Source: Nitrososphaerota archaeon
Lineage (GTDB): Archaea; Thermoproteota; Nitrososphaeria; Nitrososphaerales; Nitrosopumilaceae
DNA: 42,793 nucleotides
Assembly (NCBI GenBank): GCA_028867275.1
Contig: JAGWGU010000010.1
Location: 1 to 42,793, forward strand
Direction: 5' to 3'
The translations under genes were made by a program, and so were the position numbers. Each line of letters opens with the position of its first letter. Within the stretch, counting starts at the first letter, position 1. This document shows, piece after piece, positions 1-42,793 of the stretch. The notes under the pieces are model-generated. The model saw nothing but the letters and a program-made list of their open reading frames with translations. It was not told where the DNA came from and did not search any database.

Positions 1-34
1 ATAACCTTGTTAGTTCCATTTCTGGTAATAAGAT

Positions 35-709
35 ATGTTCCCTAGAACACAAAAAAGAAAGGCAATAAGTACTGTGCTTACCACATTGATTATCTTGGTG
101 GCATCAGTCGTTTTGGGAACTGGTGTCGTATTATACGGAACCAGTCTCTTCCAAACAGGTGCACAATCAGAATCAATTGCCACCACTGGTACTACCGTAT
201 GGGTAGACTCTACTGGTAGCTCAGGTTGGGCATGGGGTGCAGCAGACGTTAGAAACAGCGGTGACAAACTGCTATCTGTAGATAACATACAGATTCGTGG
301 TCAACAAGTACCATATGCAAATTGGTACGCTGACACAAATTCCACTAGAGTTACTTCAGGTAACTTCCAATCGGCGTTGAATTATACTTCGATGATTGTG
401 AGTCCAAACTCACCTAATGGCGCGCTGAAAAATGGAACAACAGTTGGTATTTCATCATCTGGTTGTGCGCAAGCATCTAACTACTTGATCATGCAACTTG
501 GATCTAGTGCAGGAAGCAGTCCTAATCCAGTTCTATGTCTGAAACAACAAAGTGGACCAGTATCTCTAGCACCTGGTGCTAAAGCTATTATCTACTACAA
601 GATTCCACAAAACCTCTTGACATCAGTAGATGCGGGTTCCAGTGCTAGTGTTGCATTGTACGCAGGCAAAGTAGGTTCGCCAATCACAGTAACTATTGCA
701 GCAAAGTAG
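35..709 (+). CDS. Type IV prepilin / archaellin-like pilin
   Basis: This is probably the structural subunit of a type IV pilus-like surface filament. The N-terminus has a class III signal peptide: a short basic stretch (KRKA, residues 7-10) followed directly by a long hydrophobic helix (residues 11-34), so cleavage is expected after Ala10. The remaining 190 residues are Ser/Thr/Gly-rich and look like a secreted beta domain. They include two Cys (in SSGCAQ and PVLCLK) that could form a disulphide. The ATPase, platform and prepilin peptidase genes follow on the same strand. No archaellum-specific genes (FlaF, FlaG, FlaH) are visible, so an adhesive pilus is more likely than a motility archaellum, although genes before the window are unseen. 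The start is the ATG preceding the basic stretch. Confidence 0.82.
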   Translation: MFPRTQKRKAISTVLTTLIILVASVVLGTGVVLYGTSLFQTGAQSESIATTGTTVWVDSTGSSGWAWGAADVRNSGDKLLSVDNIQIRGQQVPYANWYADTNSTRVTSGNFQSALNYTSMIVSPNSPNGALKNGTTVGISSSGCAQASNYLIMQLGSSAGSSPNPVLCLKQQSGPVSLAPGAKAIIYYKIPQNLLTSVDAGSSASVALYAGKVGSPITVTIAAK

Positions 710-765
710 GGGCAAAGTCATATGCCCGAATTCTTTTCTTTTTATAATTTTGACAGGTGGTATGT

Positions 766-2298
766 GTGAAAGATAAAAAATTATCAAAAAATGAAAATGC
801 AAGTTTTATTTCTAGTGAACTAATTGATGAAAACCAAAGTAGAATCCCTGAAGGATATGAGATAATAAAAAAATACCCTCTTAATCCACCTTTTAGCTAT
901 GTTGACATTTTATACAATAAAGAAAAATCCAACTATCTGTATTTTGTAGATGAGTTAAAACTCAATTTTTCAGAATTGGAGATATTTCAAACTCTATATA
1001 GACTCATAGAAGAAAGTTTGGAATCTCCTGATGACTCGAACCGAAATACATTTGATGAGCAACTTGATGTGGTTCTAAAAGAAAATGAGAAACTATTTTC
1101 AAATAATTCTAATGCAAGCATGGAAAAAGTAAAGTATTATCTGAAAAGAGACATCAATGGTTTTAACATAATAGACCCTTTGATGCATGATATGAGTATA
1201 GAGGACGTAAGTTGTAGTGGAAATCAAACCCCGATTTATGTGTGGCACAGAAATTATGATAGCATTCCAACAAATATACAATTTAGCTCAGAAGAAAAAC
1301 TAAATTCATTTGTGTCCAGAATTGTTTTCAGAGCTGGAAAACACATCAGTTCCGCATATCCAATTTCAGATCTTGCCCTGCAAGGAAATCACAGAATCTC
1401 TGTCTTGTATCAAAAAGAAGTAACTCCAAAAGGGACAAGCTTTACCATCAGAAAATTCAAAGAAGATCCTTACACTGTAATTGACTTGATAAAATTTGGA
1501 ACCATCAATCTGTCTATAGCAGCATATCTATGGATGTTAGTTGAAGCAAAGATGTCTTTTATAATAATTGGTTCAACTGCAAGTGGCAAGACTACATTAC
1601 TTAATGCAATTACAGGACTTGTACACCCTGATTACAAACTTTTTTCTGTTGAGGATGTTGCGGAAATCAACATAAATCATGATAACTGGTTTACATTGAT
1701 TTCAAGAAGTGGATTTGGTTTGGGTGGTGAAGGAGAGATTGGAATGTATGATTTGATCAAGGCCGGTGTCAGACACAGACCTGATTATCTAGTAGTTGGT
1801 GAAATTAGAGGCTCTGAAGCATATGTAATGTTTCAGGCCATGGCTACAGGACACGGTGGATTGTGTACTATGCACGCAGACAGTCTTGAATCAGCTGTAA
1901 AAAGACTACAGCAAAAACCAATGGATATTCCACCAGCATATATCTCACTTATGAACTGCGCACTGGTTGTAAAAAGAGTAAGAGAAAGTTCTGGTCAAAG
2001 TGGAAGGAGAGTCATGACTGTCTCGGAGATAACTGGGGCAAATACGTCTCATTCAGCGTTTTCATGGAGTCCAAGAAATGATCATTTCAATGAGGATTTG
2101 AGAGATAGTACCCTTATGAAAAAAATTGCGGAATCAACGGGTAAGGAACTAAGCGAAGTACTTGAAGAGCATAAAAAAAGAATGGACATACTAAAGTGGA
2201 TGACAGAACAAAATATACGTGATTACAAGAAGGTGTCCGAGATAGTAGGCAAGTACTATAGGGATCCAAAATCTGTCTTGGTTCAATTAGGGGCATAG
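766..2298 (+). CDS. Type II/IV secretion system ATPase (pilus assembly)
   Basis: This is a VirB11/PilB/FlaI-superfamily hexameric ATPase that would power pilus assembly on the cytoplasmic side of the membrane. The Walker A motif (GSTASGKTT) lies around residue 269 and the Walker B-type segment VVGEIRG around residue 345. The His-box region (ATGHGGLCTMHAD) follows. The first ~120 residues are a charged, family-specific N-terminal domain. An in-frame GTG at 757 gives three extra residues. I prefer the GTG at 766 because AGGTGG (755-760) sits five bases upstream of it. It lies 56 bp after the prepilin and 5 bp before the platform protein gene, so the three are probably co-transcribed. Confidence 0.92.
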   Translation: MKDKKLSKNENASFISSELIDENQSRIPEGYEIIKKYPLNPPFSYVDILYNKEKSNYLYFVDELKLNFSELEIFQTLYRLIEESLESPDDSNRNTFDEQLDVVLKENEKLFSNNSNASMEKVKYYLKRDINGFNIIDPLMHDMSIEDVSCSGNQTPIYVWHRNYDSIPTNIQFSSEEKLNSFVSRIVFRAGKHISSAYPISDLALQGNHRISVLYQKEVTPKGTSFTIRKFKEDPYTVIDLIKFGTINLSIAAYLWMLVEAKMSFIIIGSTASGKTTLLNAITGLVHPDYKLFSVEDVAEININHDNWFTLISRSGFGLGGEGEIGMYDLIKAGVRHRPDYLVVGEIRGSEAYVMFQAMATGHGGLCTMHADSLESAVKRLQQKPMDIPPAYISLMNCALVVKRVRESSGQSGRRVMTVSEITGANTSHSAFSWSPRNDHFNEDLRDSTLMKKIAESTGKELSEVLEEHKKRMDILKWMTEQNIRDYKKVSEIVGKYYRDPKSVLVQLGA

Positions 2299-2303
2299 CT
2301 CTT

Positions 2304-3758
2304 ATGATCTCACTTAAGAAACTCAATCAAGGCGAATATGAAAAGAATCAATCAAAGAAAATAGAACGAGAACTTCCGTTCTTTATTACCATAGTATCAT
2401 TACTTACAACCAGTGGTTTTGGTCCATATACTATATTACAAAAGGTAAAACAGATCACCCTACTTCCAATTATACAGGCGGAATCTGTAAAAATTCTAAA
2501 GAGAATAGATATGTTGGGAGTAGATCCTCTTACAGCTCTTAATGATGCAAAAGATAAACCATCATCAAAAGCATTGGGCGAATTTCTAAGCGGGTATGTA
2601 TCTGCCATACAAAGTGGAGGTAATGTAATCAACTATCTCAAAAGTAAAATGCAAAGTACTTTTGAACGATTTGAAAACGGCGAAAAACAGTCAGTGGAAA
2701 AAGTAGGCAGCATAGTTCATGCATGGCTTACCACTCAGATTGTCATACTTGCTGTTTTTATCCTAATGGCAGTAGTAGGTTCTAATCCGCTTACTGGTGG
2801 CAGTGGAGGGACTGCCCAACCTCCGTACATGTTGTTGATTTTTTCTCCTATCATGTCTGTGATATTTATGAAACTTGTTAAAAACATGGTAAGTTCCAAT
2901 ATTCCAGACATTAAAATGAAAGAGATACTAAAATTTGTAATCCCAAGTGTTGCAATTGCAGGCGTCTTGATATTGAGCAATGTGTTTTCAAGTATGCATG
3001 TCAATCCTTTCATTTTGGGCATATCGCTCATTGTTGCATCAATTCCTCCTGCGGTAAAATTTCAAAGTATTTACCAACTAAATCTTGATGCAGAAGCAGC
3101 CACTCCTCAAATTCTCAGAGATATTACCGAAGCAAGAAAAGCAGGACTTGGACCTGAAAAATGTATTATACGTGCATGTAAGAGAAAAGATTTCAAATCA
3201 TTTAACAAAATTGCAAACTCTATCTCAAACAAGCTAGAGTGGGGAGTTTCTATGAATAATCTCTTTACAGTATTACAAAACGAAATGAAAAATTTCCAAG
3301 TTCTTATTTCATTTAGAATTTTGTTTGAGATCATTACGTCTGGTGGTGGCAATGTAAATACGCTTGACTCTTTGGCAGATACAAGTGAAAAAATACACAA
3401 CATTCAGAAAAACAAGCGAGAAAGTCTACAACCATATGTAATAGTTGGTTTCATGCTTATCACAATTACTGGTTTTACAACCCTTATGACAATTGACTCG
3501 TTTGCAAGTATCAATCAAGAAAAGAACCTTGTGACACATGATAAAAATCAGGTAGCGCCTTATGACCCATTTTTTGAGTATGTCTCCATGGCAGTTATAT
3601 CGCAAGCATGGCTTGCCGGTCTTTTTGTCGGCAAAGTGACTCGTGGAGCGTATTCTGGAGGTTTCATATTCTCAATATTGCTCACAGTCGTAACTCTGAT
3701 GGCAGTTGCACTAATACAATTTCACATATTGAACATCAACTCTTTGTTTTCTCATTAG
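2304..3758 (+). CDS. TadC/FlaJ-like pilus platform membrane protein
   Basis: This is a 484-residue multi-pass membrane protein of the type II secretion F (GspF/TadC/FlaJ) class, the inner-membrane platform on which the neighbouring ATPase acts. Hydrophobic segments cluster in the middle (around residues 145-165, 175-190, 210-250) and at the C-terminus (around 380-400 and 430-480). Between them are two cytoplasmic helical regions with the typical 'SGG...' turns (IQSGGNVINYL near residue 105, EIITSGGGNVNTL near 345). That duplicated architecture is usual for the archaeal FlaJ branch. The ATG start is 5 bp after the ATPase stop codon, with AGGGG just upstream. Confidence 0.88.
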   Translation: MISLKKLNQGEYEKNQSKKIERELPFFITIVSLLTTSGFGPYTILQKVKQITLLPIIQAESVKILKRIDMLGVDPLTALNDAKDKPSSKALGEFLSGYVSAIQSGGNVINYLKSKMQSTFERFENGEKQSVEKVGSIVHAWLTTQIVILAVFILMAVVGSNPLTGGSGGTAQPPYMLLIFSPIMSVIFMKLVKNMVSSNIPDIKMKEILKFVIPSVAIAGVLILSNVFSSMHVNPFILGISLIVASIPPAVKFQSIYQLNLDAEAATPQILRDITEARKAGLGPEKCIIRACKRKDFKSFNKIANSISNKLEWGVSMNNLFTVLQNEMKNFQVLISFRILFEIITSGGGNVNTLDSLADTSEKIHNIQKNKRESLQPYVIVGFMLITITGFTTLMTIDSFASINQEKNLVTHDKNQVAPYDPFFEYVSMAVISQAWLAGLFVGKVTRGAYSGGFIFSILLTVVTLMAVALIQFHILNINSLFSH

Positions 3759-3818
3759 TCTGTCACGAAAAATGTCATACCGGCTCTTATATCATGTAGA
3801 AGAAGATGTGATATTGCA

Positions 3819-6236
3819 TTGAGATACATAGCTGCGTTATTGTTAATTGGCATATTTTTTTCAAGTTATGCATATGCCGATAATCCTGGACAATTGGGTG
3901 TAAAGATGATTCCTGGAATAATTACCCAGGATTCTGATGGTTTGATTCAGGTCTACTCTAAATCAGGCGGCACTATAGACAACCTAGTAGCTACTTCTAA
4001 CGATCCTTCAATAGTAAAAATAACTAGTATAGACCAAGATCCGTCTCATACTTTATACATTGTCAAGATTCATACTCATGACTCTGGAAATACAAAGATT
4101 GCACTTGCAGCACCGGGTTTTTCCTCCGAGGAATTTCCAATTACGGTCGCTAAAAACTCTGGATTAACTTCTCAACTTTTGATTAAAACAACTCCTAGCA
4201 AATTTGATATAAATGGACCAACGCATGGATATTTTTCCATAGAGACAGTTAATGAAGCCGGATTTCCGACGATTGTGACAGATGACACACAGGTAACCGT
4301 TACAGTATCTAATACAAATATAGTCAGCCTGAAAGAAAATCAAGTTGTCGTAAAAAAGGGCTCTTACTATGCCATGGGAGAATTTGACGTCAATCAACCT
4401 GGTTCAGTTACAATTTCTGCATCCTCTAAATCAACACCAACAGCTTCTGGCTCGATTACCGTGGGTCAAACTAGTTCTCAAAATACTATTCAACTTTATG
4501 TTTTTCCACAAAAAATTAATGCATTTCAAGCGTCAACTACTTATGCAATAGTCCAGTTACATGATTCTAGCGGAAATCCACTTCTTGCAAAGGAAGACAT
4601 TCCAGTTACAATTCATGTCACAAACTCTACATCTTCCGTTTCCGTCAATACTAGTGGAGAGAGTCCTTATGTACAGGTAAATGAGATACCTGTGATCAAA
4701 AAAGGTACATACTGGGCATATGTTCCAATAGAATTGACTGCTGCAACAAGTGCTACATTTAATGTAGATGTTTCTGCAAAGGGTTACTTGCTTTCTCCTA
4801 CTGTTCAATTTACTAGTGTAAACACTCCATTGGTATTTGCCGATAATTCTGCTAGGATAGATCTACTTCCAATACTTGCTTCAGGAGGTAAAGAACTCAT
4901 AGGCATAGCACACTTGGAGGATGACTCGGGAAACCCCTTGGTCGCAAAAGATAACCTGAACATTCATGTTGATTCATCTGATCCGTCTACTCTGTCTGTG
5001 GAAAATATGGTACTTAATCATGGTACTCAAGATGTGCCAGTCTTTGCACAGGTTGGAAATGTTGTAAATGCTGTCACACTAAATGTTGTTACGGGAAAGC
5101 CACAGACACTTACGGCTACTCCAATCCTTGCAACTACCAATTCAATGACATTGGTTGCAGAACCTGTGATTGGAAAGATCCTATCACATACTTCATTTCC
5201 GCTTGCATTCTACATGACAAAAAATGGCGCCTTGGCTTCGTTTGATTCTGATCTTGACCTAAAAGTAGGGCCAGAGGATTCATTACAAACAGAACCTGTC
5301 TTGATGAAAAAAAATTCATTGGTGAAAATAGTTAATGCTACTATACTCCAAGATGGAGTGCAGTCTTTTTACGTAACAGGCTCTACATACTCTCAAAGTT
5401 TTACAATGGAGGGGCTTTCAACACCTTCCAAGTCTATAATGCTGGATTTTCCAGATACTATGACATCTAATACGCTTAACGCATTTTCAATCGAACTTTT
5501 AGATGCACAAAAACTTCCTGTTTATGCTGATCATGATATTTCTGTCAAGCTAGTGTCCAACGATCCTTTGATAATAGATTTTCCTGATGTTTCGATAAAA
5601 AAAGGCACGTATTATACAACCTTTAATGCAACAGTAAAGAAATCCGGCAGTGCTGAAATAGCAGTACTTTCTGAAAATATTCCATTATCGAAATTTAATA
5701 TTTCTGTTATAAGCTTTAAACCTGATATATCGATCCAGTCACCAGATTTTTCTGAAGCTAATCATCCGCTAGTGGCAACTGTATCTGCTACATATGAACA
5801 AAAACCGTTGCAAGGGCTTAAAGTAGAATGGACCGCAAGTGGTGCAACAATCCAGAATATGGATTCTATCACTGATTCTAATGGTAACGCCAAGATAACG
5901 CTTGTGTGGGCAAATCCTGGCAGTGGTCATATTGTAGCAACAGTGTCAGGCGGTTCATATGAGAGTACAGTGGTAACTAAGGATGTTCAAGTTAATGCAC
6001 CATTAACACCTGTGATACCATCAGAACAATCAGAAAACAAATCACAAAATCAATCACAAGGTGCTTTTACAGTGATGGGAATTAACCCACTACTATTTGC
6101 TATTCCAGTTGCAGCCGGAATTGGAGTGTTTGTCTTCAAGAAAAAAGAGTTAGTCGGAGGATTTATGGAAAAAATTGGGCTTGTAGATAAAATATCAGAA
6201 ATAAAAGAAAAAATAATGGAACTAAGACGACGGTAA
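3819..6236 (+). CDS. Large Ig-repeat surface protein, C-terminally anchored
   Basis: This is an 805-residue predicted surface protein inside the pilus locus. It has a Sec signal peptide (residues 1-20, ending ...YAYA). At least five units of about 100 residues follow, each containing a variant of a VxKKGxY strand motif (near residues 177, 291, 397, 494 and 593). An invasin-type Ig-like (Big_1) domain occupies about 660-745. A Ser/Gln/Asn linker then leads to one transmembrane helix (about 755-773) and a basic cytoplasmic tail. It could be a pilus-associated adhesin or a cell-wall scaffold; nothing identifies a ligand. The start is TTG, preceded by GTGAT (3808-3812) at good spacing, and gives the signal peptide directly. 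Function is inferred from architecture and context. Confidence 0.82.
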   Translation: MRYIAALLLIGIFFSSYAYADNPGQLGVKMIPGIITQDSDGLIQVYSKSGGTIDNLVATSNDPSIVKITSIDQDPSHTLYIVKIHTHDSGNTKIALAAPGFSSEEFPITVAKNSGLTSQLLIKTTPSKFDINGPTHGYFSIETVNEAGFPTIVTDDTQVTVTVSNTNIVSLKENQVVVKKGSYYAMGEFDVNQPGSVTISASSKSTPTASGSITVGQTSSQNTIQLYVFPQKINAFQASTTYAIVQLHDSSGNPLLAKEDIPVTIHVTNSTSSVSVNTSGESPYVQVNEIPVIKKGTYWAYVPIELTAATSATFNVDVSAKGYLLSPTVQFTSVNTPLVFADNSARIDLLPILASGGKELIGIAHLEDDSGNPLVAKDNLNIHVDSSDPSTLSVENMVLNHGTQDVPVFAQVGNVVNAVTLNVVTGKPQTLTATPILATTNSMTLVAEPVIGKILSHTSFPLAFYMTKNGALASFDSDLDLKVGPEDSLQTEPVLMKKNSLVKIVNATILQDGVQSFYVTGSTYSQSFTMEGLSTPSKSIMLDFPDTMTSNTLNAFSIELLDAQKLPVYADHDISVKLVSNDPLIIDFPDVSIKKGTYYTTFNATVKKSGSAEIAVLSENIPLSKFNISVISFKPDISIQSPDFSEANHPLVATVSATYEQKPLQGLKVEWTASGATIQNMDSITDSNGNAKITLVWANPGSGHIVATVSGGSYESTVVTKDVQVNAPLTPVIPSEQSENKSQNQSQGAFTVMGINPLLFAIPVAAGIGVFVFKKKELVGGFMEKIGLVDKISEIKEKIMELRRR

Positions 6237-6485
6237 AGATAGCCTGATGATACCTTTCAGCTTAGACATGTGTGATACCAGTGCATTTCCAACTTGTTTG
6301 TTACGACTAAGCATGAACAGTGAGAAAAATCCTTCGAAAAAAGTCATGATGCTTGAGAGTGGATTTTGATGGATTGTTTGAAGAGTAGTAAAGAAAATCG
6401 TTACACTGATTATCACAAGAACCACGGAATAATATATGATGTATTTCTTTGTGCTTGGGTTATGAAAAGACGAGAACACTTTCAT
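6222..6485 (-). CDS. Small predicted membrane protein
   Basis: I do not recognise this 87-residue protein. It has a strongly hydrophobic helix at about residues 15-38, a second more weakly hydrophobic stretch at about 45-60, and a basic C-terminus. Its 3' end overlaps the 3' end of the surface protein gene by 15 bp, tail to tail. A TATA-like TTTAAAAAT (6510-6518) on this strand lies about 29 bases before the ATG, which suits a leaderless transcript. It is the only minus-strand gene in the pilus locus. The plus-strand reading across the same interval is unconvincing, so I prefer this one, with modest confidence. Confidence 0.45.
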   Translation of the reverse strand: MKVFSSFHNPSTKKYIIYYSVVLVIISVTIFFTTLQTIHQNPLSSIMTFFEGFFSLFMLSRNKQVGNALVSHMSKLKGIIRLSLPSS

Positions 6486-6641
6486 AAAATAACTATGCTT
6501 AATCTAGAATTTAAAAATAGTCTACCAATTTTGGAAATATGCGATCAATCTAATGACCTGTTTGTTTACTTATTCTATGCTCCACTCGTTTCTACCTCTA
6601 TCTTAAAAAAATATCTAATTGAAAATGGTATGTGATATTGT

Positions 6642-7340
6642 ATGGTTGATGGCATCTATGGTTTAAATGTAATACGAATAATTTTTGCATTTTCTATGTT
6701 GTTCTTGGCTACTATGATTGATATACGCAAACGAGAAATTAATGATATTTTATGGATTGGGTTTGGTTGTGTTGCTGTGCTGTTGTTCTTTCTTGATGGG
6801 GATATGTGGAAAACTTTTGTTTTACTTGCGATATCCATGATAATATCTCCTGTGGCACTGTTACTTTGGAGATTTGGTATATTTGGAGGTGCAGACGCAC
6901 TCTGTTTGATAGTTCTTTCTACCCTTGCTCCTATGGCAACATTGGGAACTTTGCATATAACTCCCTTTACAACTCTAACTAATGCAGCCATAATTTCTAT
7001 TACTCCAATTTTTGTAAATGTTATACGTAACATAATTGCTATCTTGAGAGGAGAAGATATCTTCAAAGGGCTTGATGTATCTAGATTAGACAAAGTGATA
7101 GCAATTTGCATCGGCTATAGATCAAGAAATCCAAAATATAGTTTTTCAATTGAGAGAATCGTTGGTTCTAGTAAAAAGCTTGATTTCTCCTTCAAACATG
7201 CAGAAAAAACGGAATTTTCTACTACATCTGATACTTGGGTTACCCCTGGAATACCTTATCTGGTATACATTACAGCAGGATTTACCATTCAGGTCTTTTA
7301 TGGAGATATTATCTTCAGCATGATATACAGTATGAAATGA
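6642..7340 (+). CDS. Prepilin peptidase (A24 family, FlaK/PibD-like)
   Basis: This is a membrane aspartic protease that removes class III signal peptides from prepilins; the pilin at the start of the window is its obvious substrate. Both catalytic aspartates are visible: Asp27 in MIDIRKREI and Asp85 in the GGAD motif (residues 82-85), the expected GxxD pattern. Six or so hydrophobic segments are present. An extra soluble stretch (about residues 150-205) separates the last one, making the protein longer than minimal FlaK proteins. The ATG is preceded by GTGAT (6632-6636). It belongs functionally with the genes at 35-6236. Confidence 0.85.
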   Translation: MVDGIYGLNVIRIIFAFSMLFLATMIDIRKREINDILWIGFGCVAVLLFFLDGDMWKTFVLLAISMIISPVALLLWRFGIFGGADALCLIVLSTLAPMATLGTLHITPFTTLTNAAIISITPIFVNVIRNIIAILRGEDIFKGLDVSRLDKVIAICIGYRSRNPKYSFSIERIVGSSKKLDFSFKHAEKTEFSTTSDTWVTPGIPYLVYITAGFTIQVFYGDIIFSMIYSMK

Positions 7341-7407
7341 TACTTCCAAATTATTGGTCAATTTTGCGTGTCTAAGATTTATTAATTGTACTAAAGGAGC
7401 TATTGTC

Positions 7408-7800
7408 ATGGCATTAAAAGCTGCAATGATTATGTCTATAATATCAATAATCATGCTTGCAATTTATGGTGCTGATTCTATAATGGCAATAACTCAAAAT
7501 CTTGGTCTTCAAAGTACTGCATTTCTTAACATGGATGTTAAAGTAAGAGGAATGATATTTGGCATAATTCCATCTGCACTACTCGTACTTTCATACTTCA
7601 TCACCAGAAAGGAACAGTCAAAGAGTTTGGGAATTCTGATGATCATCGGAGGTGCACTAATGATGGTGGGAGTAGGCATAATTTTTGCATTGCAAGGAAG
7701 TGCAATACCATCTGCAGGAAGAGGAGAGTTTGGTGCTGTTGTTGGTATTGGTGTTATTATTGCATTTCTAGGAAGTTTGAAGATTAAAAAATCACGATAA
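7408..7800 (+). CDS. Small conserved-looking membrane protein (4 TM)
   Basis: This is a 130-residue protein with about four hydrophobic segments, Gly-rich helices (LMIIGGALMMVGVGIIFAL) and a basic end (KIKKSR). No enzyme motif is visible and I do not recognise the family. An earlier in-frame start at 7354 would add 18 residues of non-hydrophobic, Cys-containing sequence. The ATG at 7408 is preferred because AGGAG (7395-7399) lies eight bases upstream and the protein then begins with a clean membrane segment. It follows the prepilin peptidase by 67 bp and may be the last gene of the pilus operon, though a link to pili is only positional. Confidence 0.65.
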   Translation: MALKAAMIMSIISIIMLAIYGADSIMAITQNLGLQSTAFLNMDVKVRGMIFGIIPSALLVLSYFITRKEQSKSLGILMIIGGALMMVGVGIIFALQGSAIPSAGRGEFGAVVGIGVIIAFLGSLKIKKSR

Positions 7801-7816
7801 TTTATCAAGTACGAAA

Positions 7817-7957
7817 ATGACCATAGGTTTTGAATGTAGTAAAGATTCCAAAAAGACACACAACTGCCAGCATACTGAAGAACAAGAATATTGCATAGAA
7901 TGCTACACTGAACTACATTATTACCTGACAAATAAAAAACAAGATTGTGAAATCTGA
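7817..7957 (+). CDS. Small Cys/His-rich protein (putative zinc-binding)
   Basis: This 46-residue reading frame starts at the ATG at 7817 and ends at TGA 7955-7957. It has five cysteines (7, 17, 26, 29, 44) and three histidines. CIEC forms a CxxC pair, and Cys17 with His19 gives a CxH pair. The layout is typical of small archaeal zinc-binding proteins, and the composition (charged, Cys/His-rich) is unlike random AT-rich sequence. No clear ribosome binding site is seen. It lies 16 bp after the membrane protein and before the promoter of the next operon. Its function is unknown, and it may be spurious. Confidence 0.42.
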   Translation: MTIGFECSKDSKKTHNCQHTEEQEYCIECYTELHYYLTNKKQDCEI

Positions 7958-7979
7958 CTATAGTCTACTATGTCACAAG

Positions 7980-8047
7980 TTGCTTTAAGGTTGTATCATG
8001 ATAGAAAATGGAACGTGGCCTATTTGCTTTAAGATTGTTTTTTGATA
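7980..8047 (+). repeat. Imperfect direct repeat upstream of the 8091 operon
   Basis: Two 24-base copies (7980-8003 and 8024-8047) share 20 of 24 positions, both beginning TTGCTTTAAG and ending TGATA, 44 bases apart. They lie immediately upstream of a TATA-like TTTTAATTC (8060-8068), which is about 27 bases before the GTG start at 8091. Two tandem copies one repeat-length apart next to a core promoter suggest binding sites for a regulator. Confidence 0.45.
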
Positions 8048-8090
8048 CTTTTTCCAAATCTTTTAATTCTAAAGACAACGGTCTGCTATT

Positions 8091-8777
8091 GTGAAAGCCG
8101 TTATTCTTTCAGGAGGCATGGGTACGCGACTCAGACCCATAACGGATTATATTCCAAAAGCGCTTGTACCTGTTGACAATATTCCGATAATAGACTGGCA
8201 AATTATGTATTTTAAGAAATTTGGCATAAATGATTTTGTAGTCTGTGTTGGACACAAGTCTAAAGAACTAATCACTCACCTACAATCCAAAAATTTTGGA
8301 ATAAAAATTCAATTTTCTGAGGAAACAAGTCCCCTTGGAACAGGTGGCGCAATAAAAAAAGCAGAGAAGTATATTGATGATGACAGTTTTTTTGTAATAA
8401 ATGGGGATGTTATTACAAACATTGACTTGGTAAAACTAAAAGTATATCCAAACTCTATAGCTGTGATTCCTCTTCGTACTGCATACGGTGTAGTCCATGT
8501 CTCGGGGGATAAAATTGAGAGATTTGAGGAAAAACCCGAAATATTCAATCATTGGATGAATGCGGGAATATATTTTCTAAATAAAACCATTATGGATTTT
8601 CTTCCAAAAAAAGGAAATATTGAGACGACGGCATTTCCTGCACTGGCAAAAAAAGGAAAATTACATGTTGTAAAATTCAATAATGTATTTTGGAATTCTA
8701 TTGACTCCCACAAGGATATTAATGAATGTGTTTATGGGATGCAGAAAATTAGTTATGAAAGATTTCTTTCAAAGTGA
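8091..8777 (+). CDS. NDP-sugar pyrophosphorylase (nucleotidyltransferase)
   Basis: This enzyme is expected to join a nucleoside triphosphate and a sugar 1-phosphate to give an NDP-sugar plus pyrophosphate, feeding glycan or glycolipid synthesis. The signature loop LSGGMGTRLRP (residues 6-16) and the lysine segment PKALVPV (about 22-28) are intact, and a VINGDV metal-binding Asp occurs near residue 105. At 228 residues it contains only the catalytic Rossmann-like domain, with no C-terminal left-handed helix acyltransferase. Sugar specificity (mannose, glucose or other) cannot be read from the sequence. The GTG start follows a TATA-like box at leaderless distance. It is the first gene of an operon with the next three. 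Confidence 0.85.
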   Translation: MKAVILSGGMGTRLRPITDYIPKALVPVDNIPIIDWQIMYFKKFGINDFVVCVGHKSKELITHLQSKNFGIKIQFSEETSPLGTGGAIKKAEKYIDDDSFFVINGDVITNIDLVKLKVYPNSIAVIPLRTAYGVVHVSGDKIERFEEKPEIFNHWMNAGIYFLNKTIMDFLPKKGNIETTAFPALAKKGKLHVVKFNNVFWNSIDSHKDINECVYGMQKISYERFLSK

Positions 8778-8783
8778 TCTATT

Positions 8784-9755
8784 TTGAGAATTGGGGTTAG
8801 TCTGGGTTCATTACTTTCAGTTGATCAAATAATGGAGTGTTCCAGAACACTGTCCAGATATAACCCAGATTCCATTTGGATTCCTGAAACATGGGGAATG
8901 GATTGTAGTTCCATGATGTCAGCTGTATCACAGATTGCAAAAAAGCCAAAAATTGGGTCTTCTATAATCAATATCTATTCTCGCAGTCCTGCACTTGTTG
9001 CAATGACTGCGGCTACCCTTGATACACTTTCTCAAGGTAGGGTAATTCTAGGATTGGGAACTAGCAGTCAAGCTATTGTTGAAAACTGGCACGGTTCTAA
9101 ATTTGTACATCCAATAAGTAGAATGCGTGAATATGTCAAAATAATACGGCTTGCTCTTTCTGGGAAAAAATGCAATTATGATGGTGATTTTTTTCATTTG
9201 AGAGACTTTAATCTACTAGCAGTGCCACAACGAAAAGATATTCCAATATATCTTGCTGCAATAAATGAAAAGATGGTTGATCTTACATGGGAAATTGCAG
9301 ACGGAGCAATTTTCTACTTGAGACCGCTTGACGAATTAAAAGATACTATACCAAAAATGCAAAGTAAAAGAAAGATCGATATAACATGTCAGATAATAAC
9401 ATCAATTTCACAAGATGCGGATATGGCAATAAAGAGGGCAAAAAAGACAATAGCATTTTATGTATCTGTAGGAAGTATTTATCGAGAATTTTTGGCAGGG
9501 CATGGATTTGAAAAAGAAACAAGATCTATATTTGACGAATACAAAAAATCTGGTTTTAAAGACAATTATAATCAAGTTTCAGATGAAATGGTAAATGCAT
9601 TGTCTATCTGTGGTACGCCAAACGATGCAAGAAAACAATTTCTGAAGTTTATAAATGCAGGAGTTGATCTTCCAATACTCCAGTTTAATCCTGCGGGTGA
9701 TGTTAAAGAGTCATTTGATCTTCTCGTCTCAACTTTTGGGAGTGATATGAATTGA
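8784..9755 (+). CDS. Luciferase-like (F420-dependent) oxidoreductase
   Basis: This is a 323-residue TIM-barrel protein of the luciferase-like monooxygenase class, most similar in style to archaeal 5,10-methylene-tetrahydromethanopterin reductase (Mer)-type, F420-using enzymes. Family features include DSIWIPETW near residue 30, the ...TLDTLSQGRVILGLGTS block near 80-95 and the HPISRMREYVKIIRLAL helix near 110-125. The substrate is unknown. Nitrososphaeria make F420, so the cofactor guess is reasonable but inferred. The start is TTG with GTGAT (8774-8778) five bases upstream. It overlaps the thiolase gene by four bases, which indicates translational coupling. Confidence 0.82.
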   Translation: MRIGVSLGSLLSVDQIMECSRTLSRYNPDSIWIPETWGMDCSSMMSAVSQIAKKPKIGSSIINIYSRSPALVAMTAATLDTLSQGRVILGLGTSSQAIVENWHGSKFVHPISRMREYVKIIRLALSGKKCNYDGDFFHLRDFNLLAVPQRKDIPIYLAAINEKMVDLTWEIADGAIFYLRPLDELKDTIPKMQSKRKIDITCQIITSISQDADMAIKRAKKTIAFYVSVGSIYREFLAGHGFEKETRSIFDEYKKSGFKDNYNQVSDEMVNALSICGTPNDARKQFLKFINAGVDLPILQFNPAGDVKESFDLLVSTFGSDMN

Positions 9756-10861
9756 GAAAAGTGGGTATAGCTGCATCAGGTTTAACAGAATTTTCAAAAA
9801 ATGATTCATCAGTAGAATCTTTAATGTTGTCAGCAATAAAACCAATTTTCCATGAAACCAAGAATTTGTCTCAAAATGATGTTGACGTGGTTCTTACTTC
9901 TACTAATGCTAACAACAAGTATCTAGCTAATATCATATCCGAACTATCAGGAATTTCACCTAGGACAGCACATACTGTGGAAAGTCTGTGTAATTCTGGA
10001 ACCAATGGTATTGTTTCGGCGTATTCTTACATTGCCTCTGGGCTTGCAGATGTTGCATTAGTAGTCGGTGCGGAGAAAAATGATAGTCCAGGACTTGTAT
10101 TGGAATGGGACAAATCCAGAGGAGCATATACACATCCAATCTATTGGGCTTCTATGTTTGCAAGTGCTCATATGCGTAGATATGGTACTACGCTTGAAGA
10201 TGTTGCATATGTTGGTGCTAAAAATCACAGAAACGCAGTGGATAATCCTTATGCATATTTTAAAAAAATGTTTTCGATAGATGACATAATGAAATCCAAG
10301 TACCTTACGGAGACGCTCAGATTATTAGATTGCTCGATGCCTTGTAATGGCGCTGCGGCCATATTACTTGCATCAGATGAGATTATAAAAAAATTTACTG
10401 ATGCCCCTGTTTGGATATCAGGTATAGGACAAAAATCAATTTCTGCAGGATTTACGAAAAATGAAGATCTCACATCTATGAAATCAACAGTCCAATCATC
10501 TATTGATGCATATCATATGTCTGGAAAAAAAGCAAACAATGTTGATGTTGCAGAATTACATGATGCTTTTAGTATATGTGAAATAATTGAACTTGAAGAT
10601 TTAGGTTTTGCTCAAAAAGGAATGGGAACCTCATATGTTAAAAATCTATATGATAATAACGATAAAAAAATAAACCCCAGAGGTGGTCTTGTTGGGAGCG
10701 GTCACCCACTGGGAGCAACAGGTATTGCACAAACAATTGAGATATTTCAACAATTACAAGGCAAGGCAAAAAAGAGGCAAGTCGATAGGGCAAAAACAGG
10801 ACTAGTCCATAACATGTCTGCAGCTGCGACATCTTCAACAGTATTGATATTGGAATCATGA
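9752..10861 (+). CDS. Thiolase-family protein (SCP-x / archaeal acetyl-CoA acetyltransferase type)
   Basis: This is a 369-residue thiolase-fold protein for Claisen condensation or cleavage of acyl-CoAs. The nucleophilic Cys is about residue 80 in ESLCNSGTNG. The two later catalytic blocks are AELHDAFSICE (about 272) and the GSGHPLGATG histidine loop (about 315). Like other archaeal SCP-x-type thiolases, it lacks the second C-terminal Cys loop of bacterial thiolases. The partner DUF35 protein overlaps its stop codon. In archaea such pairs are known to work with HMG-CoA synthase in mevalonate synthesis. HMG-CoA synthase here is 17 kb away, so a role in another acyl-CoA condensation is also possible. 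TTG start with GTGAT at 9742-9746. Confidence 0.86.
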   Translation: MRKVGIAASGLTEFSKNDSSVESLMLSAIKPIFHETKNLSQNDVDVVLTSTNANNKYLANIISELSGISPRTAHTVESLCNSGTNGIVSAYSYIASGLADVALVVGAEKNDSPGLVLEWDKSRGAYTHPIYWASMFASAHMRRYGTTLEDVAYVGAKNHRNAVDNPYAYFKKMFSIDDIMKSKYLTETLRLLDCSMPCNGAAAILLASDEIIKKFTDAPVWISGIGQKSISAGFTKNEDLTSMKSTVQSSIDAYHMSGKKANNVDVAELHDAFSICEIIELEDLGFAQKGMGTSYVKNLYDNNDKKINPRGGLVGSGHPLGATGIAQTIEIFQQLQGKAKKRQVDRAKTGLVHNMSAAATSSTVLILES

Positions 10862-11181
10862 ATACCTTTGAACAAGAGCTGAAAAACAATAATTTTGTTT
10901 GTAGTTCATGCCTAAAATGCAATAAACTAGTCTGGCCTCCTAGTGATTTTTGTAATTCATGTTTTGGCGGTGTAACATGGAGACAAGTAGAAAAAACGGC
11001 AAAACTCGTGGAATTTTCTCGACAAGGTAATGAAGTTTTTTGCATAGCCGAGTTTGAAGGAAATATCCGAATAATGGGAAGTATAAAGAATGCATCTAAT
11101 TTGAAAGTAGGCCAGTCTTTGACTCTAGTAAAATGTGACTATGACAGCAAGTGGAAATTTATTTTAGAACCCGTCATCTGA
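10858..11181 (+). CDS. DUF35 Zn-ribbon/OB-fold acyl-CoA-binding protein
   Basis: This is a 107-residue protein. Its N-terminal rubredoxin-like zinc ribbon has CxxC knuckles (CLKCNK and CNSC, residues 19-38), and an OB-fold C-terminal half follows (VEFSRQGNEVFCIAEFEGNIRIMGSI...). DUF35 proteins act as scaffolds that channel acyl-CoA between thiolase and its partner enzyme. The ATG overlaps the thiolase TGA (ATGA), so the two proteins are almost certainly made together. Its last 18 bases overlap the 3' end of the convergent membrane protein gene. Confidence 0.85.
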   Translation: MNTFEQELKNNNFVCSSCLKCNKLVWPPSDFCNSCFGGVTWRQVEKTAKLVEFSRQGNEVFCIAEFEGNIRIMGSIKNASNLKVGQSLTLVKCDYDSKWKFILEPVI

Positions 11182-11979
11182 ATGCATTTTTGCTTTAGGA
11201 TCAATTGATCTGTCTTTTTTGAAAATCTTGATGTGATCATATACCCCAAATGAAAACAAAACGTATGACCACATAAGAACAATGTCTACTGGATGGCCCG
11301 TGTAGTATGTATTAGTAAAGGTAGTAACTTGAAAACCTAGATCTCCTATAGTCAAACAAAAAATCCCGGTACAAATCAATGACCATGTGAAATTTACTTC
11401 GCCTCTGAAGAAAAGAACCAGTCCAATTAACGCAGGAACGAACACAATTGCATCCGCGATAGGATATGCAGTGGCCAACGCATTTTCTAATGGCGGGATA
11501 CTTGGGTCAAATGAATATGCCATGTAGATACTTGGAATTGATATTGCTGTTGAGATTATCACTGCAGTTACTATCATTTTTCTTGTTGCAGCTCTTTTTA
11601 CTGGCTTCAAATAGTATATGAGAAAGCCAAACAAGAAAGGATAACCTGCAATGTAAAACACATCAGCCATTGACGGAAATGGATTTACATTATACACTAA
11701 TTCATATACTGTCCATAGGGTCTCAGCAATAAACCATGATGTTGCTGAACCTAAAAAGAGTAACCATGCCTTGCCATGACTTCCAGTTTTTTTAAACCTG
11801 CACACCAAAATGGATGTCAATGTAACAAAAACAGCTGTTACTGGAATATACATTATATCTGTCACGGATTTTACTACTTCTTTACCAAGGGATGTGGCAA
11901 CCATTATGACAAGCCCGATGCCAATTAGGCTTATCAATAGGGGTTTTTGTAACTCGTTCTGTTTTCGGATTGTCAACAA
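11164..11979 (-). CDS. Multi-pass membrane protein, PS-x-AD/YP family (cassette copy 1)
   Basis: This is a 271-residue integral membrane protein with about eight hydrophobic segments and a charged C-terminal tail. I do not know a characterised function. It is clearly related to the product of 15878-16681. Both have a PS(M/V)AD...A.YP..F motif after the third segment, a basic loop, and a C-terminal block of the form G...W....GI....GD......Y....HP......W. Similar multi-pass sensor regions occur at the N-terminus of many bacterial GGDEF proteins (recalled, not searched), which would suit a ligand- or membrane-state sensor. The start is TTG (11979 or 11976). It is 12 bp downstream of the NitrOD5-like gene. 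Confidence 0.75.
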   Translation of the reverse strand: MLTIRKQNELQKPLLISLIGIGLVIMVATSLGKEVVKSVTDIMYIPVTAVFVTLTSILVCRFKKTGSHGKAWLLFLGSATSWFIAETLWTVYELVYNVNPFPSMADVFYIAGYPFLFGFLIYYLKPVKRAATRKMIVTAVIISTAISIPSIYMAYSFDPSIPPLENALATAYPIADAIVFVPALIGLVLFFRGEVNFTWSLICTGIFCLTIGDLGFQVTTFTNTYYTGHPVDIVLMWSYVLFSFGVYDHIKIFKKDRSIDPKAKMHSDDGF

Positions 11980-11991
11980 AGATGTCAGATC

Positions 11992-12279
11992 CTATCTCCT
12001 TATAGTTTCTATCAGTGTTCTTATGCCATTATCGTCTGAATATTCAACTAGTTCTTTTTTGATTTGCTCTACAATAGTTACGTATGCGTTACCAAAGACA
12101 GATTTTAGGACATTCTCTAGGTATTCAGGGTGGTCATAGCAGTCTGGAATGTAACATTTGTATTCTTTTTGAAGTTTGCTTGAAACTTTTTCAAAAACAG
12201 GCTTGCCTACACTCATAAGTACTTTCTCTACGGCAAGTGCGGCCAAGGCCTTCATAAGGTGTTTTCGTTCAAAATCCAT
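11992..12279 (-). CDS. NitrOD5-like small regulatory-domain protein
   Basis: This 95-residue, mostly helical soluble protein resembles the thaumarchaeal 'Nitrosopumilus output domain' NitrOD5 as I recall it. The core (FEKVSSKLQKEY....HPEYLENVLKSVFG...IVEQIKKEL) aligns by eye with residues 20-70 of the regulator at 15258, with matching FE-[VI]-L spacing, the L..VL...FG helix and the E+I segment. It carries two Cys (CYIPDC). Unlike the 15258 protein it has no winged-helix domain. It is the upstream partner of the membrane protein, 12 bp apart. A TTG at 12312 would add 11 residues; ATG 12279 is preferred because a TATA-like CTTATGTGA lies about 27 bases upstream. Confidence 0.65.
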   Translation of the reverse strand: MDFERKHLMKALAALAVEKVLMSVGKPVFEKVSSKLQKEYKCYIPDCYDHPEYLENVLKSVFGNAYVTIVEQIKKELVEYSDDNGIRTLIETIRR

Positions 12280-12350
12280 TGTGTGGCCTACTCTTCTTTT
12301 CACATAAGGCAATAGATATTGCTATCAAGTGATATTTTTTTAAATTAATT

Positions 12351-13220
12351 CTAGTCATTTTTTTCAGCGTTAAGATACCTGGAGTTTGACCAGACATAGG
12401 TGAATAATAATTTTAACGTGTAGACCATGGAATAAGAATCAGTCCACATGGCCAAGATATTTTGTGATGCCTCATTAGTGTTTTTCATAAATAAAATTGC
12501 CTGCTCATCATCTTTTATGATGAAACACAAATCTTCTTTTACTTTCAGAGGCATTCTTTTGACTTTGTCTATTAATGTACCGTCGAAAATATATGATGTC
12601 TTATCAGATGATGATGAAACAAGTTGTACGTCTACCTTGGAATCTCTTATCCATTCCAAATAACCTGTATGATAAAATTTCATGAAGTCTTTTTCTGAAG
12701 CAAGGACTTGGATAGTATCTTTAGCACTTGTCACCATTTCTTTTATCTTACCAGACATTTGATTTATGCCTTGCAGCATCTGAAATCTTCCATCTTTTAT
12801 CTCCTCCTTGTTTACTTTGAAACTTGGAAGAGCTCCCCAAAGTTCTACTAGACTCTTTTCTTGATTTTCTAGATTTTTTACTCGCTCTTTTTCGGCATTG
12901 ATCAATGCACCAATAGCTTTGTCTAAGGGAAGTGCAGTAAATTTGATTGGATGTTGAAAAGTTGCAGAAACAATTCCCTTATTTTGTAAGTTTGTCAACA
13001 GGTGGTATGTTTCAGTCCTTGGAACTTTTAGTACCTTACTTATCTGCGTTGCTGTACTTGAACCATATTTCTCCAAATATAGAAAAACCTTTGATTGATT
13101 TGGTGTTAAACCAAATTTAGATAGTTCAGTTTTAATTTTTTCAAATAACATTTCATGATCATATGGCATGCTATCTTGGATGGAATCCAAGGATGCGACG
13201 TTTGATACATCAGTTGTCAT
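12351..13220 (-). CDS. TrmB-family transcriptional regulator
   Basis: This is a sugar- or metabolite-responsive archaeal regulator type. A winged helix-turn-helix at about residues 35-105 (FGLTPNQSKVFLYLEKYG...ISKVLKVPRTETYHLLTNL) is followed by a coiled linker (INAEKERVKNLENQEKSLVE). A C-terminal effector-like domain of about 150 residues (MLQGINQMSGKIKEMVTSAK...) has the phospholipase D-like layout of TrmB_C. An in-frame ATG at 13238 would add six residues. I chose 13220 because a weak TATA-like ATCTAAAAC lies about 27 bases upstream of it. An inverted repeat at 13260-13278 just above that box could be its own operator. Target genes are unknown; the neighbours are a membrane/NitrOD5 cassette and a transporter. 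Confidence 0.85.
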   Translation of the reverse strand: MTTDVSNVASLDSIQDSMPYDHEMLFEKIKTELSKFGLTPNQSKVFLYLEKYGSSTATQISKVLKVPRTETYHLLTNLQNKGIVSATFQHPIKFTALPLDKAIGALINAEKERVKNLENQEKSLVELWGALPSFKVNKEEIKDGRFQMLQGINQMSGKIKEMVTSAKDTIQVLASEKDFMKFYHTGYLEWIRDSKVDVQLVSSSSDKTSYIFDGTLIDKVKRMPLKVKEDLCFIIKDDEQAILFMKNTNEASQNILAMWTDSYSMVYTLKLLFTYVWSNSRYLNAEKND

Positions 13221-13259
13221 ATTACAATATGAATACATAAATTGGTTTTAGATTGCTGT

Positions 13260-13278
13260 GTGTAATGGAGTATTACAC
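13260..13278. promoter_or_regulatory. Inverted repeat upstream of the TrmB gene (putative operator)
   Basis: GTGTAAT (13260-13266) and ATTACAC (13272-13278) form a perfect 7-bp inverted repeat around a 5-bp spacer. It lies 40-58 bases upstream of the proposed TrmB start at 13220, directly above the TATA-like element. A dimeric HTH protein site in this place fits autoregulation. A related short palindrome GTAATATTAC lies at 13631-13640. Confidence 0.5.
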
Positions 13279-13301
13279 CCGGATGTATGTACGCTGAATA
13301 C

Positions 13302-13553
13302 CTAGCTCAGTTTGTATGTAAGAGAGACAAGTTCGTTTGTAACCTCATAAAAGGCATGTCTTTCTTGCAGTGTCATTTTTCTAGCATTTTCTGCAGATAT
13401 TGCGCCAAACATTATTCTTGCAATTTCTACAATATTTGGCATGCTTTGAAACTTTTTCGTATGTGCAACATGTTCTTTAGAACCTAAAGTGTGGCTATTT
13501 TTTTTATATTCCAAGATGCTTGCTTTGAGTGAGTAGCTTGTTTGTTGATTCAT
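13302..13553 (-). CDS. Small conserved-looking protein, unknown function
   Basis: This is an 83-residue soluble, probably helical protein with a basic N-terminal half and the segment PNIVEIARIMFGAISAENARKM. No Cys and no recognisable motif are present. The longer reading from 13595 begins inside promoter sequence. I use the ATG at 13553 because a TATA-like CTTTTATTC (13573-13581) lies about 25 bases upstream and a 14-bp palindrome sits just above that, giving a credible leaderless promoter. It lies between the TrmB regulator and the EamA-YkgJ gene on the same strand, with its own promoter. Confidence 0.6.
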   Translation of the reverse strand: MNQQTSYSLKASILEYKKNSHTLGSKEHVAHTKKFQSMPNIVEIARIMFGAISAENARKMTLQERHAFYEVTNELVSLTYKLS

Positions 13554-13589
13554 AGTTTGTATTATTCTCTGATGAATAAAAGGCTGTTC

Positions 13590-13603
13590 TACCAAATTTG
13601 GTA
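13590..13603. promoter_or_regulatory. 14-bp palindrome at a promoter
   Basis: TACCAAATTTGGTA is a perfect palindrome located immediately upstream of the TATA-like box of the 83-residue gene. It occupies the position where an activator or BRE-masking repressor would bind. No other exact copy was noticed in the window. Confidence 0.4.
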
Positions 13604-13676
13604 ACGCTAATCTAACATATGCTAGATTGTGTAATATTACGAGATTACAGATATAGTGCGATCTTTTTTAGTTGTA

Positions 13677-15158
13677 TTATTTATTATATAATTTATTGAA
13701 ATTGACTTCTCGTATGACGGAATATTCTATCGTCTCATTCTTTATTGATCTGTCTGAGTCAATATGGCCATGATACGAGTCTATGTTCTCTAAAACATGT
13801 CTAAATTCTTCACTGTTCTCAATTGTTTGCAAATATGATTCGCTCCACCTCCAATCACTATTTGGGTTACATGAAAACACCACCCAAAAATATTTTCCAT
13901 TGATTGCAAAAATATCAAATGGAAATATCATGCAATCAAATGGCCTATTTTTGTAAATTGAACACTTTTTACTTTTCGCATCCCAAAAAACACACTCCGA
14001 ATTTTTCTTCTTCTTGATACTTTTTAGTAATTTTCCTCTTATTTTTGTTTCTTGTACGTATTTATCATTATACTTGTTAATAGTCTTGAGTTTTTCTATG
14101 TCTGTAGGAAAAAGCAATGGTGAAGAAAACGATGTACAACAACTGTTAGTCTGGCATGTTTTACATAGTGTTTTGTAAGACCCTCTCTTGTAACCTCTTT
14201 GTGTTGGATTGATAAATTCCTCTATTGTTCCCAACTTGTTTCTCAATAGGTAAATTCCAATGGATGCAAGCAAAATAGAGAGAATGTTAACAATTGTCAG
14301 TGATTCGTGTAAGAATACGGTTGCAAAAATTACACCAAAAACAAAGTTGGTTGAATATAGTAAAACAGTTCTAGTTGTACCTATGATCTTTAACGCAGCA
14401 AGGAATAGAAACGTTGCAAATCCGGTCCCGAAAAGTCCTAACATTGCTATGCTAGGTAGTTGTCGTAGATCTACCTGGAATGGAACATGAAATGTTGCCA
14501 TAGTTATCAAAACAAATGCTGCACCTGCAAAAGATGTCAACTGTGTAATTCTTTTAGGATCTACTGTGCCTGTCACATATCTACACAAGATGATATCTGT
14601 AGCACAAAAAGCCCCCGAGAGCAAGATGAGGATATTGCCCATGAGAAGATCTGTGATAGACAGATGTGACTGAAATAGCTCGTATCCAATGGGAATCACT
14701 ATTATTCCAATTATTATTGCAGAAAAAGGAAAGATTTCTCTCGTATGAAGGCGTTCTTTGAAGACTGTTAATGCTATAAGAACGGCAAATATGATTTCTC
14801 CATTTGTAAGGATTGATCCATTTATGGCAGTAGATTGTTTGAGGCCAAAAAAGTATGATACAAGCCCAGAGACCTCTGCCAAAGCTATCGCAAGTATGAA
14901 AATCCAGTTCTTTCTACCTAATTTTGAGAGAGGTGCTGAATCCTTTTTTATAGGTGTAAAAAAAACCCCGTTGATTAGGTACACAATTGCAACAAAAGTT
15001 AATGGATTTAGTTCAGTGCTAGACGATGAAAAAGAAAAAAGCTGCTTTGGAAGTGAATGGATCATGCCTGTGAGTGCCGCCGCAGTGATCGCCAATAGGT
15101 AGCCAGATCGGGTTGAAATCAGCCTCCCTTTTATAGTACTTAAATATGAAATCTGCAC
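13677..15158 (-). CDS. EamA-type transporter fused to a YkgJ-like cysteine domain
   Basis: Residues ~20-310 form ten hydrophobic segments in two similar halves, as in drug/metabolite transporter (EamA) permeases. The second half carries ...GLFGTGFATFLFLAALKIIGTTRTVLLYSTNFVFG. Residues ~325-470 are soluble and resemble YkgJ/UPF0153 zinc- or iron-chelating proteins: a CKTCQTNSCC cluster near 330-340, then CVFWDAKSKKCSIYKNRPFDC near 393-413 with the typical YKNRPFDCMIFPF ending. The join is continuous in one frame with no sign of a shift. A GTG at 15158 opens the frame, but a TATA-like ATATTTAAG (about 15138-15146, this strand) lies just inside it, so the true start may be 30-60 bases downstream. 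Substrate unknown. Confidence 0.78.
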   Translation of the reverse strand: MQISYLSTIKGRLISTRSGYLLAITAAALTGMIHSLPKQLFSFSSSSTELNPLTFVAIVYLINGVFFTPIKKDSAPLSKLGRKNWIFILAIALAEVSGLVSYFFGLKQSTAINGSILTNGEIIFAVLIALTVFKERLHTREIFPFSAIIIGIIVIPIGYELFQSHLSITDLLMGNILILLSGAFCATDIILCRYVTGTVDPKRITQLTSFAGAAFVLITMATFHVPFQVDLRQLPSIAMLGLFGTGFATFLFLAALKIIGTTRTVLLYSTNFVFGVIFATVFLHESLTIVNILSILLASIGIYLLRNKLGTIEEFINPTQRGYKRGSYKTLCKTCQTNSCCTSFSSPLLFPTDIEKLKTINKYNDKYVQETKIRGKLLKSIKKKKNSECVFWDAKSKKCSIYKNRPFDCMIFPFDIFAINGKYFWVVFSCNPNSDWRWSESYLQTIENSEEFRHVLENIDSYHGHIDSDRSIKNETIEYSVIREVNFNKLYNK

Positions 15159-15182
15159 GTTATTTCCAATATTGGAAATAAC
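15159..15182. promoter_or_regulatory. 24-bp perfect palindrome between divergent genes
   Basis: The half-site GTTATTTCCAAT is followed without spacer by its exact reverse complement. The palindrome lies between the EamA-YkgJ gene (minus) and the NitrOD5/winged-helix regulator (plus, start 15258). It is directly upstream of the minus-strand TATA-like box at 15138-15146. It is a strong candidate operator, possibly for the regulator encoded next door. A cruciform or transcript hairpin is the alternative. Confidence 0.6.
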
Positions 15183-15257
15183 ATAGATCGCTAATAATAG
15201 TTGTTATACCTTGGCACATACACCTCATTTTATTGCCTTGTTTTCATTATATAACAA

Positions 15258-15869
15258 ATGTCGGGCCTAGATGTTCTTATTGCTAGATCTCTAAAGGCTA
15301 TTGTAAAGGACAATCTAGGTGAAGCTACCTTTGAAAGGATTGAAAAAAGGCTCTTTGAACGACATGGTATAGGTTTTACACAGGCTGTAGAAGATTTTGG
15401 CAAGTTGGATTTGGTATTGCGGGAATTTTTTGGTGGCGGGGCAGTTGGCATAGAACGGCGAATCATAGACAAGATTGTTATTCTTGAAGAATCACAACGT
15501 ACTGAAAAGAAATGGATTACTTTGGAAGATTCAAGGCTGACCGAATTGATGTTGAAATCATTAGGTGATGAAGATAAGAAAAGTCTCATAAATTGTGCAA
15601 TAGGTGAACCTCTGATAATTTCTGACATGCTTGAGATCTGTAATATTCCTCAGACTTCAGGTTACCGAAAAGTAAATGCGCTAATCGATGATGGAATATT
15701 AATTCCACAAGGATATGTTACAACACATGATGGAAAAAGAGTTACAAAGTATAAAGCAATCTTTGAAAACATTAGCATATCCATAGAAAAGAACAAAATA
15801 ATTGTAAAAGTACAACCTACGATAGAGTCTATCAAAGATAGCCACATAATGCAACTTGTGTGTTCTTGA
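15258..15869 (+). CDS. NitrOD5-like + winged-helix regulator (cassette copy 2)
   Basis: This is a 203-residue soluble protein in two parts. Residues 1-75 are the NitrOD5-like helical domain (LGEATFERIEKRLFERHGI...LDLVLREFFGGG...ERRII) also found in the product at 11992. Residues ~95-175 form a winged helix (DEDKKSLINCAIGEPLIISDMLEICNIPQTSGYRKVNALIDDGIL) followed by a beta wing (KRVTKYKAIFENISISI). This suggests a transcription regulator whose sensor domain is shared with the neighbouring cassette. A TATA-like ATTTTATTG (15227-15235) is about 27 bases before the ATG. The membrane protein gene starts 8 bp downstream, with its ribosome binding site over this stop codon. Confidence 0.78.
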   Translation: MSGLDVLIARSLKAIVKDNLGEATFERIEKRLFERHGIGFTQAVEDFGKLDLVLREFFGGGAVGIERRIIDKIVILEESQRTEKKWITLEDSRLTELMLKSLGDEDKKSLINCAIGEPLIISDMLEICNIPQTSGYRKVNALIDDGILIPQGYVTTHDGKRVTKYKAIFENISISIEKNKIIVKVQPTIESIKDSHIMQLVCS

Positions 15870-15877
15870 GGTACCAT

Positions 15878-16681
15878 ATGTTTTCTTTTAAAAAATCACA
15901 TGGTGAACCAGACATTGTTCCTGAAAAGTTAACAGAAAAAATTAACTATAAAATATTTTTTGTCATAGTAGCAGGGTTACTAGTATACCAATTTTATCTA
16001 TATAGTTTCAAAAGTCCAGATGATCCAAACATTGAACTTACGGAAACAATCGTTACTACAGTAACTGCACTTGTTGCAGCAATAGCTGGATTTTTCATAG
16101 CTAAAAGATATTGGAAATCTAATGTCTTTGGAACATCATATCTTGCATTAGCAAGTGGAATGTTATGTAATGCATTAGCTGAGAGAATTTACTACTTTTT
16201 AGAACAACAGGGTCAAGTACCTAGTCCATCTGTTGCAGATTGGGTCTGGCTTGCATTCTATCCTCTCACATTTTACTATCTTGCAAGAAATATCTTATTC
16301 TTCAAGCCTAAGATCCGTCTGCCTGTAAAGGCATTTGTGATATTGCTTCCAATTGTCATTACTGGTGTGTATGCTTTCCTAGACTATGGACAAGAACAAG
16401 CTGCTACCACCACATTCATTTTGGGTCTTGCATACGTCGTAGGCTCTTCAGTAATTCTTTCAGCTGCTATCTTGGGAGCAATAATCTTCCGTCAAGGAAC
16501 TTTGGGCACTCCTTGGCTGGTGCTAACCATAGGCATTGTCCTTACTACATTGGGCGATAATTGGTATTCATACCTTGATGTGTATAATCAATACACTGTC
16601 ACACACCCGCTGAACCTTCTTTGGTATGGTGGTTATCTTGTGATTGCGTATGCATTATACAAACACAAGAAAGTACTCTGA
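15878..16681 (+). CDS. Multi-pass membrane protein, PS-x-AD/YP family (cassette copy 2)
   Basis: This is a 267-residue membrane protein with a short charged N-terminus, about eight hydrophobic segments and a basic end. It shares the PS(V)AD...A.YP motif, the basic inter-helix loop, and the G...W....GI....GD...Y....THP....W terminal block with the protein at 11164-11979, so the two are paralogues. It is probably a membrane sensor or regulator acting with the co-transcribed NitrOD5/winged-helix protein. The ATG at 15878 is preferred over 15860 because GAGGT (15868-15872), overlapping the upstream stop, sits five bases before it. Confidence 0.78.
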   Translation: MFSFKKSHGEPDIVPEKLTEKINYKIFFVIVAGLLVYQFYLYSFKSPDDPNIELTETIVTTVTALVAAIAGFFIAKRYWKSNVFGTSYLALASGMLCNALAERIYYFLEQQGQVPSPSVADWVWLAFYPLTFYYLARNILFFKPKIRLPVKAFVILLPIVITGVYAFLDYGQEQAATTTFILGLAYVVGSSVILSAAILGAIIFRQGTLGTPWLVLTIGIVLTTLGDNWYSYLDVYNQYTVTHPLNLLWYGGYLVIAYALYKHKKVL

Positions 16682-16751
16682 CAAAAAAGTTGTTTGTAAT
16701 ACTCTGGCACATGCCTGTCTCTATTATGTGAAAATCTCCTTTCTGTAATGT

Positions 16752-17282
16752 TTGAAAAGTACAGAACAAGTACAACATTACAGCTTGCTAATTGGTATGG
16801 CAATGTGTGGAATGGGAATTGTTATTTTTTTGAATTTTTCCATGCAAGATTTTCTTTCTCCCGGATTTACTGAAAAGGGCATCATACTAGAGAGTGTCGA
16901 AATGCAAGGAGGTTCTTCAATCAACGGCATTATGCACGTAGACGAAATTGGCAAACAATATGTTCTAGTTTTATCAGATAATGATTCTCCTACGAAGTTT
17001 GATGTTAGAATTGATGGACCAGAAGGAGTTGTATCGCATAATGCGATTCTTGAAAAAGGTGAGATTAAATTTACCCCTGATACAAAAGGTGATTATTCAA
17101 TATACATCAAAAATCAGAGTGGAAAATCTGCGTCTGTATCGTTAAGTTATGGTTTATTTCATGATTATGATCAGATCTCTCTAATAATGACCGCCCTGGG
17201 GGTCTTGCTGATTATGGGTGGAAATTATTTGATACTCCACAAACATTTCATAAATATGTCTAATTGGTTTTTAGATAGTTGA
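16752..17282 (+). CDS. Two-TM protein with extracytoplasmic beta domain
   Basis: This 176-residue protein has one hydrophobic segment near each end (about residues 10-30 and 143-162). Between them lie ~110 residues of alternating beta-like sequence (EIGKQYVLVLSDN..TKFDVRIDGPEG..GEIKFTPDTKGDYSIYIKN). The pattern resembles a GOLD/emp24-type or pre-peptidase C-terminal-like beta sandwich held at the outer membrane face. It could be a sensor or surface-anchored binding protein. The start is TTG. It follows the cassette 2 membrane protein by 70 bp, with a TATA-like TCTATTATG between, so it may have its own promoter. Confidence 0.7.
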   Translation: MKSTEQVQHYSLLIGMAMCGMGIVIFLNFSMQDFLSPGFTEKGIILESVEMQGGSSINGIMHVDEIGKQYVLVLSDNDSPTKFDVRIDGPEGVVSHNAILEKGEIKFTPDTKGDYSIYIKNQSGKSASVSLSYGLFHDYDQISLIMTALGVLLIMGGNYLILHKHFINMSNWFLDS

Positions 17283-17307
17283 TAATTTACATCTGTTTGC
17301 TATCAGG

Positions 17308-17643
17308 CTAAGGAAATTTTAGGGTACTTTTTTCTAATTCAAGGATGGGGATGTATAATGACATTCCGTCAGTTCCAATCTTTTCAACAAAATGGAAATC
17401 TCCTGTTAATCTTTTTAATTCTATGAACTTTTTTGTAGGTGCGTTATTGCTTAGTAGATAATGGATGACATTTCCTCCCACGGTTCCAGTCTGTATGAAA
17501 ATTATGTTCTGACCATTGTAGTTTTGATGGTAAATCAGAGGGACAGCACCTAGGACTGACTGTGATGAATATAAAATGACTTTCAAAAGATCACCATATT
17601 CTTTATATTTCAAATAGGTGATTTGATTATCGCTTTCTGTCAT
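17308..17643 (-). CDS. Hypothetical protein
   Basis: This is a 111-residue soluble alpha/beta protein with no recognisable motif (YGDLLKVILYSSQSVLGAVPLIYHQ... LSNNAPTKKFIELKRLTGDF). The composition and even hydrophobic spacing look like a folded domain. A TATA-like GTTAATATG (17668-17676, this strand) lies about 28 bases before the ATG. It is divergent from the Hjc-like gene and convergent with the two-TM protein. Confidence 0.6.
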   Translation of the reverse strand: MTESDNQITYLKYKEYGDLLKVILYSSQSVLGAVPLIYHQNYNGQNIIFIQTGTVGGNVIHYLLSNNAPTKKFIELKRLTGDFHFVEKIGTDGMSLYIPILELEKSTLKFP

Positions 17644-17801
17644 TATTCTCTTCTTTTATCTTATGACATATTAACGCTGAGCTTGGCTACAATTTTTGAA
17701 AAATGCTGGTAAAATCAATGACAAAAAATAGGCATCAAGGTGTTAGTATAATTACCACCTAGTCTATATCATCAAACTCATTTTACAGAATCAGAAGCAA
17801 A

Positions 17802-18371
17802 GTGACATCTGCAGAACCACCTGAATTATATGCTATAAAGAATGTATATCGTAAAAAAAACAGCAAAAAAACTAACCAACGCATTGCAAGAACCCGGAGA
17901 CAAAGAGGTTACAACTGGGAGGATACATTGGTTAAAAGATTCAATGCTATTGAAGGTTGGAAGGCCTTTAGACTTGGATCGCCAAGTGTAGGACTGCCAG
18001 ACATACTTGCAGTAAGTACTAGAGAGAATGTAATATACACAATTGAGGCAAAATCTGGCACAAATACAACTCTAAGGGTACCATTTGATCAGATCCAGCG
18101 TTGTCTAAAATGGATACATACTTTTGAACTATATCAGACAAGAAAGATGATTGTCGCATTCAAATTTTCATCCAAGAAGAGAATAGGCACTGGAAAATAC
18201 GAACATCGTGAGCTTAGAGAATATTTCAAAATTTGGGATGAAAAATACCCTGTTACAGATTTTATCTGTACTTATGATGGTGATACATATGCCATGTCCG
18301 AAGGTAAAAGGCACCCACTGAAACTAGAATCAGGTATTATGCCTTTTGCTAAAAAACCAAGTGGCAATTAA
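17802..18371 (+). CDS. hjc: Holliday junction resolvase Hjc-like nuclease
   Basis: This is an archaeal PD-(D/E)xK nuclease that would cut four-way DNA junctions during recombination. The catalytic set is visible: Glu40 in GYNWEDTLVKRF, Asp67 in GLPDILAV and the Glu82-x-Lys84 pair in TIEAKSG. The basic N-terminal stretch (RKKNSKKTNQRIARTRRQRG) is usual for DNA contact. At 189 residues it is longer than euryarchaeal Hjc (~120-140), with an extra N-terminal ~30 and C-terminal ~50 residues. The start is GTG with a TATA-like TCTATATCA (17763-17771) about 35 bases upstream. Confidence 0.82.
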   Translation: MTSAEPPELYAIKNVYRKKNSKKTNQRIARTRRQRGYNWEDTLVKRFNAIEGWKAFRLGSPSVGLPDILAVSTRENVIYTIEAKSGTNTTLRVPFDQIQRCLKWIHTFELYQTRKMIVAFKFSSKKRIGTGKYEHRELREYFKIWDEKYPVTDFICTYDGDTYAMSEGKRHPLKLESGIMPFAKKPSGN

Positions 18372-18411
18372 ACCGAATACTTCTTTAATGTGATGCGGTA
18401 AATACAAAATA

Positions 18412-18771
18412 ATGAGCTTTGAAGATTTTGTAGATGAGCGCAGTTTGGTAAGCCGAGATGCCCTTGGCACAAAAGAAATAAAACTCAAGTTGCTTGAAGT
18501 TGAAGATGACACTTCGGATCACATTTGGAGATTTGGAGTCAGAGTCAAGGTAAGGAAAATCCTCATTACTATAAAACACATCAACACACAACAGATTGAG
18601 GAAGGGGAATGTGACCTACATGAAATTGAAAAAGAGATGAAGGAAAAAAGACATTATAGCTCTACAAACCGTTGGCTTCCTACCACAGATATAAAAAATG
18701 GCTACATTGTAAGCTCTAGGCATGCATCGCTATTAGCTGATGCAGTGGCATTGGATTACATTACAATCTAA
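18412..18771 (+). CDS. Hypothetical protein
   Basis: This is a 119-residue charged soluble protein of unknown function (KEIKLKLLEVEDDTSDHIWRFGVRVKVRKILITIKHIN...). No Cys, membrane segment or catalytic motif is apparent. A TATA-like TCTTTAATG lies about 25 bases before the ATG. Its stop codon overlaps by 4 bp the stop of the convergent flavin-reductase-like gene. Confidence 0.65.
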   Translation: MSFEDFVDERSLVSRDALGTKEIKLKLLEVEDDTSDHIWRFGVRVKVRKILITIKHINTQQIEEGECDLHEIEKEMKEKRHYSSTNRWLPTTDIKNGYIVSSRHASLLADAVALDYITI

Positions 18772-19658
18772 GCCAAGTTTGCAATAATTCTATCTTGTTT
18801 TGATTTCCAGATATTGTTTTTCGTCGAATTATTCTTTCCCTTGAAAATTACAAAATTTATTCTCTGGATTTCTTTCCCGTTTTTTAAAACAAGCCTTCTC
18901 ATAGTAGACTCTCTTTCTATTTGTATGTCTAACCTCATCTGATTTAGATATTTCTTGAGATGCTCTCTTTGATTCTTACCTGTTGGCGGGATGCTAAATG
19001 GTATGGTCTCAAGTTCTGTCTTGGGCCATTTGACAACAAGCACTTTGTTTTTGGATTCTACTAGAACACCTACACATTTTATTACAAATCTTCCTTGTGC
19101 AAGATTTTTGAAAAATTCTAGTGTACTCTTGCTTGTTAGGACCTCTTGTCTGTCAGGCTCTATCATTGAACCAAGCCTGAAATATCTTCCTTTGTGATAT
19201 ATCAGTGGACTCTTTGTGTCATCGTGCTTGATGTGCACCACTTTTCCTACTAGCATGACATGATCACCTAGATTTTCCTTTCGGACTAGATTGCATTCTA
19301 TGTTCATGGTGCAACCAGCAATCATGGGCGTCTTGATTCTTTGTGGTTTAAGTGTCTTGAAAATATTTTTGAGCCCCATCTTGTCTATCTCAGATCCTGA
19401 ATATCCTCCTGCTACGTTTATTTCAGTTGTCTGTTCTTTAGATGCTACATTTACCCCAAACTCTTTTGTTTTTTCAATGTTCTTGAGAGTCTGAGATCCT
19501 TTGTGTATAAAGACTGCAATCAGAATTGGTCTGTATGAAATTTGCATGACCCATTCTGCTGCCATTATGTTTGGACCTTTTGTACTAGTTGATGTGATCA
19601 TACTCACACCTGTAGAAAAATATCGTTCTGCCTTGCTTGGAACTTTTCTGGTCAACAA
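18768..19658 (-). CDS. Flavin-reductase-like split-barrel protein with extra C-terminal domain
   Basis: Residues ~1-165 match the FMN-binding split barrel of flavin reductases. MITSTSTKGPNIMAAEWVMQISYRPILIAVFIHKGSQTLKNI is the usual FMN-phosphate and dimer region, and the end is ...YFRLG. Such proteins bind FMN and reduce it or shuttle electrons in the cytoplasm. The remaining ~120 residues are unusual: VGVLVESKNKVLVVKW...PPTGKNQREHLKKYLNQM is reminiscent of a Nudix domain that has lost its catalytic glutamates. A basic tail follows. The gene is divergent from that at 19734, leaving ~75 bp for both promoters. Confidence 0.78.
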   Translation of the reverse strand: MLTRKVPSKAERYFSTGVSMITSTSTKGPNIMAAEWVMQISYRPILIAVFIHKGSQTLKNIEKTKEFGVNVASKEQTTEINVAGGYSGSEIDKMGLKNIFKTLKPQRIKTPMIAGCTMNIECNLVRKENLGDHVMLVGKVVHIKHDDTKSPLIYHKGRYFRLGSMIEPDRQEVLTSKSTLEFFKNLAQGRFVIKCVGVLVESKNKVLVVKWPKTELETIPFSIPPTGKNQREHLKKYLNQMRLDIQIERESTMRRLVLKNGKEIQRINFVIFKGKNNSTKNNIWKSKQDRIIANLA

Positions 19659-19733
19659 TCTTGTTCACCGTATCTCCAGTAATTGTTCTTTTTTACAGAA
19701 AACTTTATGAAAGCAGGATGGCCGAGTCCATGC

Positions 19734-20078
19734 ATGATAAGTCAGGAAATTACCATAAATGGTAAAAAATACCGTTTAACGTTGACCGATCAGGTACTTT
19801 CTGACGTCAGAAGGCTCAAGGCATTGTATAATGCAGCATATGAAGATCCAGAGAGCTTTGATGAGGTAAGTTCTGCCATATCGAACACAATCACTCAGAT
19901 TGCATCAGCTGTAGAACCCGAAGTTTCTGATAGTGATCTAGATGGTTTGATTCAAGCCGTTATGAAAGCAGTGGATGAAAAGAGCAAGGAGACTGAAGAA
20001 GCTAAAGCAAAACACTTGGAGGATAAGGCCAAGGCTGCAAAAAAACCCGCTGAAAAACCTAAAAAATCAAAGAAATAG
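19734..20078 (+). CDS. Small Lys/Ala-rich-tailed conserved protein
   Basis: This is a 114-residue protein. It begins with a compact, mixed alpha/beta N-terminal part (ITINGKKYRLTLTDQVLSDVRRLKALYNAAYEDPESF). A helical middle follows, then a highly charged, probably disordered tail of Lys, Ala and Glu (KAKAAKKPAEKPKKSKK). No function is recognised. Earlier in-frame starts exist at 19683 (TTG) and 19707 (ATG). The ATG at 19734 gives a protein beginning at the folded part, but 19707 cannot be excluded. No clear ribosome binding site separates the two. Confidence 0.65.
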   Translation: MISQEITINGKKYRLTLTDQVLSDVRRLKALYNAAYEDPESFDEVSSAISNTITQIASAVEPEVSDSDLDGLIQAVMKAVDEKSKETEEAKAKHLEDKAKAAKKPAEKPKKSKK

Positions 20079-20143
20079 CCGTTCACACCATTCCATACAA
20101 GAACCCTCATATTGGTTAAATGCAATACATTCTCAGAAGAAAT

Positions 20144-20257
20144 ATGCAAACTCATTGTGAATGCGGTATTTGTGGACATGTATCCGAAACAGAATGCATC
20201 TCAAAAGAGTGCAAGTGTTGCATCAACTTTCACATGCGTTCAGGCCCAAAAAAATAA
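20144..20257 (+). CDS. Small Cys-rich protein (putative zinc-binding)
   Basis: This 37-residue protein has seven cysteines (5, 7, 10, 18, 23, 25, 26) and two histidines in the order CxCxxC...C...CxCC. The density is too high for chance and suggests one or two zinc sites. It ends with a basic tail. An in-frame ATG at 20120 would add eight residues. It stands alone between the Lys-rich protein and the transposon's left end, so it was nearly hit by the insertion. Function unknown. Confidence 0.6.
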   Translation: MQTHCECGICGHVSETECISKECKCCINFHMRSGPKK

Positions 20258-20296
20258 TCTAGTTTTTCATTAGTGCAAATATTCCTGTATAAAATG

Positions 20297-20304
20297 TAAA
20301 TTCT
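20297..20304. repeat. Target site duplication, left copy
   Basis: TAAATTCT lies directly outside the left terminal inverted repeat. The same eight bases lie directly outside the right one at 22935-22942. An 8-bp duplication is the length made by IS6-family insertion. Confidence 0.85.
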
Positions 20305-20365
20305 ACTTCTGTGCAGAAAACGGGGTTTAGCCTCTAATTGTTCTCCCTGTTCAATTTCGGGGTTT
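20305..20365 (+). repeat. Left terminal inverted repeat (61 bp)
   Basis: It begins ACTTCTGTGCAGAAAACGGG and is identical over all 61 positions to the reverse complement of 22874-22934. It is much longer than the 14-30 bp ends I know for ordinary IS6 elements. Confidence 0.93.
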
Positions 20366-20382
20366 CAGGAGTTCCGATATTT

Positions 20383-20517
20383 TTGATATTGATATCATTT
20401 ATGGTACTTTCTGGATACGCATTTTTTCATTCAATTAAGATGAAATGGAGTATATTTGCAACAATCATGTTATCTTTGCCATTCACATTACTTATTGTAG
20501 TATTGATAACATTATAA
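20383..20517 (+). CDS. Tiny hydrophobic two-TM passenger protein
   Basis: This is a 44-residue reading frame from TTG 20383 (or 38 residues from ATG 20401) just inside the left inverted repeat. It consists of two hydrophobic stretches separated by a short basic turn (HSIKMKWS), giving a hairpin membrane protein. It precedes the 117-residue membrane protein by 39 bp. There is no recognisable family and it could be fortuitous, but it would be the third membrane protein in the element. Confidence 0.35.
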   Translation: MILISFMVLSGYAFFHSIKMKWSIFATIMLSLPFTLLIVVLITL

Positions 20518-20556
20518 CAATCACATGTTACTATCAATAGGAGGACTGAATGGTAA

Positions 20557-20910
20557 ATGGTAGATCTGATTCAACTGGATCCACGAGATATACTTCAGGC
20601 TAATGTAACGATAATAGCTGGAATATTGGTACTGTTAACAATTTCTGGTGTTTTAGAAGCAAGATTGACTAAGAAATTATGGGAAGAGTTACGTGGATTA
20701 ATTGGAATGTCGCCAATATTTTTTGCATCCTCGGTAGTTCTTCTATTATCTCCTTCATTTCTACCCATTACAAACGTTGTAGCGGTAATGACTCTCTCTA
20801 AACTTACACTAGCATGTGGTTTAGGATACATAACAGTGTGTATAGGATATGTAATGATTATCTCAAAGCCAAAAGATGATGGTAAAAAATCTGAAGATGA
20901 AATAAGTTAA
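20557..20910 (+). CDS. Passenger membrane protein (3 TM) in transposon
   Basis: This 117-residue protein has three hydrophobic segments (about residues 15-33, 50-68 and 80-103), a basic loop (EARLTKKLWEELRG) and a charged C-terminal tail. I do not recognise it. AGGAGG (20539-20544) lies 12 bases upstream of this ATG. A closer out-of-frame ATG at 20550 opens only a 17-codon frame. Its stop overlaps tail-to-tail the stop of the ribbon-helix-helix gene by 3 bases. Its presence within the inverted repeats makes it cargo or an accessory gene of the element. Confidence 0.65.
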   Translation: MVDLIQLDPRDILQANVTIIAGILVLLTISGVLEARLTKKLWEELRGLIGMSPIFFASSVVLLLSPSFLPITNVVAVMTLSKLTLACGLGYITVCIGYVMIISKPKDDGKKSEDEIS

Positions 20911-21047
20911 TTCTTCCTTCTCAAATATTCGCTTAGTATTACTCTAATAGTTTCAGGTACAGTTTCAAGCAATCTCTCTTTACGTTCTTTCTCTAAGACC
21001 TTGACCATCTCATCGGGTACAGATACCATGTACTTTTTCATTGCCAT
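20907..21047 (-). CDS. Ribbon-helix-helix (CopG-like) DNA-binding protein
   Basis: This 46-residue protein has the classic ribbon-helix-helix order: an N-terminal beta strand (KKYMVSVPDEM), helix 1 (VKVLEKERKERLL), a turn (ETVPE) and helix 2 (TIRVILSEYLRR). Such proteins bind DNA as dimers through the strand and are common autoregulators. It is transcribed away from the transposase. A TATA-like AATAAATATT (about 21071-21080, this strand) lies about 29 bases before the ATG, flanked by inverted repeats that are good operator candidates. It probably represses itself and the transposase, limiting transposition. The function is inferred. Confidence 0.78.
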   Translation of the reverse strand: MAMKKYMVSVPDEMVKVLEKERKERLLETVPETIRVILSEYLRRKN

Positions 21048-21059
21048 GTTACCATTAGA

Positions 21060-21116
21060 TACCAATAGGTAATATTTATTAATACCTATTGGTATATCTA
21101 TTGGTAGGTATTGGTA
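21060..21116. promoter_or_regulatory. Divergent promoter/operator of the transposon
   Basis: TACCAATAGGTA (21060-21071) and its exact reverse complement TACCTATTGGTA (21083-21094) flank the TATA-like box of the ribbon-helix-helix gene. The core ATTGGTA recurs at 21088-21094, 21100-21106 and 21110-21116, i.e. at 10-12 bp steps, one helical turn apart. The transposase TATA-like GTATATCTA (21092-21100) lies among these repeats. A ribbon-helix-helix array bound here would shut both promoters. Confidence 0.72.
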
Positions 21117-21118
21117 TA

Positions 21119-22276
21119 ATGGTCATAAACAGAAAACAAATCCAAACAAGAGAACTAAAGGCACTAACAATAGTCGGTCAATCAGACCAAATCAAAAGAA
21201 TCAATGCAGTAACTTACAAGGTAAAATCACAATCCTCTGATAATTGGTATGATGTAATACACGAATACAAGCATGGTTGGAATTGTTCTTGTCCTGATCA
21301 TACTTTCAGACACGTTGAATGTAAGCACATTCAAGCAGTCTACATATCAAAGGAATTACGCCATAAGATAGTAAATAATTCAGATGTAAAGGAAATTGAA
21401 TCTGACAAGCTATCCTGTAAATGTGGTTCTGTGAATATCATCAAGATAGGAATAAGACACAACAAGTCAGGAAATATTCAGAGATTCAAGTGTAAGGAAT
21501 GCAATCACAAGTGGTCTGACAATCTAGGCTTTGCTTACAACAAGGTAAACTCAAAGATAATCACAATGGCATTAGACCTATACTTCAAAGGAGTGTCACT
21601 AAGAAAAGTAAAAGAACACATCCAACTATTTCACGGAACAGATGTTAGTCCAAGTTCTATATTAAACTGGATTCACAAGTTTGGCGAAGTGGTTTCACCT
21701 TTTGTAGATTCTCTAGTTCCAAAGGAAGTTTCAGGTGTTTATCACGTAGATGAGATGATGGTTCATGTAAGAAAGGAAGAGACTGCAAAAGGTCACTACC
21801 AATGGCTATGGAATATGATGGACAATACCACAAGATTTTGGATTAGCAGTAAAGTATCTCAGAGAAGAGAGGTTTCTGATGCAAAGGCAGTATTCCAAGA
21901 AGCCAAAGACAAGATGCCAAAACCATTGGCAATAGTGCATGACGGTTTACAGTCGTATAATGATGCCTTTACAGATGTATTCTATACCAAGTTTGGCAAG
22001 CCTGTAAAGAATGTCAGGTCGGTATCCGTCAGAAAACAGGGATTAAACCAAAAGGTAGAGAGGTTGAATGGTATTTTCAGAGATAGAGAGGTTGTAATGA
22101 GAGGCATGGATCACAAAGAATCTGCACAGAAGATAATAGATGCTTATCGAATCCATTACAATTTCATAAGAGATCATAGCGGTATAGGTAAAACACCTGC
22201 GGAACAAGCTGGGATTAATCTTGAACTAGGTGAAAATAAGATTGAGAGTTTAATCAAACTTGCTTCTAAACATTAA
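21119..22276 (+). CDS. SWIM-zinc-finger DDE transposase (IS6-like)
   Basis: This protein catalyses cut and strand transfer at the element's ends. Residues ~50-75 hold a SWIM zinc finger (CSCPDHTFRHVECKH, CxCx(n)CxH). Residues ~98-125 hold a second Cys ribbon (CKCG...CKECNHKW), followed by a helix-turn-helix-like region (YFKGVSLRKVKEHI). The DDE/RNase H core shows Asp in YHVDEMMVH, Asp in IVHDGLQSY and Glu in QKVERLNGIFRDREV, the IS6/IS240 pattern. The 8-bp target duplication agrees. A TTG at 21089 lies inside the operator repeats; ATG 21119 is preferred, about 24 bases after a TATA-like box (leaderless). No frameshift or internal stop. Confidence 0.9.
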   Translation: MVINRKQIQTRELKALTIVGQSDQIKRINAVTYKVKSQSSDNWYDVIHEYKHGWNCSCPDHTFRHVECKHIQAVYISKELRHKIVNNSDVKEIESDKLSCKCGSVNIIKIGIRHNKSGNIQRFKCKECNHKWSDNLGFAYNKVNSKIITMALDLYFKGVSLRKVKEHIQLFHGTDVSPSSILNWIHKFGEVVSPFVDSLVPKEVSGVYHVDEMMVHVRKEETAKGHYQWLWNMMDNTTRFWISSKVSQRREVSDAKAVFQEAKDKMPKPLAIVHDGLQSYNDAFTDVFYTKFGKPVKNVRSVSVRKQGLNQKVERLNGIFRDREVVMRGMDHKESAQKIIDAYRIHYNFIRDHSGIGKTPAEQAGINLELGENKIESLIKLASKH

Positions 22277-22821
22277 TTCATTTCTACACTATCGAGCATA
22301 AGATAGCCTTTTTCAAAATGACCCTGCATATGATAAAAATATCCGTTACCGTTAGGATCTTCATATTCCAAGTTCAGTCCAAAATGACAAATATTGAATG
22401 CTAATGCTTGAGTATAATGTAGTTTTTCATAGAAAATGTCTATAGAATATTTTTCATTAGGTGCAAGATCAGGTAACTCTTTTCCTTCCAAAGCATAAAT
22501 TTTCTCATGTGTATCTTTTGGTTTTAATGAAATGAAAGAAGTTTGTTTTATTTTCTTTGCTGGTAAAGTACCGCTATTTGTAAAATGAAATAACACCTTA
22601 TCAGGTTGCAATGAGTAAACAGGTTCATGTATTATACTTCCATCAGGGGCTTTTCTAATGGAATCTCCTATTACAGTTCTTGCCAAAACTGGTCGTATTT
22701 TTACATCTAAATCTTTTCGTAAGAGACTATTAGATTCTCCCATTCTCATCCATGTCACTATTGCAATAGCAATGGTACTAAGAACAAGTAAAATTTCAAC
22801 AATGGTGTTACTTTCTCCCAT
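22273..22821 (-). CDS. Passenger membrane-anchored protein in transposon
   Basis: This 182-residue protein has one N-terminal transmembrane helix (about residues 7-26) followed by ~150 residues of beta-rich soluble sequence (VLFHFTNSGTLPAKKIKQTSFISL... LEYEDPNGNGYFYHMQGHF). It resembles the small membrane-anchored proteins of unknown function sometimes seen as mobile-element cargo; I cannot name a family. GGAGAG lies nine bases before the ATG, and a TATA-like ACTTATCATT about 29 bases before. Its stop overlaps the transposase stop by 4 bp, tail to tail, and its 5' end is 52 bp from the right inverted repeat. Confidence 0.72.
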   Translation of the reverse strand: MGESNTIVEILLVLSTIAIAIVTWMRMGESNSLLRKDLDVKIRPVLARTVIGDSIRKAPDGSIIHEPVYSLQPDKVLFHFTNSGTLPAKKIKQTSFISLKPKDTHEKIYALEGKELPDLAPNEKYSIDIFYEKLHYTQALAFNICHFGLNLEYEDPNGNGYFYHMQGHFEKGYLMLDSVEMN

Positions 22822-22873
22822 GTCTTACTCTCCAAACATTAACAATGATAAGTTTTCAGATGATCTCTTAAAC

Positions 22874-22934
22874 AAACCCCGAAATTGAACAGGGAGAACA
22901 ATTAGAGGCTAAACCCCGTTTTCTGCACAGAAGT
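22874..22934 (-). repeat. Right terminal inverted repeat (61 bp)
   Basis: It ends ...CCCCGTTTTCTGCACAGAAGT and is the exact reverse complement of 20305-20365. Confidence 0.93.
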
Positions 22935-22942
22935 TAAATTCT
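22935..22942. repeat. Target site duplication, right copy
   Basis: TAAATTCT is identical to 20297-20304. Removing the element plus one copy restores a continuous intergenic sequence leading into the thrC promoter. Confidence 0.85.
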
Positions 22943-22977
22943 TTAGATTTAAATACGAACCAACTAAATTTTGCATA

Positions 22978-24309
22978 ATGCAGTCACAGGCATATCTAAA
23001 ATGCATAGATCCAGCATGTGGACTACAGTATCCTGTAACTGATACTAGAATTGAATGCGAAAAGGGTCACTTGCTTGATGTAAAATATGATTTTACTCCA
23101 TCTTCCTCATTAAAAGAAGTATTTTACAAACGCAGAAATCACTCAAACAACATTTTCAATGAAAGTGGAGTGTGGCGTTTTCGTGAACTGCTGAACTTTT
23201 GTCAGATAGATACTGAAGACCTTGATCAATGTTCAAAATATTTAGTTTCATTAGATGGTGCAGAGGGCAGACTCTCTAAACCATATCACATGTCTCGAGT
23301 TTCACAATATGTTGGATTACAAAATCTGTGGCTCCAACCGGAAGGATACAACCCAAGTGGTTCCTTCAAAGACAATGGTATGACTACAGCTGTGACACAT
23401 GCAAAACTTGTTAAAATCAAAAAAATAATCTGTGCATCAACTGGAAATACCTCTGCCTCCGCTGCAATGTATGCTGCAAATGAAAACATAGACTGTGATG
23501 TGTATATACCTGCAGGAGAGGTTGCACCAGGAAAACTTAGCCAAGCATTTCAGTTTGGAGCTCAGGTGGTGGAAATTAAAGGAAATTTTGATGATGCATT
23601 GTCTGCATCCTTGAAACAAGCAGGACAGGCAGGTGGATATACCGTAAATTCTGTAAACCCATTTAGAATTGAGGGCCAAAAAACAATTGTTTTCAGAGCC
23701 TTGGAGTTTTTAGATTGGAATCCTCCGGACTGGATAGTCTATCCTGGAGGCGCGCTTGGAAACACATCAAGTTGTGGCAAGGCGCTTATGGAGTTGTACG
23801 AATGGGGATGGATTAAGAAGATTCCACGTCTTGCTGTTGTCAACTCTGAAGGTGCCAACACTTTATACAATTTGTACAATGGTAAGTTTGAAAATACTGA
23901 ACTGAGATGGAACAAGGGAAAATCCGATACTGCACTGATCAAGAGATATTATGAATATATGGATAAAAATCAGATCAGACCAAAAACCAAAGCCACTGCA
24001 ATCCAGATTGCAAAACCTGCCAATATTCTCAAGGGATTGCGAGCACTTGATTTTACAAATGGTGTTGTAACCCAGGTATCTGATGCCGAAATGCTGGATG
24101 GAATGGCACTTGTTGGTCTAAATGGATTTGACTGTGAGATGGCATCTGGTGCTGTTCCAGCAGGAGTGAAAAAATTGATTGGTGAGGGAATAATCAAAAA
24201 GGATGAAACTGTTGTTGGAATCCTGACAGGACGACAGAAAGATTCTAGCATTCCTGTTGATTATCACAAAAACCCACAAAACAAGTTTGCAATTCCACCT
24301 AGAACCTAG
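22978..24309 (+). CDS. thrC: Threonine synthase
   Basis: This PLP enzyme converts O-phosphohomoserine to threonine in the cytoplasm. The PLP lysine is Lys131 in NPSGSFKDNGMT, preceded by the typical YVGLQNLWLQPEGYNP. The phosphate-binding region ASTGNTSASAAMYAA follows. An N-terminal Cys-containing segment (CIDPACGLQYP) is common to archaeal and plant-type enzymes. A TATA-like TTTAAATAC (22947-22955) lies about 27 bases before the ATG, giving a leaderless start. The transposon's right end is only 13 bases upstream of that box, so any upstream regulatory site has been displaced. Confidence 0.93.
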   Translation: MQSQAYLKCIDPACGLQYPVTDTRIECEKGHLLDVKYDFTPSSSLKEVFYKRRNHSNNIFNESGVWRFRELLNFCQIDTEDLDQCSKYLVSLDGAEGRLSKPYHMSRVSQYVGLQNLWLQPEGYNPSGSFKDNGMTTAVTHAKLVKIKKIICASTGNTSASAAMYAANENIDCDVYIPAGEVAPGKLSQAFQFGAQVVEIKGNFDDALSASLKQAGQAGGYTVNSVNPFRIEGQKTIVFRALEFLDWNPPDWIVYPGGALGNTSSCGKALMELYEWGWIKKIPRLAVVNSEGANTLYNLYNGKFENTELRWNKGKSDTALIKRYYEYMDKNQIRPKTKATAIQIAKPANILKGLRALDFTNGVVTQVSDAEMLDGMALVGLNGFDCEMASGAVPAGVKKLIGEGIIKKDETVVGILTGRQKDSSIPVDYHKNPQNKFAIPPRT

Positions 24310-25571
24310 CTGGTGTTTAGAATCTTTTCTATTTTTATGCGGCTTGCCTGATTGTTTACTGCTTCTTCTACAGTCATCTTGATAGACTCTACAACTACTC
24401 TGTCACCAGTTCTTGGAATGTCTTTTAGTTTGTCATGTAACAGACCATTCAAGGTGGAATAGTCATCGCCGCGTGGAATGTCTGATTTTAATATTTCATT
24501 TACTGTATCAATCTCTACGTCGCCACTTGCAAGCATTGTGTTCTTGTCTAGCATCTTAAAGTTAAGCTCTTCCATGTCGGTTTCATCCATTATCTCTCCT
24601 ACAATTTCTTCTAACAGGTCTTCAAGTGTAACACAGCCTTCCACACCGCCAAACTCGTCCACTACAATTGCCATGTGAGTCTGTCTGCCCTGCATCTCTC
24701 TTAACAGCTTGCTGATTCGTTGTTCTTGTGACACAAAGATTGGTTTTCTGGCAAGTGACTCAAGCGTAATTATTTTTTCATCTCTTTCCAAATTCTTTAA
24801 CAAGTCTCTTACGTTTAGTATCCCAACAATCTGATCTGTTGTATCCCTGTAGAGTGGAATCCTGGAATAACCACTTTTGCTTATCAACGGCATTGCATCA
24901 AACAAGATCATCTTTGCCGGGAGCATGAACATCTTTGTTCTAGGGGTCATGACTGCACGAATTACGATATCGTCAAACTTGAGTGCACCATGAACAAGTT
25001 CACGTTCATGTTTTTTTAGTGCCTTGTCTTCCAGGCCTTGTTCAATTACATTGTAAATCTCTTGTTCAGTAATTGGTGGTGGATGATATGGACTTTTTAG
25101 CATCCATAGTATTGCATGTGTAATCTTTTCAAATAGTATGACAAATGGGTAAAATATGTAACTAAAAGTAAGTGTAATGCCGCTTATCCATAATGATACC
25201 TTGACCGGGTTTGCATTACAGTATGATTTTGGAGCATTTTCGCCAAAGACCAATAGTATGAATGTCATTATTCCAATCGATATTGCAAGACCTCCATTGC
25301 CAAACAAACCTAGTGCAATCTCCGTGGCAAGTGCAGAAGATCCTACATTTGCCAATGCGGTACCAAGGTTTATTGTTGCAAGCATTCTGTTAGGGTTTGA
25401 TTTTAGTTTGGCAAGTGCTGTTGCGCCTCTGACCTTTTCTTTTACCAACTGACTAACTTTTGCTTTGTTTGTTGCAATCAGAGCCACTTCGGCACCACTA
25501 AAAAGGGCAGATAGTGCTACTAGCAATGCAAGCAATATTATTTTCAAAATCATTTCCATGTCCATGATCAA
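24306..25571 (-). CDS. DUF21/CBS-domain membrane protein (CNNM/CorC-HlyC family)
   Basis: This 421-residue protein has the CNNM transmembrane domain (DUF21; about residues 8-150, four hydrophobic segments, starting LLALLVALSALFSGAEVALIATN). A CBS pair follows (about 200-320: VMTPRTKMFMLPAKMILFDAM... and ARKPIFVSQEQRISKLLREMQ...HMAIVVDEFGGVEGCVTLEDLLEEIVGEI). The C-terminal CorC/HlyC domain covers about 335-415. Members are implicated in Mg2+ or Co2+ transport and homeostasis, with ATP or Mg-ATP bound by the CBS domains. ATGs at 25571, 25565 and 25559 are all possible starts. Its stop overlaps the thrC stop by 4 bp, convergent. Confidence 0.9.
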   Translation of the reverse strand: MIMDMEMILKIILLALLVALSALFSGAEVALIATNKAKVSQLVKEKVRGATALAKLKSNPNRMLATINLGTALANVGSSALATEIALGLFGNGGLAISIGIMTFILLVFGENAPKSYCNANPVKVSLWISGITLTFSYIFYPFVILFEKITHAILWMLKSPYHPPPITEQEIYNVIEQGLEDKALKKHERELVHGALKFDDIVIRAVMTPRTKMFMLPAKMILFDAMPLISKSGYSRIPLYRDTTDQIVGILNVRDLLKNLERDEKIITLESLARKPIFVSQEQRISKLLREMQGRQTHMAIVVDEFGGVEGCVTLEDLLEEIVGEIMDETDMEELNFKMLDKNTMLASGDVEIDTVNEILKSDIPRGDDYSTLNGLLHDKLKDIPRTGDRVVVESIKMTVEEAVNNQASRIKIEKILNTS

Positions 25572-25758
25572 TTACCTCGATATGAGCATCTTTTACATTG
25601 TGTTGACTTCAAACCCTGTGTTTTAATCAATAAGCGCCTTGATTGAATTTCAAACAAATTGGTATGTATCTTATTTTTGAACTGTCTCTTTTATAAGTTC
25701 ACATTAGTTTTGTAGGTTTGTTTGGCAAAAACGCTACCTGATACAAACAATTTTGTTC

Positions 25759-26832
25759 TTATTTCTTTGAAAAATGCTCTTCGAGTAGTTTTTTCTTTTC
25801 TTCCATGTGGAACAACTCTTCTGTGTGTTTGAAAGCATCTTCTCTTTTTCTCTTGAATAGCATTGCCTGCATCAGAAGGTGATTTTCAGGTACTACTATG
25901 CCAGTCTGATCATCAGAATATGTGAGTTTGACAACATCATCCTGAACCTCAGTTACATCTGCATGAATGTGAATCATGTTGGTATCCTTGAAATTAAATT
26001 TTATAGATTCAGCGTAGTCTCGAATATCTTTTGTTCCTTTTGCACTGTACAATGTTGCAACACCGTATTCATGTTTGTACAATTCCAGAATTTCTTGTGC
26101 ATTTGGTGCAGGACCGTCAAAACGAATGTCCATGAGGTGCACGTGCATCTGTCTTGTTGGAACCTTGAAAGCACGAATGAATAACGGTATATCTGCACCC
26201 ATGTAACTTTTGACATCCTCATTGTGATGTGGTTTTCGGGTCCATTCAATAGAGTCTTTCACCTCAGTCTTTGAATCCTCCAGGTCTGCCCATCTTCGCA
26301 ACAGTGTTGCGTCAAACCGCTTTATCTTTTTTCCATATTTTTCCTTGAGGGGTTGAAGTATTCTTCCCATTCCAGTAACATTACAGCTTCCCTGCATCAC
26401 GTATTTTGCATCAAACGCTTTTTCATAATTTACACGAGAATTAAAGATCAAGTTTGCAACAGCTTCTTCCCCGCCAATCTTTTCACCGCCCTGGAAAATT
26501 GCGCTGACATTTTTTGGCTCATATAGTGACTTTTTGTTTGCGTATCCTACACCACCAGGAGCTGCATCTATTACTAGATCACTTTCAGAGATAATATCTT
26601 CTATAGCACCTGAAATTTTATAATTTTTAAAAGCCTCCGTCTTTGTCTTTGGAACATAAACATGAAACCCTCTTGATATTGCGTCTGCCACCTTGTCGTC
26701 AGGAGAATATTTGCCAACTCCAATGACTTCGATGTCCTTGTCATCTGCTATGAACTGGGTTATTCTGCTACCAATAGAGCCATATCCATTGACAAAAACT
26801 TTTTTCACAGTTTTTGTGGTGTGAAATCCCAT
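25759..26832 (-). CDS. gap: Glyceraldehyde-3-phosphate dehydrogenase, archaeal type II
   Basis: This enzyme interconverts glyceraldehyde 3-phosphate and 1,3-bisphosphoglycerate with NAD(P), here mainly in gluconeogenic direction in an autotroph. The N-terminal Rossmann motif is NGYGSIGSRI (residues 15-24). The catalytic Cys150 sits in QGSCNVTG. The phrase MQMHVHLMDIRF-like (here RQMHVHLMDIRF) is typical of the archaeal form. At 357 residues it is slightly longer than usual, with a charged C-terminal helix (EEKKKLLEEHFSKK). It is divergent from the DsbA-like gene. Confidence 0.94.
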   Translation of the reverse strand: MGFHTTKTVKKVFVNGYGSIGSRITQFIADDKDIEVIGVGKYSPDDKVADAISRGFHVYVPKTKTEAFKNYKISGAIEDIISESDLVIDAAPGGVGYANKKSLYEPKNVSAIFQGGEKIGGEEAVANLIFNSRVNYEKAFDAKYVMQGSCNVTGMGRILQPLKEKYGKKIKRFDATLLRRWADLEDSKTEVKDSIEWTRKPHHNEDVKSYMGADIPLFIRAFKVPTRQMHVHLMDIRFDGPAPNAQEILELYKHEYGVATLYSAKGTKDIRDYAESIKFNFKDTNMIHIHADVTEVQDDVVKLTYSDDQTGIVVPENHLLMQAMLFKRKREDAFKHTEELFHMEEKKKLLEEHFSKK

Positions 26833-26889
26833 TTATTTGGCTTACCCCTTTAACAAGAACTAAATAATCTGAAAACCCTAGTCCAATTC

Positions 26890-27615
26890 TTGAAAGTTCA
26901 TCTCCCGTCTATAGGGATTGGGATCGGGGCTATTGTTGCAGTAATTGTAGTGGTTTCATTATTTGGACACGGTATCCCAAATCCCATGCCTTCTACCACA
27001 GAGCAACAAGGCAACTCTTTAGACAAGGCTGCATTACAGAATAATCCATCTCAAAAAGCTACATTGAATCTATTGATTGACAATACATCTCCAGTACTTG
27101 GCTCAAACGATGCTCCTATTACGATGATAGAGTTTGGAGACTATCAATGCTTTTTCTGTAACAAATTTTATCATACAATAGAGCCTGATGTTGTCAAAAA
27201 TTACATTGATACTGGCAAGGTACGCATGGTCTTCAAAGATTTTGTCATAATTGGTCAGGATTCTGTTAATGCGGCACATGCTGCACACTGTGCACAAGAA
27301 CAAGGCAAGTTTTGGGAGTATCATGACACGTTATACAACAACTGGAACGGAGAAAACACTGGATGGGCATCATCTACCAATCTGCTGAAATTTGCCAAGG
27401 ATGTGGGACTAAATGATACCCAATTTGGGCAATGCATGACCCAATCAAGATACATCTCTACAGTTCAGGGTAGCCTGTCTGATGCCAAGGGTCTTGGATT
27501 GACTGGAACTCCGGATTTTTTCATAATAGCGCCAGACAAGTCCATCACCAAAATTGAAGGTGCGCAACCCTTCGAAGTCTTTGACGAATTATTCAAATCC
27601 AAGCTAAAATCATAA
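26890..27615 (+). CDS. Membrane-anchored DsbA-like thiol-disulphide oxidoreductase
   Basis: This is predicted to form or isomerise disulphides in extracytoplasmic proteins. An N-terminal hydrophobic anchor (about residues 7-27) is followed by a Ser/Gln/Asn linker. The thioredoxin fold has the redox pair Cys87-Phe-Phe-Cys90 in GDYQCFFCNKFY, the helical insert, and the cis-proline loop GLTGTPDFFII near residue 213. The two extra cysteines (AAHCAQEQ and FGQCMTQ) may form a structural disulphide. TTG start. Nitrososphaeria often carry several such DsbA paralogues; a target cannot be assigned. Confidence 0.88.
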   Translation: MKVHLPSIGIGIGAIVAVIVVVSLFGHGIPNPMPSTTEQQGNSLDKAALQNNPSQKATLNLLIDNTSPVLGSNDAPITMIEFGDYQCFFCNKFYHTIEPDVVKNYIDTGKVRMVFKDFVIIGQDSVNAAHAAHCAQEQGKFWEYHDTLYNNWNGENTGWASSTNLLKFAKDVGLNDTQFGQCMTQSRYISTVQGSLSDAKGLGLTGTPDFFIIAPDKSITKIEGAQPFEVFDELFKSKLKS

Positions 27616-27687
27616 TAGATTTTCACATATGTTGTGATAATGTAACAAAAATTATCAATTTTTGAGATCAATATTGACTCTCAAAAT

Positions 27688-27696
27688 CCTTATATC
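27688..27696 (+). promoter_or_regulatory. TATA-like box of HMG-CoA synthase gene
   Basis: CTTATATCG is centred 27 bases before the TTG at 27719. This argues for a leaderless transcript beginning at that codon rather than at the upstream TTG at 27662. Confidence 0.5.
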
Positions 27697-27718
27697 GGTA
27701 ATCAGAAAGCTGAAGACA

Positions 27719-29113
27719 TTGGCCGCAGGTATAGATGACATTGCTATCTACATTCCAAAACTGTTTGTAGACGCAAGAGACTTTGCCAAAGCACGTGGAA
27801 TGGACCCAGACAAGCTCCAAAGGGGTCTTGGCGTATCAAAAATGGCTATTGTAGATACTAATCAAGATCCTGCATGCATGGCGGCAAATGCCTGTCTTAG
27901 AATCATGGAGAGAAACAAGATCTCACCAAAAGATGTTGGAAGGCTTTACGTTGCAACCGAGTCATCACTTGACGAATCAAAAGCAATGAACTCCTATGTC
28001 ATCGGTATGCTAGAGCAAGTTTATGGTAATGATTCCTTCGAACACTGTGGTGGAATAGAATGCAAGTTTGCATGTGTTAGTGGCTCTTATGCTTTGTATG
28101 ACAATACAAATTGGATTAGGGCAGGGGAGGCAGAGGGCAAGTCTGCCATAGTGGTGGTATCTGACATTGCAAAATATGATCTTGGCTCAAGCGGTGAATA
28201 TACCCAAGGCGCAGGTGCTGTTGCTATGCTCTTAAATGATACTCCAAGACTGATGACATTTGATCCTAAAGTTACATCAACTTCTATTAAAAATGAATAT
28301 GATTTCTACAGGCCATTTGGAAAAGAGACTCCGATTGTAAACGGTCAGTATTCTAACTTGCTTTACATGATTCAGGTAAAGAAAGCATTGATGGCATACA
28401 AGGAAAAAGCACTCTCTACTGGAATAATAAAACTAAAGGAAGGAGAAACAATTCTTGATTATATTGATTTTATCAACATGCATCTTCCATACAGCAACAT
28501 GGGCAAGAAGGCCTTGACATATTTACTAAGACATGAATGGCGAAGTCTTCCACGATGGAAAGGAATTATAGAGAAGATGGGAATGTCAGAACCAATTCCA
28601 AAAGATCCGCGTGGAACAATAGAATCAATACTTGCAGACGAAGAGTTTATGCAAAAAGACCACGAGTTTACAAAGAGATTCACAATGACTGATGAATTCC
28701 AAGAAGCTTATGATTCTAAACTTGCCAGCTCCCTTGTTGCAGCAAGCATGGTGGGAAATCTTTACACGGCTTCACTCTACATGGGCTTTAGAAGTTGCCT
28801 AGAGTTTGAATTCCAAAAGGGCACAGATCTTGAAAGCAAGAGATTTGGGTTTGGCTCTTACGGCAGTGGAAGTAGCGCAATGGTCTTCAGCGGTGTTATC
28901 ATGCCGACATACAAAGAAATTGTAAAAAACATGAACCTAGAGGCAGAAATCGGTGACAGGAGAAAGGTATCACTTGAGGAATATGAACAGATCCATGAAA
29001 GTAAACTAAGCCCAACACAGAACATCTTGGATGGCAAGAAAGAATTCGTATTGGTAGGAGTTGGAAGCAGCCCTGAATTGCGTGGCCAGAGAAAATATGT
29101 CTTTCGAGAATAA
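27719..29113 (+). CDS. Hydroxymethylglutaryl-CoA synthase
   Basis: This enzyme condenses acetoacetyl-CoA and acetyl-CoA to HMG-CoA, the committed route into mevalonate and archaeal lipid isoprenoids. Catalytic residues are visible: Glu81 (VATESSLDESK), the nucleophile Cys119 (CKFACVSGSY) and the His in FINMHLPYSNMGKKA. The long C-terminal half (to 464 residues) is full length for the archaeal form. An earlier in-frame TTG at 27662 adds 19 residues that do not resemble the family. TTG 27719 gives the usual start (AAGIDDIAIYIPK) and has a TATA-like box 27 bases upstream. The acetoacetyl-CoA-forming thiolase/DUF35 pair could be that at 9752-11181. Confidence 0.92.
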   Translation: MAAGIDDIAIYIPKLFVDARDFAKARGMDPDKLQRGLGVSKMAIVDTNQDPACMAANACLRIMERNKISPKDVGRLYVATESSLDESKAMNSYVIGMLEQVYGNDSFEHCGGIECKFACVSGSYALYDNTNWIRAGEAEGKSAIVVVSDIAKYDLGSSGEYTQGAGAVAMLLNDTPRLMTFDPKVTSTSIKNEYDFYRPFGKETPIVNGQYSNLLYMIQVKKALMAYKEKALSTGIIKLKEGETILDYIDFINMHLPYSNMGKKALTYLLRHEWRSLPRWKGIIEKMGMSEPIPKDPRGTIESILADEEFMQKDHEFTKRFTMTDEFQEAYDSKLASSLVAASMVGNLYTASLYMGFRSCLEFEFQKGTDLESKRFGFGSYGSGSSAMVFSGVIMPTYKEIVKNMNLEAEIGDRRKVSLEEYEQIHESKLSPTQNILDGKKEFVLVGVGSSPELRGQRKYVFRE

Positions 29114-29192
29114 TTTTAGTGATAAAAACCGATCTTGACGATCAAAGCAAATCAACAAAAAGGATATAAAATCATAAGGGTTGATGTACTCC

Positions 29193-29315
29193 ATGAAAGA
29201 CCGTTCAATGCCAATTTGTTTTACAGCTGAACAATATGCAAAAATTGAACAGATTGCAAAGCAAAAAGGAATGTTAAATGCAGGCCAGCTTCTAGAAGAA
29301 GCACTGGAACAATAA
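29193..29315 (+). CDS. Small ribbon-helix-helix-like protein
   Basis: This 40-residue protein has the pattern strand (SMPICFTAEQ), helix (YAKIEQIAKQKGM), turn, helix (AGQLLEEALEQ), similar to small archaeal ribbon-helix-helix DNA-binding proteins. A TATA-like ATATAAAAT (29164-29172) lies about 26 bases before the ATG at 29193. An in-frame ATG at 29184 would add three residues. It precedes a perfect hairpin and a run of zinc-finger genes on the same strand and may regulate them. Confidence 0.55.
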   Translation: MKDRSMPICFTAEQYAKIEQIAKQKGMLNAGQLLEEALEQ

Positions 29316-29317
29316 CC

Positions 29318-29334
29318 TGAGAACTAGGTTCTCA
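29318..29334. terminator. Short hairpin after the small RHH-like gene
   Basis: TGAGAAC-TAG-GTTCTCA is a perfect 7-bp inverted repeat beginning three bases after the stop codon. It is followed by pyrimidine-rich sequence (ATTCCTTTCCTTTA). It may act as a terminator or as a protein-binding site just upstream of the next promoter (TATA-like TATTTAAT at 29356-29363). Confidence 0.4.
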
Positions 29335-29385
29335 ATTCCTTTCCTTTATGATAACTATTTAATGGATTTAGTACTGTTTAATATC

Positions 29386-29796
29386 ATGAAATTGCTTGGT
29401 GGTAAACCCATCATTTGTGCCATTTGTAAAAAAGAGTCATCTCACAAACACAAACCAAAGAGTGAATGGCAGATTGAGGGGCCTCTTTGTGGGGATTGCT
29501 ACGTGACTCAGATGAAAAAGTTCTATGAACTGAGTTTGAGACAAAAGTGTGTTGTTTGTGGAATAGAAAAAGATGTTCCAGATTTGTGGGAACCTCGATA
29601 CCAATGGGATATGATTGGTTTGTTGTGTAAATCATGTTTTGATAAAAAAGATCTTACCTTCAAGAGTCAAAAAACCACTTGCCAAGTTTGTGGAAAAAAA
29701 CTCGGTATGATACGATACAACCCAAAGAAAAAGTGGGTGCTTGATGGTCAGTTATGTAGACAATGCTGGGACTCTCACAAGGCAAAGCTGGGCTAG
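29386..29796 (+). CDS. Triple zinc-ribbon protein
   Basis: This 136-residue protein is made of three tandem units of about 42 residues. Each has a CxxC knuckle, a Trp-containing strand and a second CxxC knuckle: CAICKK...W.IEGPLCGDC, CVVCG...W.MIGLLCKSC, CQVCG...W.LDGQLCRQC. All twelve cysteines are present, so three zinc sites are expected. It is likely nucleic-acid or protein binding; no enzyme domain is seen. An ATG at 29362 would add eight residues but lies within the TATA-like element. ATG 29386 is about 26 bases after it. The C2H2 gene follows immediately. Confidence 0.75.
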   Translation: MKLLGGKPIICAICKKESSHKHKPKSEWQIEGPLCGDCYVTQMKKFYELSLRQKCVVCGIEKDVPDLWEPRYQWDMIGLLCKSCFDKKDLTFKSQKTTCQVCGKKLGMIRYNPKKKWVLDGQLCRQCWDSHKAKLG

Positions 29797-30000
29797 ATGA
29801 ATATTTTTAAAAAATTCAAATGTGAAATATGTAATGCAAAATTTAGGCAACAAGAGTATCTAATGCAGCACCAGCAGCTGTATCACAGTGACAACAAGGT
29901 ATATGATTGTAAAATGTGCAACCAAAATTTTTCAAGCATGGAAGAGATGAGAACACACATGCAACGCATGCATACGTATCACGGTAAAAGAGATGTCTAG
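29797..30000 (+). CDS. Double C2H2 zinc-finger protein
   Basis: This 67-residue protein consists of two C2H2 fingers: CEICNAKFRQQEYLMQHQQLYH (residues 9-30) and CKMCNQNFSSMEEMRTHMQRMH (residues 38-59). Both show the Cys-x2-Cys-x12-His-x4-His spacing and the conserved Phe/Leu core positions. It probably binds DNA or protein. Its ATG follows the triple-ribbon stop codon with no gap, so they form one operon. Its last four bases overlap the convergent rpo12 gene. C2H2 fingers of this eukaryote-like form are uncommon in prokaryotes. Confidence 0.82.
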   Translation: MNIFKKFKCEICNAKFRQQEYLMQHQQLYHSDNKVYDCKMCNQNFSSMEEMRTHMQRMHTYHGKRDV

Positions 30001-30191
30001 AATGCCTTGATTGTTTTTACTACGGGTGGTCGGACTTTGGTAAATACTCTAAAACCACAAATGCATTTTATTTCTGGCAGTCTTGTAAGTTCTGACTGGG
30101 ATACCTGGGTTCCACAACGCATGCATGAATAGAAAACGCTAAAGCTAGTTGGTTTCTCTTCGGCTGGTATTTCTTGTGTTGGTTCAGACAT
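29997..30191 (-). CDS. rpoP: RNA polymerase subunit Rpo12 (RpoP)
   Basis: This small zinc-ribbon subunit of archaeal RNA polymerase is the counterpart of eukaryotic Rpb12. Conserved features are YSCMRCG, a second knuckle CICGFRVFTK and the invariant end VRPPVVKTIKAF. It is 64 residues from ATG 30191; a TTG at 30200 would add three. The N-terminal acidic stretch (EPTQEIPAEEK) is lineage-specific. It is the last gene of the EF-1 alpha - uS10 - Rpo12 operon, 12 bp after uS10. Confidence 0.88.
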   Translation of the reverse strand: MSEPTQEIPAEEKPTSFSVFYSCMRCGTQVSQSELTRLPEIKCICGFRVFTKVRPPVVKTIKAF

Positions 30192-30203
30192 TGTTATCAA
30201 AAT

Positions 30204-30512
30204 CTATTTCAAAGTAAGTTCGATGTAAACGTCATTTGGAATTTTTATTCTCATGAGTTGTCTTATTGCTCTGTCATCTGCTCCAAGATCAATTACTCGT
30301 CTATGGATTCTCATTTCCCATTTTTCATATGTGTTGGTACCTTGACCGCATGGTGACTTTCTTGTGACAACGTTTAGTGTTTTGACTGGTAATGGTGTTG
30401 GACCCTTCACTTTGACCCCTGTCTTTTCTCCAATGCCCTTGATTTCCGTACAGACCCCGTCTAGTCTCAAAAGACTTGTGCTTGTTAATTTGATTCGGGC
30501 TGTCTGGGTCAT
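30204..30512 (-). CDS. rps10: 30S ribosomal protein uS10
   Basis: This is a small-subunit ribosomal protein of 102 residues, the normal archaeal length. Typical segments are ARIKLTSTSLLRLDGVC, GPTPLPVKTLNVVTRKSPCGQGT and YEKWEMRIHRRVIDL. It sits 8 bp after EF-1 alpha, the conserved archaeal tuf-rps10 order. Confidence 0.96.
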   Translation of the reverse strand: MTQTARIKLTSTSLLRLDGVCTEIKGIGEKTGVKVKGPTPLPVKTLNVVTRKSPCGQGTNTYEKWEMRIHRRVIDLGADDRAIRQLMRIKIPNDVYIELTLK

Positions 30513-30520
30513 TCAGGTCC

Positions 30521-31831
30521 CTATTTTGTGTATTTCTCAGTAATCTCTTTTACGATTCCTGCTGCAATTGTTGCACCCATATCTCTGAGAGCAAATCTGC
30601 CCATCTCTGGGAATTCTCCAAAGGTCTCAATGCACAATGGTCTTACTGGCTTGATTCTGACAATTGCAGAATCTCCTGCTTTTAAGAACTTTGGATCTTT
30701 TTCTTCAATTGCACCAGACTGTGGATTGATTTTTGCCTCGAATGCTACTATGGTTGCCGCAACTTGGGCAGTGTGTGCATGCATTACTGGTGTGTATCCA
30801 GGTGCAATTGCTGTTGGATGATGAATAACTATGATCTGTGCTCTGAATTCTTTTGCTACGTTTGGTGGTGAATCAGCTGTTCCAATTACATCGCCTCTAT
30901 GGATATCTTTCTTTTCAATACCTCTCAAGTTGAATCCAATGTTGTCACCTGGTTCTGCAGATGGCATTTCAGTGTGATGAGTTTCAATTGATTTGATTTC
31001 TCCCACTGCGCCTGATGGCATTACAACTATCTTCTGACCTGGTTTTGCAACTCCTGTTTCTACACGGCCTACTGGAACTGTACCTACACCGGTAATCGTG
31101 TAAACATCTTGAATTGGAATTCTAAGTGGTTTTCCTGTTGGCTTGTCTGGTAGTTTGAATTCATCAAATGCTTCGTATAGTGTCTTACCTGTCCACCATG
31201 GCATGTTTGCTGATTTCTTGACCAAATTATCTCCCTTCCAACCTGAGACTGGAATGATTGCTACACTTTCAAGCTTGTAACCTACTGACTTTAACAATTT
31301 CTCTGCCTTTTCTTTTGCAGCCTTGAATGCTGCTTCTGAGAAATTACTATCATCCATTTTATTTATTGCAACTACTAATTGTCCTACACCTAGTGTTCTA
31401 AGTAAGAACGCATGTTCTCTTGCTTGTCCACCTGGTGCGGTTGCTGTATCTGTTTCACCTTCTTTTGCTGACAAAACCAAAACTGCACAGTCTGCCTCTG
31501 AGGCGCCTGTGATCATGTTTTTGATAAAGTCTCTGTGACCTGGTGCGTCAATTAATGTGAAGAAGTATTTTGGAGATTCAAATTTTTGAAATGCTAAATC
31601 AATTGTAATACCTCTCTCTCTTTCATCCTTGATATTGTCCATGACCCATGCATATTTGAAAGTGTCACCTTTTCCGGTCTTCTCGGATTCGGCTGCATGT
31701 GAGGCAATCGTTCTTTCATCTACTAATCCAAGTTCCATTAAAAAGTGACCCATGGTTGTAGATTTGCCGTTATCGATGTGTCCTACGACAATCATGTTCA
31801 AGTGAGGTTTTCTTGCTGCTGCACTACTCAT
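30521..31831 (-). CDS. tuf: Translation elongation factor 1-alpha (aEF1A)
   Basis: This GTPase delivers aminoacyl-tRNA to the ribosome. The G1 loop is GHIDNGKST (residues 17-25), G3 is DAPGHRDF, G4 is NKMD and G5 is SGWKGDN-like. Domains 2 and 3 follow, for 436 residues, full length. The G1 loop has Asn where most archaeal factors have His or Ala. A TATA-like GCTAATAAAG lies about 28 bases before the ATG. It is the first gene of the EF-1 alpha - uS10 - Rpo12 operon, divergent from the FBP aldolase/phosphatase gene. Confidence 0.96.
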   Translation of the reverse strand: MSSAAARKPHLNMIVVGHIDNGKSTTMGHFLMELGLVDERTIASHAAESEKTGKGDTFKYAWVMDNIKDERERGITIDLAFQKFESPKYFFTLIDAPGHRDFIKNMITGASEADCAVLVLSAKEGETDTATAPGGQAREHAFLLRTLGVGQLVVAINKMDDSNFSEAAFKAAKEKAEKLLKSVGYKLESVAIIPVSGWKGDNLVKKSANMPWWTGKTLYEAFDEFKLPDKPTGKPLRIPIQDVYTITGVGTVPVGRVETGVAKPGQKIVVMPSGAVGEIKSIETHHTEMPSAEPGDNIGFNLRGIEKKDIHRGDVIGTADSPPNVAKEFRAQIIVIHHPTAIAPGYTPVMHAHTAQVAATIVAFEAKINPQSGAIEEKDPKFLKAGDSAIVRIKPVRPLCIETFGEFPEMGRFALRDMGATIAAGIVKEITEKYTK

Positions 31832-31942
31832 GAAGGATGTTACTTGAGAAGGGCTTTATTAGCATTTTCATTTTTTGAATTTTTTTCGGTCAAAAATTGA
31901 ATTATTTTCTGACTCGATCATCCAGATCAATTTTTTTCACAT

Positions 31943-31951
31943 GGTATAAAT
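31943..31951 (+). promoter_or_regulatory. TATA-like box of FBP aldolase/phosphatase gene
   Basis: GGTATAAAT is centred about 29 bases before the ATG at 31976, consistent with a leaderless archaeal promoter in the 144-bp divergent spacer. Confidence 0.5.
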
Positions 31952-31975
31952 CGAACTATTTGATCACAAGAAATA

Positions 31976-33661
31976 ATGAAAATTACCGTAACAGTAATCA
32001 AAGCTGATGTTGGCGGAATCGGTGGACATACTAGACCAAGTGATGGTCTACTAAATGCAGTAAGAAATCTTGTAAAGCCCCAAGTACGAAAAGATGGTAA
32101 AGGACTCTTGATTGATTCCTATATCGGATATTGTGGTGATGACATCCATATCGTCATGACTCATACAAAGGGTGTTAACAATTCTCAAATTCACGGACTT
32201 GCATGGCGCGCATTTGAAGCTGCAACACGAGTTGCTAAAAACGAAGGACTCTATGGTGCAGGTCAAGATCTTTTGAAGGATTCATTTTCTGGAAACGTAA
32301 AAGGTATGGGACCTGGAGTTGCAGAGATGACATTTGATGAAAGACCTAACGAAGCATTTACAATCTATGCGGCAGACAAGACCGAGCCTGGTGCATTCAA
32401 TTATCCTTTCTACAGAATGTTTGTAGATACACTATCTAACACTGGGTTGATTGTAAACCAAAACCTGTCAAAAGGTGTCAGAATTAATGTAATGGATGTA
32501 GAAAAGGGCAAAATTGCTACACTAAACATGTGGGAAGACAAGCCAACATTAGAAGCTGCCTTGATGTATCCTGGAAGATACGTTGTATCCACAGTAACCA
32601 CTAAAGACAACCAACCCATCTTGGCCGCATCAACTGATAGGCTACACAACATTGCAGGAACTTATGTCGGAAAAGACGATCCAATCTGCATCATCAGAAC
32701 TCAAAAAGACTTTCCAGCAACAGAGGAAGCAGGTTCTGCATTTAACAACCCTCATCTTGTTGCAGGAAATACAAGAGGAAGTCATCACATGCCTTTGATG
32801 CCAGTAAAGATCAACTCTCCCGCCAGCATCAACTATGCAATACCGATTGTATCTGCACTAGTTTTCTCAATGCATAATGGTATCTTGACTGGTCCTGTAG
32901 ATGGATTTGCATCCGTAGACTGGGATTATGTCAGAAACATCGCAATGAAGCGAGCAATTGCAATTAGAAGTCAAGGATTTGTTCACCCTGCAACACTTGT
33001 TCCAGATGAGCTGGAATATGGTGTAGGATATCGCGCAAGAATGAGCATACTTTGGAACAAGATGAAACCAATTCCAGGATCAAGTCCAAATGTAAAACCA
33101 GGACAGAAACAAAACCAAGGTAACAGACCTCAACCACAAAAAGGCCAAAGACCCGGACAGAAACCACAACAGGGTAACCGACCCCCACAAGGTCAACGTC
33201 CACAACAAGGTCAGAAACCAGGTCAAAAACCACAACAAGGAAATAGACCGCAGCAAGGCAACAGGCCACAACAGGGTCAGCAACATCCACCAGGTCAAAG
33301 ACCTTCACAACAGGGACAAAGACCTCAGCAAGGCCAAAGACCACAAGTACAGCATCCATCACAAAAACCTCAGCATGGTAATAGACCCCAACAAGGCCAA
33401 AGACCCGGACAGAAACCACAACAGGGTAACCGACCCCCACAAGGTCAACGTCCACAACAAGGTCAGAGACCTCCTCAACAACAAAAACCTCAACAATCAA
33501 AACCACAAACAGCACCAACTCAAAAATCAGAATCAAAAAGTACCGAAGTTAAAGTAAAGAAACCACGTGCTCCTAGAAAGAAAAAGACAGACGCTGCAAC
33601 AAAACCTGCAGAGGGTATATCTTCTACAAGTACGACACCAAAGGCAGAGTCAAGTACCTAG
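31976..33661 (+). CDS. fbp: Fructose-1,6-bisphosphate aldolase/phosphatase with long disordered tail
   Basis: This bifunctional gluconeogenic enzyme (type V FBPase) joins triose phosphates to fructose 1,6-bisphosphate and then removes the 1-phosphate. The core (residues 1 to ~365) is complete. It starts KITVTVIKADVGGIGGHTRPS and includes the DSYIGYCGDDIHIVMTHTKG metal-binding stretch and the GHNTR-like AGNTRGSHHMPLMP. Most family members end near here. This protein continues for ~190 residues of Gln/Pro/Gly/Arg/Lys low-complexity repeats (units such as GQRPQQ, GQKPQQGNRP), then a Lys/Arg patch (KVKKPRAPRKKKTD) and a Ser/Thr end. The tail is in frame, with no stop or shift. Its role is unknown. 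Confidence 0.93.
   Translation: MKITVTVIKADVGGIGGHTRPSDGLLNAVRNLVKPQVRKDGKGLLIDSYIGYCGDDIHIVMTHTKGVNNSQIHGLAWRAFEAATRVAKNEGLYGAGQDLLKDSFSGNVKGMGPGVAEMTFDERPNEAFTIYAADKTEPGAFNYPFYRMFVDTLSNTGLIVNQNLSKGVRINVMDVEKGKIATLNMWEDKPTLEAALMYPGRYVVSTVTTKDNQPILAASTDRLHNIAGTYVGKDDPICIIRTQKDFPATEEAGSAFNNPHLVAGNTRGSHHMPLMPVKINSPASINYAIPIVSALVFSMHNGILTGPVDGFASVDWDYVRNIAMKRAIAIRSQGFVHPATLVPDELEYGVGYRARMSILWNKMKPIPGSSPNVKPGQKQNQGNRPQPQKGQRPGQKPQQGNRPPQGQRPQQGQKPGQKPQQGNRPQQGNRPQQGQQHPPGQRPSQQGQRPQQGQRPQVQHPSQKPQHGNRPQQGQRPGQKPQQGNRPPQGQRPQQGQRPPQQQKPQQSKPQTAPTQKSESKSTEVKVKKPRAPRKKKTDAATKPAEGISSTSTTPKAESST
33100..33510 (+). repeat. In-frame low-complexity repeats in the FBPase tail
   Basis: Short degenerate units encode QQGNRP, GQRP and GQKP. 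Within them a 75-bp block is perfectly duplicated (33141-33215 and 33393-33467), offset by 252 bp (84 codons, in frame). The perfect identity suggests recent slippage or gene-internal duplication. Confidence 0.85.
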
Positions 33662-33730
33662 AGAATAGGCACTTTCATTTCTACTTTCTAAATACAATTT
33701 TTATTATCTTAATTTTTCCTTCTATTCTAG

Positions 33731-34243
33731 TTGCCAAAAAAGATCCAGATTTTAATAGTGGGACATAACGAGAATGGGTTCACTCCGACAGCTGCAAAAC
33801 TTGCATATGAAACCGGCATGGAGGTTGCAAAATCAGGGGCTGTTTTGATCACCGGAGGACTTGAAGGAGTAATGAAAGCTGCATGTCAGGGTGCAAAAGA
33901 TGCAGGAGGACTCACTGTCGGAATCATACCACAAAACGATCCTTCATTTGCAAATGAATACTGTGATATCGTCATACCAACTGGGATGGGTCTTGCAAGA
34001 GATTTTCTGAATGCATTATCTGCCGATGGTGTAATAATGATTGGCGGTGGTTCAGGTACTTTGTCTGAGACATGTGCTGCATACATGTACAAAAAACCAA
34101 TTGTTGCAATAAAAAACAGTGGTGGAATGGCTGAAAAATATATGGATCAGTATTTAGATCACAGAAAAAACGTATTGATAATAGGTGTGTCTTCTCCAAA
34201 AGAAGCTGTCCAAGTAATCCTAGAAAAAATCAATTCTACTTGA
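33731..34243 (+). CDS. LOG-like Rossmann protein (TIGR00725-type)
   Basis: This 170-residue protein is of the 'lysine decarboxylase-like' LOG superfamily. The phosphate-binding GGxGT loop is seen as IGGGSGTLSE (about residues 102-111), and the earlier LITGGLEGVMKAACQGA (about 40-56) is typical. Related proteins are nucleoside 5'-monophosphate phosphoribohydrolases or nucleotide-binding proteins. The PGGxGTxxE catalytic motif is present as GGGSGTLSE, with Gly replacing Pro. TTG start. Convergent with, and overlapping by 8 bp, the dehydrogenase gene. Confidence 0.82.
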   Translation: MPKKIQILIVGHNENGFTPTAAKLAYETGMEVAKSGAVLITGGLEGVMKAACQGAKDAGGLTVGIIPQNDPSFANEYCDIVIPTGMGLARDFLNALSADGVIMIGGGSGTLSETCAAYMYKKPIVAIKNSGGMAEKYMDQYLDHRKNVLIIGVSSPKEAVQVILEKINST

Positions 34244-35372
34244 GCGATATCAAATACGGGTCTGGTTCGTAGAACTTGTTTTCTTTTGCCAGTCTTTGCA
34301 ATTCAGACACAATGTTTTGTATGCCAAATCCCTTTGCAGTTTCAAATAGTGGTTTTTTGAGTCCCATTCCAAGAGCTAATGCTTTTTCTATTTCAGGAAT
34401 GTCGCTTGCCTGGTTTGTAACAAGCCATGCGGCATTGTTCAAGATGTTTCCAAGTAATTGTATTGGATCAAATTTCTTTGCCAGATCTTCAGTAAGATTT
34501 ATTCTTTCATATTGTTCTCCAGAATACTTGTAGAATCCTTCTCCGCTTTTCTGCCCTAGTTTCTTTTCATTATATAATTTTTCAATCAATGGGTGAGGGT
34601 TGATTACTTTTTTGTCGCGTGAATGCATCTCTAATGTTGCCTTGTGAATTACATCCATGCCAGTAAAGTCTGCCAACTCAAATATTCCCATTGGAAAATG
34701 TAGTGTGAATTTTACTGCAGAATCAATCTCTTCTTTTGTTGCTCCTGTTCTATCCATGGCATATGCAGCTTCATGCACTAACGGAATGAATAACCTATTT
34801 ACAATAAACCCTGGAACATCTCTTTTGCATACAACCGGTTCCTTTGAGACAGATTTTACAAAATTAATGGTGGTATCAACCAAGTCCTTTGATGTCTTTT
34901 GTCCTGGTATTACTTCGACTAGTTTCATCAATTGTGGCGGATTGAAAAAGTGGATTCCAATAAATCTCTCTGGTCTAGATGTAGTGTTTGCAATCTCTGT
35001 TATTGGCAGAGTGCTAGTGTTTGATGCAAAGACTGTCTTTTGTGGTACCACCTTGTCTACCTCAGCATAGACTTTTTTCTTGAGGTCCATTATCTCTGGT
35101 ACTACTTCAATCATCAAATCACAGTCCTTTAATGCTTCAGCCAAATCTACTATCGGAGTAATTCTTGCAAAGATCTCTTTTCCTTGTGCTTCTGTGATTT
35201 TTTGCTTTGATACCAGTTTGTCAAGTGACCACTTGATCTTTTCCATCGCTTTGTCTAAAAACTGTTTTTCAATATCTCGAAGAACTACATCATATCCAGA
35301 CATTGCGGAAACTTGGGCAATTCCATGACCCATTATTCCAGAACCTAAAACTGTAATATTTTTAATTGTCAT
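34236..35372 (-). CDS. 3-hydroxyacyl-CoA dehydrogenase
   Basis: This enzyme oxidises (S)-3-hydroxyacyl-CoA to 3-ketoacyl-CoA with NAD. In ammonia-oxidising archaea it serves the 3-hydroxypropionate/4-hydroxybutyrate carbon-fixation cycle at the 3-hydroxybutyryl-CoA step. The NAD loop GSGIMGHGIAQ lies at residues 10-20. The catalytic His is in IGIHFFNPPQLMKLVEVIPG, and the C-terminal domain has GFIVNRL and FKLGQKSGEGFYKY-like (KKLGQKSGEGFYKY). It has the dehydrogenase only, with no fused enoyl-CoA hydratase. It is 378 residues from ATG 35372; an ATG at 35393 would add seven, but a TATA-like element falls there. Confidence 0.92.
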   Translation of the reverse strand: MTIKNITVLGSGIMGHGIAQVSAMSGYDVVLRDIEKQFLDKAMEKIKWSLDKLVSKQKITEAQGKEIFARITPIVDLAEALKDCDLMIEVVPEIMDLKKKVYAEVDKVVPQKTVFASNTSTLPITEIANTTSRPERFIGIHFFNPPQLMKLVEVIPGQKTSKDLVDTTINFVKSVSKEPVVCKRDVPGFIVNRLFIPLVHEAAYAMDRTGATKEEIDSAVKFTLHFPMGIFELADFTGMDVIHKATLEMHSRDKKVINPHPLIEKLYNEKKLGQKSGEGFYKYSGEQYERINLTEDLAKKFDPIQLLGNILNNAAWLVTNQASDIPEIEKALALGMGLKKPLFETAKGFGIQNIVSELQRLAKENKFYEPDPYLISLK

Positions 35373-35393
35373 GTTTACTGGTCTGAAACACAT

Positions 35394-35685
35394 CTATTTG
35401 TAAGTTTTTGGGATTGTACTTGCCTGAAAAACATCATTTTTTATTTAATTATTTAACTTGCAAAAAACATTTGTCCGTTTTAGGGACAATTCCATTCGTA
35501 ATTTTGTCCACATGTAGATGGTGGATAAAATGATACTATCCAATGTTTGATAATTGGGTTAATCTCTGGCATGTAGAACTTGATCCCAAATTTGTTGTAC
35601 ACTCTATGAAATTTCATACTTGTAGATAATCAATTTGAAAAAATAACTGATCTGTAGTGTTTGCAATGTTGTTTTCATTTGTGGA
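35394..35685. other. Gene-free stretch with several short inverted repeats
   Basis: I find no convincing gene here. Visible structure includes TTGTCC and GGACAA around a 7-base loop (about 35471-35489), TCCAC/GTGGA around about 9 bases just after it, and the 14-bp palindrome TATGAAATTTCATA (35605-35618). It includes the promoter of the dehydrogenase at its left edge. The rest is AT-rich. Confidence 0.5.
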
Positions 35686-35940
35686 TTAGAGATTGTCCAC
35701 AATCTGCTTTATGTGTGGCAAAACCTCTGGAAGTTCTCCAATGTGACTTACGTTATTCTGTAATACATCTGGGCCAATTCTTCTGACTTTTTGAGTTGCA
35801 ATCAATGTAGCAATGCCCCGGTCAATCTCTTTTTGAGATAGCACTGCCTTGAGTTTTTCAAGCAAGGTATTTTCATCCTCATACTTTGAAATGGCATGTT
35901 GAAGCAATACTAGTTTATCCTCATTTGACAGTTCTGCCAT
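35686..35940 (-). CDS. Small helical protein, unknown function
   Basis: This 84-residue soluble protein is mostly helical (NEDKLVLLQHAISKYEDENTLLEKLKAVLSQKEIDRGIATLIATQKVRRIG). The middle could be a small DNA- or RNA-binding helix bundle, but no family is recognised. Starting at the ATG at 35985 would add an AT-rich stretch that looks like promoter. A TATA-like TTTTTTATC lies about 25 bases before ATG 35940, which I use. Confidence 0.6.
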   Translation of the reverse strand: MAELSNEDKLVLLQHAISKYEDENTLLEKLKAVLSQKEIDRGIATLIATQKVRRIGPDVLQNNVSHIGELPEVLPHIKQIVDNL

Positions 35941-36056
35941 GATTATGACCAATTCATCTTGATAAAAAATCTTTTTAAAATTCATTTATCATGAAAAGCT
36001 GCCTATTTCATTTAGCTATCCTCTTAAACCCCATACTAGATTTGAAATAGTAGATT

Positions 36057-36716
36057 TTGGATTTAGAAAAATTCACAGATGATGTGTATACCGTTGCCGA
36101 AAAACTAACAAGCGGGCAGACTCCTGAAATAAAATCCAAGATAAATTTTGTAAGAGAACGATTAATTGAATTATACAAGAAAAATCTTGTAAAAATAAAC
36201 CACTCTGTGTTGGAGATGATCTGTGCTTCAAATTTGATATCTCATGGCTATACGGTTGACATTGAAAAACAGCTCTCCAACATTCTTGTCTGCGATGTAT
36301 TTGCAACAAAAGGGGACGGTACATTCATCATGGAGATTGAGACGGGATTTACTCCACCTGATCATGCACTAGATACCATCGACTATTACGTGGCAAGAAT
36401 ATCAAGCAAGATAGCAAGATACAGTAAGCACTGCTCCAAATTTGCACTTGCTACGCCAGTTGTTGGAATTTTGCCAATCCCAAAGTTATTCCTAAAACCT
36501 CCGAGTGATAGAAAAATAGAAGAGATTCAAAGAATAAAAAATTTGGTAGACCGATTCTACAAGAATCCACCAATTGAAATTGATGACATTCTAAATGCCA
36601 GGCTACATTCCATATATCTAATCAACATTGACAAGGGTTTTGCAAAACAACTAGACCCGTACACGTATCTTGATCTGACTGAAAAGCTACAAGACGCTAG
36701 CGGATTAGATCTGTAA
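36057..36716 (+). CDS. Hypothetical protein, possibly nuclease-fold
   Basis: This is a 219-residue soluble protein. Residues ~60-100 (VLEMICASNLISHGYTVDIEKQL...VCDVFATKGDGTFIMEIETGF) have the order helix, strand with Asp, strand with ExE, as in PD-(D/E)xK-fold proteins. The usual Lys is Glu or Thr here, so activity is uncertain. The C-terminal half is helical and charged. TTG start. Its 3' end is adjacent to the convergent 87-residue gene. I do not recognise a specific function. Confidence 0.65.
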   Translation: MDLEKFTDDVYTVAEKLTSGQTPEIKSKINFVRERLIELYKKNLVKINHSVLEMICASNLISHGYTVDIEKQLSNILVCDVFATKGDGTFIMEIETGFTPPDHALDTIDYYVARISSKIARYSKHCSKFALATPVVGILPIPKLFLKPPSDRKIEEIQRIKNLVDRFYKNPPIEIDDILNARLHSIYLINIDKGFAKQLDPYTYLDLTEKLQDASGLDL

Positions 36717-36717
36717 A

Positions 36718-36981
36718 CTATTCAAATGTATTCTTTCTTTGAAACAAGTTTATTGACCTGCGAATTATTCTGTGAAATAACGGATCTTTCTCATTGCCTT
36801 CTATTGTAAGTGTTCCATCCTTGTAATAGTATACTGCAATCTTGCCATTAAGCGATATGATTTCAAATGATTCATGCATCGTATCATGAAATGATGGATA
36901 CTGGGACAGGACGTGATCATTTTGCAGCCCCTTTTTTACACGAAGATACAAATCTGGAGGAACTGCTCTGTATAGGACCAA
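36718..36981 (-). CDS. Hypothetical protein
   Basis: This 87-residue protein of mixed alpha/beta character (FEIISLNGKIAVYYYKDGTLTIEGNEKDPLFHRIIRRSINLF) looks like a small folded domain. The start is a TTG at 36981 because an in-frame stop lies just upstream. It ends one base from the end of the convergent 36057 gene. No function can be assigned. Confidence 0.55.
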   Translation of the reverse strand: MVLYRAVPPDLYLRVKKGLQNDHVLSQYPSFHDTMHESFEIISLNGKIAVYYYKDGTLTIEGNEKDPLFHRIIRRSINLFQRKNTFE

Positions 36982-37000
36982 AATTATATCACGGGAATTG

Positions 37001-37141
37001 TCATAGGGTTGTTTTTACATTATGGGATTTGCGTCTTTCGTCAGTACAAAATTTCATCTGCTCTTGACTATGCTCTTTTATCGGTCTTGCACACATGGCA
37101 CAAGTTGGAGTTACTTCAATAGGTTTTCTCTCAAACTTCAT
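37001..37141 (-). CDS. Small Cys-containing basic protein
   Basis: This 46-residue protein has a CAMC knuckle (residues 14-17) and a third Cys at 32 within a basic, Lys/Arg/His-rich sequence. It may be a small zinc-binding or nucleic-acid-binding protein. Its ATG lies inside the last codons of the upstream gene (overlap 37131-37141), which implies translational coupling. The combination of overlap, Cys pattern and length supports a real gene. Confidence 0.55.
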   Translation of the reverse strand: MKFERKPIEVTPTCAMCARPIKEHSQEQMKFCTDERRKSHNVKTTL

Positions 37142-37526
37142 AAAACTCCACGTCTTGCTCACTTGAGTCTATCACTAATAAATTATTTTTATTCATTGAC
37201 TGGTCCATCTGAATGATTGACCTCAAGATAAGCCCAGAGATTCCTAGGTGCGATGTAAGAAATGCCACTGCTTCTTCTATCGCATTTACGCCTCTGTACC
37301 CCTCATCATAGGTCATCTCAATTACTCCCTTGTCAGTCTCAACAAGTACTGTTATCAGAGAATATGGGCCAAGTTTCTCGTCCTTTCTCTGAATGTATAG
37401 GTTTAGGCAGATATTTTTTACAACATGGCCTCTCTCTAGAAATTTTCCACCAGACATCAACACTACTGTCTTGTCCGGTACCCTATCTATCATACGTGGG
37501 TCTGCAACTTCAATTATTTTTCCCAT
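37131..37526 (-). CDS. Hypothetical protein
   Basis: This 131-residue soluble alpha/beta protein (VPDKTVVLMSGGKFLERGHVVKNICLNLYIQRKDEKLGPYSLITVLVETDKGVIEMTYDEGYRGVNAIEEAVAFL) has no motif I recognise. It is followed by an overlapping small Cys protein and preceded by the Lrp-like ligand-binding protein 52 bp upstream on the same strand, so all three may form an operon. Confidence 0.65.
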   Translation of the reverse strand: MGKIIEVADPRMIDRVPDKTVVLMSGGKFLERGHVVKNICLNLYIQRKDEKLGPYSLITVLVETDKGVIEMTYDEGYRGVNAIEEAVAFLTSHLGISGLILRSIIQMDQSMNKNNLLVIDSSEQDVEFYEV

Positions 37527-37578
37527 GACATCATATCGTGACCAATCTAGATAATCTTTAGGTAAAAGTTTAACAAGT

Positions 37579-37833
37579 CTACTTTTCGTCGTCTATTGTT
37601 CCGCCCTGCCCATAAATTGCAGGTATGGATACGGTACTTGTAACATGCGGGACGCTTCTTATCTTGCTTATTGTCAAATCCACCTTCATTACTTCGCCTG
37701 ATTGAATTTTTACGAAAATGTCATATTTTCCCATTATTCCATTTACCTCAACTACGTTTGGTATCTCCTTGATCTTTTGTATTACTTCTTTTTCATTTCC
37801 TGGAATGCATGTTGCAAGAATGTATGTAATCAT
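37579..37833 (-). CDS. Stand-alone Lrp/AsnC ligand-binding (RAM) domain
   Basis: This 84-residue protein equals only the C-terminal effector domain of Lrp/AsnC regulators (ILATCIPGNEKEVIQKIKEIPNVVEVNGIMGKYDIFVKI...ISKIRSVPHVTSTVSIPAI). No HTH is present. Such proteins oligomerise, bind amino acids or other small molecules, and act with full-length Lrp proteins or independently. It is typical of archaea. It is the first gene of the small minus-strand group 37833-37001. Confidence 0.85.
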   Translation of the reverse strand: MITYILATCIPGNEKEVIQKIKEIPNVVEVNGIMGKYDIFVKIQSGEVMKVDLTISKIRSVPHVTSTVSIPAIYGQGGTIDDEK

Positions 37834-37904
37834 ACAATGCTTAGGTTCTATGAGATATTAAATAACTTATCTTTTGCAATTTTGTAAACTAGCTCTAAAC
37901 CAAT

Positions 37905-38417
37905 TTGTTACATTATTTGAACAAAGTATGGTATCATGCCACATCTAGAATAGGTAAGATGCGCATAAAAGGCAATTCTACCGATAATCTGATAAAAATG
38001 TCAGAAAGTGTCAGGGAAGAGATTGCAAGGGATGTTTTGGACACATTTGGGATTGATCTCTTACGTACAGAACTTGTTCACCATGACAAGACCAAGCCAG
38101 TCTGGACACAACAGATCTGTGACAACAAGTCATTAAAACAAGAACTGGACTCGTTTCTGCATTTGGTTAAAAATAACATCGAATTATTACCCAAGATGAT
38201 GCAGTTTGAAAAAGAACATCCTGATACCCTGGCAGAAAATAACTCTCATGATTCAATCTCTTATGACATAGAATTTCTCTGGATATGTGAGTCTCATGTG
38301 AAAAAATTTGAAAAAGAAGAATATCTTACACAGAAAGAGATCTCAAGGTATCACTCAAAAATCCAGGAACTAAAAGACAAAATTAAGGACATTACAGTTG
38401 AGTGTCTGCAAAAATAA
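37905..38417 (+). CDS. Hypothetical charged helical protein
   Basis: This is a 170-residue, mostly helical, charged protein (SVREEIARDVLDTFGIDLLRTELV... EKEEYLTQKEISRYHSKIQELKDKIKDITVECLQK), with a coiled-coil-like C-terminus. No family is recognised. Start choices are TTG 37905, TTG 37917 and ATG 37959; I keep the longest but the choice is uncertain. It is convergent with the PEFG-CTERM gene, 3 bp between stops. Confidence 0.6.
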   Translation: MLHYLNKVWYHATSRIGKMRIKGNSTDNLIKMSESVREEIARDVLDTFGIDLLRTELVHHDKTKPVWTQQICDNKSLKQELDSFLHLVKNNIELLPKMMQFEKEHPDTLAENNSHDSISYDIEFLWICESHVKKFEKEEYLTQKEISRYHSKIQELKDKIKDITVECLQK

Positions 38418-38420
38418 TGT

Positions 38421-39200
38421 CTAAAAGTGAATCTTTGAGACTCGCGATAGTACCACTACTGTAATTATCGATATCAATACCGCAAGGCCTGCTAATGGAC
38501 CAAACTCTGGAATTACTGTAGCACCCATCAATTCAAGCTCTGTAGAATTTGCTGGAATTACACAATCCAGTATTCTCATCGTGTCAGTTTCACTCTGAGA
38601 ACATAGAATCTGGTTTCCATTTACCATCAACACTATATTTCCTCCAGGTGTGTCAACTATTTTTTTTGGAATTTGATATTCTTGATTTGCTGAATTGCCA
38701 GTTATTTTGGATGTATCCATTAAAATTTTTATTGTCTTGTCAACAGTAGACACAGAGACATCACCATATTTTATCACATTTGTACCGTTTGTCCTTATTT
38801 TTATCTCGCTGTCAAAGACAGGAATTGTACTTAGTACTCCTGAATTCAATACGAAAGACAACTGGTTTGATGAAGGGCCGTACTTGATGTTGACAGTATA
38901 TGTACCACCCAATGAATCATCGTTTAGAACAAAATCGTGAACAAACAAGTTGTTTAGCAAGATTACCTGTCCCACATCATAGACATTACCCATCGGATTT
39001 CGTACAATTATGGTAACTGGATTGCTGTTCACTATTTGTCCGACAGACCCGCTGATTATCACCTTGTCTCCTGGCTGGTAAGAGGCCTTGTTGACAGACG
39101 CTGTAATTCCAGAAGAGCCGTCTGCATAAATTGGAAGAACAATTGACGGTATGATCAAAAGAGAGATTAGAATGGATATGTTTTTCGTAGATATCATCAA
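38421..39200 (-). CDS. PEFG-CTERM surface protein
   Basis: This is a 259-residue secreted protein. The signal peptide (residues 1-26, ...SIVLPIYADG) is followed by a beta-sandwich region beginning ITASVNKASYQPGDKVIISGSVG, an Ig-like opening typical of archaeal surface proteins. The end carries a PEFG-CTERM tripartite signal: PEFG (about residues 231-234), a hydrophobic helix and a basic tail (SRVSKIHF). PEFG-CTERM is known mainly from Nitrososphaeria and is thought to direct processing or anchoring by an archaeosortase-like enzyme. Cargo function unknown. Confidence 0.85.
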   Translation of the reverse strand: MMISTKNISILISLLIIPSIVLPIYADGSSGITASVNKASYQPGDKVIISGSVGQIVNSNPVTIIVRNPMGNVYDVGQVILLNNLFVHDFVLNDDSLGGTYTVNIKYGPSSNQLSFVLNSGVLSTIPVFDSEIKIRTNGTNVIKYGDVSVSTVDKTIKILMDTSKITGNSANQEYQIPKKIVDTPGGNIVLMVNGNQILCSQSETDTMRILDCVIPANSTELELMGATVIPEFGPLAGLAVLISIITVVVLSRVSKIHF

Positions 39201-39273
39201 AAGTTTGTGATATTCCTATGATATTTAACTGTGATTTTACACCATATCAGAAATTCAACATCTGTGCATGAAT

Positions 39274-40782
39274 TTAGAAGAATGAATCCAGGCCTGTCTT
39301 TGACTTTGGCGCCTCTTGCTGCTCCAAGAATTTGTTCATCTTGTCTCCCATGCTCTTTGCAGCTGTGACCTTACGTTTTCCTATCCAATAATACGTCTCA
39401 TCAGTGGTATCTTTTGCAATCAAGACAACTAGTTTTCCATAATCTTTTCTTCCCGTACGACCTTTTCTCTGGATGTATCGAATCGAGCTTGGAACATTAT
39501 CAAAAAACACCACGAGATTAACTTCTGAGATATCAAGACCTTCTTCTCCCACTCTGGTTGCAATCAACACCTTGTATTGTCCGTCTCGAAATTTTTGTAT
39601 TGTTTCTATTTGTTTTTTTTGTTTGAGGCCTGTTTCCCCTGCTTTTCCAATTAAAAATCCAGAGGAAATTCCCATCTCATTTAGTTTTTGATGTATCACA
39701 TCAACTGAATCCCTATAGCTTGTAAAAACAAGTGCTTTTCCAGGAATTCCCTGTAGCACCTCACGTAGTTTATCCATCTTGGAGTGTTCAATTCCTTTTT
39801 GCTGTGCTTGCTTTGCAAGCCTTACTGCTTTTCCAAAACTCAAATCATTTTCAAACAAATCCCTGATGCCTACTCCTTTCTTCTCCTGTGTTCTTTCACA
39901 GAATCTAAGAAAAGATGTGACACCATGCGATTCAAAGACGTTTAGTGCATGTATGAGTCGTATTGCAGTAAAAAGAGGTTTGGCAGCTCGGCGATTTTGT
40001 CTCAAGACAAACTCTCTTACACGTAAAAGCTCAGACATGGACCTACTCCCAGAGAGATTGAGTCCGAGTCTTTTGAGTTCAAGATACCTTGAATCTATTG
40101 CGGCTTTGATCAAGGCCTGTATCTCTTTCATCTCAGGTCCAAGTTCTACGGTAATCCATTGAGTGTCTGTCTGTTGTACATATGGACTCACATCAGGGCT
40201 CTCTTCTGTCCTCTGGGCTATGCTTGCTATCTTGAGGATCTTTACCATCTCTTCTGCCTTTTGTTTTTCACTTGGCAAAGTAGCAGTCATTCCGATTATT
40301 CTGACATCCATATTTGCAAAACGCTCTGCAATTCCAGAATATGCATAATCTCCAACTGTTCTGTGAGCTTCGTCAAATATTACAAGAGAAAACTGAGCAG
40401 GTGATACAATCTGTCTATCAAGATCATTTTTTACAATTTCAGGAGTTGCACAGATTATGCTGTTGACCCAAAGTTTCTTTCTTTTTGCAAGGAGATCTTC
40501 TCCAGTAACAAGAGCAATGTCGTCTATCAATAGATTATTTTTTAAAAACTCGTAATGCTGATGAGCCAAAACTCTAGTTGGGGCTAGAAACAAGATTCCT
40601 CCCTTGCCTCTTGACAAAAATTCTGCAATCACATGAAGTGCAACCGTTGTCTTGCCAAGCCCTGTTGGAAGTACGATCAGACAGTTCTCAGATATTGCTT
40701 GCTTTGCCAGGTTGTCTTGATAGTCTCTGTGCTCTATGCTTGACTTTTTGATGTATCTATGTTCTACAAAATTGTCATTCAA
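39274..40782 (-). CDS. Hef-like superfamily 2 helicase with C-terminal PIP-like motif
   Basis: This is the helicase half of archaeal Hef/FANCM (ERCC4-like), acting on stalled forks and branched DNA. Motifs: LPTGLGKTT (residues 38-46), DEAH (137-140), MTATLP (165-170), and QRKGRTGRKD in motif VI near 435. Between the two RecA domains is the Hef-type helical insert. At 502 residues it has no XPF nuclease domain. The last eight residues, K-x-x-L-x-x-F-F (495-502), match a PCNA-interacting peptide. The start is a TTG at 40782. Confidence 0.9.
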   Translation of the reverse strand: MNDNFVEHRYIKKSSIEHRDYQDNLAKQAISENCLIVLPTGLGKTTVALHVIAEFLSRGKGGILFLAPTRVLAHQHYEFLKNNLLIDDIALVTGEDLLAKRKKLWVNSIICATPEIVKNDLDRQIVSPAQFSLVIFDEAHRTVGDYAYSGIAERFANMDVRIIGMTATLPSEKQKAEEMVKILKIASIAQRTEESPDVSPYVQQTDTQWITVELGPEMKEIQALIKAAIDSRYLELKRLGLNLSGSRSMSELLRVREFVLRQNRRAAKPLFTAIRLIHALNVFESHGVTSFLRFCERTQEKKGVGIRDLFENDLSFGKAVRLAKQAQQKGIEHSKMDKLREVLQGIPGKALVFTSYRDSVDVIHQKLNEMGISSGFLIGKAGETGLKQKKQIETIQKFRDGQYKVLIATRVGEEGLDISEVNLVVFFDNVPSSIRYIQRKGRTGRKDYGKLVVLIAKDTTDETYYWIGKRKVTAAKSMGDKMNKFLEQQEAPKSKTGLDSFF

Positions 40783-40905
40783 TTAATTCATGATTTGCGT
40801 CATCTTGGTAAAAAGCTTGTTTAGGATAGAGAGTTGAGCTGCATATACCTCAAATTTCACACTAGATATTTGTAATCTTATATTGGAGCATTATACAGTT
40901 TCCAT

Positions 40906-41442
40906 GTGAACAAATCATTTGACCGTCCCACATGGGATGAATATTTCATGCTCCAGGCTGAACTTGCAAAATTACGATCTAATTGCATAACAAGACAGGT
41001 TGGAGCAGTGATTGTGAGAGAAAACAGACAGATTGCCACAGGTTATAACGGAACTCCACCGGGAGTAAAAAATTGCTTTGAGGGAGGGTGTAAAAGATGT
41101 CAGCTTCGAATGGAAGGCAAAGTTGCCTCAGGGGAAGGCCTTGACAGGTGTCTATGCAACCATGCTGAGGCAAATGCCATAATGCATTGTGCCATTTTAG
41201 GAGTGGGCTCTGGCACCAAGGACTCTACTCTGTATACTACATTTGTCACATGTTTGGAGTGCAGCAAGATGGCAATAACAATCGGAATTAAAAAAATAGT
41301 GTGTCTTGGGAGCTATCCTGAAACAGATTACGAGTTGTTACAGGAAGCTGGGTTGAAAGTAGTAGTTTTAGACAGAAACAGGATAAATCACTGGATAAAG
41401 GTACTTCTTGAAGAACCAAATGTCAATCTAGTGCCAAAGTGA
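40906..41442 (+). CDS. dCMP deaminase-family protein
   Basis: This enzyme deaminates dCMP to dUMP for thymidylate synthesis (zinc-dependent cytidine deaminase fold). The zinc and catalytic motif is HAEANA (His86, Glu88). The second motif is TCLEC (Cys116, Cys119), with Thr in place of the usual Pro. The first segment TRQVGAVIVREN...IATGYNG is typical, as is the extra Cys-rich loop CFEGGCKRC...CLC. The GTG start has a TATA-like CTTATATTG about 26 bases upstream. The polymerase gene follows 8 bp later. Confidence 0.9.
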   Translation: MNKSFDRPTWDEYFMLQAELAKLRSNCITRQVGAVIVRENRQIATGYNGTPPGVKNCFEGGCKRCQLRMEGKVASGEGLDRCLCNHAEANAIMHCAILGVGSGTKDSTLYTTFVTCLECSKMAITIGIKKIVCLGSYPETDYELLQEAGLKVVVLDRNRINHWIKVLLEEPNVNLVPK

Positions 41443-41450
41443 TGATCTAG

Positions 41451-42793
41451 ATGTCAAATGCAGTAGAAGAAGTAACAACTACCATGCCACCAGCACTATT
41501 GGTCTCGGCAACATATGACGGTTTGAAAAAATGTGCAATGCTAAAGTTTTATGAACCAAAATCCAAAACGCTAAAACTTTGGTTTGACAATACCGGACAC
41601 AAGCCATATTGCTATTCGAAACTAGATCCTGAAGAACTAAAATTTCTGTCAAGCAGAACAGATGTGCTAAAACTAGAAAGTGTCAAGCGAGAAGATTTAC
41701 TAAAAGACCGTACAATCGATGTAACAAAAATTACTGTAACAGATCCTCTTGCAATTGGTGGAACTCAGACTGACAAGAGCATAAGAAACATGATGGAGAC
41801 ATGGGAGTCAGACATCAAATATTATGAAAACTATCTCTATGATAAATCGCTAATTGTTGGCAGATATTATACAATTGAAGATGGCAAGGTCAAAGAATAT
41901 TCCTATTCGATACCTGACGAGGTCCAACTTGCGCTAAAAGGCTTGTTGTTTGACAAGGTAACAAACATCGGAATGATAGACACAAAAGAATTTCAAAATC
42001 ACATCAGTGAATGGGCAAATCTTCTCAACCAACCCGTGCCCAACATACGAAGAATCACTTTTGATATAGAGGTAGAGTCAGAGACAGGAAGAATCCCTGA
42101 TGCCAAGATTGCAGATAAAAAAATCACAGCAATAGGATTTTGTGCAAGTGATGATTTCAAGACAGTCTTTGTACTAAAACGTGCAGGAAAACAAATGGGA
42201 GGGGATGAACTTCCAAAGGGTGTCAAGGTGACTTTCTATGATGAAGACAAGGAAGCAGACATGCTAAGAGACGCGTTCAAGATTTTGGAGCAATACCCGT
42301 TTGTTATAACATTCAACGGTGACGAATTTGATATGCCTTTCATGTATAACCGGGCAGAAAGGCTTGGTGTTCCACTAAAAGAAATTCCTTTGATAATGAT
42401 GCGAGACTCTGCCACGCTCAAAAAAGGTGTACACATTGATTTGTACAGGACATTTTCTAATCGTTCATTTCAAATCTATGCATTTTCACACAAGTACAAC
42501 GATTTTTCATTGAACAGCATCTGTGAAGGACTGATTGAAGAGTCCAAAACAGAATATGAAGGAGAGTTAGAGGATCTTTCGCTTTATGAACTGGCATACT
42601 ATTGTTTTAACGATGCAAGAATCACCCAGAAACTTACAAGTTTTAACAATGATTTGCTGATGAACCTGCTTGTTGTCATAACAAGAATTGGCCGCATGCC
42701 AATTGATGACATATCAAGAATGGGAGTGTCTCAATGGATTCGAAGTCTGTTTTACTATGAACACAGAAAGCACAACTTTTTGATACCAAGACG
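41451..42793 (+). CDS. polB: Family B DNA polymerase (5' part; runs off the window)
   Basis: This is the N-terminal 447 residues of a family B replicative DNA polymerase; the 3' part is beyond the window end. The exonuclease domain shows ExoI (FDIEVESETG, Asp205/Glu207) and ExoII (TFNGDEFDMPF, Asn289/Asp294). ExoIII (YCFNDARITQKL) follows near residue 385. The polymerase palm is not yet reached. The ATG is preceded by GTGATGATCT (41439-41448), 8 bp after the dCMP deaminase stop. The reading frame is open to the last base. Confidence 0.9.
   Translation, partial: MSNAVEEVTTTMPPALLVSATYDGLKKCAMLKFYEPKSKTLKLWFDNTGHKPYCYSKLDPEELKFLSSRTDVLKLESVKREDLLKDRTIDVTKITVTDPLAIGGTQTDKSIRNMMETWESDIKYYENYLYDKSLIVGRYYTIEDGKVKEYSYSIPDEVQLALKGLLFDKVTNIGMIDTKEFQNHISEWANLLNQPVPNIRRITFDIEVESETGRIPDAKIADKKITAIGFCASDDFKTVFVLKRAGKQMGGDELPKGVKVTFYDEDKEADMLRDAFKILEQYPFVITFNGDEFDMPFMYNRAERLGVPLKEIPLIMMRDSATLKKGVHIDLYRTFSNRSFQIYAFSHKYNDFSLNSICEGLIEESKTEYEGELEDLSLYELAYYCFNDARITQKLTSFNNDLLMNLLVVITRIGRMPIDDISRMGVSQWIRSLFYYEHRKHNFLIPR

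What the first reader, a model, noticed from the sequence alone, without database searches (positions are those of the whole stretch)
20297..22942. Intact transposon with 61-bp perfect ends, 8-bp duplication and membrane cargo
Seen directly: 61-bp perfect inverted repeats, the same eight bases (TAAATTCT) outside each end, and an unbroken DDE transposase. Known: IS6-family enzymes make 8-bp duplications, but their ends are usually about 14-30 bp and they rarely carry cargo. Here the element also encodes a repressor-like protein and up to three membrane proteins. It may be an undescribed IS6-derived element type in Nitrososphaeria.
Basis: partly seen in the sequence, partly recalled or inferred. 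Interest (0 to 1): 0.85.

Follow-up and report, generated by a model that had tools for sequence, protein, structure and literature searches.

The report
Promoter-targeting cargo transposon of archaea
This is an intact jumping element from an ammonia-oxidising archaeon that belongs to a large, apparently undescribed family carrying assorted passenger genes (often anti-virus defence genes) and inserting at one exact distance in front of the promoters of host genes, so the host gene keeps its switch.

Summary
At least ten congeners have the empty site with one TAAATTCT. The element is one of a family: 105 full-length relatives of the transposase gave 60 elements with inverted repeats plus an exact 8-bp duplication, against 5 of 300 control positions. 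The transposase (SWIM-like finger, zinc ribbon, HTH, DDE) is IS6-related but outlying; the ends hold two or more copies of a CTGT..CGGG motif; cargo is variable and often defence-related; an RHH or AbrB-like regulator often sits beside the transposase. The family extends beyond Nitrososphaeria. The unexpected result: insertions are targeted. Across 45 non-redundant sites an unsupervised model recovers BRE plus TATA box at a fixed position, TATA starting 13 bp from the element edge, far beyond controls. The window element sits 13 bp before TTTAAATA of threonine synthase. The radA promoter is a hotspot in at least 20 genomes, with tandem arrays sharing one 8-bp target. Docking on TBP/TFB is inferred. 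Promoter targeting is known for TnGBS/ISLre2/ISKra4 and Ty3; I found no report for archaeal or IS6-type elements.

The parts
20305..22934 (+). whole transposon, 2630 bp
   Evidence: perfect IRs, TSD, empty sites
20297..20304 (.). left copy of 8-bp target duplication TAAATTCT
   Evidence: single copy in empty sites
22935..22942 (.). right copy of 8-bp target duplication TAAATTCT
20305..20365 (+). left terminal inverted repeat, 61 bp
22874..22934 (-). right terminal inverted repeat, 61 bp
20309..20328 (+). outer copy of the motif repeated inside the end (CTGT...CGGGGTTT), putative transposase binding site
   Evidence: inference of function
20347..20365 (+). inner copy of the same motif (CTGTTCAATTTCGGGGTTT)
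22911..22930 (-). outer motif copy of the right end
22874..22892 (-). inner motif copy of the right end
20338..20517 (+). cargo ORF, 59 aa, two predicted TM segments (start codon uncertain, lies in the IR)
   Evidence: similar in place and topology to a 65-aa ORF of L051 (by eye, no significant match)
20557..20910 (+). cargo ORF, 117 aa, three predicted TM segments
   Evidence: homologue in sister element L051
20907..21047 (-). RHH (CopG-type) regulator, 46 aa, divergent from transposase
   Evidence: Pfam RHH_1 at its cut-off; conserved in 18 of 50 elements
21048..21118 (.). divergent promoter region with repeated TACC(A/T)ATNGGTA half-sites, putative operator
   Evidence: function inferred
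21119..22276 (+). transposase, 385 aa: SWIM-like CxC..CxH (56-70), zinc ribbon (100-128), HTH (about 145-197), IS6/IS240-type DDE (D211, D275, E314)
22273..22821 (-). cargo ORF, 182 aa, one N-terminal TM segment
   Evidence: decayed homologue beside a transposase remnant in G034
22948..22955 (+). TATA box TTTAAATA of the flanking gene (outside the element), starting 13 bp from the element edge
   Evidence: kept in empty sites of congeners
22978..24309 (+). threonine-synthase-like PLP enzyme whose promoter is the target
   Evidence: Pfam PALP 1.4e-47

Best explanation
An IS6-related DDE transposase, kept low by a divergently encoded RHH repressor, binds repeated motifs in the long terminal repeats, cuts at the element ends and joins them to target DNA with an 8-bp stagger. 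Target choice is not random: the intasome inserts at a fixed position just upstream of BRE/TATA of archaeal promoters, most likely because it docks on promoter-bound TBP/TFB (or on the DNA shape they impose). The duplication and the fixed distance leave the core promoter of the host gene intact, so insertion costs little, and unrelated cargo (here small membrane proteins, elsewhere often anti-virus systems) travels with the element. Shown by sequence: borders, duplication, empty sites, family, repeated end motifs, fixed promoter offset, radA hotspot, tandem arrays. Inferred: repression, binding, docking on TBP/TFB, low fitness cost, cargo function. Replicative (cointegrate) or cut-and-paste movement cannot be told. 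The confidence given is for the family and the promoter-targeted insertion; for docking on TBP/TFB itself it is about 0.45.
For: Borders and empty sites. Survey: 60 of 105 with IR plus exact TSD against 5 of 300 controls; all five control cases below 30 bits. Tips GGTTCTGT with G7 in 97 of 100 ends, as in IS6 (IS6 tips in PMC6807381 and PMC7986276). Inner motif copies match their own outer copy better than those of other elements (P 4e-9), spacing 24-28 or 35-39 bp in 44 of 50, none at 29-34. RHH in 18 and AbrB-like regulator in 17 of 50, mostly divergent just upstream of the transposase. TATA-like motif at offsets 13, 14 and 15: 20, 7 and 7 flanks, other offsets past the TSD 0-3. Strict test: 21 of 60 elements against 2.9% of random intergenic positions, P 1e-17. 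Unsupervised EM on 45 non-redundant sites: score 222 against at most 129 in 40 controls; 3.33 bits against at most 1.34; recovers AA at 9-10, YTTAWAW at 13-19 and a start-codon signal near 44. radA promoter occupied at the same base by different elements; tandem arrays with one TSD repeated four times. No orientation bias (11 and 12).
Against: About a third of the elements show no clear TATA box at the expected place. Selection could remove insertions that damage genes, although this alone would not give a peak one to three bases wide. radA occupancy may partly be vertical inheritance. No biochemical data; AlphaFold models are too poor (pLDDT 40 and 62) and the fold search gave nothing significant.
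Confidence: 0.8

Rival explanations
1. Same transposon family, but the promoter offset reflects direct DNA sequence or bend preference of the transposase (AT-rich TATA-like DNA 5 bp beyond the cut), with no contact to TBP/TFB.
For: The signal is a DNA motif; the duplications show a weak symmetric preference Y..WW..R.
Against: The recovered motif has BRE plus TATA and a start-codon register; TATA-like stretches not acting as promoters are common in AT-rich DNA yet are not the main target; one-sided TATA with both element orientations fits a docked factor.
Confidence: 0.35
2. No targeting: insertions are random and only those that leave genes and promoters intact survive (survivorship).
For: Elements lie between genes, upstream of housekeeping genes such as sufB, alaS and radA.
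Against: A 1-3 bp wide peak at offsets 13-15 with nearly nothing at 16-48; random intergenic controls do not show it; arrays reuse exactly the same 8 bp.
Confidence: 0.07
3. Ordinary IS6-family insertion sequence that happened to trap neighbouring genes, one-off in this genome.
For: IS6 is the best-scoring family; 8-bp TSD; IS6-like tips.
Against: Dozens of relatives share long repeated-motif ends, a regulator beside the transposase and variable cargo inside TSD-bounded borders; below the IS6 cut-off.
Confidence: 0.03

Closest known systems
IS6/IS26/IS240 family (incl. long zinc-finger clades h/i and archaeal ISH/ISC members)
   Same: DDE domain is the best family match (23 of 23); 8-bp TSD; tip CTGT with G at position 7 and mostly GG at positions 1-2
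   Different: IRs about 60 bp (50-107) built of repeated motifs instead of 15-20 bp; transposase about 370-400 aa with SWIM-like and zinc-ribbon domains instead of 211-250 aa; several cargo genes (only ISDsp3 is known with a passenger, PMC7986276); 18-27% identity in HTH-DDE
TnGBS / ISLre2 / ISKra4 Mutator-like elements (PMC3942029)
   Same: DDE elements inserting at a fixed distance upstream of promoters; symmetric ends give both orientations
   Different: bacterial sigma-A promoters (15-17 bp from -35); Mutator/IS256-type transposase; here an IS6-type enzyme and archaeal BRE/TATA
Ty3 retrotransposon targeting by TBP-containing TFIIIB (PMC8632968)
   Same: integration at a precise position next to a TBP-bound promoter
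   Different: retrotransposon integrase of yeast, Pol III genes; contact with the factor is proven there and only inferred here
Casposons and the other integrated elements of Thaumarchaeota (PMC6563490)
   Same: cargo-carrying integrated elements of the same hosts; tandem casposons known
   Different: Cas1 integrase versus DDE transposase; that survey describes IS-like transposons as 1-2 genes and does not mention this type

Membership tests
IS6 family | transposase passes curated IS6 model (NF033587, 125 bits) | tested here: not met
   window protein 100.1 bits; all 23 relatives match, best E 2.7e-38
IS6 family | DDE catalytic triad of IS240 type | tested here: met
   Pfam DDE_Tnp_IS240 in 23 of 23; D, D and E align with IS26, ISS1N, ISH15 and ISH17
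IS6 family | 8-bp target duplication | tested here: met
IS6 family | ends start GG with G at position 7 | tested here: inconclusive
   GG about 75% and G7 97% of 100 ends; the window element itself starts AC but has CTGT at 5-8
IS6 family | short 14-20 bp IRs and no passenger genes | tested here: not met
   61-bp IR, four extra ORFs; survey median IR 61 bp
IS6 family | transposition by cointegrate formation | not testable with these tools
   needs an assay
Mutator-like promoter-targeting elements (TnGBS/ISLre2/ISKra4) | Mutator/IS256-type transposase | tested here: not met
   IS256 model 36 of 150 bits; Pfam Transposase_mut only a partial match at 139-226
Mutator-like promoter-targeting elements (TnGBS/ISLre2/ISKra4) | insertion at fixed distance upstream of promoter | tested here: met
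   archaeal equivalent, TATA box at 13 bp
Casposon | Cas1 homologue as integrase | tested here: not met
   no Cas1 match among the element's proteins

The most novel reading that the evidence does not exclude
A phylum-wide family of archaeal cargo transposons whose transposase is guided by the general transcription factors TBP/TFB to a fixed point upstream of core promoters: a DNA-transposon counterpart of Ty3 targeting, found in the domain whose TBP/TFB are the relatives of the Ty3 docking factor, with radA as preferred parking site and tandem accretion of defence cargo there.
Probability: 0.45. Interest if true: 0.93.

Novelty: new variant of a known kind. Interest (0 to 1): 0.85.

Why it matters
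It adds a widespread class of gene-carrying transposons to ammonia-oxidising archaea, whose known IS elements were described as one- or two-gene units, and it shows where part of their anti-virus genes travel. The fixed promoter offset makes transcription-factor-guided transposition in archaea directly testable, and the spared core promoter suggests a natural, low-damage insertion tool for organisms that lack genetic tools. radA hotspot arrays give ready-made places to look for defence genes.

Tried and rejected
No relatives in phage records and only about 25%-identical IS6 in plasmids. Direct Pfam/NCBIfam hits for the three membrane cargo proteins: none; no PADLOC hit for the 182-aa one. DDE tree with known IS6: branch position weakly supported and disturbed by long branches, so no claim on sisterhood. 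An operator-repeat statistic stopped on an empty region, so only the printed sequences are used. Period of the motif spacing: two classes one helical turn apart, but the exact period is not determined.

Full report
WHAT IS THERE. The element spans 20305-22934 (2630 bp). Its ends are inverted repeats identical over 61 of 61 bp, diverging at once further in, and are flanked by TAAATTCT on both sides. It lies between a short ORF and a threonine-synthase-like gene (Pfam PALP). In at least ten congeners the same intergenic region has a single TAAATTCT and no insert, so the boundaries and the duplication are real footprints of insertion. The closest named relatives of the transposase are from Candidatus Nitrosotalea metagenome assemblies, and a same-genus genome matches N. 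devanaterra in contig length, so the host is probably Nitrosotalea.

TRANSPOSASE. 385 aa with an N-terminal SWIM-like finger (C56xC58...C68KH70; Pfam SWIM detected in 10 of 23 relatives), a zinc ribbon (C100..C128), HTH and a DDE domain (D211, D275, E314; Pfam DDE_Tnp_IS240 in 23 of 23). NCBIfam IS6 is the best family (100.1 bits) but below its cut-off of 125; IS1 is next with 58.9. In the HTH-DDE region it is only 18-27% identical to IS26, ISS1N, ISH15, ISH17 and other references. It is an outlying IS6 relative.

A FAMILY, NOT A SINGLE CASE. Relatives occur in 62 of 101 related genomes, in 120 of 400 genomes of the class at E<=1e-40 and in other classes of the phylum. Of 105 full-length transposases surveyed, 60 have inverted repeats with an exact 8-bp duplication; the same procedure on 300 control positions gave 5, all with weak repeats. 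Fifty elements pass stricter limits: 1.97-6.5 kb, median 3.2 kb, median repeat 61 bp, 16 with at least 97% identical arms. Ten of 14 transposase loci from outside the class also gave a repeat with an exact duplication, with GG..CTG tips, some with weak repeats. The host genome has a second such element (G000:C22:5773-11196) with its own 61-bp ends and TSD TAAAATAA. Three viral-collection contigs carry TSD-bounded copies. A 944-bp non-autonomous derivative with TSD CAAAATGA suggests that the ends suffice in trans.

WHY THE ENDS ARE LONG. Each end holds two or more copies of a motif, roughly CTGTnnAAnnnTCGGGnnnT. The inner copy matches its own outer copy better than those of other elements (P 4e-9), so motif and element co-vary. 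The spacing is 24-28 bp in 19 and 35-39 bp in 25 of 50 elements, none at 29-34: two classes about one helical turn apart. The outer tip keeps IS6 traits (C5T6G7, G7 in 97 of 100 ends). I infer two transposase-binding sites per end.

CARGO AND CONTROL. A small, mostly divergent regulator often sits beside the transposase: RHH in 18 and AbrB-like in 17 of 50 elements. In the window and in L052-L054 the intervening DNA carries repeated TACCNATTGGTA-like half-sites. Cargo is variable even between elements with about 84% identical transposases: ThaI endonuclease with its methylase, D12 methylase with HNH protein (the second element of this genome), N6-methylase with a specificity subunit, Eco57I-like and Mrr-like enzymes, two AbiV proteins, AAA_15/AAA_21 ATPases, ParA, Fic, DUF3800. 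The window's cargo is three small membrane-type ORFs of unknown function; the 117-aa one has a homologue in sister element L051, and a decayed homologue of the 182-aa one lies beside a transposase remnant in G034.

TARGETING. The flanks show the unexpected feature. Reading outward from the element, a TATA-like motif starts at offset 13, 14 or 15 in 20, 7 and 7 flanks, while nearly all other offsets past the duplication have 0-3. With a strict pattern 21 of 60 elements have it, against 2.9% of random intergenic positions (P 1e-17). An unsupervised two-sided mixture model on 45 non-redundant sites, given no TATA pattern, converges on AA at 9-10 (BRE), YTTAWAW at 13-19 (TATA) and a start-codon signal near 44; score 222 against at most 129 in 40 controls, best 8-column information 3.33 against at most 1.34 bits. 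In the window the flank reads TAAATTCT-TTAGA-TTTAAATA, with the gene starting 43 bp from the edge. The same promoter stands in the empty sites of congeners, so it was not brought by the element. Targets include radA, sufB, alaS, an aquaporin gene and an Ssb-like gene. There is no orientation bias (11 and 12).

HOTSPOT AND ARRAYS. The radA promoter is occupied at the same base by different elements or their remnants in 15 genomes from loci in hand; a separate search of relatives found about ten clear and several decayed ends among about 24 readable radA promoters, with empty sites such as L261. Different elements stand head to tail, separated by the very same 8 bp: four copies of TGTTTCGA in L139, three of TGTTTTAG in L146, three of CTTTTGAA around two elements in L248. 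This is what repeated insertion into a fixed place beside the TATA box would leave.

INTERPRETATION. A DDE transposon that inserts at a fixed distance from a TBP/TFB-bound promoter is the simplest account. The known parallels are the bacterial TnGBS/ISLre2/ISKra4 elements, which insert 15-17 bp upstream of sigma-A promoters, and Ty3, whose intasome contacts TBP in TFIIIB (PMC3942029, PMC8632968). The enzyme family, the domain of life and the promoter type differ here. Docking on TBP/TFB is inference; a direct preference for the DNA is the main rival. Survivorship alone does not explain a peak one to three bases wide.

NOVELTY. Papers searched describe IS6 ends as 15-20 bp, with a single passenger-carrying member, and thaumarchaeal IS-like transposons as one or two genes. 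No paper found describes this element type or promoter-targeted transposition in archaea; ISfinder and preprints were not available.

Noticed in passing
L139:5635-14948, L146:3836-11726, L248:8371-17897: Tandem arrays of different elements separated by exactly the same 8-bp target sequence, newest presumably next to the promoter.
   Followed up: partly
L218-L235 (e.g. L229:153-410, own genome C72): Many 5'-truncated transposase remnants keep only the last 75-90 codons, with breakpoints clustered around codons 296-313; N-terminal remnants are much rarer. Cause unknown.
   Followed up: partly
L230:2858-3801 (on the strand of the fragment): 944-bp non-autonomous element with 50-bp ends, TSD CAAAATGA and only a 3' transposase fragment.
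   Followed up: yes
G000:C22:5773-11196 (L058): Second intact element of the same genome: 61-bp ends, TSD TAAAATAA, D12 adenine methylase and HNH-domain protein, also 13 bp from a TATA box.
   Followed up: yes
L203, L206, L208: TSD-bounded copies inside IMG/VR contigs, possible vehicles for spread (contigs could be misassigned host DNA).
   Followed up: partly
L149, L152, L182, L183: Elements with long, 92-100% identical ends but no duplication found, perhaps from intramolecular events.
   Followed up: no
radA promoters of Nitrosopumilaceae (e.g. L144:11279): A palindrome GTACCGTA..ATACGGTA lies just downstream of the radA TATA box and may be an operator.
   Followed up: no
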